From positions 1-64,000 of the forward strand of contig JAEEON010000042.1 of assembly GCA_016284305.1 (NCBI GenBank): 64,000 bases of DNA. The letters are read 5' to 3'. The translations under genes and the position numbers were made by a program. The notes beneath the pieces were generated by a model. It saw only the letters and a program-made list of their open reading frames with translations, ran no database searches and was not told the DNA's origin. Positions 1 through 64,000 of this stretch are shown here, in pieces (positions within the stretch are counted from its first letter, which is position 1; each line of letters opens with the position of its first letter). Origin of the DNA: Bacteroidales bacterium. GTDB taxonomy: Bacteria > Bacteroidota > Bacteroidia > Bacteroidales > F082.

Positions 1-349
1 CCTGGAGGATGGATTGACGGATCCACCACACGGCATACGAGATGAATTTGAAACCTCTGGTCTCGTCGAAACGTTGTGCGGCTTTTATCAGCCCCAAGTT
101 ACCTTCGTTGATTAAGTCGGGAAGACTAAGGCCTTGGTTCTGATACTGTTTTGATACGGAGACGACGAAGCGCAGGTTGGCTTTGGTGAGTTTCTCCAAT
201 GCCACTTTGTCGCCTTGCTTGATACGTTGCGCCAACTCCACCTCTTCTTCAGCGGAGATCAGTTCAACCTTACCAATCTCTTGCAGGTACTTGTCGAGAG
301 ACGCGGTCTCACGGTTAGTAACCTGCTTCGTAATCTTTAGCTGCCTCAT
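1..349 (-). CDS. rpoD: RNA polymerase primary sigma factor RpoD, N-terminal part (cut by window edge)
   Basis: The first 116 residues of a sigma-70 factor are present, starting with [10 protein letters not shown] at 349; the rest lies left of base 1. Region 1.2 is visible ([16 protein letters not shown], then an acidic [10 protein letters not shown] stretch), followed by the start of region 2 ([43 protein letters not shown]), which contains the core-binding and -10 recognition helix. As in other Bacteroidetes primary sigma factors there is almost nothing before region 1.2, so the long region 1.1 of proteobacterial RpoD is missing. This fits the TAnnTTTG promoters seen across the window. The next gene on this strand, pnp, ends 44 bp upstream of the start, so rpoD may be read from pnp or from its own promoter; no -7 match was seen in the gap. 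Confidence 0.95.
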
Positions 350-393
350 TTATAACGTATTAGTTAATCTAACTTGCTTAGTCTAATATAAAA

Positions 394-2670
394 TTAGTTT
401 TTGTGGTTGTTGCGGTTGCCGCCATGGCTTCCGTTGCTGTGACCGCCATTACGGTTGCCGCCATTGCCAGGCTTGCCTCCATTATTGGGTTTTCCACCGT
501 TTCCATTTGGACGTGGACCGTTGGTGGGCTTCTTCTCCACATAGCCTTCCGGTTTGGGCAGCAGCTCTCTTCTCGACAGGCGGAGCTTGCCGGTCTTGCT
601 GTCGATCTCAATCAATTTGACGTCAATCTCGTCACCTTCCTTCAGGCCGGTCTCTTCCATGGTGTTGTAGCGTTCCCAGCCAATCTCGGAGATGTGAAGC
701 AGGCCGTCCTTGTTGGGCAGAATCTCGACGAAGGCTCCGAAAGCCATGATGGAGACAATCTTGCCATGATATACCTCTCCGACCTCAGGCACAGCGACGA
801 TGCCGCGAATCTTGGCCTTGCAGGCTTCGATGTCGGCTTTGTTCTGAGAAGCAATCTCCACGATGCCTTTCTCTTCGTCTTCGGTGATGGTGATGATGGT
901 GTTGGTGACTTTTTGCAGTTCTTGGATGACTTTGCCACCAGGGCCGATGACGGCGCCGATGAAGTCTTTCGGGATGTAGATCTTCTCGATTCTTGGGACG
1001 ATCTCTTTATAGTCGGCACGAGGCTCGCTGATGGTCTTGGCCATCTCGTCGAGGATGTGCAGACGTCCTTGACGGGCTTGTTCGAGGGCTTCGGTGAGGA
1101 CCTCGTAGCTGAGGCCATCGACTTTGATATCCATCTGGCAGGCGGTGATACCGTCGCGGGTACCGGTGACTTTGAAGTCCATGTCGCCGAGGTGGTCCTC
1201 GTCGCCGAGGATGTCGGTCAGGATGGCGTATTTGCCGGTCTCGCTGTCGGAGATCATACCCATGGCCACACCGGCGACGGGTTTGCGCATCGGCACGCCG
1301 GCATCCATCAGAGCCAGGCAGCCACCACACACGGAGGCCATGGAGGAGGAGCCGTTCGATTCAAGGATGTCGCTCACGATACGGACCGTGTAAGGCATGG
1401 TCTCATCGTGTGGCACCATGGTCTTCAGTGCTCTTTCAGCCAGGTTTCCGTGACCGATCTCACGACGGCTGGTGCTTCGTGCAGCCTTGGCCTCACCGGT
1501 GGCAAAGCCAGGGAAGTTATAGTGTAAGGTGAAGTTCTTGGTGCCTTCCACCACGGCGCCGTCGATGGTCTGTTCGTCGAGCTTGGTGCCGAGGGTGACG
1601 GTCACGAGAGCCTGGGTCTCACCACGGGTGAACACAGCGGAGCCGTGAGCTGAGGGCAGGATATCGACTTCCGTCCAGATGGGACGCACCTGGTTGAGTT
1701 GACGTCCGTCGAGGCGGGTTCGCTTGTCAAGGACAGCGTTGCGCACTGCCGAGCGTTGCACGTCATGGAAATAACGGGCAGCGAGGGGCTTCACGGTCTC
1801 GAGTTCTTCTTCGGTATATTTTTCAAGGTATTTGTCGAGGATGCCATTGAACGTGTCTTCGCGGAGGTGTTTGTCGGCGCAGCCTGACAGGGCGAAGTCG
1901 TAGCAAGCCTGATAGCAGTTTTCCTGCACTTCGGCACGGATGGTCTCGTCGTTCACTTCATGGCAATATTCTCTCTTGGCTTTTCCGACCTTCTCCATCA
2001 GCTCGATCTGTGCCTGGCACTGGATCTTGATGGCTTCGTGGGCGGCTTTGAGGGCACCGAGCATCTCTTCTTCGGAGACCTCTTTGCATTCGCCTTCCAC
2101 CATGCAGATGTCCTTCATGGAGGCAGCCACCATCAGCTCGAGGCGGGCTTCTTCTTGTTGTTCGAAGGTGGGGTTGATGACGTATTCGTCACCGATGAGG
2201 GCGACGCGGACCTCTGAGATCGGGCCGTGGAACGGGATGTCCGACACGCTGATGGCTGCGGAGGCGGCCAGGGCGGCAAGGGCATCGGGGGCCACGTTCT
2301 TCTCGGCGGAGAGCAGATTTACTTGGACGATGGTCTCGGCATGATAGTCATCCGGGAACAACGGACGCAAGGCGCGGTCGATCAGGCGGGAGATAAGCAC
2401 CTCGTAGTCGGAGGGCTTGGCTTCGCGCTTGAAGAATCCGCCGGGGAATTTGCCAGCGGCATAATATTTTTCGCGGTAGTCAACTGACAGCGGGAAGAAG
2501 TCCGTTTCCGGAGCGACTTCGGTGGCTGAGCAGACGGTGGCCAGCAGCACGGTGTCCCCGCAACGGAGCAGGGCGGAGCCGTCGGCTTGTTTGGCGTAAC
2601 GGCCAGTGTTGATGCTGATTTCCTGACCGTTAGGCATCTTTATGATTTGAGTAATTCCTTCTGGACCCAT
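394..2670 (-). CDS. pnp: Polyribonucleotide nucleotidyltransferase (PNPase)
   Basis: Phosphorolytic 3'-5' exoribonuclease of the RNA-decay machinery, 758 residues. Two RNase PH domains flank an alpha-helical domain; the second carries [15 protein letters not shown] and the conserved [18 protein letters not shown] active-site segment. These are followed by KH ([16 protein letters not shown]) and S1 ([20 protein letters not shown]) RNA-binding domains. The start at 2670 (MGPEGITQ) was chosen because the upstream in-frame ATG at 2721 lies inside the hairpin after rpsO. The last ~40 residues after [10 protein letters not shown] are almost only Gly, Asn, Pro, Lys, Arg and His, a low-complexity tail. 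It follows rpsO on the same strand, the common rpsO-pnp order, with a terminator-like hairpin in between. Confidence 0.97.
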
Positions 2671-2708
2671 AATTTTTCTTTTCTTTAGATGTGGACTTGT
2701 TAAATAGC

Positions 2709-2741
2709 AAAAAAAAGGCAATAGGGTCTATTGCCTTTTTT
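2709..2741 (-). terminator. Rho-independent terminator/attenuator between rpsO and pnp
   Basis: A seven-base-pair stem (GGCAATA/TATTGCC, 2717-2723 and 2729-2735) with a 5-nt loop is flanked by eight A on the left and six T on the right, so it ends in a U-tract when read on either strand. On the minus strand it lies directly after rpsO and about 40 nt before the pnp start, so it could partly terminate rpsO transcripts and set the rpsO:pnp ratio, or protect the rpsO 3' end. Confidence 0.75.
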
Positions 2742-2771
2742 GATTTTCCGCTTAGGCAGCGTGAAAGTGGA

Positions 2772-3041
2772 TTACTTTCTGATGCCCAATTCCTTGATGA
2801 TTGTACGGTATCTTTCGATGTCAGTTCTCTTTAAATAATCGAGAAGCTTTCTTCTCTTACCTACTAAACGAACCAACGCGCGCTTGGCCGCCACATCTTT
2901 TTTGTGTTCCTTAGTTTGTTCAGTCAAATGCTTGATTCTGTAGGTGAACAAAGCGATTTGGCCTTCTGCTGAACCAGTATCGGCAGCGCTCTTGCCGTAT
3001 TGGCTGAAAATCTCTGATTTCTTTTCTGCAGTCAAATACAT
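2772..3041 (-). CDS. rpsO: 30S ribosomal protein S15
   Basis: An 89-residue protein with full-length S15 features: SAEGQIALFTYRIKHLTEQTKEH (helices 1-2 contacting 16S rRNA h22), HKKD, and the basic LVRLVGKRRKLLDYLKRTDIERYRTIIKELGIRK end. It binds the central domain of 16S rRNA early in 30S assembly. The start at 3041 gives the usual MYLTAEKK-type N-terminus. A TAATTTTG -7 element lies 45 nt upstream. The 5' leader may carry an S15 autoregulatory structure but none was identified with certainty. Confidence 0.97.
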   Translation of the reverse strand: MYLTAEKKSEIFSQYGKSAADTGSAEGQIALFTYRIKHLTEQTKEHKKDVAAKRALVRLVGKRRKLLDYLKRTDIERYRTIIKELGIRK

Positions 3042-3086
3042 AATTAATACTTCTTTACTTTTTACTTAATCTTTCTAAACGGGCTG

Positions 3087-3094
3087 CAAAATTA
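3087..3094 (-). promoter_or_regulatory. -7 promoter element (TAATTTTG) for rpsO
   Basis: Reverse complement of CAAAATTA matches the Bacteroidetes -7 consensus TAnnTTTG, 45 nt before the rpsO start. A convincing -33 TTTG was not found at 19-21 bp. Confidence 0.55.
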
Positions 3095-3141
3095 CAACAT
3101 TTTTTGATATGGTGGTGATGTTTTTATGATTTTTTTTTTTG

Positions 3142-3184
3142 CCCTCCCCCCCCCGGCCCCCTCTCCCCGAAGGAGAGGGGGGAA
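3142..3184. repeat. C-tract and GC-rich hairpin in the rpsO/thioesterase gap
   Basis: A T12 run and a nine-C homopolymer lead into a 10-bp hairpin (CCCCCTCTCC at 3157-3166 with GGAGAGGGGG at 3172-3181, loop CCGAA). On the minus strand it lies after the thioesterase gene, but it is followed by A residues, not T, so it is not a classical terminator for that gene. The rest of this 210-bp gap holds only the rpsO promoter and a heptamer repeat. The homopolymers are also a place where assembly errors are likely. Confidence 0.55.
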
Positions 3185-3235
3185 GGAACAATTTTGGGTT
3201 TATTCTTAAGGTGAACCCCCTAACGGGATAACCCT

Positions 3236-3258
3236 CTCTAAATTCTAAATTCTAAACC
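3236..3258. repeat. Heptamer tandem repeat TCTAAAT, copy 1 (three units)
   Basis: Three tandem units of TCTAAAT/C. The repeat overlaps the TAG stop codon of the thioesterase gene (its last sense codon is at 3255-3257). One of eight such loci in the window. Confidence 0.8.
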
Positions 3259-3713
3259 TTAAATTGGTTCATCGCTATCGCCCGGCGTTTCGAGTCTTCC
3301 ATCACTTCTTTGGCCTGCTGCTGGAGCCAGCGCTCCTCTTCGGTCTCGGGGGTGAGGACGATGCCATGAGGCTTGGAGTGATGGTTCTCGTCCAAATAAG
3401 AGAAAGTGGCGAAGCCATCAGCTGCCGTCTTCTCAGGTTCACGACTCCGATACATCTTGGTATAGACGGTGAGGGTAGAGCGCCCCGTATGGATCACCTT
3501 GCTTTCAAAGGTGACAATGTCGCCAGCGAAAATCGGGAACTTGAAGTCAATGCCGTGAAGCACCAATAGGACGGTGTCCTTGGTATCAACATATTGCGCC
3601 ACGGCGAAATAGGAGCTTTCCAAGAACCATTCGGAACATCTTCCGGCAAAGAAGGTCTGATGATGGTTGAGGTCAGCGAGCTTGATTAAACGTTGTGAAT
3701 AGGTTGCTTTCAT
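3252..3713 (-). CDS. Acyl-CoA thioesterase, hotdog fold (4HBT family)
   Basis: A 153-residue single-domain hotdog protein likely hydrolysing an acyl-CoA thioester in the cytoplasm. The N-terminal LADLNHHQTFFAGRCSEWFLESSYFAVAQY corresponds to the conserved active-site helix of the YciA/ACOT-type thioesterases (their D-x-N-H-x-G/T-x-F-G-G motif), followed by the IDFKFPIFAGDIVTFESKVIHTGRSTLTVYTKMY strands. The length matches single-domain members. A TACTTTTG element sits only 7 nt before the start at 3713, suggesting a very short or absent leader. It is divergent from the glycosylase gene at 3785. The stop codon is embedded in a heptamer repeat. Substrate cannot be told from sequence. Confidence 0.85.
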   Translation of the reverse strand: MKATYSQRLIKLADLNHHQTFFAGRCSEWFLESSYFAVAQYVDTKDTVLLVLHGIDFKFPIFAGDIVTFESKVIHTGRSTLTVYTKMYRSREPEKTAADGFATFSYLDENHHSKPHGIVLTPETEEERWLQQQAKEVMEDSKRRAIAMNQFKV

Positions 3714-3720
3714 AATGGCG

Positions 3721-3728
3721 CAAAAGTA
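3721..3728 (-). promoter_or_regulatory. -7 promoter element (TACTTTTG) for the thioesterase gene
   Basis: Matches TAnnTTTG; only seven bases separate it from the ATG at 3713, so the transcript would be leaderless or nearly so. It faces away from the plus-strand element at 3773. Confidence 0.6.
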
Positions 3729-3735
3729 AGAAATA

Positions 3736-3766
3736 ATTTAGAATTATGAATTTAGAATTTAGAGAT
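3736..3766. repeat. Heptamer repeat (TTTAGAA) between divergent promoters, copy 2
   Basis: Imperfect tandem units of TTTAGAA lie between the two divergent -7 elements at 3721 and 3773. An in-frame ATG at 3746 inside this repeat would extend the next gene, but the extension would be translated repeat and lies upstream of its promoter. Confidence 0.75.
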
Positions 3767-3772
3767 GTTTGT

Positions 3773-3780
3773 TATTTTTG
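3773..3780 (+). promoter_or_regulatory. -7 promoter element (TATTTTTG) for the glycosylase-rSAM-DUF4130 operon
   Basis: Matches TAnnTTTG and ends 4 nt before the ATG at 3785, which points to a leaderless transcript and decides the start of the glycosylase gene. Confidence 0.6.
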
Positions 3781-3784
3781 CGTT

Positions 3785-4354
3785 ATGGAAGAACATCATC
3801 CTTTGGAGCCCTTTTTGCCTGAAAATGCCCATGTGCTTTTCTTGGGTAGTTTCCCGCCTCCGCGGCAGCGCTGGTGCATGGATTTCTATTACCCGAACTT
3901 CCAAAACGACCATTGGAGAATCGAAGGTGCGGTGTGGTTCAACGACAAGAACTATTTCGTCGATTTGGAACGGAAATGTTTTCTCAAAGAGAAGATCGTT
4001 GATTTCCTTTATAAAAAAGGTATTGCTTTTTACGACACAGCAGAGGTGGCCCGAAGACTGAAGAACAACGCTTCTGATGCCTTTCTGGAAATCGTAGAAC
4101 CCACCGATTTGAAGGCTTTGCTTCGCCAGATTCCACAATGTCATGCCATTGCTACAACGGGCGAGAAGGCGACAGGGGAGGTGTGCCGTTATTTCGGGGT
4201 GGAACGGATTCCCGCTTTGGGCAGTATCACCGAATTGGAACAAGGCTTGTCGCTGCATCGCTTGCCTTCCTCTTCAAGAGCCTATCCTTTGGCTTTCGAG
4301 AAGAAGGTGGAAGCGTATCGGGAGATGTTTGAGCAGGTTTTTATAAATAGGTAG
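3785..4354 (+). CDS. Uracil-DNA glycosylase superfamily protein (Mug-like)
   Basis: A 189-residue protein of the uracil/mismatch DNA glycosylase superfamily. The first strand and loop VLFLGSFPPPRQRW corresponds to motif I (G-x-x-P-x) that holds the water-activating region, and HRLPSSSRAYP near residue 165 corresponds to motif II (LPSTSPAN-type) that inserts in the DNA minor groove; TTGEKATGEVCRYFG lies before it. The start at 3785 was chosen over 3746 because the latter reads through a heptamer repeat upstream of the promoter. The gene ends 3 bp before a radical SAM gene, which in turn overlaps a DUF4130 gene, so the three are co-expressed. The substrate base is not predictable; motif I differs from classic Ung. 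Confidence 0.75.
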   Translation: MEEHHPLEPFLPENAHVLFLGSFPPPRQRWCMDFYYPNFQNDHWRIEGAVWFNDKNYFVDLERKCFLKEKIVDFLYKKGIAFYDTAEVARRLKNNASDAFLEIVEPTDLKALLRQIPQCHAIATTGEKATGEVCRYFGVERIPALGSITELEQGLSLHRLPSSSRAYPLAFEKKVEAYREMFEQVFINR

Positions 4355-4357
4355 CCT

Positions 4358-5647
4358 ATGTTGACGGAAAACACCATGGAACGGTTACGTATCCTTACCG
4401 AGTCGGCGAAGTACGACGTGTCGTGCTCGTCGAGTGGCACGGTACGTAGTGGCAAGAAAGGCATGGTGGGCAACACCGTTGGCGGGGTCGGCATCTGCCA
4501 CTCGTTTGCCGACGACGGGCGTTGCATCTCTCTCCTTAAGGTGATGCTGACCAACAGCTGCATGTACGACTGCGCCTATTGCGTCAACCGACGTTCCAAC
4601 GACATCCCTCGGGCAACGCTCTCCGTCACGGAGTTAGTTGACATCACGATGGAGTTTTACCGTCGCAATTATATTGAAGGACTCTTCCTTTCGAGCGGTG
4701 TGGTGCGCAATCCCGACTACACTATGGAACGTCTTGTGGCCATCGTCCGAAAACTACGCACGGAGCACCGTTTCAACGGCTATATCCACCTGAAGAGCAT
4801 CCCGGGCGCATCTCAAGAGCTGCTCAGTCAGGCAGGATTGTATGCCGATCGCATGAGCGTGAACATCGAGATTCCCAAAGAAGAGTCGCTGAAGCTGCTT
4901 GCCCCAGAAAAAGACCATCAGAGCGTGTTTCAGCCGATGAAACTCATCCAACAAGGGATGCTCGAGAACAAGGAAGACCGTCGCCACTTCCGCCATGCCC
5001 CTCGTTTCGTCCCTGCTGGACAATCCACCCAGATGATTGTTGGGGCGACGAAAGAGACGGATTGTGACATCCTTACCATGTCGTCAATGCTCTATGGCCA
5101 GCCCACCATGCGTCGCGTGTATTATTCCGGCTACGTCAGCGTGAACACCTATGACTCGCGTCTGCCTGTGCTGAAACAACCGCCCTTGGTTCGTGAGAAC
5201 CGGCTTTATCAGGCCGACTGGCTACTTCGCTTTTATCAGTTCAAGGTAGAAGAGATTGTAAATGACCAATATCCCGACTTGGATCTCGATATCGATCCGA
5301 AGCTGTCGTGGGCGTTACGTCATCCCGAGGTTTTTCCTGTGGATGTCAACACCGCCGACTATGAGATGTTGCTGAGGGTGCCTGGCCTGGGGGTGAAGTC
5401 GGCATTGCTCATCGTGAACTCGCGTCGTTATGGACGGCTCACCTCTTATGACCTTAAGAAAATCGGTGTGGTGATGAAAAAAGCCAAGTATTTCATCACT
5501 TGTCATGAGCTTGCTTCACCACTTCCAGGGACGATGCTCAGTGTCAATGAGCTGCGTCCCGAACGATTGCGTGCCATGCTAGTCTCGCCTCAAGAGCGCA
5601 AGCTGGCCGAAAAAGAACAACAACTTTCCCTTGACTTTGGCGTATGA
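4358..5647 (+). CDS. Radical SAM protein linked to DNA glycosylases (putative DNA modification/repair)
   Basis: A 429-residue radical SAM enzyme. The [4Fe-4S]-binding CxxxCxxC motif is C68-MYD-C72-AY-C75 in LTNSCMYDCAYCVNRRSND, and the TIM-barrel continues with GLFLSSGVVRNPDYTMERLV and YIHLKSIPGASQELL. The C-terminal ~90 residues hold a helix-hairpin-helix DNA-binding motif (VNTADYEMLLRVPGLGVKSALLIVNSR). The order rSAM barrel plus HhH is that of the TIGR03916 family, known as the radical SAM partner of a uracil-DNA-glycosylase-like protein and proposed to act on DNA; no reaction has been shown to my knowledge. Here it is 3 bp downstream of a glycosylase-like gene and its TGA overlaps the next ATG. 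Confidence 0.88.
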   Translation: MLTENTMERLRILTESAKYDVSCSSSGTVRSGKKGMVGNTVGGVGICHSFADDGRCISLLKVMLTNSCMYDCAYCVNRRSNDIPRATLSVTELVDITMEFYRRNYIEGLFLSSGVVRNPDYTMERLVAIVRKLRTEHRFNGYIHLKSIPGASQELLSQAGLYADRMSVNIEIPKEESLKLLAPEKDHQSVFQPMKLIQQGMLENKEDRRHFRHAPRFVPAGQSTQMIVGATKETDCDILTMSSMLYGQPTMRRVYYSGYVSVNTYDSRLPVLKQPPLVRENRLYQADWLLRFYQFKVEEIVNDQYPDLDLDIDPKLSWALRHPEVFPVDVNTADYEMLLRVPGLGVKSALLIVNSRRYGRLTSYDLKKIGVVMKKAKYFITCHELASPLPGTMLSVNELRPERLRAMLVSPQERKLAEKEQQLSLDFGV

Positions 5648-6471
5648 CGGTTTACACCTTTGACGGGACTTTGGACGGGTTGTTGACAGCCGTCTTTGAT
5701 GCTTTTGAGCGGCATGAGCGGCCAGAGCATCTCTTGACCACGGGCGATGCCTTGCCGTTGTTCTGTGAGCAGCTCCATGAGGTGATGACCGATGAGGCTA
5801 AGGCTAGGCGGGTCTGGACAGGTTTGGAGAAACGGCTGTCGCGCGAGGCATTGCGCTTGATTTCGATCAGTTGGCTCTCGGAGCTTTCGGAGTTGGCCAA
5901 TCCACTGTTCAACTACGTATGCAAGACCTTCCGTCTGCCTCCAGGCGAAAAGAGCATTGAGCGCAACTTTGCCGATCCCGATGTGCTTGCCGTGACCAAC
6001 ATTGCGCGGAAGGTGCTTCACGAGCAGTTGCGTATGAAACAGTTCATCCGTTTTCAGAAGGCCAAGGACGGCACCTATCTCGCTGTTGTATCGCCCGACC
6101 ACAACGTACTGCCACTCATCATCGAGCATTTCAGCGACCGTTTCAACGACCAGCCTTGGCTCATCTATGATGCCAAGCGGCAATATGGTTATTATTATGA
6201 AGGAGCGGACAATCCCATTCGGGTCACTTTCGAGGATGAGACTTCCGTACCCTTCAACCTCGCTGACGGCAAACTGAACGATGATGTCTTGAGTTGCGAC
6301 GACCATTTGATGCAGGAACTATGGCGCACCTATTTCAAGGCCATCTGCATCCGTGAGCGCATGAACCCCCGCAAGCAGCTCAAGGACATGCCGCGAAGGT
6401 ATTGGAAGTATATGACGGAGAAGCAGGGATGTGTTGTCGGCGGAAGTGGCAATCCATTTCAAAGATTTTGA
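5644..6471 (+). CDS. DUF4130 / TIGR03915 probable DNA metabolism protein
   Basis: A 275-residue protein whose ATG overlaps the TGA of the radical SAM gene (ATGA), showing translational coupling. N-terminal YTFDGTLDGLLTAVFDAFERHERPEH and central FQKAKDGTYLAVVSPDHNVLPLIIEHFSDRFNDQPWLIYDAKRQYG and C-terminal WRTYFKAICIRERMNPRKQLKDMPRRYWKYMTE are the signature of the TIGR03915/DUF4130 family, which is known almost only next to, or fused with, uracil-DNA-glycosylase-like domains and the TIGR03916 radical SAM protein. The Arg/Lys-rich end (NPRKQLKDMPRRYW) would suit nucleic-acid binding. Role unknown; context says a DNA base repair or modification step. Confidence 0.85.
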   Translation: MTVYTFDGTLDGLLTAVFDAFERHERPEHLLTTGDALPLFCEQLHEVMTDEAKARRVWTGLEKRLSREALRLISISWLSELSELANPLFNYVCKTFRLPPGEKSIERNFADPDVLAVTNIARKVLHEQLRMKQFIRFQKAKDGTYLAVVSPDHNVLPLIIEHFSDRFNDQPWLIYDAKRQYGYYYEGADNPIRVTFEDETSVPFNLADGKLNDDVLSCDDHLMQELWRTYFKAICIRERMNPRKQLKDMPRRYWKYMTEKQGCVVGGSGNPFQRF

Positions 6472-6601
6472 GGAAATGGAATATTTCCATGTTTAAAATT
6501 TTGAGATTTTGGAATAAAACGCTGAATTAATTTGTGAGGATTTGGAATTATGCCTCTGTTGTTGATAAGGTTTTTGTGATTTTCCCCGATTTCAGAGAAA
6601 A

Positions 6602-6859
6602 CTACAACCCCATAGATATTTTCAACGCATTATACCATGATTCTCGCATGGCTATTTCATGGTCTTTCTGCTCTCGTGACAAATTTGGATTGCTTTCAAT
6701 ATCGCGCTTCATTTTGGCAATGCAAAACTTCAACGTTTCTTTTGCCTGTTGCTTGGTAACAAAGCCGCCACCAAACAAATTGTATAGAAACTGTGCAGTT
6801 CCTAGTGAATGAGCAGCCATTTCAAATTGGTGTATTAGTGCTTTTTCGTTGTCGATCAT
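6602..6859 (-). CDS. Small hypothetical protein, last gene of the ART-like operon
   Basis: An 85-residue protein starting MIDNEKALIHQFEMAAHSLG, mostly predicted alpha-helical, with a central glycine-rich turn (LFGGGFVTKQQ) and a charged second half (KMKRDIESNPNLSREQKDHE). No family recognised, no signal peptide or membrane segment. It starts 13 nt after the stop of the ADP-ribosyltransferase-like gene, so it is very likely co-transcribed with it; a small helical partner in this position could be an immunity protein or antitoxin, but that is inference from position only. The 130-bp gap on its 3' side up to the DUF4130 gene holds no gene I can support. Confidence 0.6.
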   Translation of the reverse strand: MIDNEKALIHQFEMAAHSLGTAQFLYNLFGGGFVTKQQAKETLKFCIAKMKRDIESNPNLSREQKDHEIAMRESWYNALKISMGL

Positions 6860-6872
6860 GTTCTTTTTGCGA

Positions 6873-7841
6873 TTAATAATTAAGATAAAACCCGTCTATG
6901 CATAGGAATCCACCTTTATATTTTGTTTTCTGTATAACAACGTCAAAAAGGGTTTGATCAGTCAATATCCCATCTTCTAATAGACTTTCAAAAACATAAG
7001 AAGATGAAATCTGGGTTATGAGATTTGGATTCACAATAAAAGAGTCCTTGTCGGCATAACCGATAATGTAATGCGGTAGAATGCCTCCTTTTATGCAAAC
7101 TTCCTCTTGATTACTATATGGTGAACTTTCGAAATATGGTAGGCCTATGGCCTTGATGAAGTTATCCAGTTTGTTTATGTCTTTATAGCAAAGGATTTGT
7201 CGGTTCCTTTCTGAAGATGGCACCCATGTGATTACTAGTATTCCATCATTTTTGAATTGTTCTGCAATTTTAATACTCTTTGAAGTTGAAATAAAAAAGC
7301 TGTTTCCATTTGCTGATTTTCCGATGGTATGCAATAATGAAAAATAATAGTCCAATACGTGCCGTTTTGAAGAGTCATCCATTGCGGATATTTTATTTAT
7401 AAAACGCTCTTTGTTGTTTTTGTTAGAGAAGAATTTATTAATCGAAGGATTTGCTTCCAAAAACAGTTTTACTTTTTCAAGAGAATTCGGGTTTGAAAAG
7501 CTTAAATTACATACTTTGTCGTGAAATCTATCAAAGACGAACTCAAATACTGCTATAGAGCAATCATCAATACAAATCAATGGGTATTTGTTTGATTCAA
7601 AAAGATGACTTTTTTCGCCCAACATAAACATTTTGTTTGAGAATCCTTGTATGTCAAATAGTTTAGTCTGAAATATTGGTTCAGGATTGCAGCCCCTATA
7701 TAAAATGGTTCTATTCTTTGCACTACATAATTCATCAACAAAATCAATGAAATACAAATACTCCTTGGATTCTTTGGATATCTCTTCTCCATGAAAGTTT
7801 TTTATCGTTATTTGGGAAAGAAAAGTTTTAAGTGAATGCAT
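6873..7841 (-). CDS. Candidate ADP-ribosyltransferase-fold protein
   Basis: A 322-residue, AT-rich gene (much lower GC than the flanking core genes). Three spaced motifs fit the R-S-E class of mono-ADP-ribosyltransferases: ILYRGC with Arg49, SFFISTSKS with the S-T-S triad at 185-187, and SNQEEVCIKGG with Q245-x-E247, the Q/E-x-E motif followed as usual by a strand ending in HYIIGY. No secretion signal or membrane helix is seen, so it would act in the cytoplasm unless exported by another route. It lies in a run of four closely spaced genes (14 nt after the methyltransferase-LRR gene, 13 nt before the 85-residue gene). The family call rests on motif order and spacing only; similarity is remote and the target is unknown. 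Confidence 0.5.
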   Translation of the reverse strand: MHSLKTFLSQITIKNFHGEEISKESKEYLYFIDFVDELCSAKNRTILYRGCNPEPIFQTKLFDIQGFSNKMFMLGEKSHLFESNKYPLICIDDCSIAVFEFVFDRFHDKVCNLSFSNPNSLEKVKLFLEANPSINKFFSNKNNKERFINKISAMDDSSKRHVLDYYFSLLHTIGKSANGNSFFISTSKSIKIAEQFKNDGILVITWVPSSERNRQILCYKDINKLDNFIKAIGLPYFESSPYSNQEEVCIKGGILPHYIIGYADKDSFIVNPNLITQISSSYVFESLLEDGILTDQTLFDVVIQKTKYKGGFLCIDGFYLNY

Positions 7842-7855
7842 TACAAAAGTTTTTA

Positions 7856-9517
7856 CTATTGTTCTATAAGCTTATTCCATAATGATTTGTCAAGAAGGGA
7901 TTTAAACTTTTCGGAGGATCCTTGGGGAACTATGATTTGCTTTAAAGATTTACAGCCATCGAAAGCGGTATAGTTGATACTTGAAATTGTATTTGGAAGA
8001 GATATTTGCTGCAATGATTTGCAGTCTTGAAACGTAATAGAATAAATACATGTTATAGAATCGGGAATTGATATTTCTTTTAGAGAAGTGCATCGTGAAA
8101 AGCACCCAAACCCAATCGCTTTTATAGAATTAGGAAGAATTATTTCCTGCAAAGATGTACAACCGCTAAACGAAAAATAAGGAATAATTGAAACAGACTT
8201 GGGTATCTGCACTTTTAACAATGATTTACAGTCTCTAAAAGCATTAACTCCAAAGGCTGTTATATAGGATGGTATTGTTATATAGTTACTATTATTTATG
8301 CAGCTAATTATGGAGTTATCCAATTTGTCAATTAACAATCCGTTTTCTATGATGTAGCGATTAGAGAAACTCTCAATGGTTAAGTTGTGACAACCACAAA
8401 ATGGATTGCTACCAATTTCTTCAATTGAAGAAGGAATTGCTATTTTTTGCAATGATTCGCAATCGGCAAAAGCACCTTCTCCAATGGTTGTGACTGAATC
8501 TGGTATTTCGATGGTTTGTAATGATGTGCAATCTCGAAACGGCCATGTTTCATAAAAAGCATAATTGCAAATTATAGATGTACTTTCTTTTATAGTATAA
8601 ATCTTAAGTTCTGTATTTAAACACTTTAGCAGCTTTTTTCCATCTCTGCTATAAACCACGCCAAACTCGTCTTCAACTCCATTTTCAATATCTTCATCAG
8701 AAACTTCCGTAGACAATAAAACATCTACTGGCTCTCCTACAGAAATAACCATTATCTGTGCCGTCCAGGCTTTCCCTTTTTCAAATTCATATTTGTCAAA
8801 TATTTTGCTGAAAATAGCATTGCCATTAAATAGGCCACAAAAGACTTTCATTCTGCTGTCTATAACTGAATGATTGAAATATGGCCCAACACAAATAAAC
8901 TGATTATAACCATTCAAACAGCCCTTAATCAACCCCGATAACTTGCCCAAGTCAAAACTCGTTATATCCAAAACATTGGAAAGTATATGCAAAGTAGGAA
9001 TGTCTTCATCACAATGGATGTCGGCCTCGTCTAATTCATCAAAGGTTTTATTCACAGTCTTGATTTCAGAATCGGGGAAGAACACCGAAGCATGAAGCGC
9101 AGCACGTTTCAAGGACAACTCGGAAGGCTCAATCAAGGTGATGGACTTTACTTGTTGCGCATAACCATTGTCGCAAAGATAATCCGTATAACACATTGTA
9201 CCAATGGCTTGCCCGCAGCCATAGTCAATAATATTGATTTCAGGTTGCTCAAAGAATTCTTCTGGCAGTTTGCCAAAGGCATATTCCAGTTTGGCTTGGT
9301 GCATTTTGCCGAAAGAAAACAAATAGGCAGTCATTTGTGGCTCAGAGTCTAAGATGTCAATGCCTCGATGCAAAGCATCATAGAGTTCATCTTGTAAGGC
9401 TTGCGGCAGTTCGCGGTAAAACTTGGCGGACAAATCCCTCACTTTGTCGAAAGTGGGATTATCCATGTATTTCATCTTGTATGCGTAGTTAGTGTTTTGC
9501 TCTATTATCATATTCAT
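7856..9517 (-). CDS. SAM-dependent methyltransferase-like domain fused to BspA-type leucine-rich repeats
   Basis: A 553-residue two-domain protein. Residues ~60-270 look like a class I SAM methyltransferase: motif I INIIDYGCGQAIGTM near residue 100, an acidic end of strand 2 in ITLIEPSELSLKRAAL, and a later strand PTLHILSNVLDI. Residues ~345-545 contain about seven BspA (LRR_5) repeats of the pattern DCxSLxxIxIPxSIxxIGxxAF. There is no signal peptide, although most BspA repeats are on surface proteins. The ATG at 9517 overlaps the TGA of the upstream DUF1848 gene (ATGA), so translation is coupled; a longer in-frame start at 9625 lies inside that gene and is unlikely. An LRR used inside the cell as a target-recognition module is the simplest reading, but the substrate is unknown. 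Confidence 0.7.
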   Translation of the reverse strand: MNMIIEQNTNYAYKMKYMDNPTFDKVRDLSAKFYRELPQALQDELYDALHRGIDILDSEPQMTAYLFSFGKMHQAKLEYAFGKLPEEFFEQPEINIIDYGCGQAIGTMCYTDYLCDNGYAQQVKSITLIEPSELSLKRAALHASVFFPDSEIKTVNKTFDELDEADIHCDEDIPTLHILSNVLDITSFDLGKLSGLIKGCLNGYNQFICVGPYFNHSVIDSRMKVFCGLFNGNAIFSKIFDKYEFEKGKAWTAQIMVISVGEPVDVLLSTEVSDEDIENGVEDEFGVVYSRDGKKLLKCLNTELKIYTIKESTSIICNYAFYETWPFRDCTSLQTIEIPDSVTTIGEGAFADCESLQKIAIPSSIEEIGSNPFCGCHNLTIESFSNRYIIENGLLIDKLDNSIISCINNSNYITIPSYITAFGVNAFRDCKSLLKVQIPKSVSIIPYFSFSGCTSLQEIILPNSIKAIGFGCFSRCTSLKEISIPDSITCIYSITFQDCKSLQQISLPNTISSINYTAFDGCKSLKQIIVPQGSSEKFKSLLDKSLWNKLIEQ

Positions 9518-10536
9518 AATCCTGTTATTGTTTCGCCCAATGGATTCTCTTGATGTCTGTTGTAGTATCGAATGGCTTTCTCCTTGCTTGCATTGGCATA
9601 GCAATACTCGCACAAATGCGGGCATGTATTATACTCGCCGATGTCCTTGCTTACCATGCAGCCGCAGAACTGCCGCTGGCCTTTGTCGCGGTTGTCGCGA
9701 TGCTTGATGATGGTTGGCTCGGGGTTGAAGAGGTCGCCTTCGGTAATCTCAACGCCGAGGAAGTCCATCAAAGCCTTGTCGTGAGAGGCAAAACGGATCA
9801 TTAGGTCATCATCCACGCAATGGTTGTGCTCTATGCCGTCGAGATTAGCAGCCTCACCGCAAGTGGCCAATGCGTAGTTCCAGCCTTTCGTTTTGTTCAA
9901 CTCCACTAACCGTTTGGCAAACTCAACCATCTGCTCCGACGACCATTCCGAATAATTGATTTTGCTCTTTTCCAGGTTGGCTTTCACTTTTTTGTATAAG
10001 GCGATATCAGCAAAACTAAAAACGAGCTTTTCCGTGTAACCTTGCAGTCGGTTGCCGATGTTTTCCACTTTTCTCAGCAGGTCGTCCATGCCAATTTGGT
10101 CGGTCAGAATCAATGGGTCGAAACGCCAAATTACACGGCCTTCACCTAATTTGTCCACCAATCTTTTGAAGGTGTCAATCCTTTTCTCCAAAGGTGGCAC
10201 GCCCTTTTCCAAGCCTTCTTTTTCGTAATCGTTCAGCGTGTATTGGATATAGCAACCGATGTTTCTTCCCTTCAGTTCATCCAAATGTCCAAACAACGGC
10301 TCTGGGTTCTTTGACCAAAACACGATGAAGCGGCATTTTTCATAAGACACAAAACTCTTCACACCATTAAAAGGATTGGTCCAAGCCGAATAGCCCACCT
10401 TCAGCCGATGGAAGAACCAGTTGGCATAGAAAGCGGGAATGTCCGTGCTTCGACTCGCCGAAACGATGACTGGAGCCTGTGCCTCTGCTAATTCGCCGTT
10501 ATCTCGATGGATTTGTATCTTTTGCCATTGTGCCAT
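9514..10536 (-). CDS. DUF1848 family protein (Fe-S/radical-SAM-like)
   Basis: A 340-residue protein. The N-terminal PVIVSASRSTDIPAFYANWF and GYSAWTNPFNG segments and the middle VIWRFDPLILTD are hallmarks of DUF1848. Near the C-terminus, FCGCMVSKDIGEYNTCPHLCEYCYAN holds six cysteines (CGC, CPHLCEYC), suited to an iron-sulfur cluster; the family is thought to be TIM-barrel and radical-SAM-like, but no reaction is established. It is the first gene of a four-gene operon and its stop overlaps the start of the methyltransferase-LRR gene. DUF1848 proteins also occur alone in many bacteria, so the association may be incidental. Confidence 0.85.
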   Translation of the reverse strand: MAQWQKIQIHRDNGELAEAQAPVIVSASRSTDIPAFYANWFFHRLKVGYSAWTNPFNGVKSFVSYEKCRFIVFWSKNPEPLFGHLDELKGRNIGCYIQYTLNDYEKEGLEKGVPPLEKRIDTFKRLVDKLGEGRVIWRFDPLILTDQIGMDDLLRKVENIGNRLQGYTEKLVFSFADIALYKKVKANLEKSKINYSEWSSEQMVEFAKRLVELNKTKGWNYALATCGEAANLDGIEHNHCVDDDLMIRFASHDKALMDFLGVEITEGDLFNPEPTIIKHRDNRDKGQRQFCGCMVSKDIGEYNTCPHLCEYCYANASKEKAIRYYNRHQENPLGETITGL

Positions 10537-10580
10537 GAAGGTTTACCCCCTTTTACCTAATTACAAAACAATTCAAGTAT

Positions 10581-11306
10581 TTAATGGAATCCAAAGGTTA
10601 ATAATCTTGTTACCAAAGCCAAAACAACGGCAACTGTGAAACTCATCATGGTCCCTAGTAAAACATATTCCGTTCGCTTAATTTCGTTTTTCTCTCTCAA
10701 CTCTCCAAAACGAAATATTGATTTTGCTGCCATTAGGAATCCTATTGCTTCATAGCTACCAAGCAAAATAAATGTCATGACAAGTATTCTTTCAAAATAC
10801 CCTATCCATCGCCCCGCCATTGGCAACGACATATCATCTGTTGTGAGGCCCCATTTTTTACTATTGAAAAAATGGGAAATCAATATAGACGTGGGCTTTA
10901 GTAGTGTCAGGTATCCAGATGCAATAACCCAAACGGAGAAATAGTCACAACTAACAGACGGAGCGGCTAAAGCAATGTAATAACCCAATAATAACAGGAT
11001 CAAGACATGCACAAATTGATCCGCAACAAATAGAATTATTGAATCGGGTCGCTTTAGCAAGGCTTTTATTAAATCAATAATAAAATGTGATAAAAACACT
11101 ATAAGGGGAATCCACCATAAAGACCATTGAGCAACAAAAACAAAGGCGACAACAGCATGTAAAAAAGCATGTATCAATTGAAACAACACTCCTTTGGCAG
11201 TCAAGATGTTTTTCTGCTCACAGAAAGCATCTGTTTGAAGAACAAAATCGCAAACCAAATGGGCAGTTATCAATTTCACCAAGACTATTTTAATAAGATT
11301 TATCAT
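10581..11306 (-). CDS. DUF3307 membrane protein
   Basis: A 241-residue integral membrane protein. KLITAHLVCDFVLQTDAFCEQKN near the N-terminus and the histidine-rich FQLIHAFLHAVVAF and VFLSHFIIDLIKALLK segments match DUF3307, where conserved His and Asp residues lie in or beside membrane helices; five or six membrane segments are visible. It overlaps the 3' end of the SatD-like gene by 17 bp, so the two are translated together. The pairing of a SatD-type protein with DUF3307 recurs in Bacteroidetes genomes as I recall. Function unknown. Confidence 0.8.
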   Translation of the reverse strand: MINLIKIVLVKLITAHLVCDFVLQTDAFCEQKNILTAKGVLFQLIHAFLHAVVAFVFVAQWSLWWIPLIVFLSHFIIDLIKALLKRPDSIILFVADQFVHVLILLLLGYYIALAAPSVSCDYFSVWVIASGYLTLLKPTSILISHFFNSKKWGLTTDDMSLPMAGRWIGYFERILVMTFILLGSYEAIGFLMAAKSIFRFGELREKNEIKRTEYVLLGTMMSFTVAVVLALVTRLLTFGFH

Positions 11307-11946
11307 AAATCAGTTTATTAAATCGGTTTAAATAATTGATTATCAGATCAATTCTACAAGCTTTTAAAAGCTTGCTAACATTTTGAGGGGACATTCCCTT
11401 CTCCTTAGCGATCTGTCTTTGTGTGACATCATATAATAAATAGTCATAAATCACATCGGCCTGAATACGAGTCCAATGGGAGATTACATCATCAGCAAAG
11501 GGTGTGGATACAGCAAATTCCTCGTTGATGTTTTCCCATTTTGTTTTTATTGCAAGTCGTTCATTCCACATCTCATCCAACGTTCTTCCTGAATAGACAA
11601 AAGCATCCCCGTTAGATTTTGCCAATGAATCCGTTCGATATTGTATTCCGCCCACGCCAATTGCCATTCTTGCATCCCACACCAAAAAATTGTCTTTAGG
11701 TGTATTCCCATTTAAGGCTGCACGCAACAGAATAGCAACCAACAACGCTTTCTCTGGTTTTTCTACCAGAACCTGGAAAGCATCACCTCGAAAAAACTCT
11801 AATGGCAAAGAAACATTGAGCTCTTCTTTAATCTCTCCAACTGAACTTTCGATAATGTTTAACATGGTTCTTCTATGATTATCGTTTCCCAAAGTTGAAC
11901 CAATAATATCACCGGTAATAACACTAACTATTTTCATCTTATACAT
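11290..11946 (-). CDS. SatD family protein with C-terminal HTH
   Basis: A 218-residue cytoplasmic protein. The start KIVSVITGDIIGST is the SatD signature; FRGDAFQVLVEKPEKALLVAILLRAAL and ARMAIGVGGIQY continue a fold reminiscent of nucleotidyl-cyclase-like domains (RGD..., G-rich turn). The last ~50 residues, DYLLYDVTQRQIAKEKGMSPQNVSKLLKACR, form a helix-turn-helix of the sigma-region-4/LuxR-like kind, so it may regulate transcription. SatD in streptococci belongs to an acid-tolerance locus, but its biochemistry is unknown. Met at 11937 (MKIVSV) is an alternative start that gives a 20-nt spacing from the TATCTTTG element. It is coupled to the DUF3307 gene. Confidence 0.8.
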   Translation of the reverse strand: MYKMKIVSVITGDIIGSTLGNDNHRRTMLNIIESSVGEIKEELNVSLPLEFFRGDAFQVLVEKPEKALLVAILLRAALNGNTPKDNFLVWDARMAIGVGGIQYRTDSLAKSNGDAFVYSGRTLDEMWNERLAIKTKWENINEEFAVSTPFADDVISHWTRIQADVIYDYLLYDVTQRQIAKEKGMSPQNVSKLLKACRIDLIINYLNRFNKLIYDKSY

Positions 11947-11957
11947 TATTTCAACTG

Positions 11958-11965
11958 CAAAGATA
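11958..11965 (-). promoter_or_regulatory. -7 promoter element (TATCTTTG) for satD-DUF3307
   Basis: Matches TAnnTTTG 11 nt (or 20 nt for the internal start) before the SatD-like gene. Confidence 0.55.
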
Positions 11966-12069
11966 AAATAAATTCTAAAATAAAAACCAAAAATGGTTGA
12001 TTTTTAAAAATCAACTGAAAATAGTTGTTGAGAGTATATTGACATTGGCCATAAATGGGAAAAAATCCT

Positions 12070-12077
12070 TACCTTTG
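12070..12077 (+). promoter_or_regulatory. -7 promoter element (TACCTTTG) for the TSCPD gene
   Basis: TACCTTTG, 19 nt before the ATG at 12097, with a TTG at 12045-12047 about 22 bp upstream as a possible -33 element. Confidence 0.6.
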
Positions 12078-12096
12078 CCGCCAAATCAATCTCAAG

Positions 12097-12354
12097 ATGA
12101 AATACACTTATTATCCTCAGGGCACCTGCAGCCAAGTGATTGAATTCGAAATCATTGACGGTGCCGTTCACAACGTCCAGTATTATGGTGGATGCGATGG
12201 CAACACGCAAGGGGTGGGCCGTTTGGTGGAAGGCATGAAAGTGGCAGAGGTCATCCAACGGCTGGAAGGCATCCGTTGCGGTTTCAAGCCGACCTCATGC
12301 CCTGATCAGTTGGCGAAGGCCTTACGGCAGGCTCTGAGCGAGGCGCCTCGTTGA
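12097..12354 (+). CDS. TSCPD domain protein (TIGR03905 family)
   Basis: An 85-residue protein consisting of one TSCPD domain: MKYTYYPQGTCSQVIEF, then YYGGCDGNTQGVGRLVEGM and the name-giving PTSCPDQLAKALRQAL. The domain is also found at the C-terminus of some ribonucleotide reductases, where the cysteines may bind a metal; stand-alone members have no known role. Cysteines are present in GTCSQ, GGCDG, IRCG and TSCPD. The start at 12097 is set by the promoter 19 nt upstream. Single-gene transcription unit. Confidence 0.88.
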   Translation: MKYTYYPQGTCSQVIEFEIIDGAVHNVQYYGGCDGNTQGVGRLVEGMKVAEVIQRLEGIRCGFKPTSCPDQLAKALRQALSEAPR

Positions 12355-12367
12355 AGATAGCATTGCT

Positions 12368-12549
12368 TCATTTTAGTATGTCCCCAATGCCGCTTCTTTT
12401 CCATTCCACCAATTCTCGCGGCAGGATGATCTTTTTCGGTTCGCCGCGTTTGCCGGTGATGAAGTAATGGTGGGCATAGATGATGTCGAAATGTTTTTAT
12501 CTTTTTCAAGGTCGTATCGCTCATATTGCTAAAGAGTTCGTTATGGATT
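12368..12549 (-). pseudogene. Frameshifted gene remnant, family unknown
   Basis: On the minus strand one frame reads HNELFSNMSDTTLKKIKT and, after a shift near 12495, another reads HFDIIYAHHYFITGKRG and continues KKIILPRELVEWKRSGIGDILK to a TGA at 12368-12370. The second part has a natural protein look (alternating hydrophobics, a clean end) but no start. I read this as the decayed 3' end of a gene whose family I do not recognise. The 458-bp stretch 12355-12812 holds this remnant, a dispersed repeat copy, a second remnant and a heptamer repeat, and no intact gene. Confidence 0.35.
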
Positions 12550-12600
12550 ACTCACCAAAAGCGATAGCGCTGACTAGCGACATTACCTCCTATTCGGGTT

Positions 12601-12662
12601 GATTTTTCTACTTTCAGTCGAAGAGCCTTCGGATTGCTTCGTCGCTTCGCTCGCAATGACGC
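12601..12662 (-). repeat. Dispersed CGTCATTGCGAG repeat, copy A
   Basis: Reverse-oriented copy of a ~65-bp element: on the minus strand it starts GCGTCATTGCGAGCGAAGCG, goes on GACGAAGCAATCCGAAGG and ends CTCTTCGACTGAAAG. It shares its core and its CGACTGAAAG end with copy B at 29654. It lies between two gene remnants in decayed DNA. Confidence 0.8.
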
Positions 12663-12756
12663 AAAGTTAAGAGCCAAAGCCATAAAAGAGATAGCTCAAG
12701 AATTGTTGTCGCATGGAATGCCCCTAACAATCATCCCCAAACTGACAGACCTATAA
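12658..12756 (+). pseudogene. Remnant resembling the C-terminus of an Rpn/PD-(D/E)XK-type transposase-nuclease
   Basis: An open stretch without a start reads AKAIKEIAQELLSHGMPLTIIPKLTDL to a TAA at 12754-12756. The pattern of a helix, then L-L-x-x-G-M-x-x-x-x-I-x-x-x-T-x-L, resembles the C-terminal tail of Rpn-family recombination-promoting nucleases (where it reads ML..GMSIE.IA..TGL). It runs directly out of repeat copy A, suggesting that repeat insertion or deletion destroyed the gene. Confidence 0.35.
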
Positions 12757-12779
12757 AGAGAAACTCAAATAGTTTCATC

Positions 12780-12810
12780 TCTAAATTCTAAATTCTAAAT
12801 TCTAAATTCT
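12780..12810. repeat. Heptamer tandem repeat TCTAAAT, copy 3 (four units)
   Basis: Four perfect units of TCTAAAT immediately next to the stop codon of the AtoE-type gene (12813). Confidence 0.85.
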
Positions 12811-12812
12811 CT

Positions 12813-14162
12813 CTAGCTCCACAGCAGCAGCCCGCCACAAATGATCAAGCCGGTGACGAATAGGTCGATGATGCAGAATCCCATGATGTCCTTGGCGTTG
12901 AGTTTGGCGATGGCCAAGGCGGGCAAGGCCCAGAAAGGTTGGATTAGGTTGGTCCATGCATCACCCCAGGAGATGGCCATGCCAGTGAGTCCTGGCGCCA
13001 CGCCTAAAGCAGCTCCCGCAGTGAACATGATAGGGGCTTGGATGGCCCAGTGCCCGCCACCCGAGGGGACGAACATGTTGAGGATGGCCGCACAGAAGAA
13101 GGTGAACAGGGGATAGGTCTTGGGCGTAGAGATCGAGACACATGCGTTACTGACCACCTCGCCTAAGCAGATGCCCGACTCGCCGACACCAGTGATGATG
13201 CCCATGATGCCCGCGTAGAATGGGAACTGGAGCAAGATGCCAGCAGCGCCGCCGACCGACTTGCCAAAAGCCCTTACGTAGGCTAGGGGAGTGCCGTGTA
13301 AGATGATGCCGAGGAACAAGAACAACATGATGACTGCACCGAGGTCGAGGCTGCCACCTTTGACAAACAGCTTGATAACCAGGAAAGTCATGCCCAGCAA
13401 CGATATGATCCAGGCGAGGATGCGGCTGTTCTCCATCTTCTCGGCAGGCGTCGTGGCCTTGGGTGCCGGAGCAGGATCTTCCTCATAAAGCAACGAGGGC
13501 TCGATGGCTACCACATGCTCCCCTTTGGGATGCATCAAGGCATTGACCACCACGATGGCGATGATGGTCACGGCCACCATGATGAGATTCTGATGGGCCA
13601 GCACAGTCTCGGCAATCGGCACAGGATGCGTCAAGGCGCCTTTGGTGACGATCTCAAGGTTGGAGCCCTCCGTGGCCATGGTCAAAGGGATGGAGCCCGA
13701 GAGGCCGGCATGCCACACCACGAAGCCACTATAGGCCGAGGCGATGAGGAGACGGTAATCGACACCGCGGAGTTTCTTGGCGACCTCCTTGGCGAAGATG
13801 ACGCCGACGATGAGACCGAAGCCCCAGTTGAGCCAGCAAGCCAGGGCAGAGATGCCCGTCACTAAGGCGATGGCTCCCGCAGGCGTCTTGGGTAATCGTG
13901 CCATGGCACTGATACCTCTCTTGATGGACGGAGCAGCAGCCAATGCAGAACCCGTCACCAAAACCAAGGCCATCTGCATGGCGAAGGCCAACAGCGACCA
14001 AACACCGTTGCCCCAGTGCTCTACCACCTCAAGAGGGGTCTGGTGACAGACGGGCATGGCGACGATGAAAGCCACCAAAGTCAAAATGACAGCAAAGATG
14101 AAAGGCTCGGGAAGGTATTTCTGAACCAACTTGACGCAAAATCGGATGATCTTCTGAAACAT
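12813..14162 (-). CDS. atoE: Short-chain fatty acid transporter, AtoE family
   Basis: A 449-residue inner-membrane protein with about 11-12 hydrophobic segments. ACWLNWGFGLIVGVIFAKEVAKKLRGVDYRLLIASAYSGFVVWHAGLSGSIPL and the C-terminal FVPSGGGHWAIQAPIM are typical of AtoE/TIGR00366 transporters, which in E. coli serve acetoacetate and short-chain fatty acid uptake. Length equals the family's usual ~440-470. The N-terminus MFQKIIRFCVKLVQKYLPEPFIFAVILT is also family-like. The ATG is only 8 nt from the plus-strand leader region of the next gene, so the two are divergent. Here it may import or export butyrate, acetate or propionate; no neighbouring acetoacetate pathway gene supports a choice. Confidence 0.88.
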   Translation of the reverse strand: MFQKIIRFCVKLVQKYLPEPFIFAVILTLVAFIVAMPVCHQTPLEVVEHWGNGVWSLLAFAMQMALVLVTGSALAAAPSIKRGISAMARLPKTPAGAIALVTGISALACWLNWGFGLIVGVIFAKEVAKKLRGVDYRLLIASAYSGFVVWHAGLSGSIPLTMATEGSNLEIVTKGALTHPVPIAETVLAHQNLIMVAVTIIAIVVVNALMHPKGEHVVAIEPSLLYEEDPAPAPKATTPAEKMENSRILAWIISLLGMTFLVIKLFVKGGSLDLGAVIMLFLFLGIILHGTPLAYVRAFGKSVGGAAGILLQFPFYAGIMGIITGVGESGICLGEVVSNACVSISTPKTYPLFTFFCAAILNMFVPSGGGHWAIQAPIMFTAGAALGVAPGLTGMAISWGDAWTNLIQPFWALPALAIAKLNAKDIMGFCIIDLFVTGLIICGGLLLWS

Positions 14163-14208
14163 GGTCTGGACGTTTGTAAAACGGCTCCAAAATTACAAAA
14201 AAACCTTG

Positions 14209-14216
14209 TATCTTTG
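14209..14216 (+). promoter_or_regulatory. -7 promoter element (TATCTTTG) for the DUF481-like gene
   Basis: TATCTTTGCAC, 37 nt before the ATG at 14254 (25 nt before the alternative at 14242). Confidence 0.55.
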
Positions 14217-14253
14217 CACCCCACAACAATTGAAAGCGCTAATGGTTCAAACG

Positions 14254-15003
14254 ATGAAGAAAACAAAGTGTTTATTAGTTATATTACTGATATTCAGTAC
14301 GTTATATGTGAATGCTCAGCGAAAGTGGCATTATAACTTTGGCTTGGGGGCCTCGCTCCATACCGGTAATGTCAACAGCTGCAACCTCAGCAATGACGGT
14401 GCTGTCACACGCAATGACAGTGTCTTGGCCTTTGATTTCCAATACCGTTTCCTTTACAGTTCTTTGATTGACCGGAACGATGAGTCAAATCTTTGGAAGG
14501 AGACGAATCGTGAGCTTTCGGCGGGCATAAAGACCGACTTGTATCAGTATGGACAGTATTCGCCGTTTTTGGCTTGCGAGATGCTCACCAACAAATACAA
14601 GGGCTATGATCTCAAGTTGAGTGGACTTATCGGCTTCAAATACAAGCTTTTTGTCAAGCCTAATATCTGTGACTATTCCGTCAGCCTAGCTTTCGTTTAC
14701 GATTGGGTTGACTTCACCGACGTCACGGCACTCCCGAGTAACAATTACCGCTTGTCGCTGCGTCCCAAGATCAAGCAGCAGTTGGGCACCAACCTGTATT
14801 TGCTGCATTACACTTTCATTCAGCCGTCTGTGTTGGATTTCAACGACATCATCGTCAACAGTGTGACGAAGTTACAGACGCAGATCACCAAGGTGTTGCA
14901 TCTTGATTTCTCGTTTTCCTACCAGTATCGCAGCCTTGTGCCATCGGAAGGGTACAAGAAACACGATGCGCTTACGGAGGTTACCTTGCGATTTAAGATA
15001 TAG
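14254..15003 (+). CDS. Outer-membrane beta-barrel protein, DUF481-like
   Basis: A 249-residue exported protein. The signal peptide MKKTKCLLVILLIFSTLYVNAQ ends at an AQ-like cleavage site typical for Bacteroidetes. The mature part begins KWHYNFGLGASLHTGNVNSCNL, matching the DUF481 pattern (salt-induced outer membrane protein YdiY-like: G-x-x-x-x-x-G-N-x), followed by alternating hydrophobic/polar strands (FDFQYRFLYSSL, YSVSLAFVYDWV, LHLDFSFSYQYRSLV) and an aromatic/hydrophobic C-terminal strand TEVTLRFKI suited to insertion by BAM. The upstream ATG at 14161 was rejected as it lies before the promoter. Function unknown. Confidence 0.75.
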   Translation: MKKTKCLLVILLIFSTLYVNAQRKWHYNFGLGASLHTGNVNSCNLSNDGAVTRNDSVLAFDFQYRFLYSSLIDRNDESNLWKETNRELSAGIKTDLYQYGQYSPFLACEMLTNKYKGYDLKLSGLIGFKYKLFVKPNICDYSVSLAFVYDWVDFTDVTALPSNNYRLSLRPKIKQQLGTNLYLLHYTFIQPSVLDFNDIIVNSVTKLQTQITKVLHLDFSFSYQYRSLVPSEGYKKHDALTEVTLRFKI

Positions 15004-15013
15004 GGTACTGTTT

Positions 15014-15799
15014 TTATTCTTCCCCTGAGCCCACGCAATACATTTGTTTCGTGGTGGGGTTGTAAACGAAGATGACGGGGCTTCTGCATTCTCCACCAAC
15101 GGCGTGGCCTCCAACATAATAGGTGTCCTTCTGGCCTCCAAAACCTTTTTTGATGGTGCCGTCGATGTAGCTACGAGGAAATCCGGTAGTCATGATGAGG
15201 TCGGCGAGGGGTCCGTCGGGTTTCTCACCCATTTCCACCAGGTCCCAGTAAGAGGCGTAGATGCTTTTGCCGACGTTTTTGTCGCAGAAGACCTCCTCCA
15301 GTTTCGTGTTATTGTCCACGTCCAGAGGGGCTTGTTGTCGTTTTGTGTAGTATTCGTCGGTGGTGGTGTCGCCTTCTTCGGTGATGTAGGCTAAATCCAT
15401 CCAGCCCACGAAGTGAAGGTAGGCTCGGTAGGTTTTATAGTCGGCATTGGGGTCGGTCTTCACGTGTTTGTCGAATATCAGCATGGCTTGGCATCCGTTG
15501 ATAAAGCCCACTTCCACGTTGTCGTAATACTGGTGGTAGTAGGCATTTTTCTTGAAGAATCGGGTATGGCTGTCGCTAACTTGTTCGTTCGTGTAGAACG
15601 ACTGGTAGTAGATGACCACGGCGCTATATAGGGTGTCGAGGGTGTTTCTGTCGCGGTTGTTCAGGGCTTTGTTCCAGGCTCTCAAGGTGTTTTCGCAAGC
15701 CTTTTGGAGGGTTGCTTCGGCATCGAAGTCCTCATTCTCTTGAGCGTTGCAGAGAGCCATGGGAGCCAGAAATGCGAGGAGTAGAAGGAGTTTTTTCAT
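15014..15799 (-). CDS. Exported protein with NTF2/SnoaL-like N-terminal region
   Basis: A 261-residue secreted or periplasmic protein. Signal peptide MKKLLLLLAFLAPMALCNAQ, start at 15799 chosen because it begins the signal peptide and lies 23 nt after a TATCTTTG element; the longer in-frame start at 15841 lies upstream of that promoter. The mature region FDAEATLQKACENTLRAWNKALNNRDRNTLDTLYSAVVIYYQSF has the helix pattern of NTF2-like folds (a helix, then W-x-x-A-L-N-x-R-D). Later parts (LHFVGWMDLAYITEEGD, DLIMTTGFPRSYIDG) are unrecognised. It is convergent with the DUF481-like gene, 10 bp apart. Confidence 0.65.
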   Translation of the reverse strand: MKKLLLLLAFLAPMALCNAQENEDFDAEATLQKACENTLRAWNKALNNRDRNTLDTLYSAVVIYYQSFYTNEQVSDSHTRFFKKNAYYHQYYDNVEVGFINGCQAMLIFDKHVKTDPNADYKTYRAYLHFVGWMDLAYITEEGDTTTDEYYTKRQQAPLDVDNNTKLEEVFCDKNVGKSIYASYWDLVEMGEKPDGPLADLIMTTGFPRSYIDGTIKKGFGGQKDTYYVGGHAVGGECRSPVIFVYNPTTKQMYCVGSGEE

Positions 15800-15822
15800 G
15801 GTGATGATGTTTGATTTTGATG

Positions 15823-15830
15823 CAAAGATA
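15823..15830 (-). promoter_or_regulatory. -7 promoter element (TATCTTTG) for the NTF2-like exported protein
   Basis: Matches TAnnTTTG 23 nt before the start at 15799. Confidence 0.55.
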
Positions 15831-15931
15831 GCATAAATCATGGATTTTTGGGGGGTTGATATTGTTTTAGTGCGTTTATCAGGTAGTCTTTAACCTCTTT
15901 CTGAAAAACGACCTCATCTTATTTTTGCTGA

Positions 15932-16069
15932 TCACATGGCCTTCACCTTCGCCGAAGGGAGTCGATTTCCAAGGCATTTCTGAAGCTTCATGTTGGTCAT
16001 GAGCTCACGGGCGGTGTCAGCCGCATAAATCAATAGTTGGTTCGCAATCTGCGTTGCTGGGTGGGACAT
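15932..16069 (-). pseudogene. Truncated SocA/Panacea (DUF4065)-like remnant
   Basis: On the minus strand MSHPATQIANQLLIYAADTA leads into RELMTNMKLQK, which matches the N-terminal helix-loop-helix of DUF4065/Panacea proteins (x-A-N-x-x-I-x-x-A-x-x-x-x-x-x-L-T-N-x-K-L-Q-K). After KLQK the expected LLYYAQGW segment is absent and the frame stops 17 residues later at 15932. A remnant of a Panacea-type antitoxin or phage-associated gene is the best reading. The remaining ~240-bp gap (15842-16083) shows nothing else. Confidence 0.35.
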
Positions 16070-16083
16070 AACGTTGCTCGGGT

Positions 16084-16980
16084 TCACTCCCTCTCCCTCA
16101 TCACCAAGTAATTGATGTTTCTCCACTTGTACTTATTCTTGGGGCTGGGGTCGCCGAACTCGTGACGCTGGCCTTGGGCGTCGAGAGCCCAACCGTAGGC
16201 GTTGCCACCGACGAGGTAGATCGCCTGGTCAACACCGAGATCGACCAAAGCCTGGCTGAAGTCGTGGAACGACTCGGGGGTGAGGGTCTCCACGGTGAAG
16301 AGCTCGCCGGCACGGACACACAATGCCCGGCGGACCGACTTGCCGCGCTGCTCGTTCTCGACTAGCCTGCCGTCACCAACCAATGGGAACTGACGGAAGA
16401 AATAACCGCCCTTTTCGGTGGCCTCCTCGAAGAGGGGAGAGTTGTCGGCCACACCCACTGTCACGGTGTCGTTGATGATGGCACAATAGCCTGTCTTCGA
16501 CAAGCCCCAGGCTTTGGGTTCACCCTTCAACACGTAAGCCCCAACGATGCCGCCGTTGTCGGCACGGATGTCGGTAGCCTGTGCCGCGAAGATGATGCCG
16601 CAGTCGGTGCGGTCGATGGTGCCAAGATGCAACGAACAACTGACTTTGTGGGGGAGATAAAGCCGCATCGGGATGTCGTTGATGGTGGTGTCGGCCATCT
16701 CGATATATGCCTTGAGGTCATCTTCCTTGGCCAACGGCATCTTGACAGCCGGTTGCTCCACCGGTAAGGTGGTCGGGTCGTAATAGCCTGGCTCGGGTTC
16801 GTTGGGCTCGACAGGACCGGGCCTGCTCGTCAACCACACAACGATGCCTGCGATGATCAGCAAAACTGCCACAAGGCACAAGATGAATGCCAAGGGCTTG
16901 CGCTTGCCCGACACATGACGGGTCTCGCCTCCGATGACGCGGATCTCGTCGTCGCTTATGGGCTTCTCTTTGTATTTCAT
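16084..16980 (-). CDS. Membrane-anchored phosphodiester glycosidase (NAGPA)-like protein
   Basis: A 298-residue protein with a short cytoplasmic N-terminus (MKYKEKPISDDEIRVIGGE), one membrane helix (~30-52, PLAFILCLVAVLLIIAGIVVWL), a Pro/Glu linker (PGPVEPNEPEPGYY) and an outer domain. That domain contains GIIFAAQATDIRADNGGIVGAYVLKG, FRQFPLVGDGRLVENEQRGKSVRRALCV and SFHDFSQALVDLGVDQAIYLVGGNAYG, in the order and spacing of the NAGPA/phosphodiester glycosidase domain (R-x-A-I-G-V ... L-G-x-x-x-A-L-N-L-D-G-G); here the usual L-D-G-G is LVGG, so activity is uncertain. Its ATG overlaps the TGA of the LytTR gene (ATGA), which implies joint regulation. Confidence 0.65.
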   Translation of the reverse strand: MKYKEKPISDDEIRVIGGETRHVSGKRKPLAFILCLVAVLLIIAGIVVWLTSRPGPVEPNEPEPGYYDPTTLPVEQPAVKMPLAKEDDLKAYIEMADTTINDIPMRLYLPHKVSCSLHLGTIDRTDCGIIFAAQATDIRADNGGIVGAYVLKGEPKAWGLSKTGYCAIINDTVTVGVADNSPLFEEATEKGGYFFRQFPLVGDGRLVENEQRGKSVRRALCVRAGELFTVETLTPESFHDFSQALVDLGVDQAIYLVGGNAYGWALDAQGQRHEFGDPSPKNKYKWRNINYLVMRERE

Positions 16981-17339
16981 TCTATTACCTCCTTTTCAAC
17001 AAGTTCTTTAAGACTCTTTAATGCCTCGCGCGAAGCGGAAACAGTGTGGGTGAATCGAAGGTTGTCGGACAAGATCAACTTCTGGCTCTGGACGTTGATG
17101 TAGTAGATGTAGCTGCGGTTGATGATGAGACTCTTTCCAATACGGATGAAGTCGTTCTTGCCCAACTGATCGTTGATCATCCCCTCGATCTTACCTAACT
17201 GATAAGTGACCATCCTCATCTCATTGTCGGTCTGCATCAGGTTGCTGTAGTTGCCGTCGGACGAGATATAGACGATCTTCTCGGGCGCAATGCGCACCAA
17301 GTCGTTCGCGGTCGATATGATCAGATATTTCTTAAGCAT
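16977..17339 (-). CDS. LytTR DNA-binding domain protein without receiver domain
   Basis: A 120-residue protein that is only a LytTR domain: IAPEKIVYISSDGNYSNLMQTDNEMRMV, LGKNDFIRIGKSLIINRSYIYYINVQSQKLILSDN. LytTR domains bind direct repeats in promoters; normally they are fused to a response-regulator receiver, which is absent here. Coupled (ATGA overlap) to the membrane NAGPA-like protein downstream, it resembles small LytTR regulator plus membrane partner operons in which the membrane protein controls the regulator, though those partners are usually DUF3021-type. A TACCTTTG element ends 7 nt before the ATG. Confidence 0.88.
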   Translation of the reverse strand: MLKKYLIISTANDLVRIAPEKIVYISSDGNYSNLMQTDNEMRMVTYQLGKIEGMINDQLGKNDFIRIGKSLIINRSYIYYINVQSQKLILSDNLRFTHTVSASREALKSLKELVEKEVIE

Positions 17340-17346
17340 GTTGCCG

Positions 17347-17354
17347 CAAAGGTA
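17347..17354 (-). promoter_or_regulatory. -7 promoter element (TACCTTTG) for the LytTR operon
   Basis: Matches TAnnTTTG with seven bases to the ATG at 17339; transcript probably leaderless or with a very short leader. Confidence 0.6.
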
Positions 17355-17410
17355 AATGAATTGTTGTCAAATGTTGCCGGTTTTTGCCTGAAATGTATGA
17401 AATGCCCTTA

Positions 17411-18211
17411 TTAATGTACGAAATGTTTTATCGGCATTTGTATCAATATGGCCTTGAAATCCTCGGGAAGCAGGTTCCATGTCGTTTCTGCAATGTCTTT
17501 GGGGATGTCCTGATAGAAAGCTTCGGCGATGCCTCCGGTGATGCAAGCCAAGGTGTCGCTGTCGCCTCCTAGCGAGACGGCAAGGCGGATGGACGACTCG
17601 AAATCGCTGCTGTCGAAAAACGCTGCCATGGCTTCGGGCACGGTACCTTGGCAGGTGCCTTCCCAACCATAAACGGGACGTATCTCATCGCAGGTGCGAC
17701 TCAGGTCGTAGCCATACCGATCGGTGATGTACTTGCGGATCGCTTCTTTGCTGTTGCCGTTGCGCGCCAGGAAGATGGCTGCAGCAGTGGCCTGCGCCCC
17801 TTTGATGCCCTCTGGATGGTTGTGGGTGATGGCTGCCGAGAGCTCGGCCACATGCTCGGTCTCTTCCAAGGTGTCGAACATCCAACCCACTGCACTGACA
17901 CGCATGGCGGAACCGTTGCCACACGAGTTGTACGGGGTGCGCTTGCCGTTGGAATGGAACAGCCAGCTGAAAAACATGCGTCCATAACCGCCCATAGGGC
18001 AGGGATACTTCTTGGCGAAGCTGACCATGCTCGCCTCCAAAGTATCCATGCCGTGATTGGGGTCCTTCAACAGCCAGTCGGCCACGGCCATACTCATGAT
18101 GCTGTCGTCGGTGTAGCTGCTCTCTTTCGAGAACAACGGAAAATCTATAATCTTTATATTGTTGAATTCATATACCGATCCTACGGTATCACCAATGATT
18201 GATCCTAACAT
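17411..18211 (-). CDS. ADP-ribosylglycohydrolase family protein
   Basis: A 266-residue DraG/ARH-type hydrolase, predicted to remove ADP-ribose from protein or nucleic acid (or act on a related adduct) in the cytoplasm. The metal-binding residues are visible in order: GDTVGS at 7-12, YTDDS at 33-37, THNHPEGIKGA near 129-139, and GGDSDTLACITGG from 214. The length is that of single-domain members. It is downstream of the VWA/macro-like gene on the same strand with a large hairpin (18230-18276) in the 82-bp gap, and follows the NrtR-type regulator gene, so the three may form one ADP-ribose-related unit. Confidence 0.9.
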   Translation of the reverse strand: MLGSIIGDTVGSVYEFNNIKIIDFPLFSKESSYTDDSIMSMAVADWLLKDPNHGMDTLEASMVSFAKKYPCPMGGYGRMFFSWLFHSNGKRTPYNSCGNGSAMRVSAVGWMFDTLEETEHVAELSAAITHNHPEGIKGAQATAAAIFLARNGNSKEAIRKYITDRYGYDLSRTCDEIRPVYGWEGTCQGTVPEAMAAFFDSSDFESSIRLAVSLGGDSDTLACITGGIAEAFYQDIPKDIAETTWNLLPEDFKAILIQMPIKHFVH

Positions 18212-18229
18212 TGTTTTTTTTGAATTTAG

Positions 18230-18276
18230 AATTTAGAATTTAGAGGGACAAGAGGCTTCCCTCTAAATTCTAAATT
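18230..18276. repeat. 19-bp perfect hairpin built from inverted heptamer repeats (copies 4 and 5)
   Basis: The arms 18230-18248 and 18258-18276 are perfect reverse complements (19 bp), with a 9-nt loop CAAGAGGCT. Each arm is a run of the TTTAGAA heptamer plus GAGGGA; the left run starts at 18222. It separates the VWA gene from the ARH gene and could act as a processing or partial termination signal. Confidence 0.85.
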
Positions 18277-18293
18277 ATTAATTCTTAATTATT

Positions 18294-19370
18294 TTAAACG
18301 AGTTCTTTCCAGAAGTCTTCTGGGAGATGGATGTTGGGGATGTTGATTGCCGAGGCGAAGAGGGGAGCGATTTGCGCGGGGGTGAAGCCGGCGATGCCAC
18401 AGCCGATGCGGGTCACCAAGAATGTCATCTGCGGGTGTGCGTCGGCGAAACGGATGAACTCATCGACGTACGGCACAATGGTTCTAACCGGACCTTGCAT
18501 GGTGGGGATGGCATAGCATTTTCCTTGGAGACCGACCCCTTGTCCCATGATGGCACCGAAGTTCTCCACGGCGAAACGAGCGGCACCTCCAGCATGCATC
18601 CCGGCTAGGTTGCTTCCGAAGACGAAGATCTCATTGTCGCGCAAACTGCGGATGTTGCGGGGAGTGATGCGATCCTGGAACTCGCTCAATTCATGGTAGT
18701 TCTTGCTTCGGCTGTTTTCCATGGAGCGATACAGCTTGCGCTCTGCGGCTCCCATGGCCGCAGTGGCCTTGCTTTGCATCGACATGCGACTAAACATCAT
18801 GCTACGCGCTTTCTGTTCCTTGATCCAAGCATCACGCATTCCGGCGTCATCGTCAGCGAAGCTCAGGTGGTTGTCGATAGAAAGTGAGCCGGAGACAGCT
18901 TCTACGTCTTGGTTGGTGCCGATGTATGAGAAGTTCCATCCTTCTTCGTTTTTCATGCGTTCCACCAATGCCTTGATGTCAGCGCCACGATACTCCCTTG
19001 AGGAGTTCTCCATGCCGTCGGTGATGACGGTGACCACGGCAGTGGCGTCTTCCTTGTCTTTGATTTCCTTGAACAAAGCGTTGATGGAAAGTCCCATGGC
19101 GTCATAGAGTGGGGTGTTGCAGCAGGGACGGTAGTCTCTCGAGGTCAGCTCTTTGACGTCGGCCACAGGCACACGGTCGTACACCAGTTTCTTCTCACAG
19201 CCGCAGAAGATCATTAGCGACACGAAATGCTCTTGCGTGTCCTTGTAATTCTCTTGTGCCGAACGGATGCTGCCCAGCGTTTCGTTGAATCCTGAAATGG
19301 CGGCCTTGGCGATGCTGCTCATCGAACCGCTCTTGTCTAAAATGATCAGATTGAAGATTTGAGTTTTCAT
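18294..19370 (-). CDS. VWA domain fused to macro-like (A1S_2505-type) domain
   Basis: A 358-residue cytoplasmic two-domain protein. Residues 1-190 are a von Willebrand A domain with intact metal-ion-dependent adhesion site: DKSGSM (12-17), Thr86 in NTPLYDA, and Asp118 in TVITDGMENS. Residues 245-358 start NEIFVFGSNLAGMHAGGAARFAVENFG and go on GQGVGLQGKCYAIPTM and FLVTRIGCGIAGFTPAQIAPLF, the pattern of A1S_2505-type phage/macro-like domains, which resemble ADP-ribose-binding macro domains. An ADP-ribosylglycohydrolase lies next to it and a Nudix regulator upstream, so handling of ADP-ribose or ADP-ribosylated targets is plausible. The N-terminal start MKTQIFNLIILDKSG is clear. Confidence 0.8.
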   Translation of the reverse strand: MKTQIFNLIILDKSGSMSSIAKAAISGFNETLGSIRSAQENYKDTQEHFVSLMIFCGCEKKLVYDRVPVADVKELTSRDYRPCCNTPLYDAMGLSINALFKEIKDKEDATAVVTVITDGMENSSREYRGADIKALVERMKNEEGWNFSYIGTNQDVEAVSGSLSIDNHLSFADDDAGMRDAWIKEQKARSMMFSRMSMQSKATAAMGAAERKLYRSMENSRSKNYHELSEFQDRITPRNIRSLRDNEIFVFGSNLAGMHAGGAARFAVENFGAIMGQGVGLQGKCYAIPTMQGPVRTIVPYVDEFIRFADAHPQMTFLVTRIGCGIAGFTPAQIAPLFASAINIPNIHLPEDFWKELV

Positions 19371-19377
19371 AACCTTT

Positions 19378-19401
19378 AATTGTTTAATTGTTAATTGTTT
19401 A
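19378..19401. repeat. TTTAATTGT tandem repeat
   Basis: Imperfect tandem units TTTAATTG/TTAATTG directly upstream of the VWA gene's start, a second short-repeat type in the window. Confidence 0.55.
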
Positions 19402-19438
19402 AATGTCTGCCTATTAATTCCTTAATATTGTATTATAT

Positions 19439-19466
19439 CTCTAAATTCTAAATTCTAAATTCTAAA
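19439..19466. repeat. Heptamer tandem repeat TCTAAAT, copy 6 (four units)
   Basis: Four perfect TCTAAAT units abutting the stop codon of the NrtR-type gene (19467). Confidence 0.85.
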
Positions 19467-20243
19467 TTAAAACTCCAGCCTAAAGTTCTTGTCTTCCTTC
19501 AGCTTGTCATAACGGTCTTTATTGAAAGAGAACTTGGTGCCTTTGCGTCGAGGGGCCGTGCGTTCTTGAGGGGTGGAGTCGCCAAACAAAGCCCCGATGT
19601 CCATTCGTCTCATCTCGTTGTTTTGACCATAATAGATTTGCTCGTCATCGTCGTCAACCTCGTCGAGAATGCCCGCCTGAAGCATCTTTTTATAAAAGTT
19701 GCGTCGGTCGAAGCGGACGTCCAAAATGGCTTCGTAAAGTCGTTGTAACTCGGGTATGGTAAACTGTTCATCCAACAAGTCGAAACCAATAGGCTCAAAG
19801 TGAATGTCCTGTTTCAGGTGTTGCATGGCCTTCCGTAAGATGTAGTCGTGGTCGAAAGCCAACGGAGGCACGTCGTTGATGGGGAACCACTTCGCATCGG
19901 CAGCATCGTCGCCACCCTTTACGTCTGATTTCCTCGCCAAAGCATAGTAGGCGATGGTGATCACCCGTTCTCTCGGGTCACGGTCCACAGCGGAGAAGGT
20001 CCCGAATTGTTTTAGGTGCGACAGCTGCAAGGTGGTTTCTTCCTGTAACTCGCGAATCGCTCCTTGCTCAGCGGTTTCATCGATCTTCATAAAACCTCCG
20101 GGGAACGCCCACCTTCCTTTATAAGGCTCAGCGCCGCGTTCAATCAATAGGATGTTGAGTCGATGACCGTCAAAACCAAACACCACACAGTCGGTCGTCA
20201 CCGCTGGATGTGGATACTTGTAACAATAATTCCCTTTTTTCAT
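19467..20243 (-). CDS. NrtR-type Nudix-winged-helix transcriptional regulator
   Basis: A 258-residue protein. The Nudix hydrolase-like domain has the box G50-x5-E56-x7-R64-E65-L-x-E68-E69 (PGGFMKIDETAEQGAIRELQEET), followed by a winged helix (FTIPELQRLYEAILDVRFDRRNFYKKMLQAGIL, ~160-195) as in NrtR/AraR regulators; a basic tail (APRRKGTKFSFNKDRYDKL) ends it. NrtR proteins sense ADP-ribose or sugar-phosphate-type ligands through the Nudix domain and repress NAD or sugar genes. Two 17-bp palindromes of the form TGTAAAnTTTAC lie just upstream, one between the -7 element and the ATG, so autoregulation is likely. The adjoining ADP-ribosylglycohydrolase and macro-like genes suggest an ADP-ribose-type ligand; sugar control is the alternative. 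Confidence 0.85.
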   Translation of the reverse strand: MKKGNYCYKYPHPAVTTDCVVFGFDGHRLNILLIERGAEPYKGRWAFPGGFMKIDETAEQGAIRELQEETTLQLSHLKQFGTFSAVDRDPRERVITIAYYALARKSDVKGGDDAADAKWFPINDVPPLAFDHDYILRKAMQHLKQDIHFEPIGFDLLDEQFTIPELQRLYEAILDVRFDRRNFYKKMLQAGILDEVDDDDEQIYYGQNNEMRRMDIGALFGDSTPQERTAPRRKGTKFSFNKDRYDKLKEDKNFRLEF

Positions 20244-20245
20244 AT

Positions 20246-20262
20246 CGTGTAAATTTTACGCA
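20246..20262. promoter_or_regulatory. Operator 1 of the NrtR-type regulator
   Basis: CGTGTAAATTTTACGCA contains the odd palindrome GTAAA-T-TTTAC, located between the -7 element and the ATG, where a repressor would block transcription start. Confidence 0.6.
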
Positions 20263-20268
20263 AAATTA
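20261..20268 (-). promoter_or_regulatory. -7 promoter element (TAATTTTG) for the nrtR-like gene
   Basis: Matches TAnnTTTG, 17 nt before the ATG at 20243 and overlapping the edge of operator 1. Confidence 0.6.
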
Positions 20269-20297
20269 CAGCTTTTTTGATTCACTGCAAGTAAAAA

Positions 20298-20314
20298 TGT
20301 GTAAAATTTACACA
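20298..20314. promoter_or_regulatory. Operator 2 of the NrtR-type regulator
   Basis: TGTGTAAAATTTACACA is a perfect 17-nt palindrome (8-bp arms around a central A), centred 52 bp from operator 1 and upstream of the -7 element. The shared TGTAAAnTTTAC core makes a two-site operator likely. Confidence 0.65.
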
Positions 20315-20324
20315 AAAATTAATA

Positions 20325-20341
20325 TTTAGAATAATTCTAAA
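20325..20341. repeat. Inverted heptamer pair over the RT stop codon
   Basis: TTTAGAAT-A-ATTCTAAA, a perfect palindrome with 8-bp arms made of two inverted heptamer units, overlapping the TAG stop of the reverse transcriptase gene. It may cap the RT transcript, though no T-tract follows. Confidence 0.6.
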
Positions 20342-21548
20342 TAGATCTTGCTTCTTTAAAGTGATGAAACTCGTTGACCAAAGTCTTGTAACCCAGTTGT
20401 TTAAGTTGTTCGTAGCTGACTTGGAAGTTGGCTTTGCAATGTCGCCCGGTGCTTAGATATCGGATGTTCTGTTGAAGGTAATGGTCGATTTCCATCAAGC
20501 CATCCGTCTGGGTGATCATCGGAAAGAACCATCGGGTCCAAGTAAGGGTCTCTGGATCGTTACTTTCGAAAAACTTTCGGTTGAAATAGCGTATTAGGGC
20601 TTTCATGGACCGTTGAGGATCGATGTCGTTACGCTCGCTCCAACGTTTCAGCGAGCGGGCTTTTCGCCGTATCTTGCCTTTCATCTTCTCAAGGGTGGAA
20701 TGGACGATGTCGATGTCGTTGCCGTGACAGCTGAAACCTAAAAACTCGTAGGCTTGGTCAGGGGAGAAGATGTGTTCTTTGTCGGGGTTTACTTCTAGCC
20801 GCAACTCATTGAGAAAGCCAAGCAGTACGGCTTTGTGCTGGTTTAGTGTGGCTTCATCGGGCGCAAATAGGATGATGTCGTCGGAATAGCGGGCGTAAAG
20901 CACACCAGCCTCCAAGAAGTGATGATCCACCTTATTTAAATAGACGTTGGCGAGGAATGGGGCAGTGGGGATTCCTGCCATCACGCCATGACGCTCTTCA
21001 GTGACTTGTCCGTTGTAAAGGACCTTGTTGTTGGTCAACATCGTCTGGAAAAACTGACAGAGCTGAGGGTCATCAACGAGAATCTCCTCCAACATAGGGA
21101 TCAGAAGGTCGATGGGGATGGAGTTGAAATAGTCGTGGATATCGACCTTGTAGGCCCACATCGGATGGCCTTTGAGACCGCGGTTGAGACTCTTTATGCC
21201 GTCATGTGCGTCGCGGCCTCGGCGGAAAGCGTAGCAGTTGGAGGCAAAGCAGTCGTCGTATCGATAGAGCAAATAGGCGAGGAGCTTGAGCATCAGCATC
21301 TCGTTATGGCCAAAGCTGTAAACAACACGTTTCTTGCCTGTGCCCATCTTGTTGATGATAGACTTGTTGGGGATGCCCAAGGATTGTCCTTGGTCTAGCT
21401 GTTGAGCCAGTGCCAGATAGCCTTTGTTTTCAACGAAATCGTCAGCCTCGTCGAAATCATGCCACGAGAGGCGACCTTTACGCAGCCGGTAGGCCAAAAA
21501 CTCTTCCCAAGCCGCTTCGCTGCCGAGTGTTGTGATGATGCTGTCCAT
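20337..21548 (-). CDS. Reverse transcriptase (group II-like / unknown-group RT)
   Basis: A 403-residue RT. Motifs in order: SIINKMGTGKKRVVYSF, SNCYAFRRGRDAHDGI (RT2a/2), AYKVDIHDYFNSIP (motif A, catalytic Asp), GVMAGIPTAPFLANVYLNKVD (motif B; the usual Q-G is A-G and S-P is A-P), LYARYSDDIILFA (motif C, Y-S-D-D), LEVNPDKEHIF and EFLGF (motifs D and E). A thumb-like region (KIRRKARSLKRWSE) and a C-terminal KANFQVSYEQLKQLGYKTLVNEFHHF follow. There is no maturase X with HNH endonuclease and no group II intron RNA domain V was found, so it is not a mobile intron. The start at 21548 lies directly after a structured ~140-nt region; the longer in-frame start at 21680 would translate that structure. 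Defence-associated, retron-like or repair RT are all possible. Confidence 0.85.
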   Translation of the reverse strand: MDSIITTLGSEAAWEEFLAYRLRKGRLSWHDFDEADDFVENKGYLALAQQLDQGQSLGIPNKSIINKMGTGKKRVVYSFGHNEMLMLKLLAYLLYRYDDCFASNCYAFRRGRDAHDGIKSLNRGLKGHPMWAYKVDIHDYFNSIPIDLLIPMLEEILVDDPQLCQFFQTMLTNNKVLYNGQVTEERHGVMAGIPTAPFLANVYLNKVDHHFLEAGVLYARYSDDIILFAPDEATLNQHKAVLLGFLNELRLEVNPDKEHIFSPDQAYEFLGFSCHGNDIDIVHSTLEKMKGKIRRKARSLKRWSERNDIDPQRSMKALIRYFNRKFFESNDPETLTWTRWFFPMITQTDGLMEIDHYLQQNIRYLSTGRHCKANFQVSYEQLKQLGYKTLVNEFHHFKEARSI

Positions 21549-21698
21549 GGCAAAAAAGAAAAAGGGGAATGATTTTGAATCCGCAAAATTGCGGATCACA
21601 AGAGGGTACATGGGCGGTCGCCTGCAAGACCATGTCTGTCGTCCCGTGCTGCCTCCGTCGCAGGCGCGGCTGAGCCGCATCCCCTTTTTCTGTTTCTT
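21549..21698 (-). ncRNA. Candidate structured RNA upstream of the reverse transcriptase
   Basis: Read on the minus strand, the region between the 181-residue gene and the RT is bounded by a perfect 12-bp inverted repeat, AGAAAAAGGGGA (21680-21691) and TCCCCTTTTTCT (21557-21568). Inside lie a GCGGCT/AGCCGC hairpin right after the first arm, CGCCTGC pairing with GCAGGCG across ~34 nt, ACATGG pairing with CCATGT, and a near-blunt hairpin ATCCGCAA/TTGCGGAT. Retron and some defence RTs carry their template RNA in exactly this place, bounded by complementary ends. A MITE-like insertion with 12-bp terminal repeats is the alternative. Boundaries are approximate. Confidence 0.55.
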
Positions 21699-22244
21699 TT
21701 AATTCAAAAACTTCCTGATGCGTCCGATGACGTAGTCACGCTCATTGGGCATCTGGGTGTAGAAGTTGATGTAAGGAAGACCGCATTTCTTGGCGTACAT
21801 GCGGGCTACGAGGTACTTCACGTTCGAGTCGTGGCTGTGGCCTTTGCCCAACATCACTACGCCCTTGGCGAGTCCATCTTGATAGAGGACGAAGCTGTAG
21901 GGTTTTCCCCATTCCGCTTTGTAAGCCTGTTGCGGACGTGACTTATACAGCTTGAATTCGTCGTTGGCGTCACCAACGAGCTCTACCACGGCGACATTCT
22001 CCCTAAAAGAGTATTGCGGGAACTCGCTCTGAAGGATCTCACGGAAGTATGCGACCCATTCCCCGTCGCTCCGCTCACGCTCAAACACCCTCGTTTGAGG
22101 TTCTGGCGTCGGTCGGGAAGAAGGCGTCGGCTGAGAACTGGGCGTCGATTGTGCCGGCTGTCCCGACAAATTCTTGGTGATTTCCCTTTTGACATCGTTT
22201 TTGATGTTGTTGGCCAGGGACGATAATAGACTTTTCCAACTCAT
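21699..22244 (-). CDS. Unknown protein upstream of the RT, remotely DUF2726/PD-(D/E)XK-like
   Basis: A 181-residue cytoplasmic protein. The N-terminus (MSWKSLLSSLANNIKNDVKREITKNL) is helical and basic, followed by a Ser/Pro/Thr/Gln linker (residues 31-50, repeated SSQPTPSS, SSRPTPEP). The C-terminal domain, FREILQSEFPQYSFRENVAVVEL ... PYSFVLYQDGLAKGVVMLGKGHSHDSNVKYLVARMYAKKCGLPYINF, has the strand-helix order of small restriction-endonuclease-like folds such as DUF2726, but the expected acidic E-x-K pair is replaced (MLGKGHSH), so it may be a degenerate, non-cleaving version. It has its own TATCTTTG promoter and is followed at 8 nt by the structured RNA and then the RT, so all three are probably on one transcript. 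Confidence 0.6.
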   Translation of the reverse strand: MSWKSLLSSLANNIKNDVKREITKNLSGQPAQSTPSSQPTPSSRPTPEPQTRVFERERSDGEWVAYFREILQSEFPQYSFRENVAVVELVGDANDEFKLYKSRPQQAYKAEWGKPYSFVLYQDGLAKGVVMLGKGHSHDSNVKYLVARMYAKKCGLPYINFYTQMPNERDYVIGRIRKFLN

Positions 22245-22273
22245 AGTGCCTGTTATTTTTAGGTTTGACGCTT

Positions 22274-22281
22274 CAAAGATA
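22274..22281 (-). promoter_or_regulatory. -7 promoter element (TATCTTTG) for the 181-aa gene / RNA / RT unit
   Basis: Matches TAnnTTTG 29 nt before the ATG at 22244; the only recognisable promoter upstream of the RT. Confidence 0.55.
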
Positions 22282-22292
22282 ATAAACTCTTT

Positions 22293-23783
22293 TTAATCAG
22301 CAACATCGGTGTTGCTCGACTCGACTTTAGTGTTCAAGGCTCCGGGGTTGTCCTCGCTGCTGATGATGTCTGATATGACCTCGGGATAGAACATCTCATC
22401 GGCTAGCTCCCTTGTCCGCGAACGTTTTCTGCGACGTTCATCCTGCTCCAACTTGGTTTGCGATACTGCGTCTTTTACCCGTTCGTTTAACAACAATACC
22501 CGTCGATAAATGCGGTACAACACCTTCTCACGCGAAATCAATGGGATTAGGATGGAGTTGATGACGATGCTGAACAAAATCACGGAGAACACCACATTGC
22601 GGATGAAGATGCCTACTGAGGTGTCAGGGATGTAAGCCATGGCTTGGGTGGCCAAAACTGCTGCGGTCAACCCTTTTGGGGTGATGGCCGACATATACAT
22701 CAACTCCTTGTCGGGGATGGAGTCCTTCCTGGAAATGGCGAAACGCACCACCGGGATGCGGAGGATGAACAATAGGATGGTGACACCGAGCCCAATAACG
22801 ATGGGTTGCCACACATAAAGCTGGATCGACATACCCACATAGATGAAAAAGAAGGTCTTGAGCAACAACACCAACTCACTGAATAGGGCCCTTTCTGTGT
22901 CGTTGAGGTTGGCTGGACGTTTCTTGATGATCTTGCGAAGCAGGCTGTCGTAGATTCCATCGATATTGGCCATGCCAATGCCAAAGGCCAAAGCCGCGAT
23001 GGCACCGCTGTAACCCATCCATTCATTGATGCCATAGATGATAAAAACAAAAGCAGGAGTGGTGAGAACGGAGTATTTGATATTGCGCACCTTGTCGAGA
23101 ATCAACGCCCAGAAAATGGAACCCATGAGGCCGATAACGGTAGCCAAGATGAACGAGGAGAAGATGTTGCCGAAAATCATGCCAAACTCCACGTGTTGCG
23201 ACTTGATGGCCTCGAGCAGAGCCAAGGCCAACACGATGCTGAACACGTTGCCGATGGCGGCTTCCAAGATGAGGATGGTGGCACTTTTCTGCGACATCCT
23301 TAGCTGTCGGACCGTGGGGATGACTACCGCAGAGGCTGTGCCGCCCAACACGCATCCCAACATCAAACTGATCACTGGGTCGATCATCAAAACCAACCAG
23401 CCGATCAACCATACCGCAAGTGCGGAGATGATGAAGTTCAACGCCGTGAGCTTCAGGGAAGGGAAGAATGAATCCTTTAAATTCTTGAAACTCAACTGGA
23501 TACCGCTCTCAAAAAGAATCAACACCAAAGTAACTGCTGAGAGGATGCTTCCCAACAAGGTGAGTCGCTCTGAATTGACGATGTGGGTGATGGGACCAAG
23601 AACCAATCCGATGATGATCAAAAACAGCACGTCGGGGATTCTCCGCTTACTGAAGATCGAGCTGAACAGATGGGCGGCGAAGATCAACAAGCCGATGATG
23701 GCGATGATCAAGCCTATTTTGCTCGACGACAGCCCCGTGGAGATGGTCTGGTTGATGCTTTCAATTTGGTTCGTGGTGTCCAT
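22293..23783 (-). CDS. Cation:proton antiporter (CPA family), paralogue 1
   Basis: A 496-residue inner-membrane protein with about 12 membrane segments. IPDVLFLIIIGLVLGPI, LILFESGIQLSF, MLGCVLGGTASAVVIPTVRQL and TILILEAAIGNVFSIVLALALLE match the Na+/H+ exchanger fold. Residues ~420-496 form a charged cytoplasmic tail (KLEQDERRRKRSRTRELADE) not present in its neighbour. The downstream half LYMSAITPKGLTAAVLATQA is conserved with the paralogue. In the latter the helix equivalent to LEAAIGN reads LESAFSDV with the ion-binding Asp; here Asp is Asn (IGNVF), as in electroneutral CPA1-type N-D/N-x variants, so ion coupling may differ. It starts 8 nt after the paralogue's stop; one operon. Confidence 0.88.
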   Translation of the reverse strand: MDTTNQIESINQTISTGLSSSKIGLIIAIIGLLIFAAHLFSSIFSKRRIPDVLFLIIIGLVLGPITHIVNSERLTLLGSILSAVTLVLILFESGIQLSFKNLKDSFFPSLKLTALNFIISALAVWLIGWLVLMIDPVISLMLGCVLGGTASAVVIPTVRQLRMSQKSATILILEAAIGNVFSIVLALALLEAIKSQHVEFGMIFGNIFSSFILATVIGLMGSIFWALILDKVRNIKYSVLTTPAFVFIIYGINEWMGYSGAIAALAFGIGMANIDGIYDSLLRKIIKKRPANLNDTERALFSELVLLLKTFFFIYVGMSIQLYVWQPIVIGLGVTILLFILRIPVVRFAISRKDSIPDKELMYMSAITPKGLTAAVLATQAMAYIPDTSVGIFIRNVVFSVILFSIVINSILIPLISREKVLYRIYRRVLLLNERVKDAVSQTKLEQDERRRKRSRTRELADEMFYPEVISDIISSEDNPGALNTKVESSNTDVAD

Positions 23784-23791
23784 ACCTTAAT

Positions 23792-25159
23792 TCAATTGTC
23801 AAGGATATCGTTGAGCGTAGGTTCGTGCTTCTCGGTGAAACAGCGCTTATAGAAACGGCTGACCATGTTGTCTTTTTCTAGGATGGGCACCATGATAGAG
23901 GTGAAGATGATGCTGAAAAGGATGACGGCAAACACGATATTCTGTATGATTTCACCTCCCTCCACACCGGCTTGTGCAGGCAAGGTGGCCAACACTGCCG
24001 CGGCTAGTCCCTTGGGAACTAGTCCCGACATGAATGCCTTGTCATCGATGGTCAGGTCGTTGTCTTTCTTGCGAACCGACAACTTCACTACGGGGATACG
24101 AAGGGCAAAGAGCACAATCGTAATGATCAACCCGATGATGATTGGCCAGAAATGGTCGAGCTGGATGGAGATGCCGATATAGATGAAGAAGAAGGTCTTC
24201 AGCAAGAAAACGATCTCACTGAACAACTGCTTCTCAGTGTCGTTCAACTTGGAGGGCTCGGTCTTAAGCATCCGCTTGAAAAACCCGTCGTAAATCCTGT
24301 CGATGTTGGCCATGCCGATGCCGAAAGCCAACGAGGCGATGGCACCGCTGAACCCTAACCACTCATTGATGCCATAAACGATGAACACAAAAGCGGGGGT
24401 GGTCAGGATGGAATTCTTGACGTGGCGTACCTTATCGAGGATGTAGGACCAAAACACCGCTGACAACAGGCCGATGATACTGGCCAAGATGAACGAGGAG
24501 AGGATGCTGCCCAAGACAGCACCAAAGTTCATCGATCCCGATAACACCACTTCCATCAAGGCTAAAGCGAAGACGATGCACAGTACATCGCTGAAAGCGG
24601 ATTCCAAAATGAGGATAGTGCTGCTCTTGGAGCTGATCTTCAACTGACTTACCATAGGGATGACCACTGCCGATGAGGTGCCTCCCAAAATAGCACCCAA
24701 CATCAGGCTGGTAGCCACATCCAACCGTACAACGAGAATCCCAACAATGGCCACGACAGCCATGGTCAAGAAAAAGTTGATGGTGGTCAGGCTCATCGTT
24801 CCTCGGATGGAATTCATCAATGTGTTGAAGTTGAGCTGCGTGCCGCTCTCGAAAAGCAGGATGACTAAAGTGACCGTGGTGAAGATGTTCCCTACGGAGC
24901 CGAGTTGTGTAGGGCTGACCCAATGAAATACCGGGCCGATGACTAAACCAATAATCATCAACAGCAAAACATCGGGGATGCGTTTCCTGCTGAAAATTTC
25001 CGTAAATAAGTGGGCGGCAAAGATGAGCAAGCCAAGAATGGCTATAGTAAGTCCCGTTGTATTCGAGACGCCGACATTATTTGCTTGATTGACGGCTTCT
25101 TGAACTGCGCCTTGGTTGACGATGGTGTCAATGCTTTGGAGGATTGTGTCTTGATTCAT
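23792..25159 (-). CDS. Cation:proton antiporter (CPA family), paralogue 2
   Basis: A 455-residue antiporter, first gene of a two-gene operon with the 496-residue paralogue. The unwound-helix region MLGAILGGTSSAVVIPMVSQL and ILILESAFSDVLCIVFALALME carry the polar residues typical of Na+/H+ or K+/H+ exchangers, with Asp in the FSDV position. The N-terminal ~25 residues are hydrophilic (DTILQSIDTIVNQGAVQEAVNQANN), probably periplasmic. A TATATTTG element is 4 nt before the ATG. The two copies are about half identical by eye, pointing to an old tandem duplication. Likely role: pH and alkali-cation homeostasis. Confidence 0.88.
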   Translation of the reverse strand: MNQDTILQSIDTIVNQGAVQEAVNQANNVGVSNTTGLTIAILGLLIFAAHLFTEIFSRKRIPDVLLLMIIGLVIGPVFHWVSPTQLGSVGNIFTTVTLVILLFESGTQLNFNTLMNSIRGTMSLTTINFFLTMAVVAIVGILVVRLDVATSLMLGAILGGTSSAVVIPMVSQLKISSKSSTILILESAFSDVLCIVFALALMEVVLSGSMNFGAVLGSILSSFILASIIGLLSAVFWSYILDKVRHVKNSILTTPAFVFIVYGINEWLGFSGAIASLAFGIGMANIDRIYDGFFKRMLKTEPSKLNDTEKQLFSEIVFLLKTFFFIYIGISIQLDHFWPIIIGLIITIVLFALRIPVVKLSVRKKDNDLTIDDKAFMSGLVPKGLAAAVLATLPAQAGVEGGEIIQNIVFAVILFSIIFTSIMVPILEKDNMVSRFYKRCFTEKHEPTLNDILDN

Positions 25160-25163
25160 AGTG

Positions 25164-25171
25164 CAAATATA
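25164..25171 (-). promoter_or_regulatory. -7 promoter element (TATATTTG) for the antiporter operon
   Basis: Matches TAnnTTTG with only 4 nt to the ATG at 25159; leaderless transcript likely. Confidence 0.55.
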
Positions 25172-25209
25172 ATCAATAACGTCAAATCCTCCAAAACATT
25201 GTTAAAAAA

Positions 25210-28200
25210 TCACTCTTTCACGAACTTCACCATGCTGGTGGTGTTGCCCGACTTCACCTGCAAGAAGTACATTCCGTTGCTGAGTCCTTGCAGGTTGATG
25301 GTCGTCAGTCCTTGAGCATTTTCCTGGCGGTACATCAGCTGTCCCAAAGCATTGAACACTGCAATATCGCAGGACTCTTCAGGCAAGTTGAGGTTGAACG
25401 AGCCATGGTTGGGGTTGGGATAGAGGGTGGGAGTGACGATGCGTTCCTCGATCTTGGTGATGACTTGTACGGGCGGGAACGTGATGTTGTCAATCCAGGC
25501 ACAGTCGCTGCCCGATGCCCAGGAGACGTCTTTGCTATAACTCCATTGAAGAACGTGCGTGCCTACGGTTAACGGGAACGAGGCTAGAGTCCATGGCACT
25601 TCGCCAGACCAAGTGCCTGTTTGATTGCTGTCGATGGAGAAAACAAGCTTGTCGTAAGTGGTTTCTGAGGATACCTTATAATAGAAGCTGATTTCGCTTT
25701 CCACGTTCACATCCAGGGTGATGGACAGGACCGACGATTCATAGTCGTCGATTTGTGCGGATCGGGCGCAATATTGGCCTTCGTAGGGACTCTCAGTCAC
25801 CACTTCCCAAGCGGTTACCACGCTGCCGTGATTCCAGTTGTAGGTGTTGAAGTTGCCGCTCTCGAAACCTTCAGTAGTTTGGCCAACAGAAAGATGGTAG
25901 GTTCCTTGAAGGATGTAATTGCCATGATAGACGGCATAAGGTAACTCATACAGCACTCCGAATTCAGCATCGCTGCTCAGTTCAAAAGGCATGTCAATGG
26001 TGAAGCTCTCGCCGGCAGGGATGGCCTCAAGATTCCATTGGGTGGTGTTTGCGACAATCACCTCGTGAGAGTTGAACACCTCGGCATGGACTGTGGGTGC
26101 CGTGCATCCGCCATCATTTTTAAATGTGAGGTGCAGGATGCCACTATCGCCTGGGTTGACGGCAGAACGGCCATTGGACTCTACCAGGGAGGACACAAAC
26201 ACAAACTCAGGAGCGTAGATGTGAGTGTTGAAATGGCTTTCCCAAACTTCGTTGCCATCGGTACAAGTGATATTGAAGCGAACTGGCGTGTTGTTGGGCA
26301 CCTCGTCGCTCACGGTGAATGGGAAGGCGTTTTCGAGGCTGATGCTTTGGCTGCCGTTGAGGTTGCCAAGCACCACCTCTGTTTCGGCGAAAGTGATGTG
26401 TTCGCTATCACAGCTGATGGTTGCGGTCACATTGTTGGCATCGACGTTTCCGATGTTCTTTATCACCATGTTGAAAGCATAGCTGCCATTGAAATCGATT
26501 TGCGTGGCGTTATTGCTAAGGGTGTATGAATCATAGACAACGTAAGGAGCATTGCTCGGCACAGCCATGATGTCGATCTGTTGAGGGTAGGAGTTCACAC
26601 CGATGACTTTCATCTTCAACTCACCCACCTGTTGCAGGCCACCTTCAAAAACGATCTCTGCGATGCCGTTCTCGTCGGTGGTTCCCATGGCAATGACTTG
26701 GTTTTCGAAATAAACCAGGCAACGGAAGTTTTTCAGGCCATTGCCAGCGGGATCGCTCACAGTGACTTCAAAAGATTGAGTTCCAACGACTACTTGGTTG
26801 GCGCAGGCCACCGTGGCAGTATAAGGCTCGTCGAGCCAGACACTCATGGCACCGTCGCCCAGGACGTGGATGTCGTAGAAGTTCCAGCGCAAGGCACCTT
26901 CTTCCCATTGACCAGGAGCCGTCACCCAAGGGGCGGTGGCGCACTTGCTCTCCGAAAGAGCACAGCCGAGCCAACCGATGCGGTCAAAGAATTGTGCATC
27001 GGTCATCTCACGCTCCAGGTGGGCTCCAGGGCCTTCGGTCTGTCCCTCGTTGAACCAGCCATAACGCGAGTTGCCGATGACGGCAGGAGCGAAGTTCTGG
27101 ATGGTGGTCATCTTTTCGAGGATCGAGTTCTGGTCAAAAGCACCACAGTCGCAACCTTGAGTGTGGAAGATGGTGTAGTTGTGCGTGACACCGTCAGCAC
27201 CTGAGAAATCACTGTTGCTGATGGTGTACCATCCAGCTACATAGCTGGTGTTGGCATGGCCGTCGTGATGCACGTAGCCCACACCTTGGTTAATGGCATT
27301 TCTCAGCAAAGTGCCACTCCAGTTGCCTTCTTCCTCATACAGACGAATGAAGTTGTAGTCCTCAGGATAACCCGTGGTGGTGTAACCATTGTCGTCGCGG
27401 GTGCCGATGAGCAGCTCCAAATAGTCGGAACCGTTGGAGTTGGGGCTGTCGTAAAGATGTTCACCGGCAAGCACGATTTTGCGGAACTCGCCCATGACGG
27501 GATGCTGCTGGTAACTCAACGACTTGTGGATGATGTTCTGTAACTCATTGGCGTTCTTGAACGACATACGGCTGATGCCGACTTCGGGAAGCAAGTCGTC
27601 CTCTCCAGGTTCTCCCCATTTGTTGTTGTTATTTTCGTTCCAAGTACCGTCAAGACCGGCATAGTAAAGGTCGGCAGGAATGCCGTATTCTTCCTTGTCG
27701 CCACCACCAGAGGTAACATAGCAGTAGAGTCCACGGTAGGGGACGAGATCGACATCGCCGCCAAGGACCACCATCATGATACCGTTGTTTTGATATTCTT
27801 GGATGATGTAGTTGCGGATTCGTGTCTGGTTGTCGGCACCAGGGATCGTGTTGTAGATGTCGGCTACGGTAGCGATACGGTTGCGCAACCCGATGGAGTT
27901 ATAATAGTCGCAATATTCGCTGTAAGCGTCAACATACTCTTCACCCGTGATGATCAACATGTCGTAGGCGGTGACTTCTCTGCCGCGAGTCAGGTAGCTC
28001 TCCATCATCTCAGGATTCTGAGCCAGGCGTCTTACACTGTTTTTGATCTCAGGGGTGGCCCAACGCATCGAGCTGTGATCAGCTTTGGCAGCAGTGAGGT
28101 TCACGCGTACCAAGGCCTTCTTGGCGTACATCACCTTACCCGTAGCAGGAACATACTGTACTGGAGTGAAGGATGAGAAAGCAAAGCCATAGCCGTTTTT

Positions 28201-28602
28201 GTACTGCGTGGTGACAATGCCATGGTTCTCCAACGGATAAACACTCTTGGAGGCATAGACGGTTTCGTCTTTCACCAAAGCTTTGGGTGTGACATCGTCC
28301 GTCGTCCTTGAGGGTTGGTAGGGGAAGAGCTGGTGCTCGCCTTCCAGCGTTACGAAGTCGGAGAGGATCACCTCAATCGACTCGGCCTCCTGTCCCTCGG
28401 GCAACATCAAACTGACACTCTGCCAAGGCAGGCTGGGCTGCCCGATGAGAGCTGACTGCATGCAGCCTTCAAACTGAATCTGTTCGTGGCCTCTGAGTTG
28501 GCTGAACGTGGGATTTCCAAAAGAATAGCTTTTTTCAATAGTTTGTGCGTGTAGTATTGCGCAAACAATTGATAATGAGATAATTAAAAATAGTTTTTTC
28601 AT
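25210..28602 (-). CDS. Gingipain-like C25 cysteine peptidase with T9SS sorting domain
   Basis: An 1130-residue secreted protease. Signal peptide MKKLFLIISLSIVCAILHAQ; a propeptide-like region to ~200; caspase-fold peptidase C25 domain ~210-610 with DMLIITGEEYVDAY, MMVVLGGDVDLVPYR, the catalytic His449 in HHDGHANTS and Cys484 in IFHTQGCDCGAFD; then Ig-like repeats and a jelly-roll-like region (TTEGFESGNFNTYNW ... SCAWIDNITFPPV). The last ~75 residues (TLYPNPNHGSFNLNL ... GLSNGMYFLQVKSGNTTSMVKFVKE) are a type A T9SS C-terminal signal, so it is exported across the outer membrane and probably anchored or released. It likely digests extracellular protein. Has its own -7 element (28654). Confidence 0.93.
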   Translation of the reverse strand: MKKLFLIISLSIVCAILHAQTIEKSYSFGNPTFSQLRGHEQIQFEGCMQSALIGQPSLPWQSVSLMLPEGQEAESIEVILSDFVTLEGEHQLFPYQPSRTTDDVTPKALVKDETVYASKSVYPLENHGIVTTQYKNGYGFAFSSFTPVQYVPATGKVMYAKKALVRVNLTAAKADHSSMRWATPEIKNSVRRLAQNPEMMESYLTRGREVTAYDMLIITGEEYVDAYSEYCDYYNSIGLRNRIATVADIYNTIPGADNQTRIRNYIIQEYQNNGIMMVVLGGDVDLVPYRGLYCYVTSGGGDKEEYGIPADLYYAGLDGTWNENNNNKWGEPGEDDLLPEVGISRMSFKNANELQNIIHKSLSYQQHPVMGEFRKIVLAGEHLYDSPNSNGSDYLELLIGTRDDNGYTTTGYPEDYNFIRLYEEEGNWSGTLLRNAINQGVGYVHHDGHANTSYVAGWYTISNSDFSGADGVTHNYTIFHTQGCDCGAFDQNSILEKMTTIQNFAPAVIGNSRYGWFNEGQTEGPGAHLEREMTDAQFFDRIGWLGCALSESKCATAPWVTAPGQWEEGALRWNFYDIHVLGDGAMSVWLDEPYTATVACANQVVVGTQSFEVTVSDPAGNGLKNFRCLVYFENQVIAMGTTDENGIAEIVFEGGLQQVGELKMKVIGVNSYPQQIDIMAVPSNAPYVVYDSYTLSNNATQIDFNGSYAFNMVIKNIGNVDANNVTATISCDSEHITFAETEVVLGNLNGSQSISLENAFPFTVSDEVPNNTPVRFNITCTDGNEVWESHFNTHIYAPEFVFVSSLVESNGRSAVNPGDSGILHLTFKNDGGCTAPTVHAEVFNSHEVIVANTTQWNLEAIPAGESFTIDMPFELSSDAEFGVLYELPYAVYHGNYILQGTYHLSVGQTTEGFESGNFNTYNWNHGSVVTAWEVVTESPYEGQYCARSAQIDDYESSVLSITLDVNVESEISFYYKVSSETTYDKLVFSIDSNQTGTWSGEVPWTLASFPLTVGTHVLQWSYSKDVSWASGSDCAWIDNITFPPVQVITKIEERIVTPTLYPNPNHGSFNLNLPEESCDIAVFNALGQLMYRQENAQGLTTINLQGLSNGMYFLQVKSGNTTSMVKFVKE

Positions 28603-28653
28603 TTTATTTTAATGAATTTGATGAGACTATATTATTTAGGTGTAAAAAGTCTG

Positions 28654-28661
28654 CAAATATA
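28654..28661 (-). promoter_or_regulatory. -7 promoter element (TATATTTG) for the C25 protease
   Basis: Matches TAnnTTTG, 51 nt before the ATG at 28602; divergent to the ddh promoter 21 bp away. Confidence 0.5.
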
Positions 28662-28682
28662 ACAAATGATGATTAATTTTTT

Positions 28683-28690
28683 TACTTTTG
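28683..28690 (+). promoter_or_regulatory. -7 promoter element (TACTTTTG) for ddh
   Basis: Matches TAnnTTTG, 19 nt before the ATG at 28710. Confidence 0.6.
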
Positions 28691-28709
28691 CTCTCTAAAT
28701 TTATTTAAA

Positions 28710-29609
28710 ATGAAAAGAATAAGAGCAGCCGTAGTTGGATACGGCAATGTGGGGCGTTTTGCTTTGGAAGCATTAGAGATGGACCCTGACTTTGAAGTGG
28801 CTGGCATTGTCAGACGCAATGGCCCTGCCTTTAAACCCAGCGAGTTGGCCACTTACGAGGTGGTTGACGATATTCGTAAACTTCGTGAGGTGGATGTGGC
28901 CATTCTGGCTTGCCCGACACGCTCGTGCCCGGAATATGCCAAGATGATCCTTCCTTTGGGCATCAACACGGTGGATTCGTTCGACATCCATACCTCTATC
29001 GTGGACTATCGCCGAGAGCTTATGCCGATCAACAAAGAAACGAACACCGTTAGCGTCATCGCTGCGGGATGGGACCCGGGCTCGGATTCCATCGTGCGTA
29101 CCTTGATGCAGAGTCTTGCACCTAAGGGCTTGTCATACACCAACTTCGGGCCTGGCATGTCGATGGGTCACAGCGTGTGCGTCCGTTCAAAGAAAGGCGT
29201 GAAGAATGCGTTGTCGGTGACCATCCCCTTGGGTGAAGGTATCCATCGTCGCATGGTATATGTCGAGCTCGAGGACGGCTATACCTTGAAACAGGTGACG
29301 AGCGACATCAAGGCAGACCCGTACTTTGCCAACGATGAAACGCATGTGTTCCAGGTGGATAGCGTTGATGAAGTGCGCGACATGGGTCACGGCGTGAACT
29401 TGGTGCGCAAAGGAGTCTCCGGCAAGACGCAAAACCAACGCATGGAATTCAACATGTCGATCAACAACCCCGCCCTCACTGGCCAAGTCTTGGTCAACGT
29501 GGCCCGCGCCAGCATGAGACTTCAACCTGGTTGTTATACCATGGTGGAAATACCCGTCATCGATATGCTTCCTGGTGACCGTGAAGACCTTATCGGGCAT
29601 TTAGTTTGA
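28710..29609 (+). CDS. ddh: meso-Diaminopimelate D-dehydrogenase
   Basis: A 299-residue NADPH-dependent enzyme converting tetrahydrodipicolinate plus ammonia to meso-diaminopimelate in one step, bypassing the acylated branch of lysine and peptidoglycan precursor synthesis. Rossmann motif VVGYGNVGRFALEAL at the start, then VAILACPTRSCPEYA and INTVDSFDIHTSIVDYR, and the substrate-binding AAGWDPGSDSIVRTL and GPGMSMGHSV typical of Ddh. Length and order match the family (~300-330). Has its own promoter. Followed on the same strand, 18 nt away, by the GH3 gene. Confidence 0.95.
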   Translation: MKRIRAAVVGYGNVGRFALEALEMDPDFEVAGIVRRNGPAFKPSELATYEVVDDIRKLREVDVAILACPTRSCPEYAKMILPLGINTVDSFDIHTSIVDYRRELMPINKETNTVSVIAAGWDPGSDSIVRTLMQSLAPKGLSYTNFGPGMSMGHSVCVRSKKGVKNALSVTIPLGEGIHRRMVYVELEDGYTLKQVTSDIKADPYFANDETHVFQVDSVDEVRDMGHGVNLVRKGVSGKTQNQRMEFNMSINNPALTGQVLVNVARASMRLQPGCYTMVEIPVIDMLPGDREDLIGHLV

Positions 29610-29627
29610 TTTAATTCTTTATTGATA

Positions 29628-31973
29628 ATGTTTTTTAATCTACTTGTCACACCTCGCATCATTGCGAGAAGCGAAGCGTCTAAGCAGCCCGAAGGCTCTT
29701 CGACTGAAAGGAGAAAATCCAACCAGAACAGTATCTGTTTCGCTGTTGCTTTATTAACCGTGTTCTTGTCGTTTTCTTTCTTTTCTTGTAAGCGACAGAC
29801 TCCCGTTGATCAACTCCTCTCACAGATGACCCTCGAAGAGAAGATCGGCCAGCTGACCTGTCCCATCGGCTTCACCATGTATGGTAAGGAAGGCGACTCG
29901 CTTTGGCTCTCCGATGAGTTCATCCGTGCGATGGACACGATGCCGCTGGGTTCATGCTGGGCAGTGCTTCGTGCCGACCCGTGGTCGAAAAAGACGGTTG
30001 AGACCGGCCTTCATCCCCGCGAATCTGCTCATCTCCTCAACACCATGCAACGTCATGCCGTGGAAAACACGCGGATGGGCATCCCGATGCTCTTCTGCGA
30101 GGAGACGCCCCATGGACACATGGCGATTGGGACCACCGTGTTTCCCACAGGCATCGGCCAGGCAAGCACCTGGGATCCCGAACTGCTCGAAAAGATGGGT
30201 GAGGTGATGGGTGAGGAACTGCGCTTGCAAGGGGCACAAGTGGGTTATGGACCTGTGCTCGACATCGCCCGCGACCCGCGTTGGTCACGGGTGGAGGAGA
30301 CTCTGGGCGAAGACCCGTACCTCACGGGGACGCTTGGCGCCTCCATCGTCAACGGTATGCAAAAACATGTCGCAGCGACCTTGAAACATCTTGCCGCTTA
30401 TGGCATCCCGCAAGGCGGACATAACGCAGCAAATGCCGAAGTGGGGCGAAACCAACTGATGAATGACTATCTGCCTGCTTTTGAGAATGTTGTGCGTCAT
30501 GGCGCCCGATCGGTGATGACGGCCTACAACACCATCGACGGCGAACCTTGCTCCGGCAACACCTGGCTGATCAACGAGATTCTTCGTCAAACGTGGAGCT
30601 TCAATGGGGTTGTCTTCTCTGATCTCAATGCTGTCAACGCCCTCTATGCCACTCAACATGTGGCCGCTGACCCAGCTGAAGCCGCGGCTATGGCACTTAA
30701 AGCCGGCGTCGATATCGATCTTGGAGGCTATAATTATGGAGGATTCCTGAAAGAAGCACTGCAACGACGGCTAATTACCGAAATGGAAATTGACCACGCC
30801 GTGCGACGCGTCCTGCAACTCAAATACGACTTGGGACTTTTCGATAATCCTTATGTTGACGAGGATCTTGCTGATTCACAGGTGGGTACACATGAACATG
30901 CCGAGGTTGCCAAACAAGTGGCTCTGGAATCGACGGTATTGCTGAAAAACAACGGCATCTTACCTTTTGGAGAGAATATTAAAAAGGTAGCCGTTATTGG
31001 GCCCAATGCCGATAACATTTATAACCAGTTGGGCGATTACACGGCGCCTCAGGATCCCGATCGTATCGTCACGATGCTGGAAGGCATTCAGGCGAAAGGT
31101 AGGGCAGAAGTCGTCTATGCGAGAGGGTGTGCGGTTCGTGATGAGAATGTGGCTGATCTCGATGAGGCGGTGAGGATGGCTCGCGCTGCCGATGCCGTGG
31201 TTCTTGTGGTGGGTGGCTCCTCTGCCCGTGATTTCAAGACCAGTTACGAGGACACCGGGGCTGCCATCGTTGACAAATCCTACTCCGACATGGATTGCGG
31301 TGAGGGGTATGACCGCTCCAGTCTGCGGCTCCTGGGGCGTCAGGAAGAACTCATGCAACGTATCTATGCCCTTGGCAAGCCTGTGGTGACAATATATATC
31401 CAGGGACGCCCGCTCGACATGAACCTTGCTTCTGAACATTCAGATGCCTTGCTTACGATGTGGTATCCAGGCATGGAAGGCGGATCGGCACTGGCCGACA
31501 TCCTATGGGGTGACTATAACCCTTCGGGCCGCTTGCCTATCTCCATACCACGTTCCGTGGGACAGCTTCCTGTCTATTATTCACAGCCTAAAACAGGTGA
31601 CTATGTGGAAGAGTCGGCTAAGCCCCTGTATCCATTTGGCTACGGCTTGAGCTATTCGGAGTTCACCTACACGGATACTCGTGCCGAATACGTCCAAAAA
31701 CACGATACCATCATTGAGGTCTCAACCACGGTGACCAACAAGGGGCCTATGGAGGGTGACGAGGTGGTGCAATTGTTTGTCCACGACGAAGAGGCCTCCA
31801 TCGTGTATGCTTCCTGGTTGCTGAAACGGTTCCAGCGGATTCATCTGAAGGCTGGCGAATCCACTCAAGTCAAGTTCTATCTGACGGGCCGTGATTTATC
31901 GTTCTACAGCACTCAGAAAGGCTGGCACTTCGAGCCGGGGATGTTCACGATCTATATTGCTCGTCAAGATTGA
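29628..31973 (+). CDS. bglX: Beta-glucosidase BglX-like, glycoside hydrolase family 3, lipoprotein
   Basis: A 781-residue GH3 enzyme releasing terminal glucose (or xylose) from oligosaccharides. A lipoprotein-type signal sits at 44-64 (ICFAVALLTVFLSFSFFSC, Cys anchor), then the TIM-barrel domain (MTLEEKIGQLTCPIGF, CEETPHGHMAIGTTVFP, TLKHLAAYG, nucleophile Asp in VVFSDLNAVNA), the alpha/beta sandwich (KKVAVIGPNADN, VLVVGGSSARDF, WYPGMEGGSALADILWGDYNPSGRLPISIPRS) and the fibronectin-like C-terminus (FTYTDTRAEYVQKHD). The ~40 residues before the signal are encoded by dispersed repeat copy B (RIIARSEASKQPEGSSTERRK), an unusual cytoplasmic-side extension; no other ATG is available between repeat and signal. 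The 3' end overlaps the convergent acyltransferase by 29 bp. Confidence 0.93.
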   Translation: MFFNLLVTPRIIARSEASKQPEGSSTERRKSNQNSICFAVALLTVFLSFSFFSCKRQTPVDQLLSQMTLEEKIGQLTCPIGFTMYGKEGDSLWLSDEFIRAMDTMPLGSCWAVLRADPWSKKTVETGLHPRESAHLLNTMQRHAVENTRMGIPMLFCEETPHGHMAIGTTVFPTGIGQASTWDPELLEKMGEVMGEELRLQGAQVGYGPVLDIARDPRWSRVEETLGEDPYLTGTLGASIVNGMQKHVAATLKHLAAYGIPQGGHNAANAEVGRNQLMNDYLPAFENVVRHGARSVMTAYNTIDGEPCSGNTWLINEILRQTWSFNGVVFSDLNAVNALYATQHVAADPAEAAAMALKAGVDIDLGGYNYGGFLKEALQRRLITEMEIDHAVRRVLQLKYDLGLFDNPYVDEDLADSQVGTHEHAEVAKQVALESTVLLKNNGILPFGENIKKVAVIGPNADNIYNQLGDYTAPQDPDRIVTMLEGIQAKGRAEVVYARGCAVRDENVADLDEAVRMARAADAVVLVVGGSSARDFKTSYEDTGAAIVDKSYSDMDCGEGYDRSSLRLLGRQEELMQRIYALGKPVVTIYIQGRPLDMNLASEHSDALLTMWYPGMEGGSALADILWGDYNPSGRLPISIPRSVGQLPVYYSQPKTGDYVEESAKPLYPFGYGLSYSEFTYTDTRAEYVQKHDTIIEVSTTVTNKGPMEGDEVVQLFVHDEEASIVYASWLLKRFQRIHLKAGESTQVKFYLTGRDLSFYSTQKGWHFEPGMFTIYIARQD
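29654..29720 (+). repeat. Dispersed CGTCATTGCGAG repeat, copy B, inside the bglX reading frame
   Basis: CGCATCATTGCGAGAAGCG, then AAGCGTCTAAGCAGCCCG and AAGGCTCTTCGACTGAAAG: a forward copy of the element also found reversed at 12601-12662. It is translated as part of the N-terminus of the GH3 protein. Confidence 0.8.
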
Positions 31974-32514
31974 AGCCTTCAGGGTGCTTGGCTTTCACGT
32001 CTTTGTAATAATCCCAAATCTCGGCTAAGTCTTTCTCGTAGTCGCCGGTAGGATAAAAGATGCGTTCAATGCCGCAGTATTTCTTCTTGTAGTCGATAAA
32101 GCCCAAGATAACGGGTACATTGGCGCCTTGTGCAATGACGTAAAACCCTTTTTTCCAGTGTTTTGTCATCTTGCGTGTGCCTTCAGGGCAGATGATAAGG
32201 TGGGTGTCCTTGTTTTGGCTGAACATGTCGATCATCTGTTCCACCAGGTGGTTCTGTTTGCCGCGGTCCACGGGGATTCCTCCGACTTTTTTCAGGAGCC
32301 AACCGAGTACGGGTTTGAAGAACTCCTTCTTGATCATCACCTTGAACTTCATGTCGTAGTACCAATAGTAACAAAGTCCAACGAGGAAGTCCGCGATGGA
32401 GGTGTGGGGTGCCACGATGCACACGGCGTTGCCCAAATCGGAGGGGGCCTCGTTGACGGTTTTCCAGCCGCCCAAGCGAAGCCCCCATTTTCCTATGGTT
32501 TTTTTAAATCCCAT
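31945..32514 (-). CDS. 1-acyl-sn-glycerol-3-phosphate acyltransferase family protein
   Basis: A 189-residue PlsC-type acyltransferase. Motif I is H-T-S-I-A-D (VCIVAPHTSIADFLVG), motif II includes FFKPVLGWLLKKVGGIPVDRG, and motif III is HLIICPEGTRKMTKHWKKGFYVIA, all required for acyl transfer to a glycerol-phosphate-type acceptor at the inner membrane. It is shorter than PlsC proper and lacks an N-terminal membrane helix, as in a Bacteroidetes subgroup of small PlsC-like proteins. Overlaps bglX by 29 bp tail to tail, and starts 6 nt after the M13 peptidase stop, so it is likely the second gene of that operon. Confidence 0.88.
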   Translation of the reverse strand: MGFKKTIGKWGLRLGGWKTVNEAPSDLGNAVCIVAPHTSIADFLVGLCYYWYYDMKFKVMIKKEFFKPVLGWLLKKVGGIPVDRGKQNHLVEQMIDMFSQNKDTHLIICPEGTRKMTKHWKKGFYVIAQGANVPVILGFIDYKKKYCGIERIFYPTGDYEKDLAEIWDYYKDVKAKHPEGFNLDEQYRS

Positions 32515-32520
32515 TATCGA

Positions 32521-34569
32521 TTACCAAATGTTAGCACGTTCTTCAGGAGCGAGATACATCTTGTTGTTGGGTTGGATGTCGAATGCCTCGTAGAAGTGGG
32601 ACATGGAGCCGAGGGCACGGTTGACACGGGCTTCAGCGGGTGAGTGAACGTCGGTGACCACTTGGCGTTCGAGGAACTTGTCGCGCGAGTTGTTGCGCCA
32701 GATGGTGCCGTAGCTGATGAAGAAGCGTTGGGCGGGGGTGAAGCCGTCGATACTCTTGTTGGCTTTGGCTTCGTCGGTCATCTGGTAGGCATCCCAAGCC
32801 ACGTTGAGGCCGCCCAGGTCGGCGATGTTCTCGCCCAGAGTGAGTTGGCCGTTGATCTTATAGCCTCTCACGTCGAACTCACTGAAGAGTTTGGCAAGTT
32901 GCTGGGTGCGCTCAGTGAACTTTTCGGAGTCTTCTTCGGTCCACCAGTTGTTGAGGTTGCCCTTCTCGTCGTACTTGCAACCTTGGTCATCGAAGCCGTG
33001 AGTCATCTCGTGGCCAATCACCACACCGATGCCACCGTAGTTGACGGCGTCGTCAGCGTCCATGTTGAAGAAAGGAGGCTGAAGGATGGCAGCGGGGAAC
33101 ACGATCTCGTTCATTTCAGGGCTATAATAGGCGTTGACAGTTTGAGGCGTCATGAACCACTCTTCCTTGTCAACAGGTTTGCCAACCTTGGCCATCTTGT
33201 ATTCGTTTTCGAAGTTGATAGCGTTGTGGAAGTTCTTGAAGTAGGATTCTGGGGTGACTTCAAACTTGCTGTAGTCTCTCCATTTGTTGGGGTAACCCAC
33301 CTTCACGCTGAAGCAGTCGAGTTTGTGAAGGGCCTTAGCCTTCGTCTCATCGCTCATCCATTCGAGGTTCTTGATGCGTTCACCCAAGGCGACGCGGAGG
33401 TTTTCGATGAGTTTCTCCATGCGTTCTTTGGCCTCAGCAGGGAAGAACTTTTCTACATAGAGCTGTCCGATGGCTTCGCCCAGACATTCGTCGGTGGCGT
33501 TAAGCACGCGGCGCCAACGAGGTTGTTGAACCTCTTGGCCATAGAGGTATTTGCTGTAAAAGTTGAAGCTTTCTTCCACGAAGTCGTCGCTCAGCATCGA
33601 GGCACTGCCATGGATGATCTTCCACTTCAGGTAATCCTTGATAACTTGCAGGTCAGTTTTGCGGATGATGCCGTTGAGGGCAGCGATGAAGTCAGGCATT
33701 CCCACGTTAAGGCTCTCGAAATCAGGGGCGCCAGCGTTGGTGAAATAGGTCTTCCAGTCGAAGTTGGGCGTCGATTTCTGGAGTTGGGCCATCGTGCGTT
33801 TGTTGGTGGTACGTTCGGGTTCGCGGCTTTCAACGCGGGTCATCGAGTTCTTGGCAAGTTTGGTCTCGAGGTCGAGGATGGCCTTGGCCTTAGCTGTGGC
33901 AGCTTTCTCGTCGATGCCAACGAGTTTGAACATGTTAGCCACATGCTCCACGTACTTTTCACGCATTTCTTTCGACTCTTCTTTGAAATAATCGTCACGG
34001 TCAAGCAGACTCAAGCCACCTTGATATAGGTGCATGATGATCATCTGTGCGTTGGTGGGGTCCATGCTGGGACCGGCGTTGAAGAATCCGCCGAAACCGT
34101 TGGCGTGCAACTTACCCAGCAACTCGGGCAACTGATTCTTGTCTTTCAAATCGTCAACCCACTGGAAATAGGGAAGGAGCTCGCTATAACCGCGCTCGTT
34201 GATGGCGACGGTGTCCATTCCAGCATTGTAAAAGTCGCGGATCTTCTGACCCACGCTGCCTTGAGTGGCGGTAGTGTCGGCGGAGACTTCGTCGATGATG
34301 CCTTGAATCAGCTTCTCAGTGCGTTGGTCAATTTCTGTGAAAGCACCAAAAGAGGTGTATTCCTCGGGGATAGGGTTGTTTTTCAGCCAGTTGTTGTTGG
34401 CATAACGGAAAAAGTCCTCGGCCGGGTTGACCGTGGTGTCCATGTTCGATAAATCAATACCCGGAACCACCGTCTTGGTTTCTTTCACCTCAACTTTTTC
34501 TTTTGGGGTGCATCCGGCAATCATAGTTCCTGCTACCATCATAGCGATAATTAAATTGTTGTGTTTCAT
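32521..34569 (-). CDS. M13 family zinc endopeptidase (neprilysin/PepO type), lipoprotein
   Basis: A 682-residue peptidase. Lipoprotein signal MKHNNLIIAMMVAGTMIAGC (Cys20), then PGIDLSNMDTTVNPAEDFFRYANNNWL, the usual N-terminal M13 sequence. Zinc ligands are HEMTH (520-524) and Glu580 in GENIADLGG; substrate-binding NAYYSPEMNEIVFPAAILQPPFF is intact, and the C-terminus NNKMYLAPEERANIW is close to the family's end (NPxxKCxVW), here without the Cys. It trims oligopeptides in the periplasm or at the surface. Upstream it is separated from dnaX by a heptamer repeat. Confidence 0.95.
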   Translation of the reverse strand: MKHNNLIIAMMVAGTMIAGCTPKEKVEVKETKTVVPGIDLSNMDTTVNPAEDFFRYANNNWLKNNPIPEEYTSFGAFTEIDQRTEKLIQGIIDEVSADTTATQGSVGQKIRDFYNAGMDTVAINERGYSELLPYFQWVDDLKDKNQLPELLGKLHANGFGGFFNAGPSMDPTNAQMIIMHLYQGGLSLLDRDDYFKEESKEMREKYVEHVANMFKLVGIDEKAATAKAKAILDLETKLAKNSMTRVESREPERTTNKRTMAQLQKSTPNFDWKTYFTNAGAPDFESLNVGMPDFIAALNGIIRKTDLQVIKDYLKWKIIHGSASMLSDDFVEESFNFYSKYLYGQEVQQPRWRRVLNATDECLGEAIGQLYVEKFFPAEAKERMEKLIENLRVALGERIKNLEWMSDETKAKALHKLDCFSVKVGYPNKWRDYSKFEVTPESYFKNFHNAINFENEYKMAKVGKPVDKEEWFMTPQTVNAYYSPEMNEIVFPAAILQPPFFNMDADDAVNYGGIGVVIGHEMTHGFDDQGCKYDEKGNLNNWWTEEDSEKFTERTQQLAKLFSEFDVRGYKINGQLTLGENIADLGGLNVAWDAYQMTDEAKANKSIDGFTPAQRFFISYGTIWRNNSRDKFLERQVVTDVHSPAEARVNRALGSMSHFYEAFDIQPNNKMYLAPEERANIW

Positions 34570-34590
34570 TGTATTATAATAATTAGTATC

Positions 34591-34613
34591 TCTAAATTCT
34601 AAATTCTAAATTC
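34591..34613. repeat. Heptamer tandem repeat TCTAAAT, copy 7 (three units)
   Basis: Three TCTAAAT units fill half of the 50-bp gap between the M13 gene's start and the dnaX stop (34620). Confidence 0.85.
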
Positions 34614-34619
34614 TCAATT

Positions 34620-36398
34620 TCACAGTTCTCCCTCCAATTTCAAGTCTTTCTGTAGTTTCCTCAGAGCAGGATGAGCCTCAACCAGCTTCTCGAATTTTTC
34701 CTTGTCGGTATAGGCTTCAATTTCAGCAGGCCTTTCCATCAACTCAGGGACTAGGGTGTAAAGGTTATTGTGCAAAGTGTTTTTCAGATGACTTTTCAAG
34801 GCGGTCATTCCTTCGATGTCATTCTCAAACAGCATGTTATCAACGTTGAAGTGAATCTCGAACTGGGGTTTTAGCTGAGGCTTGTATTTGCCGAGTCCCG
34901 CAGCGAAATTGGGCGAGATCTTCTTGTATTTGTTGACGAACTCATTCCATGAGGCCTCCAGTTGTTCTTGCGTGAACGAGCTATCCCACGTAGGTTCCAC
35001 TTCCTCGTCTTTCTTGGCGGCCTCATTCATCGATTGGGTAATGGAGAGCGTGCTGCTTGTGCCACGGGGCCGCTGCCGTACGGTGACTTGAGGAGCAGGC
35101 TCTTGAGGAACAATCTCAGGTTTCTTCTCTGGAATCACGTCTGCCTTTTGGGGAACCTCAACAGGTTGTTTGGGGACTTCAACGGGTTGTTTGTGAATCT
35201 CAACGGTATTCTTCGGAACTTCAACCTTTGGTTCTTTGACTTCTACTTTCTTCTCCGTAGTTTGGGGCGGATTACCTCCGCCCATCTGAGGGTTTGGCGC
35301 TGCGTTTTGAACTAAAGCGCACATTTTCATCAGATTCACCTCAAGGTGCAAGCGCTTGTTGCTGCTGCTCCTATAGTCGAGATCACATTGGTTGTTGATG
35401 TCCAAGGTACGAACCAAGAAGGGCAGAGGGCAACGTTGGGCTTGGCTGATGTAGCGTTGGCGTAGCTGTTCGCTGACCTCGAGAAGCGAGGTGGTAGCGG
35501 GATCCTTGCTGACCAACAGGCTGCGCAGGTGATTGCCCAATCCAGCAATAAAATGCTGTGGCTCAAATCCTTTCGAGATAATGTCGTTGAGCAACAAGAG
35601 GATGTCTGTGGTGTTGCTGCTCAAAATATCATCAACGATCTTGAAATAATAGTCATAGTCGAGCACGTTGAGGTTCTCGATGACCGACTTATAGGTGATC
35701 TCTTTTCCTGAGAAGCTGACCATCTGGTCGAAAATCGACAGGGCATCACGCAAGGCGCCATCGGCCTTCTGAGCGATGATGTTCAAAGCCTCGGGTTCGG
35801 CTTGGATGCCTTCAAGAGAAGCTACATGAGCCAAGTGTTTCTCGATGTCTTCGACTGTAATACGCTTAAAATCAAATATTTGGCAACGGGAAAGGATAGT
35901 TGGGATGATCTTGTGTTTCTCAGTGGTGGCCAAAATGAACTTGGCATACGCCGGAGGCTCTTCCAAGGTCTTTAAGAAGGCGTTGAAAGCCGCCGAGCTG
36001 AGCATATGGACCTCATCGATGATATATACCTTGTATTGTCCGATTTGGGGAGGGATGCGTACCTGCTCCACCAGATTGCGGATGTCCTCTACCGAGTTGT
36101 TGGAGGCAGCGTCAAGCTCGTAAATGTTGAACGATGCGTTGTTGTTGAACGCGCGGCACGACTCGCACTCGTCGCAAGCTTCCATGTTTTCCGTGGGATG
36201 AAGGCAGTTGATGGTCTTGGCCATGATACGGGCACAAGTCGTCTTGCCGACACCTCGAGGACCACAGAAAAGAAACGCCTGAGCCAAGGTGTTGTTGCGG
36301 ATGGCATTCTTTAAGGTAGTGGTTATCGATTGCTGCCCGACCACCGTGTCAAAGGTCGCCGGACGGTATTTTCTCGCTGATACGATGAAATTCTCCAT
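34620..36398 (-). CDS. dnaX: DNA polymerase III subunit gamma/tau
   Basis: A 592-residue clamp-loader subunit. AAA+ domain with Walker A GPRGVGKT (46-53), a zinc knuckle of Cys65, 75, 78 and 81 (DECESC), Walker B YIIDEVHML and the SRC motif TILSRCQIFDFKRI. Residues ~385-445 form a proline/valine/lysine linker with repeated VEVPK units (KEPKVEVPKN, KQPVEVPKQPVEVPQK), then a tau-like C-terminal domain (EASWNEFVNKYKKISPN). Start at 36398 (MENFIVSARKYRP) is the family-typical start; the ATG 12 nt upstream is less likely. A TATCTTTG element lies 25 nt upstream. Confidence 0.95.
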   Translation of the reverse strand: MENFIVSARKYRPATFDTVVGQQSITTTLKNAIRNNTLAQAFLFCGPRGVGKTTCARIMAKTINCLHPTENMEACDECESCRAFNNNASFNIYELDAASNNSVEDIRNLVEQVRIPPQIGQYKVYIIDEVHMLSSAAFNAFLKTLEEPPAYAKFILATTEKHKIIPTILSRCQIFDFKRITVEDIEKHLAHVASLEGIQAEPEALNIIAQKADGALRDALSIFDQMVSFSGKEITYKSVIENLNVLDYDYYFKIVDDILSSNTTDILLLLNDIISKGFEPQHFIAGLGNHLRSLLVSKDPATTSLLEVSEQLRQRYISQAQRCPLPFLVRTLDINNQCDLDYRSSSNKRLHLEVNLMKMCALVQNAAPNPQMGGGNPPQTTEKKVEVKEPKVEVPKNTVEIHKQPVEVPKQPVEVPQKADVIPEKKPEIVPQEPAPQVTVRQRPRGTSSTLSITQSMNEAAKKDEEVEPTWDSSFTQEQLEASWNEFVNKYKKISPNFAAGLGKYKPQLKPQFEIHFNVDNMLFENDIEGMTALKSHLKNTLHNNLYTLVPELMERPAEIEAYTDKEKFEKLVEAHPALRKLQKDLKLEGEL

Positions 36399-36423
36399 GT
36401 GATTTCCCAATGAAATGAATCAA

Positions 36424-36431
36424 CAAAGATA
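36424..36431 (-). promoter_or_regulatory. -7 promoter element (TATCTTTG) for dnaX
   Basis: Matches TAnnTTTG, 25 nt before the dnaX ATG; divergent to the plus-strand element at 36476. Confidence 0.55.
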
Positions 36432-36475
36432 GACATTTTTTTGCAGTGACTTTCCAATTGTCCGTTTTTTTTCCT

Positions 36476-36483
36476 TAAGTTTG
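36476..36483 (+). promoter_or_regulatory. -7 promoter element (TAAGTTTG) for the deacetylase-GNAT pair
   Basis: Matches TAnnTTTG, 19 nt before the ATG at 36503. Confidence 0.55.
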
Positions 36484-36502
36484 CTCATTATTTTGAAAAG
36501 CT

Positions 36503-37795
36503 ATGCTGGTTCTCGTTCCTAAGATCACCAACCGTCTCCATTACGCCTTCGACTTCGTGTTCCGTAACATGCTGGAAGAGAGTTACGAGTTTACTACGGA
36601 CATCAACCGTTTTCGCGATTTTGAAGGGGAGAAGATGAGCTATGGCGAGAATCCGCTTTGGGATGAACCTTTCCAAAAGGCTGCCCGACTGCTTTTTGAA
36701 CACGACATCTGCGAACAGGACCTCAAACCCTTCGATTTCATGGAGGTAAAAGGGATTTTCCCCGTCTATAGCCAACGATCCCTCATGCCTTTCGACGTGT
36801 TTGCCGCATCGTTCTTCCTGGTCTCCAGATATGAAGAATACCTGCCTCAAGTCCGTGACGAATACGGACGCTTCCAGCCATCTTCGTCATGCCTTTACCA
36901 GATGGGCGTCCTTTCCAAACCCATCGTTGACCTTTGGATGATCGAGTTGGCCCGCCGTCTTCATATTGAAGCGAAGCCTAAATCGCGAAAGTACTGTTTT
37001 CAAGCTACTTATGATATCGATGCTGCCTGGGCTTACCTGCATAAAGGATTCTTCCGTACCACTGGAGCCTTCCTCAAAAACCTGCTGGACGGCGATTTCG
37101 ACGAAATAAAACATCGCCATAGGGTGCTCGTCAAGCATGAACAAGACCCGTTTGATAGCTTTGCTTTCCAGTTTGAACTTCAAAAAGAGTTTCACCTGAA
37201 GCCGATCTATTTCATTCATTGTGGCGACTATGACACCAACGACAAAAGCATCTCCATCCGTAAGGATGCCTTCAAAAACTTGATCAAGGATATTGGCGAC
37301 CATGCCGACGTGGGTATTCATCCCTCGTTCTCTTCCTATCTCGATCCTGTCCGCCTGAAAGAAGAGGTGGAACGACTCTCCCATGTGCTCAATAGAGAGG
37401 TGACCAAGAGCCGACAGCATTTTCTTCGAATGAGCTTGCCTCGTAGTTATCAGCAACTTATAGAGCTTGATATAAAGGATGACTTTACTATGGGTTACGC
37501 TTCGCAACTGGGGTTCCGTGCAGGCGTCTCCGTGCCCTTTAAGTTCTATGATCTCGAAAATGACATCACCACCTCCCTGACAATCCATCCTTTTGCCGTG
37601 ATGGATGGTACCCTGCGTGATTACCTAAATGTCAATGTGAGAGACTCTTATACTATGATAACTAAAGTGATGGATGAAGTAAGGAAAGTTAACGGAACCT
37701 TCACTTTCTTGACTCATAATGAGACGCTTGGTGGCCAAAAACGATGGGTTGGATGGCCTGAACTCTACCGAAAAATTGTGGAATACGGCGTATGA
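36503..37795 (+). CDS. Polysaccharide deacetylase-like protein (NodB fold, with DUF7033-type N-terminus)
   Basis: A 430-residue protein without signal peptide. The N-terminal ~150 residues (MLVLVPKITNRLHYAFDFVFRN ... SYGENPLWDEPFQKAARLLFE ... FDVFAASFFLVSRYEEYL) are the conserved domain that precedes a NodB-type barrel in a Bacteroidetes family. The barrel begins FQATYDIDAAWAYLHK, where T-Y-D-I-D is the metal-binding T-x-D-D-like motif; KPIYFIHCGDYD and DVGIHPSFSSYLD (His of motif 2) follow, then LPRSYQQLIELDIKDDFTMGYASQLGFRAGVSVPF. It probably deacetylates an envelope glycan precursor. Its TGA overlaps the next ATG (ATGA). Confidence 0.8.
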   Translation: MLVLVPKITNRLHYAFDFVFRNMLEESYEFTTDINRFRDFEGEKMSYGENPLWDEPFQKAARLLFEHDICEQDLKPFDFMEVKGIFPVYSQRSLMPFDVFAASFFLVSRYEEYLPQVRDEYGRFQPSSSCLYQMGVLSKPIVDLWMIELARRLHIEAKPKSRKYCFQATYDIDAAWAYLHKGFFRTTGAFLKNLLDGDFDEIKHRHRVLVKHEQDPFDSFAFQFELQKEFHLKPIYFIHCGDYDTNDKSISIRKDAFKNLIKDIGDHADVGIHPSFSSYLDPVRLKEEVERLSHVLNREVTKSRQHFLRMSLPRSYQQLIELDIKDDFTMGYASQLGFRAGVSVPFKFYDLENDITTSLTIHPFAVMDGTLRDYLNVNVRDSYTMITKVMDEVRKVNGTFTFLTHNETLGGQKRWVGWPELYRKIVEYGV

Positions 37796-38691
37796 TTACC
37801 TATTTGAAACACGACCAAATCGACAAAACTCTTTGGGACGACTGCCTCACTCATGCAGCGAATGGACAAGTGTATGCCTGGTCGTGGTACCTCGATATAG
37901 TTCATCCTGGGTGGGAAGCGTTAGTTGAGGTGAGAGATGGTAATTATCATAGTATCATGCCATTGACTTTAAAGAGAAAGTATTTTATCCCTTATCTCTG
38001 CCAACCGTTTTTTGTCCAACAGTTGGGGGTGTTCTCAAGGGAGGCGATCAAGCCAGAAACCACCGTCGCCTTCCTCCAGGCCATCCCTAAAAAGTTCCGG
38101 TTGGTGGAGATTCGTCTCAACGAACAGAATCCTTTGCCTGAAGCCTACAAGGGAATAGATTATCATCAGAATCATCTGTTGGATTTACATCAAGATTATC
38201 AATGCTTATCATCTAATTATCACGAAAATACAAAGCGTAATTTAAAGAAAGCCTTGAAGAGTGATTTGGAGGTTATTTTGTTGTCCGATATGGGTCCGGT
38301 TATCAAACTGTTTCGGGAAGACCGCGGGGCTTCGGTTCGCCATTGGGGGGATGCTGAATATGCTCGTCTGGAGCTTCTTTCTTGTGCTGCATTATCTTTA
38401 AGTAACGCTTTTATTTATGGTGTTAAATCTATTGATTCTGAAGAAATTATCTGTGGTGCATTATTTTTGAAGTGCCGTGGTAGAATTACCTTTTTGTTTT
38501 CCGGAAACAGCGAGATTGGAAAATCTAAACAAGCGATGACCTGCTTAATTGATCATGTGATTGCTGAATATTCAGGTAAGCCTTTCATTTTGGATTTTGA
38601 AGGATCGGATGATCCTAATCTTGCCCGTTATTATCAGGGTTTTGGCTCGAAAACGATACACTATCCTTCCTATACGTATAGGTGGATATAG
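37792..38691 (+). CDS. GNAT/FemAB-like acyltransferase
   Basis: A 299-residue cytoplasmic protein with the double-GNAT pattern of FemAB-like enzymes: LKHDQIDKTLWDDCLTHAANGQVYAWSWYLDIVHPGWEALVE at the start, NHLLDLHQDYQCLSSNYHENTKRNLKKALK (the substrate-binding R/K-rich helix), and the C-terminal GALFLKCRGRITFLFSGNSEIGKSKQAMTCLIDHVI and FILDFEGSDDPNLARYYQGFGSKTIHYPSY, where L-D-F-E-G-S resembles the FemAB-like D-F-x-G. It is translationally coupled to the deacetylase-like gene; the two probably modify the same cell-envelope glycan or peptide. Codon use turns more AT-rich in the second half. Confidence 0.75.
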   Translation: MITYLKHDQIDKTLWDDCLTHAANGQVYAWSWYLDIVHPGWEALVEVRDGNYHSIMPLTLKRKYFIPYLCQPFFVQQLGVFSREAIKPETTVAFLQAIPKKFRLVEIRLNEQNPLPEAYKGIDYHQNHLLDLHQDYQCLSSNYHENTKRNLKKALKSDLEVILLSDMGPVIKLFREDRGASVRHWGDAEYARLELLSCAALSLSNAFIYGVKSIDSEEIICGALFLKCRGRITFLFSGNSEIGKSKQAMTCLIDHVIAEYSGKPFILDFEGSDDPNLARYYQGFGSKTIHYPSYTYRWI

Positions 38692-38740
38692 TCTGTTTGA
38701 AAAAAATCTGTTTTTTATTCGTATTATTTGTTTTTTGTTG

Positions 38741-38748
38741 TACCTTTG
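38741..38748 (+). promoter_or_regulatory. -7 promoter element (TACCTTTG) for upp
   Basis: Matches TAnnTTTG, 18 nt before the upp ATG at 38767. Confidence 0.6.
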
Positions 38749-38766
38749 TGGAAAACTAAAAGCATT

Positions 38767-39432
38767 ATGGTTGAGATTCGTAACTTTGAGATTCAGGACA
38801 GTTTGTTCAATCATTACCTGTCTGAGATTCGTGACGTGGAGATTCAACAAGATCGTCTGCGTTTTCGTCGTAATTTGGAGCGTGTCGGGGAGATTATGGC
38901 GTACGAGATTAGCAAAACGCTTGAGTATGAATCGAAAGAGGTGGTCACTCCTCTTGGCGTCAAGGAAGTCAAGGTGCTTGCTGAGCAGCCTGTCTTGGCT
39001 ACGATCCTCAGGGCGGGTCTTCCTTTCCATACTGGGATGCTCAACATGTTTGACCGTGCCGACAACGCTTTCATCGCTGCGTATCGCAAGTACGACAAGG
39101 ATGATGACTCGGAGATTCGGGTCGAGTATTTCTCGTCTCCGGACTTGGATGGTCGTGTCTTGATTGTTTGTGACCCATTGTTAGCCACGGGTGAATCGCT
39201 GGTGAAGACCATCGAAGGGCTTTTGGGCGATTATCAAGAGCCGAAACACATCCATATAGCCGTTGCAGTGGCTTCATCCGACGGCCTTGAGCATTTGAAA
39301 CGCCGTATGTCGCGCCAACCCGTCACCATTTGGGTTGGCTCCGTCGATGACGAGCTCACCGCTCGGGCTTACGTGGTTCCTGGATTGGGCGATGCGGGTG
39401 ATCTTGCTTTCGGTGCAAAGCATAGTAGTTAA
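38767..39432 (+). CDS. upp: Uracil phosphoribosyltransferase
   Basis: A 221-residue enzyme making UMP from uracil and PRPP. The PRPP-binding loop is VLIVCDPLLATGESLVKTIEGLL; LAEQPVLATILRAGLPFHTGML and the C-terminal uracil-binding YVVPGLGDAGDLAFGAKHSS are conserved. The start at 38767 (MVEIRNFEIQ) follows the TACCTTTG promoter by 18 nt; an in-frame ATG at 38728 lies upstream of the promoter and is rejected. Followed 26 nt later by the SNF transporter gene. Confidence 0.95.
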   Translation: MVEIRNFEIQDSLFNHYLSEIRDVEIQQDRLRFRRNLERVGEIMAYEISKTLEYESKEVVTPLGVKEVKVLAEQPVLATILRAGLPFHTGMLNMFDRADNAFIAAYRKYDKDDDSEIRVEYFSSPDLDGRVLIVCDPLLATGESLVKTIEGLLGDYQEPKHIHIAVAVASSDGLEHLKRRMSRQPVTIWVGSVDDELTARAYVVPGLGDAGDLAFGAKHSS

Positions 39433-39458
39433 GCATATCTCACCTACACCTTATTAAT

Positions 39459-40793
39459 ATGAAGCGCGATGGTTTTGGGTCCAAGTTGGGTATTATTGCC
39501 GCCGCTGCAGGCTCTGCGGTAGGTTTGGGCAATATTTACCGTTTCCCCTGTGAACTTGGCAATAACGGAGGCGGTGCGTTCCTCATCGTTTATCTGTTGA
39601 TTGTCTTGGGCTTAGGCGTCCCAGTGATGCTGAGCGAGTTTGTCATCGGACGCCGGACCCAGAAGAATCCCGTGGGTGCCTTCCGAATGTTGCGTCCCAA
39701 GTCGGGATGGCCCATCATCGGTTATCTGGGAGTCATCTGCGGCCTCATCATCCTAGCGTTCTATTCAACCGTGGCCGGTTGGACCCTCGAATATATCGTG
39801 AAGGCAGTGGGAGACCAGTTCTCCGGAAAGGATTTGAGCGTTATCGAACAGGAATTCAGCGACTTCCACAACCTTGGCTGGAAGAATGTACTTTGGCAAG
39901 TAGTCTTCATCTTCCTAACGGCATTCGTTGTTTTCAAGGGCGTGGCTGACGGAATTGAGAAATACTCAAAAATCCTTATGCCTCTTTTAGTTCTGATTCT
40001 CATAGTGTTAGCAATTCGTTCCATCACGCTGCCCGGAGGTACCGATGGCCTCTCTTTCTTGTTCAAACCCGATTTTTCTAAGATCACCGGCTCCGTGGTA
40101 ATCAGTGCATTGGGGCAAGCCTTCTTCTCTCTCAGTATGGGCATGGGCGTGCTCATCACTTACGGATCCTACATCAAAAAAGAGGATAATCTGCTTTCTT
40201 CTTCGGTATCTGTGGTCCTGGCTGACACCTTGGTAGCGGTGTTGGCAGGCTTGGTGATTTTCCCTGCAGCTTTCTCTTTCGGAGTGCAGCCAACAGCAGG
40301 GATGGGGCTGGTGTTCAATACTTTACCTATGATCTTTAACCAGATGTCAGGAGGCTATTTCTTTTGCATCATCTTCTTTGTCCTCTTGGCTGTGGCTGCC
40401 TTGACCTCAACCATCTCGCTGTTGGAGGTTATCGTCGCCTATCTGGTGGAGGAACTTCACATCAACCGTCGTTGGGCTACCGTAGTCGCAGCGGTTGCTA
40501 GCGCCATTGTGGGCGTTTTCGCCTCCTTAAGTCTCAAGAATGGCTCAGCCTTCAGCATTGGTGGCAATTCGTTCTTCAACTGTCTCGATTTCGTCTCGTC
40601 CAATATCCTTCTCCCCATAGGCGCATTCTTCATCGTGCTATTTGTCGGCTGGATCATGGGCAAATCGGAATTCTTCGCCGAAGTGACGAACGAAGGGAAA
40701 CTGAAGATGTCTATCAAAGGCATCGTCTTTTTCATTATCAAATTCTTGGCCCCAGTCGCCATTGCCATCATCTTCGTTACCGGGCTATTTTAA
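39459..40793 (+). CDS. Sodium-dependent neurotransmitter/solute symporter (SNF family)
   Basis: A 444-residue inner-membrane transporter with about 11 membrane segments. The first helix SKLGIIAAAAGSAVGLGNIYRFPCELGNNGGGAFLIVYLL is the diagnostic NSS sequence (G-N-x-W/Y-R-F-P), where the Na+ and substrate sites lie; VISALGQAFFSLSMGMGVLITYGSY is helix 6 with the second ion site. Bacterial members import amino acids. The substrate cannot be told. Convergent with, and overlapping by 4 bp, the helix-hairpin-helix gene. Confidence 0.93.
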   Translation: MKRDGFGSKLGIIAAAAGSAVGLGNIYRFPCELGNNGGGAFLIVYLLIVLGLGVPVMLSEFVIGRRTQKNPVGAFRMLRPKSGWPIIGYLGVICGLIILAFYSTVAGWTLEYIVKAVGDQFSGKDLSVIEQEFSDFHNLGWKNVLWQVVFIFLTAFVVFKGVADGIEKYSKILMPLLVLILIVLAIRSITLPGGTDGLSFLFKPDFSKITGSVVISALGQAFFSLSMGMGVLITYGSYIKKEDNLLSSSVSVVLADTLVAVLAGLVIFPAAFSFGVQPTAGMGLVFNTLPMIFNQMSGGYFFCIIFFVLLAVAALTSTISLLEVIVAYLVEELHINRRWATVVAAVASAIVGVFASLSLKNGSAFSIGGNSFFNCLDFVSSNILLPIGAFFIVLFVGWIMGKSEFFAEVTNEGKLKMSIKGIVFFIIKFLAPVAIAIIFVTGLF

Positions 40794-41539
40794 TAGGTAA
40801 CGTAGTGTTCTAATAAGGGATTGACTTCCCCAGTGATTTCTTTGAGTTGTTCCCAATTTCCAATCAATCCTTTGCGCTCTCGATGGTTCACGATAGCCTT
40901 GACTTGTTCGTATTCCAGATAGGGGTGACGGAGCAAAGCCTTGAATTCATCTTGATTGACGTTGATTTTTGTTAAAGTCTTGTCTTCCAATATGATATAT
41001 GGCTTGATGGTCTCATAGCGTTCTTGGTCCATGCCTTTGATTTCAAAAAGCTGTTCCATGTTTATGAATCCTCCTAATCGATTGCGGTAACGATGAATCC
41101 GGCTGGCCATCACTTCGCCGATTTGGGGTAGGGCTATCAATTCGGTCGAGTCGGCGAGATTGATGTCAATGGGAGCCAAGGGCTTTGCAGGTTTTTGAGT
41201 AAAATAAGGCTTTGTCGCATCTTCTATCTTTGCCTCGACCTCTTTCTTTGAATTGGTCTTCTTGCTTGAGGAGTGAACATCCTTGGGGACATCTTCTTTT
41301 TTTGGGGGTTCCTCGTTATAATGCTTGTTTTCGGGAATCGCTTTTCGTGTTGCTTCCTGTATGGCAAGCAGCGAGTCCAGCTTATGAAAGGCCATCTTAT
41401 TTCTTTTTGGGAGATCAATCATCGGTCGAAACACGCTGAATCCCAATAAGAGGATGATCACCGTCAACATGCTGATCACGGAGATGCGTTCGCCTTTGGT
41501 GAGTACGATTAGCCCTTTATTGATTTTCTTTTTTGCCAA
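40790..41539 (-). CDS. Membrane-anchored helix-hairpin-helix protein (ComEA-like)
   Basis: A 249-residue protein with a cytoplasmic basic N-terminus (MAKKKINKGLIV), one membrane helix (VISMLTVIILLLGFSVFRPMI) and a charged linker rich in Lys/Glu. Two helix-hairpin-helix units follow: INLADSTELIALPQIGEVMASRIHRYRNRLGGF and INVNQDEFKALLRHPYLEYEQVKAIVNHRERKG, the pattern of ComEA DNA-binding domains (N-x-A-x-x-x-E-L-x-x-L-P-G-I-G). It may bind DNA at the outer face of the membrane during uptake, but stand-alone HhH proteins in Bacteroidetes are not proven competence factors. A TATTTTTG element lies 28 nt upstream. Confidence 0.8.
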   Translation of the reverse strand: MAKKKINKGLIVLTKGERISVISMLTVIILLLGFSVFRPMIDLPKRNKMAFHKLDSLLAIQEATRKAIPENKHYNEEPPKKEDVPKDVHSSSKKTNSKKEVEAKIEDATKPYFTQKPAKPLAPIDINLADSTELIALPQIGEVMASRIHRYRNRLGGFINMEQLFEIKGMDQERYETIKPYIILEDKTLTKINVNQDEFKALLRHPYLEYEQVKAIVNHRERKGLIGNWEQLKEITGEVNPLLEHYVTY

Positions 41540-41567
41540 TGCTATTGTATAGTTGAAATTATATCAG

Positions 41568-41575
41568 CAAAAATA
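41568..41575 (-). promoter_or_regulatory. -7 promoter element (TATTTTTG) for the HhH protein gene
   Basis: Matches TAnnTTTG, 28 nt before the ATG at 41539. Confidence 0.5.
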
Positions 41576-41626
41576 CAATATTTATTTAAAATACAATGCT
41601 TGTGTGTATATTTTTCGAAAAAAATG

Positions 41627-41634
41627 TACCTTTG
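41627..41634 (+). promoter_or_regulatory. -7 promoter element (TACCTTTG) for the exported AsnB-annotated-type protein
   Basis: Matches TAnnTTTG, 18 nt before the ATG at 41653. Confidence 0.6.
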
Positions 41635-41652
41635 CAAATTCGATTCGAAAAC

Positions 41653-42921
41653 ATGAGAAAGATTTCGTTTTTATTGGTTGCTCTGTTATGTGTCTTGGCT
41701 TTTCCGGTCAAGGGCGCATATTTGTTGATTCCGATGGACAATACACAGACGAATCATTTGAAGGCCTATGGTGTGGCCTATTTTATCCTGCAACGTGAAG
41801 TTGAGATCAGTTGGCTGTTGAATTATAAGGGCGGGAGTTACTTGATTCCATACCACGAGATGTTTGAGAAAGAATGCAAGATGCGCAATGTGTCGTATCA
41901 AGTGATTGCCGATGCACAAGCCAACGCCATCCTTGCCCAGATCGCCGATCCTGGTGTGAACATGGATGAGATGAAGCTGCAGAAGGTGCCTCGGGTAGCG
42001 GTGTATGCACCGAAGAACTCCCTGCCTTGGGATGATGCGGTGACTTTGGTGCTCACCTATGCGGAGATTCCCTACGACGTTCTATATGACGACGAGGTGC
42101 TTCAGGGGATGTTGCCATCCTACGACTGGCTTCACCTTCATCATGAGGATTTCACCGGGCAATATGGTAAGTTTTGGGCGCGCTACCATAACTACCCATG
42201 GTATCAGGAAGACGTGAAACTGCAAGAAGCTACGGCGGCTCGATGGGGTTTCTCGAAAGTATCGCAGCTGAAACTCGCTGTCGCCAAAAAGATTCGTGAG
42301 TTTGTGGCGGGTGGGGGCTATATGTTTGCCATGTGCTCCGCTCCCGACAGTTTCGATATTGCCTTAGCCGCCGAAGGTTTGGACATTTGTGACTATATGT
42401 TTGATGGCGATCCCATTCGTTCGGGTGATCCGAAACGTCTTGATTATGATAACTGCTTCGCTTTCACCGATTTCTCTGTCTCAACCAATCCTCAGGAGTA
42501 TGAGGTGTCAAATATCGATGTGCCTGTGGAGCGTGCCCGTAGCGTGAAGGAAAGCAACGACTTCTTCTTGCTGTTTGATTTCTCTGCAAAGTGGGATCCG
42601 GTGCCGACAATGTTGACCCAGTGTCATGAGCGTTTGATCAAGGGCTTCATGGGGCAGACCACAGCCTTCAGGAAAGCCTATGTTAAGCCCAGTGTTATTG
42701 TTTTGGGCGACAATGCTGCCTTTGAGGAGGATCGCTATATTCATGGCAATTTTGGAAATGGGTTCTGGACCTTTCTTGGCGGGCATGACCCGGAGGATTA
42801 TCGCCATATCGTTGGCGACCCGCCCACGGAATTGGACATGTACCCCAATTCACCAGGCTATCGCCTCATCTTGAATAACATCCTGTTTCCAGCAGCTAAG
42901 AAAAAAGAACAGAAAACATAA
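41653..42921 (+). CDS. Conserved exported Bacteroidetes protein (commonly labelled asparagine synthetase B, probably wrongly)
   Basis: A 422-residue secreted protein. Signal peptide MRKISFLLVALLCVLAFPVKG; the start at 41653 is fixed by this and by the promoter 18 nt upstream. The mature part AYLLIPMDNTQTNHLKAYGVAYFIL, VPRVAVYAPKNSLPWDDAVTLVLTYAEIPYDVLYDDEVL, YDWLHLHHEDFTGQYGKFWARY and FVAGGGYMFAMCSAPDSFDIAL looks like a class I glutamine-amidotransferase-type flavodoxin-like fold (a Cys in the MCSA turn), which may be why relatives are labelled asparagine synthetase. No ATP-pyrophosphatase domain is present, so it cannot be AsnB. Role unknown. Confidence 0.65.
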   Translation: MRKISFLLVALLCVLAFPVKGAYLLIPMDNTQTNHLKAYGVAYFILQREVEISWLLNYKGGSYLIPYHEMFEKECKMRNVSYQVIADAQANAILAQIADPGVNMDEMKLQKVPRVAVYAPKNSLPWDDAVTLVLTYAEIPYDVLYDDEVLQGMLPSYDWLHLHHEDFTGQYGKFWARYHNYPWYQEDVKLQEATAARWGFSKVSQLKLAVAKKIREFVAGGGYMFAMCSAPDSFDIALAAEGLDICDYMFDGDPIRSGDPKRLDYDNCFAFTDFSVSTNPQEYEVSNIDVPVERARSVKESNDFFLLFDFSAKWDPVPTMLTQCHERLIKGFMGQTTAFRKAYVKPSVIVLGDNAAFEEDRYIHGNFGNGFWTFLGGHDPEDYRHIVGDPPTELDMYPNSPGYRLILNNILFPAAKKKEQKT

Positions 42922-42966
42922 TGAAGAAAGTTCAGGTTTTTTTGCTCTAAATCCAATCTTTTTTTC

Positions 42967-42974
42967 TATCTTTG
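42967..42974 (+). promoter_or_regulatory. -7 promoter element (TATCTTTG) for the C10 protease
   Basis: Matches TAnnTTTG, 44 nt before the ATG at 43019. Confidence 0.6.
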
Positions 42975-43018
42975 TACCCTTTAAACGTGAAGTTTAATTT
43001 GATTAATCATTTAATACT

Positions 43019-45616
43019 ATGAAAAAGTACTTATTCAGTCTATTGGCACTTCTGTTGGTGGGCATGGTGAATGCTAATCCAGTGGATGAGAGTAAAGCCA
43101 AGATGGTTGGACAGCAATTTGTCCAAAACACGATGGGTAAAAGTATTGACGACATGAAGCTTGTCCGTACTGCTACCACGGAACGGGGAGTTCCATGTTA
43201 TTACATCTACAACATCGGAAATGAAGGCTATGTGGTCGTCTCCGGTGATGATTTTTATCGTCCGATTATTGGTTACAACCGCATGGATGCTTTTGATCCT
43301 ACGAATCCTGGGGTGAATTATCTTCTTAGCTCTATCGAGGAAGGTCGCAGCAACCATTCGGGTACTCCCACAGCTGATGTTGCTGCTGAGTGGGAACTGG
43401 TGATGAACCAAGGCCGTCTGATGCAAAAGAACGGAGACCGCAAGGTGGATGTTCTCGTCACGACCCGTTGGAACCAGAACTACCCATACAACTACTACTG
43501 CCCGGAATATGCTGGCGGTCCTGGAGGCCATTTCTATGTAGGTTGCGTGGCTACGGCTATGGCACAGGTGATGAAGTACTGGAACCACCCGCTTCAGGGA
43601 CAAGGTTCACACTCCTATACCTCTACTGCACATCCCTATACCCCTCAACATCCGGTCAACATCCCCGCCATCCCATGCTCGGCCAACTTTGGCGCCACTA
43701 CGTACGATTGGGATAACATGCCAGATCGCCTCACGTCCAGCTCCCCACAAGAGGAGATCGACGCTGTGGCTACGCTGATGTACCATTGCGCTGTCGCCGT
43801 TGACATGGACTGGGATTATGATGGCTCAGGCTCCAACAGCCTTATCGCTTCACAAGTCATCCCGGTGTACTTCAATTACGCCAATCAAGCTACTTATCAA
43901 AGAAGAGCTCAGTTCTCTGCCACCGTGTGGGCTCAGAAGGTGAAAGAGTCTCTGGATATGGGTTGGCCTATGCTGTACTCCGGCTCGGGAGAGGGTGCCC
44001 AATACGGACACGCTTTCGTTCTCGATGGCTATGATGTCAACGAAATGTACCACTTCAACTTCGGTTGGAGCGGCAGTGGCGACGACTGGTTCACCTTTGA
44101 GACCATGGAGTTCCATGTGGGTGATGGTGCCATCTTCAACTTCGTCCCCGCTGAAGTCTATAACACTACTGCTCAAGCTCCCAACAGTTTGACGGTTACC
44201 CCCGCTGAGAATGATGCCCTGAGAGCAACGTTGACTTGGAATAACCCCTCACAGACCTTGAGCTACGGTAACCTTTCGAGCATTGACTATATCGTTGTTA
44301 GACGCGATGAAGAAGTCATTGCTGTCATCGATAATCCAACACCAGGTGCTGCTATGACCTTCGTTGATGAGAACGTGCCTCGTTTTGACTATTTCCAATA
44401 TTCTCTCTATGCTGTCACCAATGGCAATCATGGTAAGGTGGTCTATTCCAACACCGTTGGCTTTGGTCCTACCTGCAATTGGACGGTCATGATGACCTCT
44501 AACCATCCTCAAGGATGGCGTGGCGGCTACATTTCCATGCATAATGCTGCTGGTACCGAAATCGGAACCCTCACTACTACCACTTCAAGCCCCGCATCCG
44601 TCACTTCTGCACTTCCTATTGGTCGCGTCCAATTCGTTTGGCATGCTCCTGCTGATGAGGTCTCCACAATGAATATTATTGTGAAAGATGCTAGCAATAC
44701 CTCGGTTTATACTTATTCCGGCTCTTCATCAGACCTGGAAGAAGGTGTCTTCCTCGAAGTTAACAACGGCTGCGGTGGTAATCCTGGTACGGGTGTCCCG
44801 TCGAACCTGGTCGCCACTCGCGATGAACTGAATCCAAACGATATCGTCGTCACTTGGGACGGCGTCGATGAAGACGGCTATGGCTATAACGTCTATCGTG
44901 ACGGTGTGTTGAGCCATACGGTTGCCAACGCTACCACTTTTGTTGACCGTAACGTCGCTGATGGTGGCCACTGCTACTATGTGGTCTTCCTGAGCCACGG
45001 CGGTGAGAACCCTGGACAGTCCAACGAGTCATGCGCCAATGCCAGTGAAGGCTGCGGTCCTGCCGCTAACCTCGACTATGAGACCTATGGACCTCAGTAC
45101 AAGATCATGCTGAAATGGGAGAGACCTGTCGCTGATGAGGGCCTTTCTGGCTACTACATCTACCGCAGACCAGAAGGTGGAGAATATGTCCGTATCAAGA
45201 CTGCCGGTTCAAGTTTGACTTCCTATAATGATAACACCCTGAACCAGGAAGGAACCTATGACTATAAGATCATTGCTTATTACCACTCCACCGAATGCTA
45301 TTCAGCACCGGCCAACTGGATTGGTGATCCTAATCAGTTCTACCTCAGAGTTTATTGGTCACCAACGGGTGTGAAGGAGTCACTCGCTAACAGCGTCAAA
45401 CTCTTCCCGAATCCCGCTAAGGATAGCTTCACAATTGAAGCAGAACAACTCCAAAGCGTGATGGTTTATAACACTGTCGGTCAGCTGGTTTACAGCAGCC
45501 CATGCGAAGGCGACAACATGGTGATCAGCCTCAGCAATGTGGAATCTGGCATGTACCTTGTCAAGGTCGTCACCGCCAATGGCGACTGTGTCAAGAAGAT
45601 CTCGGTGGTCAGATAA
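43019..45616 (+). CDS. C10 (streptopain/SpeB-like) cysteine peptidase with T9SS sorting domain
   Basis: An 865-residue secreted protease. Signal peptide MKKYLFSLLALLLVGMVNA; a Spi-type propeptide (~20-145, with GVPCYYIYNIGNEGYVVVSGDDFYRPIIGYN); catalytic domain ~146-375 with Cys176 in HFYVGCVATAMAQVMKYW and His331 in QYGHAFVLDGYD, then YHFNFGWSGSGDDWF. After it come two or three fibronectin III-like domains (APNSLTVTPAENDALRATLTW; VPSNLVATRDELNPNDIVVTWDG; YKIMLKWERPVADEGLSGYYIYRR). The end, VKLFPNPAKDSFTIEAEQLQSVMVYNTVGQLVY, is a type A T9SS signal. It likely digests extracellular protein, like the C25 enzyme at 25.2 kb. Confidence 0.93.
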   Translation: MKKYLFSLLALLLVGMVNANPVDESKAKMVGQQFVQNTMGKSIDDMKLVRTATTERGVPCYYIYNIGNEGYVVVSGDDFYRPIIGYNRMDAFDPTNPGVNYLLSSIEEGRSNHSGTPTADVAAEWELVMNQGRLMQKNGDRKVDVLVTTRWNQNYPYNYYCPEYAGGPGGHFYVGCVATAMAQVMKYWNHPLQGQGSHSYTSTAHPYTPQHPVNIPAIPCSANFGATTYDWDNMPDRLTSSSPQEEIDAVATLMYHCAVAVDMDWDYDGSGSNSLIASQVIPVYFNYANQATYQRRAQFSATVWAQKVKESLDMGWPMLYSGSGEGAQYGHAFVLDGYDVNEMYHFNFGWSGSGDDWFTFETMEFHVGDGAIFNFVPAEVYNTTAQAPNSLTVTPAENDALRATLTWNNPSQTLSYGNLSSIDYIVVRRDEEVIAVIDNPTPGAAMTFVDENVPRFDYFQYSLYAVTNGNHGKVVYSNTVGFGPTCNWTVMMTSNHPQGWRGGYISMHNAAGTEIGTLTTTTSSPASVTSALPIGRVQFVWHAPADEVSTMNIIVKDASNTSVYTYSGSSSDLEEGVFLEVNNGCGGNPGTGVPSNLVATRDELNPNDIVVTWDGVDEDGYGYNVYRDGVLSHTVANATTFVDRNVADGGHCYYVVFLSHGGENPGQSNESCANASEGCGPAANLDYETYGPQYKIMLKWERPVADEGLSGYYIYRRPEGGEYVRIKTAGSSLTSYNDNTLNQEGTYDYKIIAYYHSTECYSAPANWIGDPNQFYLRVYWSPTGVKESLANSVKLFPNPAKDSFTIEAEQLQSVMVYNTVGQLVYSSPCEGDNMVISLSNVESGMYLVKVVTANGDCVKKISVVR

Positions 45617-45640
45617 GATCTACCTGGATATAGCATACGA

Positions 45641-45674
45641 AAAGCGGCAGGTTTTGAGCCTGCCGCTTTTTTTT
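45641..45674 (+). terminator. Rho-independent terminator of the C10 protease gene
   Basis: AAGCGGCAGG and CCTGCCGCTT form a 10-bp GC-rich stem (loop TTTTGAG), followed by eight T. The textbook terminator of the window, 25 nt after the stop at 45616; it also lies 16 nt past the folA stop on the other strand. Confidence 0.92.
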
Positions 45675-45689
45675 ATTCATGTCGTCTTG

Positions 45690-46181
45690 TTATTTCCGTT
45701 CCCAGACTTCGAAACGATAGGAATAGTCCACTTGCGGGTCGTCGTCGATGACCTCTAAGTCGATGAGCTCCCAGTTTTCGAAGTTGATGTATGGGAAATA
45801 AGTATCGGCCTCGAACTCCTTGTCCAAACGAGTGAGATAGAGCCTGTCGGCCTTGGGAAGGAACTGCTCGTAGATACTGCCTCCGCCCATGATGAACACC
45901 TCTTCCTCGTCTTGCACCAAGGCTAATGCCTCGGGAATCGATGTGGCAAGCTCGTATCCCTCTGGAGCCTCATCCAGACGGTCGGAGATGATGATGTTGC
46001 GACGGTTGGGCAAAGCCTTCTGCCCTGGAAGCGAAAGCCAGGTGTTATGACCCATGATCACGCAGTGACCTGAAGTCACCTTCTTGAAATGTTTCAAGTC
46101 GTTGCTGTTATGCCAAATCAGCTGGTTGTTGATGCCGATGGCGCGGTTTTTTGCCATGGCCACGATAATTGAGATAATCAT
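45690..46181 (-). CDS. folA: Dihydrofolate reductase
   Basis: A 163-residue enzyme reducing dihydrofolate to tetrahydrofolate. MIISIIVAMAKNRAIGINNQL and NDLKHFKKVTSGHCVIMGHNTWLSL carry the active-site Asp and the NADPH-binding region; EEVFIMGGGSIYEQFL and LTRLDKEFEADTYFP complete the fold. The usual LPW after NNQ is LIW here, a conservative change. It lies downstream of thyA on the same strand, where it regenerates the folate oxidised by thymidylate synthase; the 39-bp gap consists of a short tandem repeat. Confidence 0.95.
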   Translation of the reverse strand: MIISIIVAMAKNRAIGINNQLIWHNSNDLKHFKKVTSGHCVIMGHNTWLSLPGQKALPNRRNIIISDRLDEAPEGYELATSIPEALALVQDEEEVFIMGGGSIYEQFLPKADRLYLTRLDKEFEADTYFPYINFENWELIDLEVIDDDPQVDYSYRFEVWERK

Positions 46182-46182
46182 A

Positions 46183-46220
46183 TCAGTTGTTCAGTTGTTC
46201 AGTTATCAGTTGTTCAGTTT
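46183..46220. repeat. CAGTTGTT tandem repeat filling the thyA-folA gap
   Basis: Units of (A)TCAGTTGTTCAGTTGT occur four times in 38 bp and make up nearly all of the space between the thyA stop and the folA start. Confidence 0.75.
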
Positions 46221-47048
46221 TTACACGGAAACTTCACCTTTGATGGGTGGGTAGGGGTCGTAATTCATTAAGACGAAGTCGTCGTAGTCGAAGTCGAAGA
46301 TGTTTTTCACCTTGGGGTTGAGTTGCATGGTGGGTAAGGGTCGAGGTGTTCTCGAGAGTTGGGTCTTTACTTGTTCGATGAGGTTATTGTAGATGTGAAC
46401 ATCGCCAAAAGTGTGGACGAATTCACCGGGCTGCAAGTCGCATACCTGGGCCATCATCATGGTGAGTAGCGCATAGGAGGCGATGTTGAAAGGCACCCCG
46501 AGAAAAACGTCGGCGCTGCGTTGGTAGAGTTGGCACGATAGTCTGCCCTCTGCCACATAGAACTGGAAGAAGGCGTGGCAGGGGGGTAGAGCGGCTTTCC
46601 CAGCGGCTACGTTGGCTGCGAAGTCCTTTTCATGCTCGTCGGGTAATACGCTTGGGTTCCATGCCGTCACAATATGCCGACGGCTGTTGGGATTTGTTTT
46701 GATGCTCTCCACCACTTGCTTGATTTGGTCGATGCCTTCGTTGTTCCAATTGCGCCATTGTGCACCATACACGGGACCAAGGTCTCCGTTGGCGTCGGCC
46801 CATTCATCCCAGATGCTCACCTTATGGTCATGCAAGTACTGGATGTTGGTGTCGCCTTTCAGTAGCCACAGCAACTCATAGATGATGGATTTCAGGTGTA
46901 CCTTTTTGGTGGTCACCAAAGGAAACCCTTCCTGAAGGTCGAAACGCATCTGGTATCCAAACACGCTGATGGTGCCGGTTCCGGTGCGGTCACCCTTCTG
47001 GACGCCATGGTCCAGAATATGCTGAAGTAAGTCCAGGTATTGTTTCAT
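46221..47048 (-). CDS. thyA: Thymidylate synthase
   Basis: A 275-residue ThyA methylating dUMP with methylene-tetrahydrofolate. Conserved [42 protein letters not shown], the catalytic Cys in [14 protein letters not shown], and [20 protein letters not shown] and [11 protein letters not shown] are all present. It is ~10 residues longer than the shortest bacterial forms owing to [16 protein letters not shown] before the active site. Upstream gene of a thyA-folA operon. A dispersed repeat copy (47055) lies 6 nt before the start, so the promoter must be in or beyond it. Confidence 0.96.
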
Positions 47049-47054
47049 GGTTTT

Positions 47055-47090
47055 ACGTCATTGCGAGGGAGGAACGGCCGAAGCAATCCA
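47055..47090 (+). repeat. Dispersed CGTCATTGCGAG repeat, copy C (short)
   Basis: ACGTCATTGCGAGGGAGGA then ACGGCCGAAGCAATCC: the core of the element seen at 12601 and 29654, without the CGACTGAAAG end, between thyA and the nucleoside permease. Confidence 0.75.
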
Positions 47091-47102
47091 ACTTGACTCA
47101 TG

Positions 47103-48383
47103 TCAAGCTTCTTGAGGGTTGTGTTTGTATTTAAACAGGAAGGCGAACAAAATGCCTACCACCAAGGCAAAGGCAGCAAATACATACCATGCGGTGGACC
47201 AACCAGTCATCACGTTGAAGCTGGAGTCGGCTGCGGCTGGATTAAACACGAAGTGGTTCACTACCGCTTGGGCGCAGAATGATCCAATGGTAGCTCCCAG
47301 ACCGTTGGTCATCATCATGAACACGCCTTGGGCACTGGAACGAATGCTCTCGTCAGTGTTTTGCTCCACGAAGAGCGAGCCGCTGATGTTGAAGAAGTCA
47401 AAAGCCACACCATAAACGATCATGGAAAGGATCAACAGCACGAGGCCGAAGCCCGTGGGACTTCCAGCGCCAAGGAAGAAGAAACGAAGTGCCCAGGCTA
47501 CAAAGGCGATGAGCATCACCTTCTTGATGCCGAACTTCTTCAAGAAGAAGGGAATCAACAGAATGCATAAGGTCTCTGACACCTGTGAGATGGACGAAAG
47601 GAACACGTTGTTCTTCACCGCAAAAGCATTGGCATATTGAGGATCGGCACCGAAGGCATCGAGGAATGGAGTGGCAAAGCCGTTGGTAACCTGCAAGCAC
47701 ATGCCTAACAGGAAGGAGAAGATGAAGAATACACACATCTTGCCATCCTTAAACAAGGAGAAGGCACGAAGACCGAAAGTGTCCACAAACGACGATCCTT
47801 TGGCTGTCTTGTTGACAGGGCAGTTGGGTAAGGTGAAGGCATAGAAACCTAAAATGATTCCCCACGCTGCTGAGACAAAAAGCTGCATGTAGTTGTCCTT
47901 GAATCCCGTGAAGTTGACAATCCACATTGAGAGGATGAAACCAATGGTGCCAAACACACGGATGGGAGGGAATGCCTTTACCGTGTCGAGGCCAGCTTGA
48001 GTTAACGCATTGTATGACACTGAGTTGCCTAATGCGATGGTGGGCATGAAGAAGGCCACACTCAAAGCATAATAGGGGAAAATCTGGCCAAAGGTGACCT
48101 CGCTGCCGTATTTGTAACCCATGTAACCCGCCAGCGCCATGAAGATGGCGGCCAAGAAGTGACAGATGCCCAGCATCTTCTGGGCAGGAACCCAACGGTC
48201 GGCAATGATGCCGATGAGGGTGGGCATAAACAATGAGACGATGCCTTGGATGGCAAAGAACTTACCGATGTGGGCGCCCATGCCAATACGACCTAGATAA
48301 ATGCCTAGTGAACAAAGATAAGCTCCCCAAACGGCAAAGATCAGGAAGTTCATCACAATCAATCGAAACTTGATAGCTTTCAT
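47103..48383 (-). CDS. Nucleoside:H+ symporter (NupG/XapB type, MFS)
   Basis: A 426-residue permease with 12 membrane helices. FRLIVMNFLIFAVWGAYLCSLGIYLG, LFMPTLIGIIADRWVPAQKML, IALGNSVSYNAL and AFPPIRVFGTIGFILSMWIVNFTGF are characteristic of the nucleoside:H+ symporter family; DFFNISGSLFVEQNTDESIRSSAQGVFMMMTNGLGATIGS in the second half is also typical. It imports purine or pyrimidine nucleosides for salvage. It follows the bifunctional-nuclease gene on the same strand, separated by a heptamer repeat. Confidence 0.92.
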   Translation of the reverse strand: MKAIKFRLIVMNFLIFAVWGAYLCSLGIYLGRIGMGAHIGKFFAIQGIVSLFMPTLIGIIADRWVPAQKMLGICHFLAAIFMALAGYMGYKYGSEVTFGQIFPYYALSVAFFMPTIALGNSVSYNALTQAGLDTVKAFPPIRVFGTIGFILSMWIVNFTGFKDNYMQLFVSAAWGIILGFYAFTLPNCPVNKTAKGSSFVDTFGLRAFSLFKDGKMCVFFIFSFLLGMCLQVTNGFATPFLDAFGADPQYANAFAVKNNVFLSSISQVSETLCILLIPFFLKKFGIKKVMLIAFVAWALRFFFLGAGSPTGFGLVLLILSMIVYGVAFDFFNISGSLFVEQNTDESIRSSAQGVFMMMTNGLGATIGSFCAQAVVNHFVFNPAAADSSFNVMTGWSTAWYVFAAFALVVGILFAFLFKYKHNPQEA

Positions 48384-48392
48384 ATTTTTGGA

Positions 48393-48417
48393 GAATTTAG
48401 AATTTAGAATTTAGAAT
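48393..48417. repeat. Heptamer tandem repeat TTTAGAA, copy 8 (three units)
   Basis: Three TTTAGAA units in the 54-bp gap between the nucleoside permease start and the bifunctional-nuclease-family stop. Confidence 0.85.
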
Positions 48418-48437
48418 TAAGAATGTATCCCGAGGAG

Positions 48438-49040
48438 TTAAAGCTCGGTGGCTTCGGTGGATTTGGAATTAATTAAATCGCGAAGCTCAGCGGCTTTCTT
48501 GTAGTCCTCCTCGTCGATGGCCATCTGAAGGAGTTGCTGGAGCTGTTCAACGGTGAGGCTGTCGAGTGCGTCCTCGGTTGTCTCCTCCGGCTCTAGGGTT
48601 GGCTCCTGCGTTTCCTCCATGTCTTTCACCTCGTCCATCTCGATGCCTGCCTCCTCCATGACGTTCTCATAGACGGACATCGGACAGCCGAAGCGAACCG
48701 CCAGGGCAATGGCATCGGAAGGACGTGAGTCGATCATCGAGAGCTCTTCCCCTTGTTTGCAAACCAAGACAGCGTAAAACACACCCTCACGGAAACGGGT
48801 GATGACCACTTCCAACAATTCGATGCCAAAGTTCTCTGCCATCTTCTTGAATAAATCATGGGTGAGAGGCCGTGAAGGTTGGTTGTCCTCCAAACCGAGG
48901 GCGATGGACTGAGCCTCGTTGTTGCCTATGACAATGGGCAAGCGTCGCGTCGAGTGCTTGTCTCCTAGAACCAATACATACGCCCCGCTTTGCGACTCGC
49001 TGTAAAGCAATCCTTTGATTTCTAATGCGATTTTATTCAT
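48438..49040 (-). CDS. Bifunctional nuclease family protein (DUF151) with UVR tail
   Basis: A 200-residue protein. Residues 1-130 form a BFN/DUF151 domain: LEIKGLLYSESQSGAYVLVLGDKHSTRRLPIVIGNNEAQSIAL, RPLTHDLFKKMAENFGIELLEVVI, FREGVFYAVLVCKQGEELSMIDSRPSDAIALAVRFGCPM. After an acidic linker (EETQEPTLEPEETTED) comes a UVR-type helical motif (QLQQLLQMAIDEEDYKKAAELRDLI) as in the C-terminus of UvrB. Plant BFN proteins cleave DNA and RNA; bacterial activity is not established. Start 49040 was chosen because the DUF151 domain starts with MNKIALEIKG; a start at 49193 would lie upstream of the promoter. Confidence 0.9.
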   Translation of the reverse strand: MNKIALEIKGLLYSESQSGAYVLVLGDKHSTRRLPIVIGNNEAQSIALGLEDNQPSRPLTHDLFKKMAENFGIELLEVVITRFREGVFYAVLVCKQGEELSMIDSRPSDAIALAVRFGCPMSVYENVMEEAGIEMDEVKDMEETQEPTLEPEETTEDALDSLTVEQLQQLLQMAIDEEDYKKAAELRDLINSKSTEATEL

Positions 49041-49085
49041 TTTCAAACAGATAAGAAAGGAGAAGAACTTCCCCTCTTCAAAGGC

Positions 49086-49093
49086 CAAAATTA
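49086..49093 (-). promoter_or_regulatory. -7 promoter element (TAATTTTG) for the bifunctional-nuclease gene
   Basis: Matches TAnnTTTG, 45 nt before the ATG at 49040. Confidence 0.5.
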
Positions 49094-49175
49094 GATACAA
49101 ATCTTGAAATCTCCAAGAAAAAATTGGTTTAGACATTTTTTTTAAAAAAATGTTTTTCTTTTGTTGAATAGTTCC

Positions 49176-49183
49176 TAAATTTG
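49176..49183 (+). promoter_or_regulatory. -7 promoter element (TAAATTTG) for hppA
   Basis: Matches TAnnTTTG, 78 nt before the hppA ATG; the AT-rich leader between them is unusually long for this window. Confidence 0.45.
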
Positions 49184-49261
49184 TTCCCTTCAACGTGAGA
49201 TAAAAAAATCTTAATGTTGAAATTAAATAATTATTAATGTATAATTAAATTAAAAACGTTT

Positions 49262-51508
49262 ATGAGTTTATCAGTCGTTTATTGGGTGTTGGCAGCCTCG
49301 ATCTTGGCGCTGGCATTCGCATTCTTCTTCTACAAGTCGATGATGAAGGAAGAAGAAGGCACGGATCTAATGAAGAAGATCGCCGCTCATGTGCGTAAAG
49401 GCGCTATGGCCTACCTGAAACAGCAATACAAGGTGGTCATCATTGTCTTCGTCGTTTTGGCGATCGTGTTTTTCGTCATGAGCCTGTTCCACTTGCAGAA
49501 CGGAATCGTGTGGTTCGCCTTCCTGACGGGCGGTTTCTTCTCAGGCCTTGCCGGCTTCTTCGGCATGAAGACAGCCACCTACGCATCAGCCCGTACCGCT
49601 AACGCAGCTCGCCGTTCCTTGAACAGCGGCCTTAAGGTCGCCTTCCGTTCAGGCGCTGTCATGGGTCTCGTCGTCGTTGGTTTGGCCTTGCTCGACGTCT
49701 CCGTGTGGTTCTTGGTGCTTAAAGGCACTAAGCTCCTCGAGATGGTGGGTGCTGAAGCTGACCTCGTGACCATCACCACCACCATGTTGACCTTCGGCAT
49801 GGGTGCTTCCACCCAGGCTTTGTTCGCTCGTGTGGGTGGCGGTATCTACACCAAAGCCGCTGACGTTGGTGCTGACCTCGTCGGTAAGACCGAGTACAAC
49901 ATCCCTGAAGATGACCCGCGTAACCCTGCTACTATCGCTGACAACGTCGGCGACAACGTCGGTGACGTCGCTGGTATGGGTGCCGACCTCTATGAATCCT
50001 ACGCCGGTTCCATCTTGGCTACCATGGCCTTGGGTGCTTCCGCTTTCGCTACCGCAGCTACACAGAGCGTCGGTGGAGCCGAGATGCAGCTGAAAGCCGT
50101 GTTTGCTCCTATGCTGATTGCTGCAGCAGGTGTGCTTCTTTCATTAATAGGTATCTTCTTGGTCCGCACCAAAGAGAATGCCGGCATGAAGCAGCTGCTT
50201 GGTGCTCTGAGCCGTGGAACGAATACCGCCGCTGTCTTGATTGCTGCCGCTACTTTTGGCATCATGTATTTCCTCTTTGGAAAAGAGACGGGTGAATTCG
50301 CCAACATGTGGTGGCAGACTTCACTCTCCGTGGTCGTTGGTTTGTTGGCTGGCGTAATCATCGGAAAGGCTACCGAATACTATACTTCACAAAGTTACAA
50401 ACCCACCCAAAAGGTGGCTGAAAGTTCCAAGACGGGTCCAGCTACGGTGATTATCTCTGGTCTGGGTCTGGGTATGCTCTCCACCGCCATCCCGGTCATC
50501 ACCGTGGGCGTGGCTATCATTCTCGCTTACCTTTGCGCCAATGGCTTCCATATCGAGTTCACTGCGGTCAACCTCTCAAGAGGTCTTTATGGCATCGGTA
50601 TTGCTGCTGTGGGTATGCTTTCAACCTTGGGCATCACCCTTGCTACTGACGCCTATGGTCCCATCGCAGACAACGCTGGTGGTAACGCTGAAATGAGCGG
50701 CCTCGATCCTGAAGTTCGTAGGCGTACCGACGCTCTCGATGCCCTGGGCAACACCACCGCCGCTACGGGTAAGGGATTCGCTATCGGTTCTGCCGCTCTG
50801 ACGGCTCTCGCTTTGTTGGCATCCTACGTTGAGGAGATTAAGATTGCCTTGCTGCGTGTCGGTGAAGCTACGTTGGATCTCGGTGAAAGGGTGGTCAATA
50901 CCGCAAGCGCTTCGTTGATCGACTTCATGGAGTTCTATCAAGTGAACCTCATGAACCCTGTGGTCCTCGTCGGCATCTTCATCGGTGCCATGATGGCATT
51001 CGTCTTCTGCGGTATGACGATGAACGCCGTTGGCCGTGCCGCTCAAAAGATGGTTGAAGAAGTCCGTCGCCAATTCAGCACTATCAAGGGTATCCTTGAA
51101 GGCAAGGCTGAGCCTGACTATGAGCGTTGTGTCGCTATCTCCACCAAGGGTGCACAGCATGAGATGCTGGTGCCTTCCATCCTCGCCATCCTCGTCCCGA
51201 TCCTCACAGGTGTGATCCTGGGTGTTCCTGGTGTGCTCGGTCTGTTGATCGGTGGTCTTGCCACTGGTTTCGTACTGGCCGTGTTTATGGCTAACTCAGG
51301 CGGTGCTTGGGACAATGCCAAGAAATATGTGGAAGAAGGTAACTTCGGTGGCAAGGGTTCCGATAACCACAAGGCTACCGTCGTTGGCGATACCGTTGGT
51401 GACCCGTTCAAAGACACCTCCGGTCCTTCACTGAACATCCTCATCAAGCTGATGAGCATGGTCTCTATCGTGATGGCAGGCCTCACAGTGACCTTCCACT
51501 TGCTTTAA
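49262..51508 (+). CDS. hppA: Membrane-bound ion-translocating pyrophosphatase
   Basis: A 748-residue, ~16-helix pump that couples pyrophosphate hydrolysis to H+ and/or Na+ export. The PPi-binding DVGADLVGKTEYNIPEDDPRNPATIADNVGDNVGDVAGMGADLYESY, the second set DAYGPIADNAGGNAEMS and the third DNAKKYVEEGNFGGKGSDNHKATVVGDTVGDPFKDTSGPS are intact. In LDALGNTTAATGKGFAIGSAAL an Ala stands where K+-independent pumps have Lys (GNTTKA), so it should need K+. The Glu in ADLYESY fits Na+-pumping or dual pumps; the ion is not certain. It recycles biosynthetic PPi and energises the membrane, in keeping with the antiporters next door. Confidence 0.96.
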   Translation: MSLSVVYWVLAASILALAFAFFFYKSMMKEEEGTDLMKKIAAHVRKGAMAYLKQQYKVVIIVFVVLAIVFFVMSLFHLQNGIVWFAFLTGGFFSGLAGFFGMKTATYASARTANAARRSLNSGLKVAFRSGAVMGLVVVGLALLDVSVWFLVLKGTKLLEMVGAEADLVTITTTMLTFGMGASTQALFARVGGGIYTKAADVGADLVGKTEYNIPEDDPRNPATIADNVGDNVGDVAGMGADLYESYAGSILATMALGASAFATAATQSVGGAEMQLKAVFAPMLIAAAGVLLSLIGIFLVRTKENAGMKQLLGALSRGTNTAAVLIAAATFGIMYFLFGKETGEFANMWWQTSLSVVVGLLAGVIIGKATEYYTSQSYKPTQKVAESSKTGPATVIISGLGLGMLSTAIPVITVGVAIILAYLCANGFHIEFTAVNLSRGLYGIGIAAVGMLSTLGITLATDAYGPIADNAGGNAEMSGLDPEVRRRTDALDALGNTTAATGKGFAIGSAALTALALLASYVEEIKIALLRVGEATLDLGERVVNTASASLIDFMEFYQVNLMNPVVLVGIFIGAMMAFVFCGMTMNAVGRAAQKMVEEVRRQFSTIKGILEGKAEPDYERCVAISTKGAQHEMLVPSILAILVPILTGVILGVPGVLGLLIGGLATGFVLAVFMANSGGAWDNAKKYVEEGNFGGKGSDNHKATVVGDTVGDPFKDTSGPSLNILIKLMSMVSIVMAGLTVTFHLL

Positions 51509-51537
51509 TTGAGTTAGTAGCTTTTCTTTAAGAGTGG

Positions 51538-51579
51538 GGAGTGAGGAGGGTTTGAACTTATCAGTTCACTCCTCACTCC
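51538..51579 (+). terminator. Hairpin after hppA
   Basis: GGAGTGAGGAG and CTCCTCACTCC form an 11-bp stem with a 20-nt loop, 29 nt after the hppA stop. It is followed by AATTTCATTTTT, an imperfect T-tract. A terminator is likely; it also looks like a dispersed-repeat hairpin. Confidence 0.55.
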
Positions 51580-51604
51580 TAATTTCATTTTTAATCATAA
51601 TTGG

Positions 51605-51612
51605 TAATTTTG
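51605..51612 (+). promoter_or_regulatory. -7 promoter element (TAATTTTG) for the kefB-like operon
   Basis: Matches TAnnTTTG, 10 nt before the ATG at 51623. Confidence 0.55.
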
Positions 51613-51622
51613 TTTTGTTTCT

Positions 51623-53902
51623 ATGGAATCCGTTCCTGCTTTATTTTCTGACCTTGCGTTGATACTGGTTACGGCTGGTGTCACTACAGTAATTTTTAAA
51701 TGGTTGAAACAGCCCTTGGTGCTTGGTTATATCATTGCTGGGCTGCTCATAGGACCTTATTTCCCATGGTTCCCAGTGATCAACGACCATGACAGTGTGG
51801 AGGTCTGGAGTGAGATAGGAATGGTGTTTTTGCTGTTTGCCATCGGCTTGGAATTCAGCTTTAAGAAACTGAAGAAACAAGCTGGTACGGTGGGCATCAC
51901 TGCCCTTACGGAATTGGTGTCCATGTGCATCATCGGCTTTTTCCTTGGCAAGGTGATGGGGTGGTCGCAGATGGACAGCATTTTCTTGGGTGCCATGCTT
52001 TCCATGTCATCAACGACCATCATTGCGAAGGCTTTTGAAGATTTGAAACTGAAAGGAGAGAAGTTCACCAGTAGTGTGATTGGTGTTCTCGTGGTGGAGG
52101 ATTTGGCCGCTATCTTGATGATGGTGATCCTCTCTACTCTGGCAGTGAGTACAGCACTTGATGGCAAAGAGCTGATGTATAGCGTGTTAAAGCTGGTGTT
52201 CTTCCTACTGGTGTGGTATGTGGGAGGGGTGTTTATCATTCCAACCATCTTGAAATGGGCCCGCAGGTTCATGTCGGAAGAGACCCTGACGGTCTTCTCG
52301 GTGGGTTTGTGCTTCTTTATGGTGTGGCTGGCTAACAAGGCGGGATTCTCCTCTGCTTTGGGTGCCTTCATCATGGGTTCCATCCTGGCTGAGACACTGG
52401 AGGCGGAGATGATACACAAACTCACTTCGCCCATCAAGAACCTTTTTGGTGCCGTGTTTTTTGTCTCGGTTGGTATGATGGTCAATCCTGCCATTTTGGT
52501 TCAGTATTGGTGGCAGATTCTGGTCATCACTTTTGTTGTGGTTGTGTTTAAGTCGATGAGCTCGGGAGTGGGTATGCTACTTTCGGGCAACAACCTTCAT
52601 AATGCTGTCAGGGCTGGGATGTGCTTTGGTCAGATTGGTGAGTTCTCATTCATCATTGCCACGGTGGGTTTGAGTTTTGGGGTCATCGACGAATTCCTTT
52701 ATCCCATCATTGTTTCGGTGTCCATCATTACTACGTTTTTCACACCATACCTCATCAAGGGTGGTGAACCGCTGTTCCAATGGATTGAACGAAAGGTGCC
52801 CGAAAGCTGGACTACTTTCTTCGGCAACAAAGAAAAGAATGTGAAAGTGAAGAGTGGCGACAAAATCACGATGAAGACTCTCGTGTTGAACCAGACGAAG
52901 TCAACAGTGCTTTATGGAGCTATCCTTCTTGCTCTGACGTTGCTTTGCTTCTCGCTTCTTGATCCGGTCCTGACCAATGTGAGACAGCCTTTTTCAGGAA
53001 TCATTGTGGTGACCGTCACCTTGGTGATCGTGTCGCCTTTCATCTGGGCACTGTGTTTCAAGCGCCTCATGGATAAAGATACCGAGTCGAAGTTCAGAAC
53101 GAATAAGGCTAACCGTACCATGATGTGGATTTTGGATGCGGTCCGCTTCCTCTTAGCTTGGTTTTTCGCTTTTCGTATCTTCCGTCAAGGGATGAATGCC
53201 GAGTTTTGGAAGTCGCTCTCTATCTTAATGGATGTCAACGTTATAGCCATTGTCATCTCATTGGTTTATCTTCTCCTGCTTCGTACATTGAGCCCTGTCA
53301 TGAAATGGTATGAGCGTATTGAGAAGCGTTTCCTTGACAATATGAACAATAGGCAAACGCTCCAATCCTTCGTGCTTCCTGAGGTGTTACAGGAGAACTT
53401 CTCTTTGGAAAAGATGACGCTGAGCTCCAAAAGCGATTATGTGGGGAAACGCATTCGCGAATGCGACTTCTATAGCATCTATGGTGTCAGTGTGGTAGGC
53501 ATTGATCGCGGTGATGAGGTCATCGACCTGCCGCGGCGCGATTTCGTGCTCTATCCGATGGATGAGGTCACTTTCTTGGGAACCGAGGATCAGCTGGGTA
53601 AGCTGAGGCCATTTGTAGAAGCCGAAGAAGACGTCCTCATCAAAGAACGTCCGGCAAGTGACGTGGATATCTATTTTTCTGAGATTGAGGAAAACAATAG
53701 TTATTGTGGAGTGTCACTGCACGACTCAGATCTGCGTAACCGTTTCAATGTTTTTGTGATTGCCGTGGAGCGTAACGACAATTTCATTCTTAATCCAAAT
53801 TCTTCCCTGGTGTTTGAGTTGGGCGACAAGGTTTGGTTTGTGGCTTCAGAGGCTCATGCCAAGGAAGTTCAAGAAAGCGCTAAAAGTATAATAGAAAACT
53901 AA
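51623..53902 (+). CDS. KefB/KefC-type cation:proton antiporter with RCK-C domains, paralogue 1
   Basis: A 759-residue CPA2 transporter. Twelve or so helices: LVLGYIIAGLLIGPYFPWF, IGMVFLLFAIGLEFSF, FLGAMLSMSSTTIIAKAFED, VIGVLVVEDLAAILMMVILS (antiporter motif with E-D), FSSALGAFIMGSILAETLEAE, FGQIGEFSFIIATVGLSFGVIDEFLYPIIVSVSIITTF. After ~400 come extra membrane segments (to ~590) and two RCK_C/TrkA_C domains (~600-755: GKRIRECDFYSIYGVSVVGIDRGDEVIDLPRRDFVLYPMDEVTFLG and LRNRFNVFVIAVERNDNFILNPNSSLVFELGDKVWFVAS). RCK_C domains gate transport by ligand. Ten nt before its close paralogue. Confidence 0.92.
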   Translation: MESVPALFSDLALILVTAGVTTVIFKWLKQPLVLGYIIAGLLIGPYFPWFPVINDHDSVEVWSEIGMVFLLFAIGLEFSFKKLKKQAGTVGITALTELVSMCIIGFFLGKVMGWSQMDSIFLGAMLSMSSTTIIAKAFEDLKLKGEKFTSSVIGVLVVEDLAAILMMVILSTLAVSTALDGKELMYSVLKLVFFLLVWYVGGVFIIPTILKWARRFMSEETLTVFSVGLCFFMVWLANKAGFSSALGAFIMGSILAETLEAEMIHKLTSPIKNLFGAVFFVSVGMMVNPAILVQYWWQILVITFVVVVFKSMSSGVGMLLSGNNLHNAVRAGMCFGQIGEFSFIIATVGLSFGVIDEFLYPIIVSVSIITTFFTPYLIKGGEPLFQWIERKVPESWTTFFGNKEKNVKVKSGDKITMKTLVLNQTKSTVLYGAILLALTLLCFSLLDPVLTNVRQPFSGIIVVTVTLVIVSPFIWALCFKRLMDKDTESKFRTNKANRTMMWILDAVRFLLAWFFAFRIFRQGMNAEFWKSLSILMDVNVIAIVISLVYLLLLRTLSPVMKWYERIEKRFLDNMNNRQTLQSFVLPEVLQENFSLEKMTLSSKSDYVGKRIRECDFYSIYGVSVVGIDRGDEVIDLPRRDFVLYPMDEVTFLGTEDQLGKLRPFVEAEEDVLIKERPASDVDIYFSEIEENNSYCGVSLHDSDLRNRFNVFVIAVERNDNFILNPNSSLVFELGDKVWFVASEAHAKEVQESAKSIIEN

Positions 53903-53912
53903 TTGCATCACC

Positions 53913-56174
53913 ATGGAATCCTTACCTGCTCTATTTTTCGACCTGGCACTCATATTGGTTACCGCTGGTATCACCACAGTCTTGTTCAAGTGGATGAAAC
54001 AACCCGTCGTCTTGGGTTATATCATCGCCGGGTTCCTCATTGGGCCTAACTTCGAATGGTTTCCGGTGATCAACGATCACACAAGTGTGGAGACCTGGAG
54101 CGAGATCGGTATGGTGTTTATGCTCTTTGGTATCGGCCTGGAATTTAGCTTCAAGAAATTGAAAAAGGTAGGAGGGACGGTGGGCATCACCGCTCTGACC
54201 GAATTGGTGACGATGTGTTTGGTGGGCTTCCTCCTGGGAAAGATTTTGGGCTGGTCGCAAATGGACTGCATCTTCCTTGGCGCCATGCTCTCCATCTCTT
54301 CGACGACGATTATCGCCAAGGCCTTCGATGATATGAAACTCTATCGTGAGAAGTTCAGTAGCAATGTCATCGGTGAACTTGTGGTGGAGGACCTTGAAGC
54401 TGTTTTGCTTCTGGTCATCCTTTCTACCATGGCGGTGAGCAAGACCTTCGACGGAGTGCAGCTGCTTTCCAGCATGCTGAAGCTGTTCTTCTTCCTCGTA
54501 GTTTGGTTCCTGGGCGGCATTTTCTTGGTGCCTACAGTGCTTCGTTGGGCTCGCAAGTTCATGTCGGAAGAGACGCTGACCGTGTTTTCTGTGGGACTCT
54601 GTTTCTTGATGGTTGTCTTGGCTAATCTGGCAGGCTTCTCATCCGCCTTGGGCGCTTTCATCATGGGCTCCATCTTGGCGGAGACCCTTGAGGCAGAGAT
54701 GATACATAAACTCACCACTCCCATCAAGAATCTCTTCGGGGCAATTTTCTTTGTCTCGGTGGGTATGATGGTCGATCCTCAGATCCTCGTTGACTATTGG
54801 TGGCAGATTCTCGTGATCACCCTCGTATTGCTCCTCTTCAAGCCTTTGAGCAACGTGGCTGGCCGACTCATCGCTGGTTTGGGACTGAAACAGTCCATTC
54901 AAGGCGGATTCTGTTTTTGCCAAATTGGTGAGTTCTCGTTCATCATCGCCACCTTGGGTTTGAGCTATGGAGTCATTGACGAGTTCCTTTATCCAATCAT
55001 CGTATCAGTCTCCATCATCACTACATTCATCACCCCTTACGCTATCAAGGCGGCAATACCTTGCTATCATTGGGTGAACAAACTCCTGCCGAATGCATGG
55101 TTAAGCCGTTTCGAAAACAAGAGTTCTGGCCTTAAGGTGCGGAGTGGCGAACAGGTGAACATGGGATCGTTCCTCACACGACAACTGAAAAACATTGTCA
55201 TCTACCTCGCCATAATCATAGCAGTGATGTTGATCTGTTACTTCCTGGGATCCTTTGTGATGCGCTATGTGCCATCTCCTTGGGACGCTGCTATAGCCGT
55301 TGCGTTCGCTTTGATTATCCTGTCGCCTTTCCTGTGGGCTATGGGATTCAAACATACGCTGGCGAAGACAACTCAGAAACTCATGGAGAAAAACAGGTTC
55401 AACAAAGGCGTGATCTTGTTTGTCTTTATCCTGCGTTTCATCATCATAGTGTTTGTCTCCTATAACGTGTTGCGCCATTATTTCACTGCTAACTTCTGGT
55501 CCTTTTTGAAGATTGGTGCACCGCTTTATAAACTGATCAATTTCGGATTTGCTCTAGTATATACCGTGATGCTTCGCGTGCTGAGTCCGGCAATGCGTTT
55601 CTATAAGCGTATTGAGGAGCGCTTCATGGACAATCTCAACAAAAGGCAATCCGTTCAGGTGTTTGCCATCCCTGAGATCTTGCAAGAAAATTGTCATCTC
55701 CAAAAGATGACCCTGAGCCCTGATAGTGTGTATTCAGGCAAGGTTATCAAGGACACTGACTTCCGTGACAACTACAACGTCAGTGTGGTGAGTGTGGAAC
55801 GGGGATCTGAGGTTTACGAGTTGCCAAAGTCTGACTTCCAACTCTTTCCATACGATAAGATCACTTTTGTGGGGCATGAAGACCATTTGCGTCTGCTTTC
55901 CTCAAGGATCGAGGTGTTCAGTGATCAATTGTTTACAGATCATGGGGAGAGTGAAGTGGATATGTATAATGTGGTGGTGAGAGAAGATAGTCCTTTTGTC
56001 GATATTGCTTTGATGGATTCCGGCCTGTCTGATAAGTTCGAGGCCATGGTCATCGCCATCGAGCGCGATGGACAATTCATTCTCAACCCTTCCGCCAGAA
56101 TCACCTTCCAACCTGACGACAAGGTGTGGTTCGTTGCCCAAAAAGAACGTGCTGAAACACTATTGAGACTCTAA
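53913..56174 (+). CDS. KefB/KefC-type cation:proton antiporter with RCK-C domains, paralogue 2
   Basis: A 753-residue copy with the same architecture: IAGFLIGPNFEWF, GMVFMLFGIGLEFSFKKLKKV, FLGAMLSISSTTIIAKAFDDMKL, ELVVEDLEAVLLLVILSTMAV (Glu where paralogue 1 has Ala), FCFCQIGEFSFIIATLGLSYG and two C-terminal RCK_C domains (KVIKDTDFRDNYNVSVVSVERGSEVYELPKSDFQLFPYDKITFVG; SDKFEAMVIAIERDGQFILNPSARITFQPDDKVWFVAQ). The A-to-E change in the antiporter motif may alter ion coupling, or the two may form a heterodimer. The topB gene begins 11 nt after the stop, on the same transcript. Confidence 0.92.
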   Translation: MESLPALFFDLALILVTAGITTVLFKWMKQPVVLGYIIAGFLIGPNFEWFPVINDHTSVETWSEIGMVFMLFGIGLEFSFKKLKKVGGTVGITALTELVTMCLVGFLLGKILGWSQMDCIFLGAMLSISSTTIIAKAFDDMKLYREKFSSNVIGELVVEDLEAVLLLVILSTMAVSKTFDGVQLLSSMLKLFFFLVVWFLGGIFLVPTVLRWARKFMSEETLTVFSVGLCFLMVVLANLAGFSSALGAFIMGSILAETLEAEMIHKLTTPIKNLFGAIFFVSVGMMVDPQILVDYWWQILVITLVLLLFKPLSNVAGRLIAGLGLKQSIQGGFCFCQIGEFSFIIATLGLSYGVIDEFLYPIIVSVSIITTFITPYAIKAAIPCYHWVNKLLPNAWLSRFENKSSGLKVRSGEQVNMGSFLTRQLKNIVIYLAIIIAVMLICYFLGSFVMRYVPSPWDAAIAVAFALIILSPFLWAMGFKHTLAKTTQKLMEKNRFNKGVILFVFILRFIIIVFVSYNVLRHYFTANFWSFLKIGAPLYKLINFGFALVYTVMLRVLSPAMRFYKRIEERFMDNLNKRQSVQVFAIPEILQENCHLQKMTLSPDSVYSGKVIKDTDFRDNYNVSVVSVERGSEVYELPKSDFQLFPYDKITFVGHEDHLRLLSSRIEVFSDQLFTDHGESEVDMYNVVVREDSPFVDIALMDSGLSDKFEAMVIAIERDGQFILNPSARITFQPDDKVWFVAQKERAETLLRL

Positions 56175-56185
56175 TTCCTCCGTAT

Positions 56186-59185
56186 ATGATTGTGTGTATT
56201 GCTGAAAAACCGAGTGTGGCGCGTGATATCGCCAAAGTACTGGGAGCCAACACTTTCCATGATGGCTACATGGAAGGAAATGGCTATCAAGTAACTTGGA
56301 CTTTCGGCCATCTTTGCACTTTGAAGGAACCGCATGACTATACGGATGCCTGGAAACCTTGGGCTTTGACAAGGTTGCCTATGATTCCTGAACGCTTTGG
56401 CATCAAACTGATTGCCGACAAGGGCGTTGAGAAACAGTTCAAAGTCATCGAGTCGCTCTTTCAGAAGGCTGACACCATCGTCAACTGCGGTGATGCTGGC
56501 CAGGAAGGTGAACTTATCCAACGTTGGGTGATGCAGAAAGCCAAAGTACATTGTCCCGTGCAACGCCTGTGGATCTCGTCGCTAACAGAAGAATCTATCA
56601 GAGAGGGATTTAAATCTCTTAAAGACCAATCGGAGTACCAATCACTATACGAGGCTGGACTTTCTCGAGCCATCGGAGACTGGCTGCTCGGAATGAACGC
56701 CACCCGACTCTATACATTGAAATATGGTCAAAATCGGCAGGTGCTCTCCATCGGTAGGGTTCAGACCCCGACTTTGGCCTTGATTGTCAACCGCTACCAC
56801 GAGATTGCCAATTTTAAACCTGAAGCGTATTGGGTGCTGTCCACCGTTTATCGCGACACTACTTTTACGGCAACCAAAGGGAAATATGGATCGGTGGAAG
56901 AGGGACAAAAGGATCTCCAAGCTGTTATGGGGAAGGAGTTTACCGTTATCGACATCACCACCAAGAAAGGAACGGAAGCACCACCTCGGCTCTATGACCT
57001 GACTTCGCTGCAAGTGGAATGTAACAAACGTTATGGCTTCTCCGCTGAACAGACCTTACAGACGATTCAAAGCTTGTACGAGAAAAAATATACAACCTAT
57101 CCACGCGTCGATACCACTTATCTGAGTGATGATATCTACCCCAAGTGCCCCGGCATTTTGAGTAAGCTGACCAACTATTCCTCATTGACTGCCCCGTTGG
57201 CGGGAAAGAAACTGCCAAAGAGTAAGAAAGTGTTCGATAACAGCAAGGTAACGGATCACCATGCCATTATCCCTACAGGAGTGGTGCCTCAAGGCTTGTC
57301 GTTTGCTGAGGAGAAGGTGTATGATGAAGTCTGCCGTCATTTTATTGCGGTGTTTTATCCTGATTGCCAGTTTTCTACGACTACGGTGCTGGGAACAGTT
57401 GAAGAGGTGGAGTTCAAAACAACGGGGAGACAGATTCTTGTTCCTGGATGGAGGGAGGTGATTGGGAGTCAGAAGACAGAAGACGGAAGTCAGAAGACAG
57501 AAGGGGAAGAGGAAGAAAAGACTCTGCCGTTGTTTGCGAAAGGAGAAAACGGCCCACATCAGCCACAACTGTCGGAGAAATGGACCTCGCCACCCAAACC
57601 TTATACCGAGGCGACACTGCTTCGGGCCATGGAGACCGCTGGTAAACTGGTGGAGGATGAGTCGCTTCGAGAGGTGATGAAGGAAAACGGTATCGGAAGA
57701 CCTTCCACCCGTGCTGCCATTATCGAGACCTTGTTTAAACGTAACTATATAAGAAAGGTGCGAAAGAGCTTGGAACCTACCCCTACGGGCATCGAGCTCA
57801 TCGGCCTTATCCATGAGGATTTACTGAAAAGCGCTGAGCTGACAGGTATTTGGGAAAAGAAACTCCGTGAGATAGAACAACATAAATATCAGGCTCGACA
57901 ATTTCTTGATGAACTGAAACAGATGGTGAACGAGATTGTCACCAGCGTGATGTTGGACACTAGCAACCGACGTGTGGCTGTCACCGTTGCTGAAGAGAAA
58001 CCGAAAAAAACGGTGACGAAGAAACCCACATCACCTAAACCTAAGAAAGCCAAGGTCACTGTTGAGATTCCTGATCCTGACGCCATCATCGGGCAACCTT
58101 GTCCTAACTGTGGCAAAGGCCATATTATAAAAGGTAAGACCGCATACGGTTGCTCCGAATGGCGCAATGGCTGCACTTGGAGAAAGCCGTTCCTTGCCCT
58201 GATGCTTTTCCTGCTTGCATCGGTAGCATTCATGGGATGCTCGAAAAAACAGGAACATGGCACTGACTTTTATTATTGGAAGTCGAATTATACAGTGGGA
58301 ACGACAGAACGAGCATATTTTACTCAGCTGGAAAGCCAACGCCTGTTTGTCCGGCTTTTCGATGTTGATATGGAAGGGGAGCAGGCGGTACCCGTGGGGC
58401 CAATCCAGGGATTGCGAAAGGACCAGTTGCCTGATGAGACCGCCCGAGTGATTCCGGTGGTGTTTGTCACTAATAAGACTTTCTTGAATTATGTGAGCAA
58501 CGATGCAGTCGAGAAATTGGCTTCCAACGTTGCCTCTGGTATCAATCATTTTATGCAATCGGCTGAAATCCAATACGATGAGATTCAAATCGATTGTGAC
58601 TGGACGGAACGTACCCGTGATGCCTATTTCCGTTTCCTGAAGGCTTTGAAAAAGCAAACTAACCTAAACCTCAGCTGCACCTTGCGCCTGCATCAGATTC
58701 ATGATAGGGTGAAGACCGGCGTCCCTCCCGTTGACCGTGGTAGCTTGATGTGCTACGCCACCTCGAGTCCCCTCGAAGGCATGACCCGAAACTCCATCCT
58801 CGACATGGATCTTCTCAAAGCCTATACTGCCCATATCAACGAATACCCACTTGCGTTCGATGTCATCCTGCCCATTTACTCCTGGGGTATCGTGACTAAC
58901 CATGTGGGGAAGGTGAAATTGATTAACGGTCTGACGGAAGATGACTTGCAAACTCCTATGTATGAGAAGATTAGCGATAATCTTTATCGAGTGAAGGAGG
59001 ATGGATTCTGTCAGGGATTGTATATCAACAGTGGTTTCACCATCAAAATTGAAGCCATTACTCCAGCGCTTCTCATGGAAGCGAAAGACTATCTCGACAA
59101 GACTATAGACAACGATTTCCGTTGGGTGTATTTCCATCTGAGTCAAGGCTTTTTGACTCGGTTTAACATTGATGAACTTAAATGA
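56186..59185 (+). CDS. topB: DNA topoisomerase III read in frame into a lipoprotein-like protein
   Basis: A 999-residue open frame. Residues 1-~665 are topoisomerase III (type IA): Toprim (MIVCIAEKPSVARDIAKVLG ... NCGDAGQEGELIQRW), active-site Tyr in TTYPRVDTTYLSDD, KPYTEATLLRAMETAGK and GIGRPSTRAAIIETLFKRNYI, then a zinc finger (PCPNCGKG, CSEWRNGC). At WRKPF the frame continues without a stop into FLALMLFLLASVAFMGC (668-685), a classic lipoprotein signal with lipobox Cys685, and a 315-residue domain with YDEIQIDCDWTERTRDAYFRFLKAL, similar in outline to DUF3142 barrels. The second half has no ATG with a basic n-region, so either the two genes have fused by loss of topB's stop, or translation of the lipoprotein starts inside. 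Residues 428-441 are a 2x GSQKTE(D/G) repeat. Confidence 0.85.
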   Translation: MIVCIAEKPSVARDIAKVLGANTFHDGYMEGNGYQVTWTFGHLCTLKEPHDYTDAWKPWALTRLPMIPERFGIKLIADKGVEKQFKVIESLFQKADTIVNCGDAGQEGELIQRWVMQKAKVHCPVQRLWISSLTEESIREGFKSLKDQSEYQSLYEAGLSRAIGDWLLGMNATRLYTLKYGQNRQVLSIGRVQTPTLALIVNRYHEIANFKPEAYWVLSTVYRDTTFTATKGKYGSVEEGQKDLQAVMGKEFTVIDITTKKGTEAPPRLYDLTSLQVECNKRYGFSAEQTLQTIQSLYEKKYTTYPRVDTTYLSDDIYPKCPGILSKLTNYSSLTAPLAGKKLPKSKKVFDNSKVTDHHAIIPTGVVPQGLSFAEEKVYDEVCRHFIAVFYPDCQFSTTTVLGTVEEVEFKTTGRQILVPGWREVIGSQKTEDGSQKTEGEEEEKTLPLFAKGENGPHQPQLSEKWTSPPKPYTEATLLRAMETAGKLVEDESLREVMKENGIGRPSTRAAIIETLFKRNYIRKVRKSLEPTPTGIELIGLIHEDLLKSAELTGIWEKKLREIEQHKYQARQFLDELKQMVNEIVTSVMLDTSNRRVAVTVAEEKPKKTVTKKPTSPKPKKAKVTVEIPDPDAIIGQPCPNCGKGHIIKGKTAYGCSEWRNGCTWRKPFLALMLFLLASVAFMGCSKKQEHGTDFYYWKSNYTVGTTERAYFTQLESQRLFVRLFDVDMEGEQAVPVGPIQGLRKDQLPDETARVIPVVFVTNKTFLNYVSNDAVEKLASNVASGINHFMQSAEIQYDEIQIDCDWTERTRDAYFRFLKALKKQTNLNLSCTLRLHQIHDRVKTGVPPVDRGSLMCYATSSPLEGMTRNSILDMDLLKAYTAHINEYPLAFDVILPIYSWGIVTNHVGKVKLINGLTEDDLQTPMYEKISDNLYRVKEDGFCQGLYINSGFTIKIEAITPALLMEAKDYLDKTIDNDFRWVYFHLSQGFLTRFNIDELK
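57467..57508 (+). repeat. 21-bp in-frame tandem repeat in topB
   Basis: Two copies of AGTCAGAAGACAGAAGACGGA (the second ends GGGGA), read as GSQKTED/GSQKTEG. It lies in a surface loop between the catalytic core parts of TopB. Confidence 0.8.
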
Positions 59186-59192
59186 TAAAACT

Positions 59193-61454
59193 ATGAATAT
59201 GAGAAAGAAATTCTTCCTTATTGTCGTCTTGCTGGCATGCTTTGTCGGCCCGACCAATGCTTGTGGATGGGATGAAGCTGATGATTATTTCTACAATCTT
59301 TTTTCTCAAGACATCATGAACGATCCACAGTATCGTCCATTTCTGTTGACCTTGAATACTCGCTATTATGAGCATCAGGAGCTTCGTAATGGAAACATCG
59401 AAGAGTGGCAGAACTATCTGGGAATCAGCTATGAAAACACTCGTTATCTGGTGTTTGAGTCCAAACGTGAAGACCTTCAAAACCTCACTAAGGGCAAGCC
59501 GGTGTCCGATCCCAAGCTCTCCTTTGCAACTGCCGAATTTGTGCAAAAACACAAACAGGCTCTGTTGTATCTGGCCTATAGCAAGTACCTGGAGCCTTAC
59601 ATGCGCATTATCCCTGGCGATGAAAACGAGATCAGTTATTGGGACTTCAGCGATGACTATGAGCATAATGCCGGAGATCTCGATTACGACAAGGTGAAAA
59701 ATGTGCTGACCAAGAGTTGGAACATCGAAACGGACAATGAGTTGAAGCTTCGTTATGGTTATCAACTAGTCCGATTGGCTCATTATACCCGTCGTTATGA
59801 GGAGGCCATTCAGCTGTTCGACACCTACGTGAAGCCATTGAACATGCAAACAGAGTTGTATTACTACGCGTTGAGCCAGAAAGCCGGTGCCTTGCGTGGC
59901 TTGGGTGAGTTGGAACAAGCCAATCGTGAATTTGTCCGTGTGTTTGCCAACTCCATCGACCTGAAAACCATGGCCTATACTTCGATGACCATGGGTTGGG
60001 ACAACGAAATCTCTTTTGGAGATTTTGTAGCCGGTGCCGATGACGACAAGGAACGTAAACAGATTTACCTGTTGATGGGCTATAGCAACTTCAACAATCC
60101 GGTCAACGAGATTGAAAAGATCGTGGCCATCGATCCCGATGCCATTGAAGCAAAGGTGCTCATGGTGCGTGCCATCAACATGCTTGAGCGTAACATGCTG
60201 AACGTTTACCAATTTGATGAGGGACGTCGTTATCCTTTTATCAATAAAAACGATGAGGAAACGGTTCGGCCATTCTTGAAGCAATCCATAAAAATCAGCG
60301 ACAATCAGTGCAGCAAGGTTTCCGACAAGAATTTCTGGAACTTGGCTTCTTGTTACCTTCATTTCCTAAACCAGGATTTTGATAAGGCTTCGGCTTCGTT
60401 GGACAAGGTGCATTCAAGTGATCAGCTTTATATGACCATGGTGCGCAACTTGACCGCCTACATCGACATCTGCCGACAACCGAAAATCAATGCTGACGCT
60501 GAAAACACACTTTTTGCAAACTACAAGAGTCTTATCATTGGAGAGTCCACGGAAGATTCCCCATACGCTTTCAACAGTCCTTCTCCAAGTTTTGTGAGCA
60601 ATGTGTTTCGTAACCGTTACGCACTGCAAGGGGATCTTGCCAAGGCATTCCTTATAATTTGCAACATTAGACAAATTGAAGACGACCCTAAAGAAGAGCT
60701 GATTGACGCCATACAAGCTTTCTTGAACAAAAAAGACAAAACCCAAATGGAGGAGTATATAGCTGACGTCTCCACTTATCCTCTGGAGAATACCAACGCC
60801 TATCTCGCCTACGTCAAGGGTGTGCTTCGTCTAGCCGAAGGCAACCTCAAGGCGGCAAAGCCGTTCTTTGATCAGCAGACTCGTCTCAAAGTGTCCAAGC
60901 GTATATTCGGACACAACATCCGCGTTTGGTATCATGGCGAGGAACGTCTTATCATGCGCAACGACTATCTGAGCGAGTTTCCTTTCCTACGTGACAACAT
61001 GACGGAGGCAGATGTGACCGATGCCCTCATGCAGCTCCAAGAGATTGGCGAAAAAGGTTTGGGAGATTATTCAGCCAAAGCCTATTACTTGATGGCCAAC
61101 TTCTTCTACAATGTGAGCATCACGGGTTATTATCGTCATTATCTGCGTTTTGATAATAATAATGGCTTCAATTATGAAAAGTTCGCTTTAGGGAATGACA
61201 CGTATAAAAATACCGTTTCGTTGTCGGAGATGTATCTGAAGAAAGCAAAGAAAGCTGCTGAGGATGAAGAACTTAAAGCACATATCATTTTCGCTCAAGC
61301 AAAGAACGAGCAGCAAGCTCTCGAAGAAGAAGGCAATATCTATCTCTACTCTGTATCTGATCCCCGCTGGAAAGAGTTCGAGAATTACAGTAAGACAGAC
61401 TATTACGAGACTGTTTATTCTAACTGCCTCTATTATAAGGATTACCGCAATTAA
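59193..61454 (+). CDS. Conserved exported protein, unknown function
   Basis: A 753-residue exported protein. Signal peptide MNMRKKFFLIVVLLACFVGPTNAC, either lipoprotein-like (Cys24) or type I; start at 59193, 8 nt after the preceding stop. The mature protein starts GWDEADDYFYNLFSQDIMNDPQYRPFLL and is almost wholly helical with TPR-like pairs (YQLVRLAHYTRRYEEAIQLFDTYVKPL, AGALRGLGELEQANREFVRVFAN, LASCYLHFLNQDFDKASASLDKV, AYLAYVKGVLRLAEGNLKAAKPFFDQ). It probably serves as a scaffold in the periplasm. The 8-nt spacing to the lipoprotein-like domain of the topB frame suggests those two are the natural pair and topB the odd partner. Confidence 0.7.
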   Translation: MNMRKKFFLIVVLLACFVGPTNACGWDEADDYFYNLFSQDIMNDPQYRPFLLTLNTRYYEHQELRNGNIEEWQNYLGISYENTRYLVFESKREDLQNLTKGKPVSDPKLSFATAEFVQKHKQALLYLAYSKYLEPYMRIIPGDENEISYWDFSDDYEHNAGDLDYDKVKNVLTKSWNIETDNELKLRYGYQLVRLAHYTRRYEEAIQLFDTYVKPLNMQTELYYYALSQKAGALRGLGELEQANREFVRVFANSIDLKTMAYTSMTMGWDNEISFGDFVAGADDDKERKQIYLLMGYSNFNNPVNEIEKIVAIDPDAIEAKVLMVRAINMLERNMLNVYQFDEGRRYPFINKNDEETVRPFLKQSIKISDNQCSKVSDKNFWNLASCYLHFLNQDFDKASASLDKVHSSDQLYMTMVRNLTAYIDICRQPKINADAENTLFANYKSLIIGESTEDSPYAFNSPSPSFVSNVFRNRYALQGDLAKAFLIICNIRQIEDDPKEELIDAIQAFLNKKDKTQMEEYIADVSTYPLENTNAYLAYVKGVLRLAEGNLKAAKPFFDQQTRLKVSKRIFGHNIRVWYHGEERLIMRNDYLSEFPFLRDNMTEADVTDALMQLQEIGEKGLGDYSAKAYYLMANFFYNVSITGYYRHYLRFDNNNGFNYEKFALGNDTYKNTVSLSEMYLKKAKKAAEDEELKAHIIFAQAKNEQQALEEEGNIYLYSVSDPRWKEFENYSKTDYYETVYSNCLYYKDYRN

Positions 61455-61468
61455 GACCTTTAGGAATA

Positions 61469-62662
61469 TTACCTGATATCAAGGGTCTTTTTGCAGATTT
61501 CAATCTCTTCCGGATCACCGGTATATTTTCCAAGGTCGTCACTGAGTTTGACGACCTTTTTCCAATTACGCTTCTCGGTGATCTTGGCAGCAGTGAGCTT
61601 CACCACGATGTTCATGGCTTTCACGTTATCGATGTCGCACGTGAGGTGAGTCCCGATGCCGTAAGAGTCTTGCATCCTGCCGTTCACCGCTTCGTGGATG
61701 GCCAGTGCCTCGTCCACATTCAAGCCGTTGCTGAAGATGATGGACTTCTGAGTGGGGTCGATGCCGAGCTCGTGGTACTTGTCGATGATCTCTTCCAAGG
61801 CTTCGTAGTTGTCACCGCTATCTACGCGCAGACCATCGAACAGTTTGGCATGAAGGGTCGTGAAGTTTTGGAAAAAGGCCTTGCGGGTGTAAGTGTCGTA
61901 AAGGAAAACTCCCAAGCTTCCGGCATACACCTCTTGCCAATAGTCCATGGCGATGTAGTTGGCTTCGTTGTAACCATAGAGTGAGCAAGTCTCGATGAAC
62001 TGGTGGCTCATGGTGCCAATGGGGGTGAGGTTGTATTTCATGGCCAGCAGCACGTTGGAGGTTCCCACGAAACAGGTCTTGGTGAATTGTTTCTGTGCCT
62101 CGATAAAGCTGCGGATGACCAATTCTTGATGAGCGAATGAAAAACGGCGACGGGTTCCGAAGTCGCTGAACTTCACTCCGTTACCAATCAAACGGATGCC
62201 TTTGTCATACGATTTCTTATATTCTTTTTCTGCGTCATAATGTTCAAACTCGCCTTTCATTTCGTGCATGAGTTCGGAAACTGTGGCTAAGATGGGCATC
62301 TCCCAAAACACGGTTCTCCAGAGAACACCCGTCACGGTGATGTGCAGATGTCCTTCGGCGTCTTGACTGACTTCCACTTCTGATGACTTCAGACGGAATC
62401 CTTTAAGGAAGGTGAAAAACCACAATGGGAAGTAATAGCATTTCATTTTCATGAAATGAGCTTCTTCGTCGGAAATGGTCAGTGACTCAAAGCTCTTGAA
62501 CTGTTCCTTCAACTTTTCGGCGAAGCCTTCTGGATATACCGTGTTGTTGCGATCAACGAAACTGTATTGTCCGATGGCTCGTGGGAACTTCTGGAGGTAG
62601 GCATAGCATACGCTGAATGTGTATAAATCGTTGTCTAACAAGCTGTTAATAATCCTTCTCAT
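61469..62662 (-). CDS. pncB: Nicotinate phosphoribosyltransferase
   Basis: A 397-residue enzyme making nicotinate mononucleotide from nicotinate and PRPP with ATP, the salvage entry into NAD. NSLLDNDLYTFSVCYAYLQKFP, EGFAEKLKEQFKSFESLTISDEEAHFMK, the phosphorylated-His region around GTMSHQFIETCSLYGYNEANYIAMDYW, LFDGLRVDSGDNYEALEEIIDKY and IIFSNGLNVDEALAIHEAV are conserved. It starts 4 nt after the DUF47 stop, so it is read with the phosphate transporter genes; this pairs Pi or PRPP supply with NAD salvage. No copy of the TGTAAAnTTTAC operator was found near it. Confidence 0.95.
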   Translation of the reverse strand: MRRIINSLLDNDLYTFSVCYAYLQKFPRAIGQYSFVDRNNTVYPEGFAEKLKEQFKSFESLTISDEEAHFMKMKCYYFPLWFFTFLKGFRLKSSEVEVSQDAEGHLHITVTGVLWRTVFWEMPILATVSELMHEMKGEFEHYDAEKEYKKSYDKGIRLIGNGVKFSDFGTRRRFSFAHQELVIRSFIEAQKQFTKTCFVGTSNVLLAMKYNLTPIGTMSHQFIETCSLYGYNEANYIAMDYWQEVYAGSLGVFLYDTYTRKAFFQNFTTLHAKLFDGLRVDSGDNYEALEEIIDKYHELGIDPTQKSIIFSNGLNVDEALAIHEAVNGRMQDSYGIGTHLTCDIDNVKAMNIVVKLTAAKITEKRNWKKVVKLSDDLGKYTGDPEEIEICKKTLDIR

Positions 62663-62666
62663 GGTT

Positions 62667-63320
62667 TTATTGTTTGCTGATGATACTTCTTACTTTATCG
62701 GAAATGTATTTTACGGAGTTGGTGGTGTTTTCAAGAACTTGAACCAAGTCTTTTCGTTTTATGATCTCTGTTAAGGAATAGCCGTTATTGAAAAGTTTGC
62801 TGATGTAATTGCCATAGAGCTCGTCGTTTTCGTGCTCGATGTCTTTGATTTCATGGCATAACCTGTTGATCTCGCGGAGTTTTGCATTGCTATTCATTTG
62901 GTTTAGGCCATGCATGATGGTGCTAAGGCTTTCGGCCGCGAACTTGATATTGTCCGTCATGGTGGTAAGGTCGCTGTCCAAATCGGTGAAACGTCGGGTA
63001 AGGATGATGTTGGCTGAATCGTCGATGCAGTCGAGGAAATCGTCCATCATTTCGGCCAGCTCATGCACGTCCTCACGCTCGAATGGGGTCAACACGGTGT
63101 TGAAGAGCTGCGAGTAGAATAGACGCAACACATCGTCGCCCTTGGTCTCACAGGCCTTGATCTCGCGCTTCAGCGCCTCAAGTCGCGTTAAATCAGTCTC
63201 GGTAATCATCTCGCGCAAGAGTTTCGAGGCCTTCTCAATCGACTCTGCCTGTTGGATGTAGAGCGGATAGAACTTGTTCTCCTTAGGGACAAAAAACTGG
63301 AAAAAGCTGTTGAGACTCAT
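62667..63320 (-). CDS. DUF47 (PhoU-like) phosphate transport accessory protein
   Basis: A 217-residue all-helical protein. FFQFFVPKENKFYPLYIQQAESIEKASKLLREMI, EREDVHELAEMMDDFLDCIDDSANIILTRRF and INRLCHEIKDIEHENDELYGNYISKLF are the DUF47/PhoU-like pattern with paired acidic E-x-x-x-D metal sites. Such proteins sit next to Pit transporters and modulate them. The start at 63320 (MSLNSFFQFF) lies 5 nt after the pit stop; the ATG at 63431 lies inside pit and is rejected. Confidence 0.92.
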   Translation of the reverse strand: MSLNSFFQFFVPKENKFYPLYIQQAESIEKASKLLREMITETDLTRLEALKREIKACETKGDDVLRLFYSQLFNTVLTPFEREDVHELAEMMDDFLDCIDDSANIILTRRFTDLDSDLTTMTDNIKFAAESLSTIMHGLNQMNSNAKLREINRLCHEIKDIEHENDELYGNYISKLFNNGYSLTEIIKRKDLVQVLENTTNSVKYISDKVRSIISKQ

Positions 63321-63325
63321 GGCGA

Positions 63326-64000
63326 TCAGATGGGTAAGAGGTTGAACAACAGGTTGAGTACGCCGCTGATGACCAGAGGCACAGGGATGGTGAGGATCCA
63401 CGACAGGACGATGCGTTTGGCGGTGACCCATTTCACGGACTTCACGCCGTCAGTGAGTCCTACGCCAATTACGCCGCCCGTGATAGTGTGGGTGGTGCTT
63501 ACCGGGATGCCCAAGAAAGAGGTCGCGATCAGTGTGGTGGCACCGGCAAACTCTGCTGAGAATCCACGGATCGGGGTGATCTTGGCCAGGCCTCCGCCCA
63601 TGGTCTTGATGACGTTTTTGCCTCCGATGAGGATGCCGAGCGACATGATGATGTAGCAGATGACAGCCAGGGTGTCAGGGATATGGAAAGGCAGACTGCT
63701 GTCGTAGAAGTTGCCGATGAACTCTTTCATGGCTGGGGTCACGCCTTGAGTGGTGAACACACTGGCCATCAACACTGCGATGATACCCATGGTCTTCGGC
63801 GCGTCGTTGGAGCCGTGGCCGATGCAGAATGCCGCAGTGGAGAAATGCTGCATCACCTTAAAGAACTTATCGACCCGCTTACGGGGCGAGTTCTTGCAGA
63901 TCTTTAAGAAGATGCACTCCAAGAAGAATCCCAAAAACAATCCAATCAACGGGGATAAAACGATGAAAGCCAATGTGATAATGATGGGCTTATAATGAAG
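63326..64000 (-). CDS. pit: Low-affinity inorganic phosphate transporter Pit, C-terminal part (cut by window edge)
   Basis: The last 224 residues of a Pit-family H+/Na+:phosphate symporter; the start lies right of base 64000. The frame is open to the edge (LHYKPIIITLAFIVLSPLIG). The second signature repeat is clear: FSTAAFCIGHGSNDAPKTMGIIAVLMAS and SFLGIPVSTTHTITGGVIGVGLTDGVKSVKW, with several membrane helices. First known gene of a pit-DUF47-pncB operon. Confidence 0.93.
   Translation of the reverse strand, partial: LHYKPIIITLAFIVLSPLIGLFLGFFLECIFLKICKNSPRKRVDKFFKVMQHFSTAAFCIGHGSNDAPKTMGIIAVLMASVFTTQGVTPAMKEFIGNFYDSSLPFHIPDTLAVICYIIMSLGILIGGKNVIKTMGGGLAKITPIRGFSAEFAGATTLIATSFLGIPVSTTHTITGGVIGVGLTDGVKSVKWVTAKRIVLSWILTIPVPLVISGVLNLLFNLLPI

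Follow-up and report, generated by a model that had tools for sequence, protein, structure and literature searches.

In the excerpts available to us of the papers describing them, DRT10, DRT9, DRT3a and DRT2 copy a neighbouring non-coding RNA (ncRNA) repetitively (PMC12632851, PMC12483538, PMC13174585, PMC12039810). The same excerpts describe the DRT10 ncRNA as 137 nt long, comprising one central stem-loop besides smaller ones, and its partner as a predicted membrane protein (PMC12632851); the gene that DRT2 makes by copying 120 nt is free of stops (PMC12039810), and the templates are poorly conserved in both DRT2 (PMC12039810) and DRT10 (PMC12632851). The excerpted DRT2 paper describes telomerase RNA as having a stem on the 5' side of its template and a pseudoknot strand on the 3' side (PMC12039810).

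We analysed a 64,000-nucleotide stretch of DNA (the window) from a gut bacterium and determined that its minus strand carries a cassette of three parts, in the order (i) a gene for a partner protein; (ii) an RNA of the family RT-5; and (iii) a reverse transcriptase (RT) that profile scores assign to the group UG26. As far as the DRT10 excerpts go, the cassette resembles that system in having an RT of a related group (UG17 in DRT10), an ncRNA of similar size, and three parts that include a predicted membrane partner. It differs, however, in that (i) the RT is not of UG17 (105 bits, vs 538 for UG26); (ii) the partner is a SLATT protein in DRT10, whereas here it is predicted to be PD-(D/E)XK-like and no SLATT gene is adjacent; (iii) the RNA lies between partner gene and RT, whereas the excerpts place that of DRT10 upstream of the partner; and (iv) the RT-5 RNA contains a pseudoknot, while the excerpts mention none for the DRT10 RNA. 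With DRT9 (UG28) and DRT3a the cassette would share the ncRNA-templated repetitive synthesis that their excerpted papers describe and that we propose below (PMC12483538; PMC13174585), but by inspection RT-5 has neither a conserved U-rich loop nor an ACACAC loop. DRT2 (UG2), according to its excerpt, likewise has a pseudoknotted ncRNA adjoining the RT (PMC12039810), but the RT-5 RNA totals about 134 nt and is mostly not stop-free as a repeat. Telomerase resembles the cassette in the layout of stem, variable single strand and pseudoknot, and in a weak RT sequence match (5.3e-6), whereas the UG26 cassette is bacterial and T1 and T2, described below, are candidate templates only.

Cassette layout and the group of the reverse transcriptase

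The features of the cassette, in minus-strand order, are:

22274-22281, minus strand: candidate Bacteroidetes -7 promoter box TATCTTTG, 5' of the partner gene, read from the sequence
21699-22244, minus strand: partner gene, 181 aa, adjoining RNA and RT in most loci (PADLOC RTasCOG2852; AF2 model)
21558-21690, minus strand: RT-5 RNA, full modelled extent from P1 arm to P1 arm (covariance model R1, 138.2 bits, a score that is not independent, since R1 was built from 37 RNAs including this copy)
20337-21548, minus strand: UG26 reverse transcriptase, YSDD (PADLOC RT_UG26, 2.8e-162; Pfam RVT_1, 1.9e-24; AF2 pLDDT 92)

The RNA (21690-21558, minus strand) ends 9 nt ahead of the 403-aa RT (21548-20337, minus strand). 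A longer RT open reading frame, reaching 21680, is probably not the gene, because, among the matches listed, those of many homologues begin at Met1 (query residue 1), and conservation of M1 reaches at least 90% in 41 sequences; at some loci the match starts no earlier than residue 2-4. The partner gene belongs to the same unit as the RNA and the RT. Ahead of it, TATCTTTG at 22274-22281 is weakly suggestive of a Bacteroidetes -7 box; no exact -33/-7 promoter pair was found 5' of the gene. Neither this gene (21699-22244) nor the pseudoknot figures in the initial annotation.

That annotation had read a stand-alone 403-residue RT with the motifs YSDD and AGIPTAP (motif B), and both are indeed present in the frame at 20337-21548 (minus strand). 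The PADLOC profile of UG26 (RT_UG26, PDLC03764) gives a near full-length match of 538 bits (residues 3-399 of 403); the profile itself carries no mechanism. Among the best 25 of 89 PADLOC models, a generic RT model is next at 115 bits, followed by UG17 (DRT10) at 105, UG27 at 97, UG4 at 93, an RT-Cas1 model at 89, Drt9 at 84, Drt3a at 78 and Drt2 at 63 bits. By these scores, which group the RT by profile and not by a tree, it falls in UG26, a catalogued class, and not within the mobile group II introns, a placement for which we had looked. The UG/Abi classification of RTs was reportedly published in 2022.

A profile search of solved structures matched DRT9 (7.8e-20), Drt2 (2.9e-9) and telomerase RT (5.3e-6), and GsI-IIC, a group II intron RT, is the nearest solved RT in both sequence and fold. 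The best NCBIfam model is a group II model, at 122.7 bits under its cut-off of 300. A group II intron was considered and rejected: the RT model stays under this cut-off, and a scan of the window at the Rfam curated cut-offs gave RT-5 only and no group II RNA family, consistent with the earlier reading that intron RNA is missing. At the RT C-terminus, Y379 is found in 82/82 sequences, and Y387 and S389 in 81/82 each (T at 389 in this copy); DRT10 primes from a C-terminal Ser/Tyr.

In a literature search of limited scope, we found no paper on the function of UG26 or on that of RT-5, and UG26 appeared as a class name only, in the excerpt available of one viral survey. RT-5 reportedly stems from a 2017 study of 224 candidate RNAs.

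The RT-5 RNA: fold and linkage to the RT

The RNA belongs to the known family RT-5 (RF03026), whose full Rfam model (1-104) matches at 80.8 bits (cut-off 45.7; E = 2.5e-14 in 64 kb) and spans 21566-21669 only. As both RNA (Rfam RT-5) and RT (PADLOC UG26) are catalogued, the pair is not the 'undescribed' RT-RNA system that was first proposed. The perfect 12-bp inverted repeat that had been noticed is present as the core of two 16-nt arms (21553-21568 and 21680-21695, 94%). The Rfam structure line holds P3 and P4 only, without P1, P2 or the pseudoknot, the last of which is also outside model R1. The elements of the extended fold are:

21680-21690, minus strand: 5' arm of the closing stem P1, pairing with the 3' arm at 21558-21568 (helix 1)
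21666-21678, minus strand: P2 hairpin (helix 2; 93.3% paired, both-sided changes at 4/5 pairs)
21660-21665, minus strand: pseudoknot strand 1, GCCUGC, pairing with 21620-21625
21601-21656, minus strand: P3 arm, with P3a, P3b, a variable loop and the P3c hairpin (helices 4-6; 93-96% of cells paired)
21620-21625, minus strand: pseudoknot strand 2, GCAGGC, in the P3c loop (covariation)
21579-21596, minus strand: P4 hairpin (helix 7; 89.6% paired, both-sided changes at 6/7 pairs)

In P1, 96.8% of the cells are paired and 6/11 pairs show both-sided changes; in the 6-bp pseudoknot, 99.8% of 462 cells are paired, with both-sided changes at three of the six pairs and the other three invariant. P3b is imperfect in this copy. 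A chance fold is excluded by its stability (z = -3.8; 0/200 shuffles as stable), by the Rfam E-value of 2.5e-14 and by both-sided changes in 217 cells vs 66 in shuffles (37 sequences). The whole fold, including the closing stem, extra hairpin and 6-bp pseudoknot that we add to the Rfam structure, thus has comparative support, and the internal stems of the initial annotation are real, being P2, P3a/b/c and P4.

That annotation had likened the arrangement to the msr-msd of a retron, in which the RNA would yield a branched RNA-DNA hybrid. The RNA does have complementary ends and lies directly ahead of the RT, but VTG, the motif typical of retron RTs, occurs in 0/82 RTs, the longest modelled stems other than P1 have 7 bp, and the NCBIfam retron St85 model reaches 53.7 bits (cut-off 235) vs 538 for UG26; we regard a retron as very improbable. 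That the RNA is a leader acting in cis to control how the RT mRNA is translated, and not a template, is improbable as well. The 9 nt between RNA and RT start codon in this copy would suit such a leader, as would the 8-18 nt between the RNA and the start of the RT match in 60/77 complete loci; 11 of the remaining 17 may also start near the RNA, because they have an in-frame start codon within about 31 nt of it. However, in 6/77 loci (L070, L073, L089, L108, L112, L117) the nearest start codon is at least 33 nt and up to more than 130 nt away, and the apical pseudoknot and the conserved join do not appear to be positioned over the start codon.

The earlier proposal that the bounded, structured RNA belongs with the RT is borne out by their linkage. 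The RNA was found at 82/82 RT loci, three of these cut by contig ends, and the RT at 64/65 RNA-first loci, the sole exception stopping at a contig edge; a search for RNAs without an RT, or RT loci without the RNA, therefore yielded none. RNA and RT are positive in the identical 25/149 genomes, own genome included, and among 395 genomes drawn over the phylum either part was found in the own genome only. The RNA has one copy in this 89%-complete genome, and one match per positive genome in the surveyed sets. One relative lacks the cassette, having neither RT nor partner at the site flanked by the same two genes. A MITE-like insertion or other mobile repeat beside the RT by chance, the alternative offered initially, would agree with the inverted ends and with this empty site; single copies, the RT linkage and compensatory changes throughout the RNA lead us to reject it, leaving it next to no probability.

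The RT has at least 558 relatives among the matches listed. Phage and plasmid collections gave no match at 1e-20; at 1e-6, the 60 plasmid matches listed, of at least 5000 records, comprised 52 annotated group II intron RTs, 7 unannotated proteins and 1 hypothetical protein, and viral contigs contained two distant relatives (30% and 21% identity). PADLOC matched no Cas genes among 10 neighbour proteins, and the neighbours tested included neither a defence island nor any conserved neighbour besides the partner. No direct repeats longer than 16 nt (as a DGR TR/VR pair) were found at 21300-22400.

The partner protein

The partner gene lies beside RNA and RT in 63/65 RNA-first loci and 80/84 RT loci, and the distances among partners correlate with those among RTs (Mantel r = 0.80, n = 75). 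PADLOC RTasCOG2852 (PDLC03793) matches 39/41 members, at best with 6e-7; the match of this copy is weak (2.3e-6) and lies in the C-terminal part (residues 96-180), and no Pfam match was obtained at E 1. In the AF2 model, an amphipathic N-terminal helix is followed by a Pro/Ser-rich linker and a PD-(D/E)XK-like domain, a fold predicted from the order of its elements and from weak Foldseek matches to PDB folds (best E 0.096).

The centre of PD-(D/E)XK nucleases is formed by a catalytic D and a D/E-x-K on core strands. Among the 41 members we found no conserved D/E-x-K and no invariant D, E or K; strand 125-133 reads AKGVVMLGK. As judged from its sequence, the domain is apparently nuclease-like but inactive. 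Alternatively, the partner may have an unusual catalytic centre, since E111, K143 and K153 are each at least 90% conserved (41 members). The amphipathic N-terminal helix exceeds shuffles in 22/41 partners (uncorrected p < 0.05), and the N-terminus is hydrophobic in 2/41. We give equal weight to the partner being a membrane effector and to its not being one.

Candidate templates and proposed mechanism

Two stretches of the RNA are candidate templates:

21632-21641, minus strand: T1, CGACAGACAU in this copy, the longest run of poorly conserved positions in the RNA
21569-21578, minus strand: T2, an invariant UCAAA and five variable bases, between P4 and P1

T1 (0.06-0.61 bits per position) has a stem on its 5' side and a pseudoknot strand on its 3' side, and that it is the template is a serious possibility, falling just short of even. 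Loop tests used 143/147 RNAs, three cut by contig ends and one with a long insertion (L104) having been dropped; these RNAs, many of which are repeated retrievals of the same genome, contain 84 distinct loops. In 20/60 clustered loops the two halves share a repeat of 3 nt or more, vs 12.9 for re-paired halves (p = 0.012). Depending on how the loop flanks are set, counts of such repeats give p-values of 0.001 to 0.03 relative to re-paired halves and of up to 0.11 relative to letter shuffles; summed repeat lengths give 0.009 to 0.17 and up to 0.63, respectively. The direct-repeat enrichment in T1 is suggestive only, and the 4-nt repeat in this copy's loop is not unusual (6/72 loops vs 4.4 expected).

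The UC of T2 recurs 10 nt further on, where the 3' arm of P1 begins; the UC-to-UC spacing is 10 nt in 121/144 RNAs, 9 in 21/144 and 11 in 2/144, with 3/147 RNAs that lack the exact motif left out. Beyond the invariant UC no repeat matched (p = 0.65), and the second UC sits inside a stem; we consider T2 rather doubtful as a template. Compared with the A-B-A' repeat in the template loop of DRT10, there is a modest enrichment in T1 and, in T2, only the invariant UC.

A DRT2-like reading, in which a long portion of the RNA would be copied in successive rounds to give a stop-free gene, is quite improbable. The RNA is pseudoknotted and beside the RT, as in DRT2, and stops are scarce in the 97 distinct whole RNAs: 2-4 of 6 frames are open in 72/97 (2-3 in 15/97 shuffled), and, when joined head to tail, 18/97 RNAs give a stop-free sense strand (8 when shuffled) and 16/97 a stop-free antisense strand (4 when shuffled). 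However, the shuffles overstate this scarcity, because related RNAs share their lack of stops; most head-to-tail copies would come to an end, just 22/97 RNAs have a length divisible by three, and the open frame running into the RT varies between loci.

By analogy with DRT10, DRT9 and DRT3a, we think it reasonably probable that the cassette is an RNA-templated, defence-type UG26 RT system that makes short-repeat cDNA. Shown directly are the fold of the RNA, the linkage of the three parts, the group of the RT and one empty site. Of the inferred parts of this proposal, binding of the RNA by the RT is highly probable, a role in phage defence quite likely, use of the RNA as the template of the RT likely, and a repetitive product moderately likely. 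Counting against the proposal are the closeness of the RT to GsI-IIC and its best NCBIfam score with a group II model, the dependence of the T1 repeat signal on the setting of the flanks, the lack of a T2 match beyond the invariant UC, the absence of a defence island among the neighbours tested and the weak PDB fold matches of the partner. The RNA would probably be read out with the operon; its fold would form a closed scaffold with a pseudoknot, to which the RT binds. From a short single-stranded template within this scaffold the RT would make copy after copy, probably through melting and re-annealing of the kind seen in DRT10 and telomerase, and so produce DNA of tandem repeats or of low complexity. 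The partner, which is probably associated with the membrane, would sense that DNA or execute its effect, filling the place of the SLATT proteins in DRT10. With T1 as the template, this copy would yield (TGTC)n; with T2, repeats of ATGATTTTGA. With considerable doubt, we also put forward a telomerase-like bacterial machine, in which a near locus-specific template would give strain-specific tandem-repeat DNA, read by a membrane-held, non-catalytic, nuclease-like partner.

The analysis links the UG26 group with an orphan RNA from the catalogues, whose complete fold is now tested, and with a partner gene that is conserved; it also yields two template predictions, both short and explicit. If the proposal is true, telomerase-like synthesis would reach a system of many gut Bacteroidales, and the DRT systems would gain a new kind of partner.

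Composition and distribution of the cassette

The genome holding the window is a 2.59 Mb draft, 89.4% complete, in which the cassette is arranged in the following order:

22244-21699, minus strand: partner gene (181 aa), first in order
21690-21558, minus strand: RNA, between partner gene and reverse transcriptase (RT) gene
21548-20337, minus strand: RT gene, last in order

The RT matches the PADLOC UG26 model with 538 bits (generic RT model, 115; UG17, 105), and the RNA matches Rfam RT-5 (RF03026) with 80.8 bits against a cut-off of 45.7. The initial annotation had described a structured RNA bounded by a 12-bp inverted repeat, and this repeat proved to be P1, the closing stem of the RT-5 RNA. 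The parts of the cassette are already catalogued.

Separate searches of 149 relatives with RF03026 and with the UG26 profile (cut at 1e-60) identified the same 25 positive genomes, our own included. Starting from the RT, we took the best 80 of at least 558 relatives, added our own copy and a single locus from another family, and found the RNA at all 82 loci; three matches are partial, truncated at a contig end, that of L045 is weak (40 bits), and three additional rows in this search are antisense shadows. The 80 named loci derive from records of metagenomes or of uncultured Bacteroidia/Bacteroidales, and a ruminant gut is named in many of the titles. In an RNA-first set, which shares genomes with the RT-first set and is not independent of it, an RT lies downstream in 64 of 65 loci, the other (L144) stopping at a contig edge.

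Of these 65 loci, 63 have the partner gene; one of the other two stops at a contig edge, and from the other, L166, the gene is truly absent. Among 84 RT loci it is present in 80, the exceptions being three contig edges and again L166; the partner in L045 has 27% identity. L166 is a divergent UG26 relative (RT 40% identical; RNA match weaker, at 72.8 bits) in which no partner gene was found upstream and the join between inner stem P4 and P1 is without UCAAA; it is possibly a two-part form of the cassette. When neighbouring ORFs at 81 loci were clustered, no family besides the partner and its antisense shadow (14 loci) occurred in more than 10 of the 81. The partner was counted in only 60 loci by this method, partly because longer antisense ORFs masked it.

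RF03026 was detected in 24 of 173 genomes of our own family. Of 348 genomes in the genus to which another locus belongs, 35 were positive, as were 6 of 189 and 6 of 181 in the families of two further loci. Across a phylum-wide set it was found in one of 395 genomes, as was UG26. One genome (G036) has two UG26 RT-RNA loci on separate contigs, L031 (G036:C111) and L046/L090 (G036:C68), the RNA of the latter being truncated by the contig end.

RNA fold and distance to the RT

The fold was tested on 37 diverse sequences, with 45 pairs in seven helices. Paired cells amount to 94.9%, a figure biased in favour of the fold, which was drawn on one of these 37 sequences, compared with 82.9% when shuffled and 41–52% in slid controls. 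Both-sided changes were seen at 30 pairs (16.4 in shuffles), and 217 cells changed on both sides (66.2 in shuffles). Because the pseudoknot is absent from R1, our covariance model of the full RNA, its count on the larger alignment, which includes the three antisense rows, is unfitted to it: 99.8% of 462 cells are paired (98.0% shuffled, 17–40% slid), and nine cells carry both-sided changes against 0.8 in shuffles, with three pairs invariant. The clearest compensatory cases are ACCCGU/ACGGGU in L105 and ACCCGC/GCGGGU in L118.

Of 77 complete loci, 60 have 8–18 nt between the RNA end and the RT match, and the other 17 have 33–173 nt; an in-frame start codon is closer to the RNA in 11 of these 17 but not in the remaining six. 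This closeness to the RT start would allow the RNA a role in RT translation, and we therefore raised our estimate for a cis-acting leader, although we still consider that reading improbable. Stop codons are rarer in RT-5 RNAs (here 21558-21690) than in shuffles; despite this scarcity, the open frame into the RT is not the same between loci.

The two proteins and the candidate template sites

In the AF2 model of the partner, residues 61–180 have a pLDDT of 96–98 by blocks of ten. A helix is followed by five strands, the first of which leads into a short helix, and then by helix, strand and helix, an order that we take to be PD-(D/E)XK-like; the best Foldseek matches are the TnsA and Bax1 endonucleases, but they are weak (E 0.1–0.3). 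PADLOC RTasCOG2852 matched 39 of 41 partner members (best 6e-7); a Pfam search of the partner gave nothing convincing, and a PDB sequence search no match. Because the 41 members share no invariant D, E or K, and the residues conserved in at least 90% of them (E111, K143, K153) lack D/E-x-K spacing, the partner is probably not an ordinary active nuclease. Its N-terminus forms an amphipathic helix, the hydrophobic moment exceeding shuffles in 22 of 41 members (uncorrected p < 0.05); two divergent partners (L123, L131) have a true hydrophobic stretch there.

The AF2 model of the RT has a pLDDT of 92. Ordered by Foldseek E-value, its matches among solved structures are a group II intron RT (TM 0.77), DRT9 (0.66) and G2L4 (0.71); sequence-profile matches to solved structures are GsI-IIC (2.7e-26), DRT9 (7.8e-20), Drt2 (2.9e-9) and telomerase RT (5.3e-6). 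Within the C-terminal region, Y379 is conserved in 82 of 82 sequences, and Y387 and S389 in 81 each (residue 389 is T in this copy). Since DRT10 (PMC12632851) and DRT9 (PMC12483538) are described as priming from a C-terminal Ser or Tyr, these three are candidate priming residues.

Two sites in the RNA are candidate templates:

21641-21632, minus strand: T1, loop between P3b and P3c
21578-21569, minus strand: T2, P4-P1 join

T1, with a stem on its 5' side and a pseudoknot strand on its 3' side, is the longest run of low-information positions in the RNA; the P2 loop, of 3 nt, is equally variable. T1 measures 6–20 nt (4 of 147 RNAs left out). We compared the loop halves for A-B-A' repeats of the type that the DRT10 template is described as carrying (PMC12632851). 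Counted with one flanking base per side, repeats of at least 3 nt occur in 28 of 84 distinct loops, against 19.9 after the halves had been re-paired across loci (p = 0.025), and in 20 of 60 clustered loops, against 12.9 (p = 0.012). Over six flank settings, p for such counts was 0.001–0.03 with re-paired halves as the control and reached 0.11 with shuffled letters; for summed repeat lengths the corresponding values were 0.009–0.17 and up to 0.63. A separate run on 70–72 loops gave p 0.001–0.02 for repeats of at least 3 nt and no excess of repeats of at least 4 nt, and a map of repeat positions showed weak, scattered signals. The direct repeats are thus weak evidence, suggestive at most, that T1 is a template.

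In T2, UCAAA is invariant across 78 aligned rows, and a second UC, which falls within the P1 arm, lies 9–11 nt beyond the first in every one of the 144 RNAs that carry the motif exactly (10 nt in 121; three of 147 left out for want of it). No within-locus match was found past the fixed UC (p = 0.65). By our reading of the text of PMC12632851, the DRT10 template lies past the last small stem-loop and ahead of the closing arm, a site to which T2 corresponds.

Flanking genes and mobility

The antiporter gene that flanks the cassette in the window was found in 9 of 13 relatives searched. In one (G020, L175) it stands about 150 bp from an NrtR-like regulator, with neither RT nor partner; in the remaining fetched antiporter stretches, the regulator was not within the flanks. 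In L062 (1607-12838) the antiporter and NrtR-like regulator genes again enclose the cassette, but further DNA, 2.2 kb on one side and 4.8 kb on the other, separates it from them, so this interval may be a frequent insertion site.

In the window, an ADP-ribose/NAD-type gene run occupies one strand at 17411-20243:

within 17411-20243: ADP-ribosylglycohydrolase
within 17411-20243: protein of 358 aa with no Pfam match at 0.001
within 17411-20243: NrtR-like Nudix regulator

Directly before the regulator gene, at 20247-20313, are two near-identical palindromes, GTGTAAA(A/T)TTTAC, a motif with four matches in the window against 0.15 expected. Because similar palindromes, judged by eye, persist at the equivalent place in the cassette-free L175, the palindromes probably go with the regulator and not with the cassette. 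Elsewhere, 25210-28602 encodes a large secreted family C25 peptidase with a Por secretion tail.

RT and partner distances are correlated (Mantel r = 0.80, n = 75, p = 0.001; r = 0.72 without L045 and L123, n = 73), and the cassette seems to be gained or lost as a whole unit. The mechanism that we infer rests mainly on its relationship to RNA-templated defence RTs, and the results that stand firmly are the unit itself, the RNA fold with its pseudoknot, and the partner.
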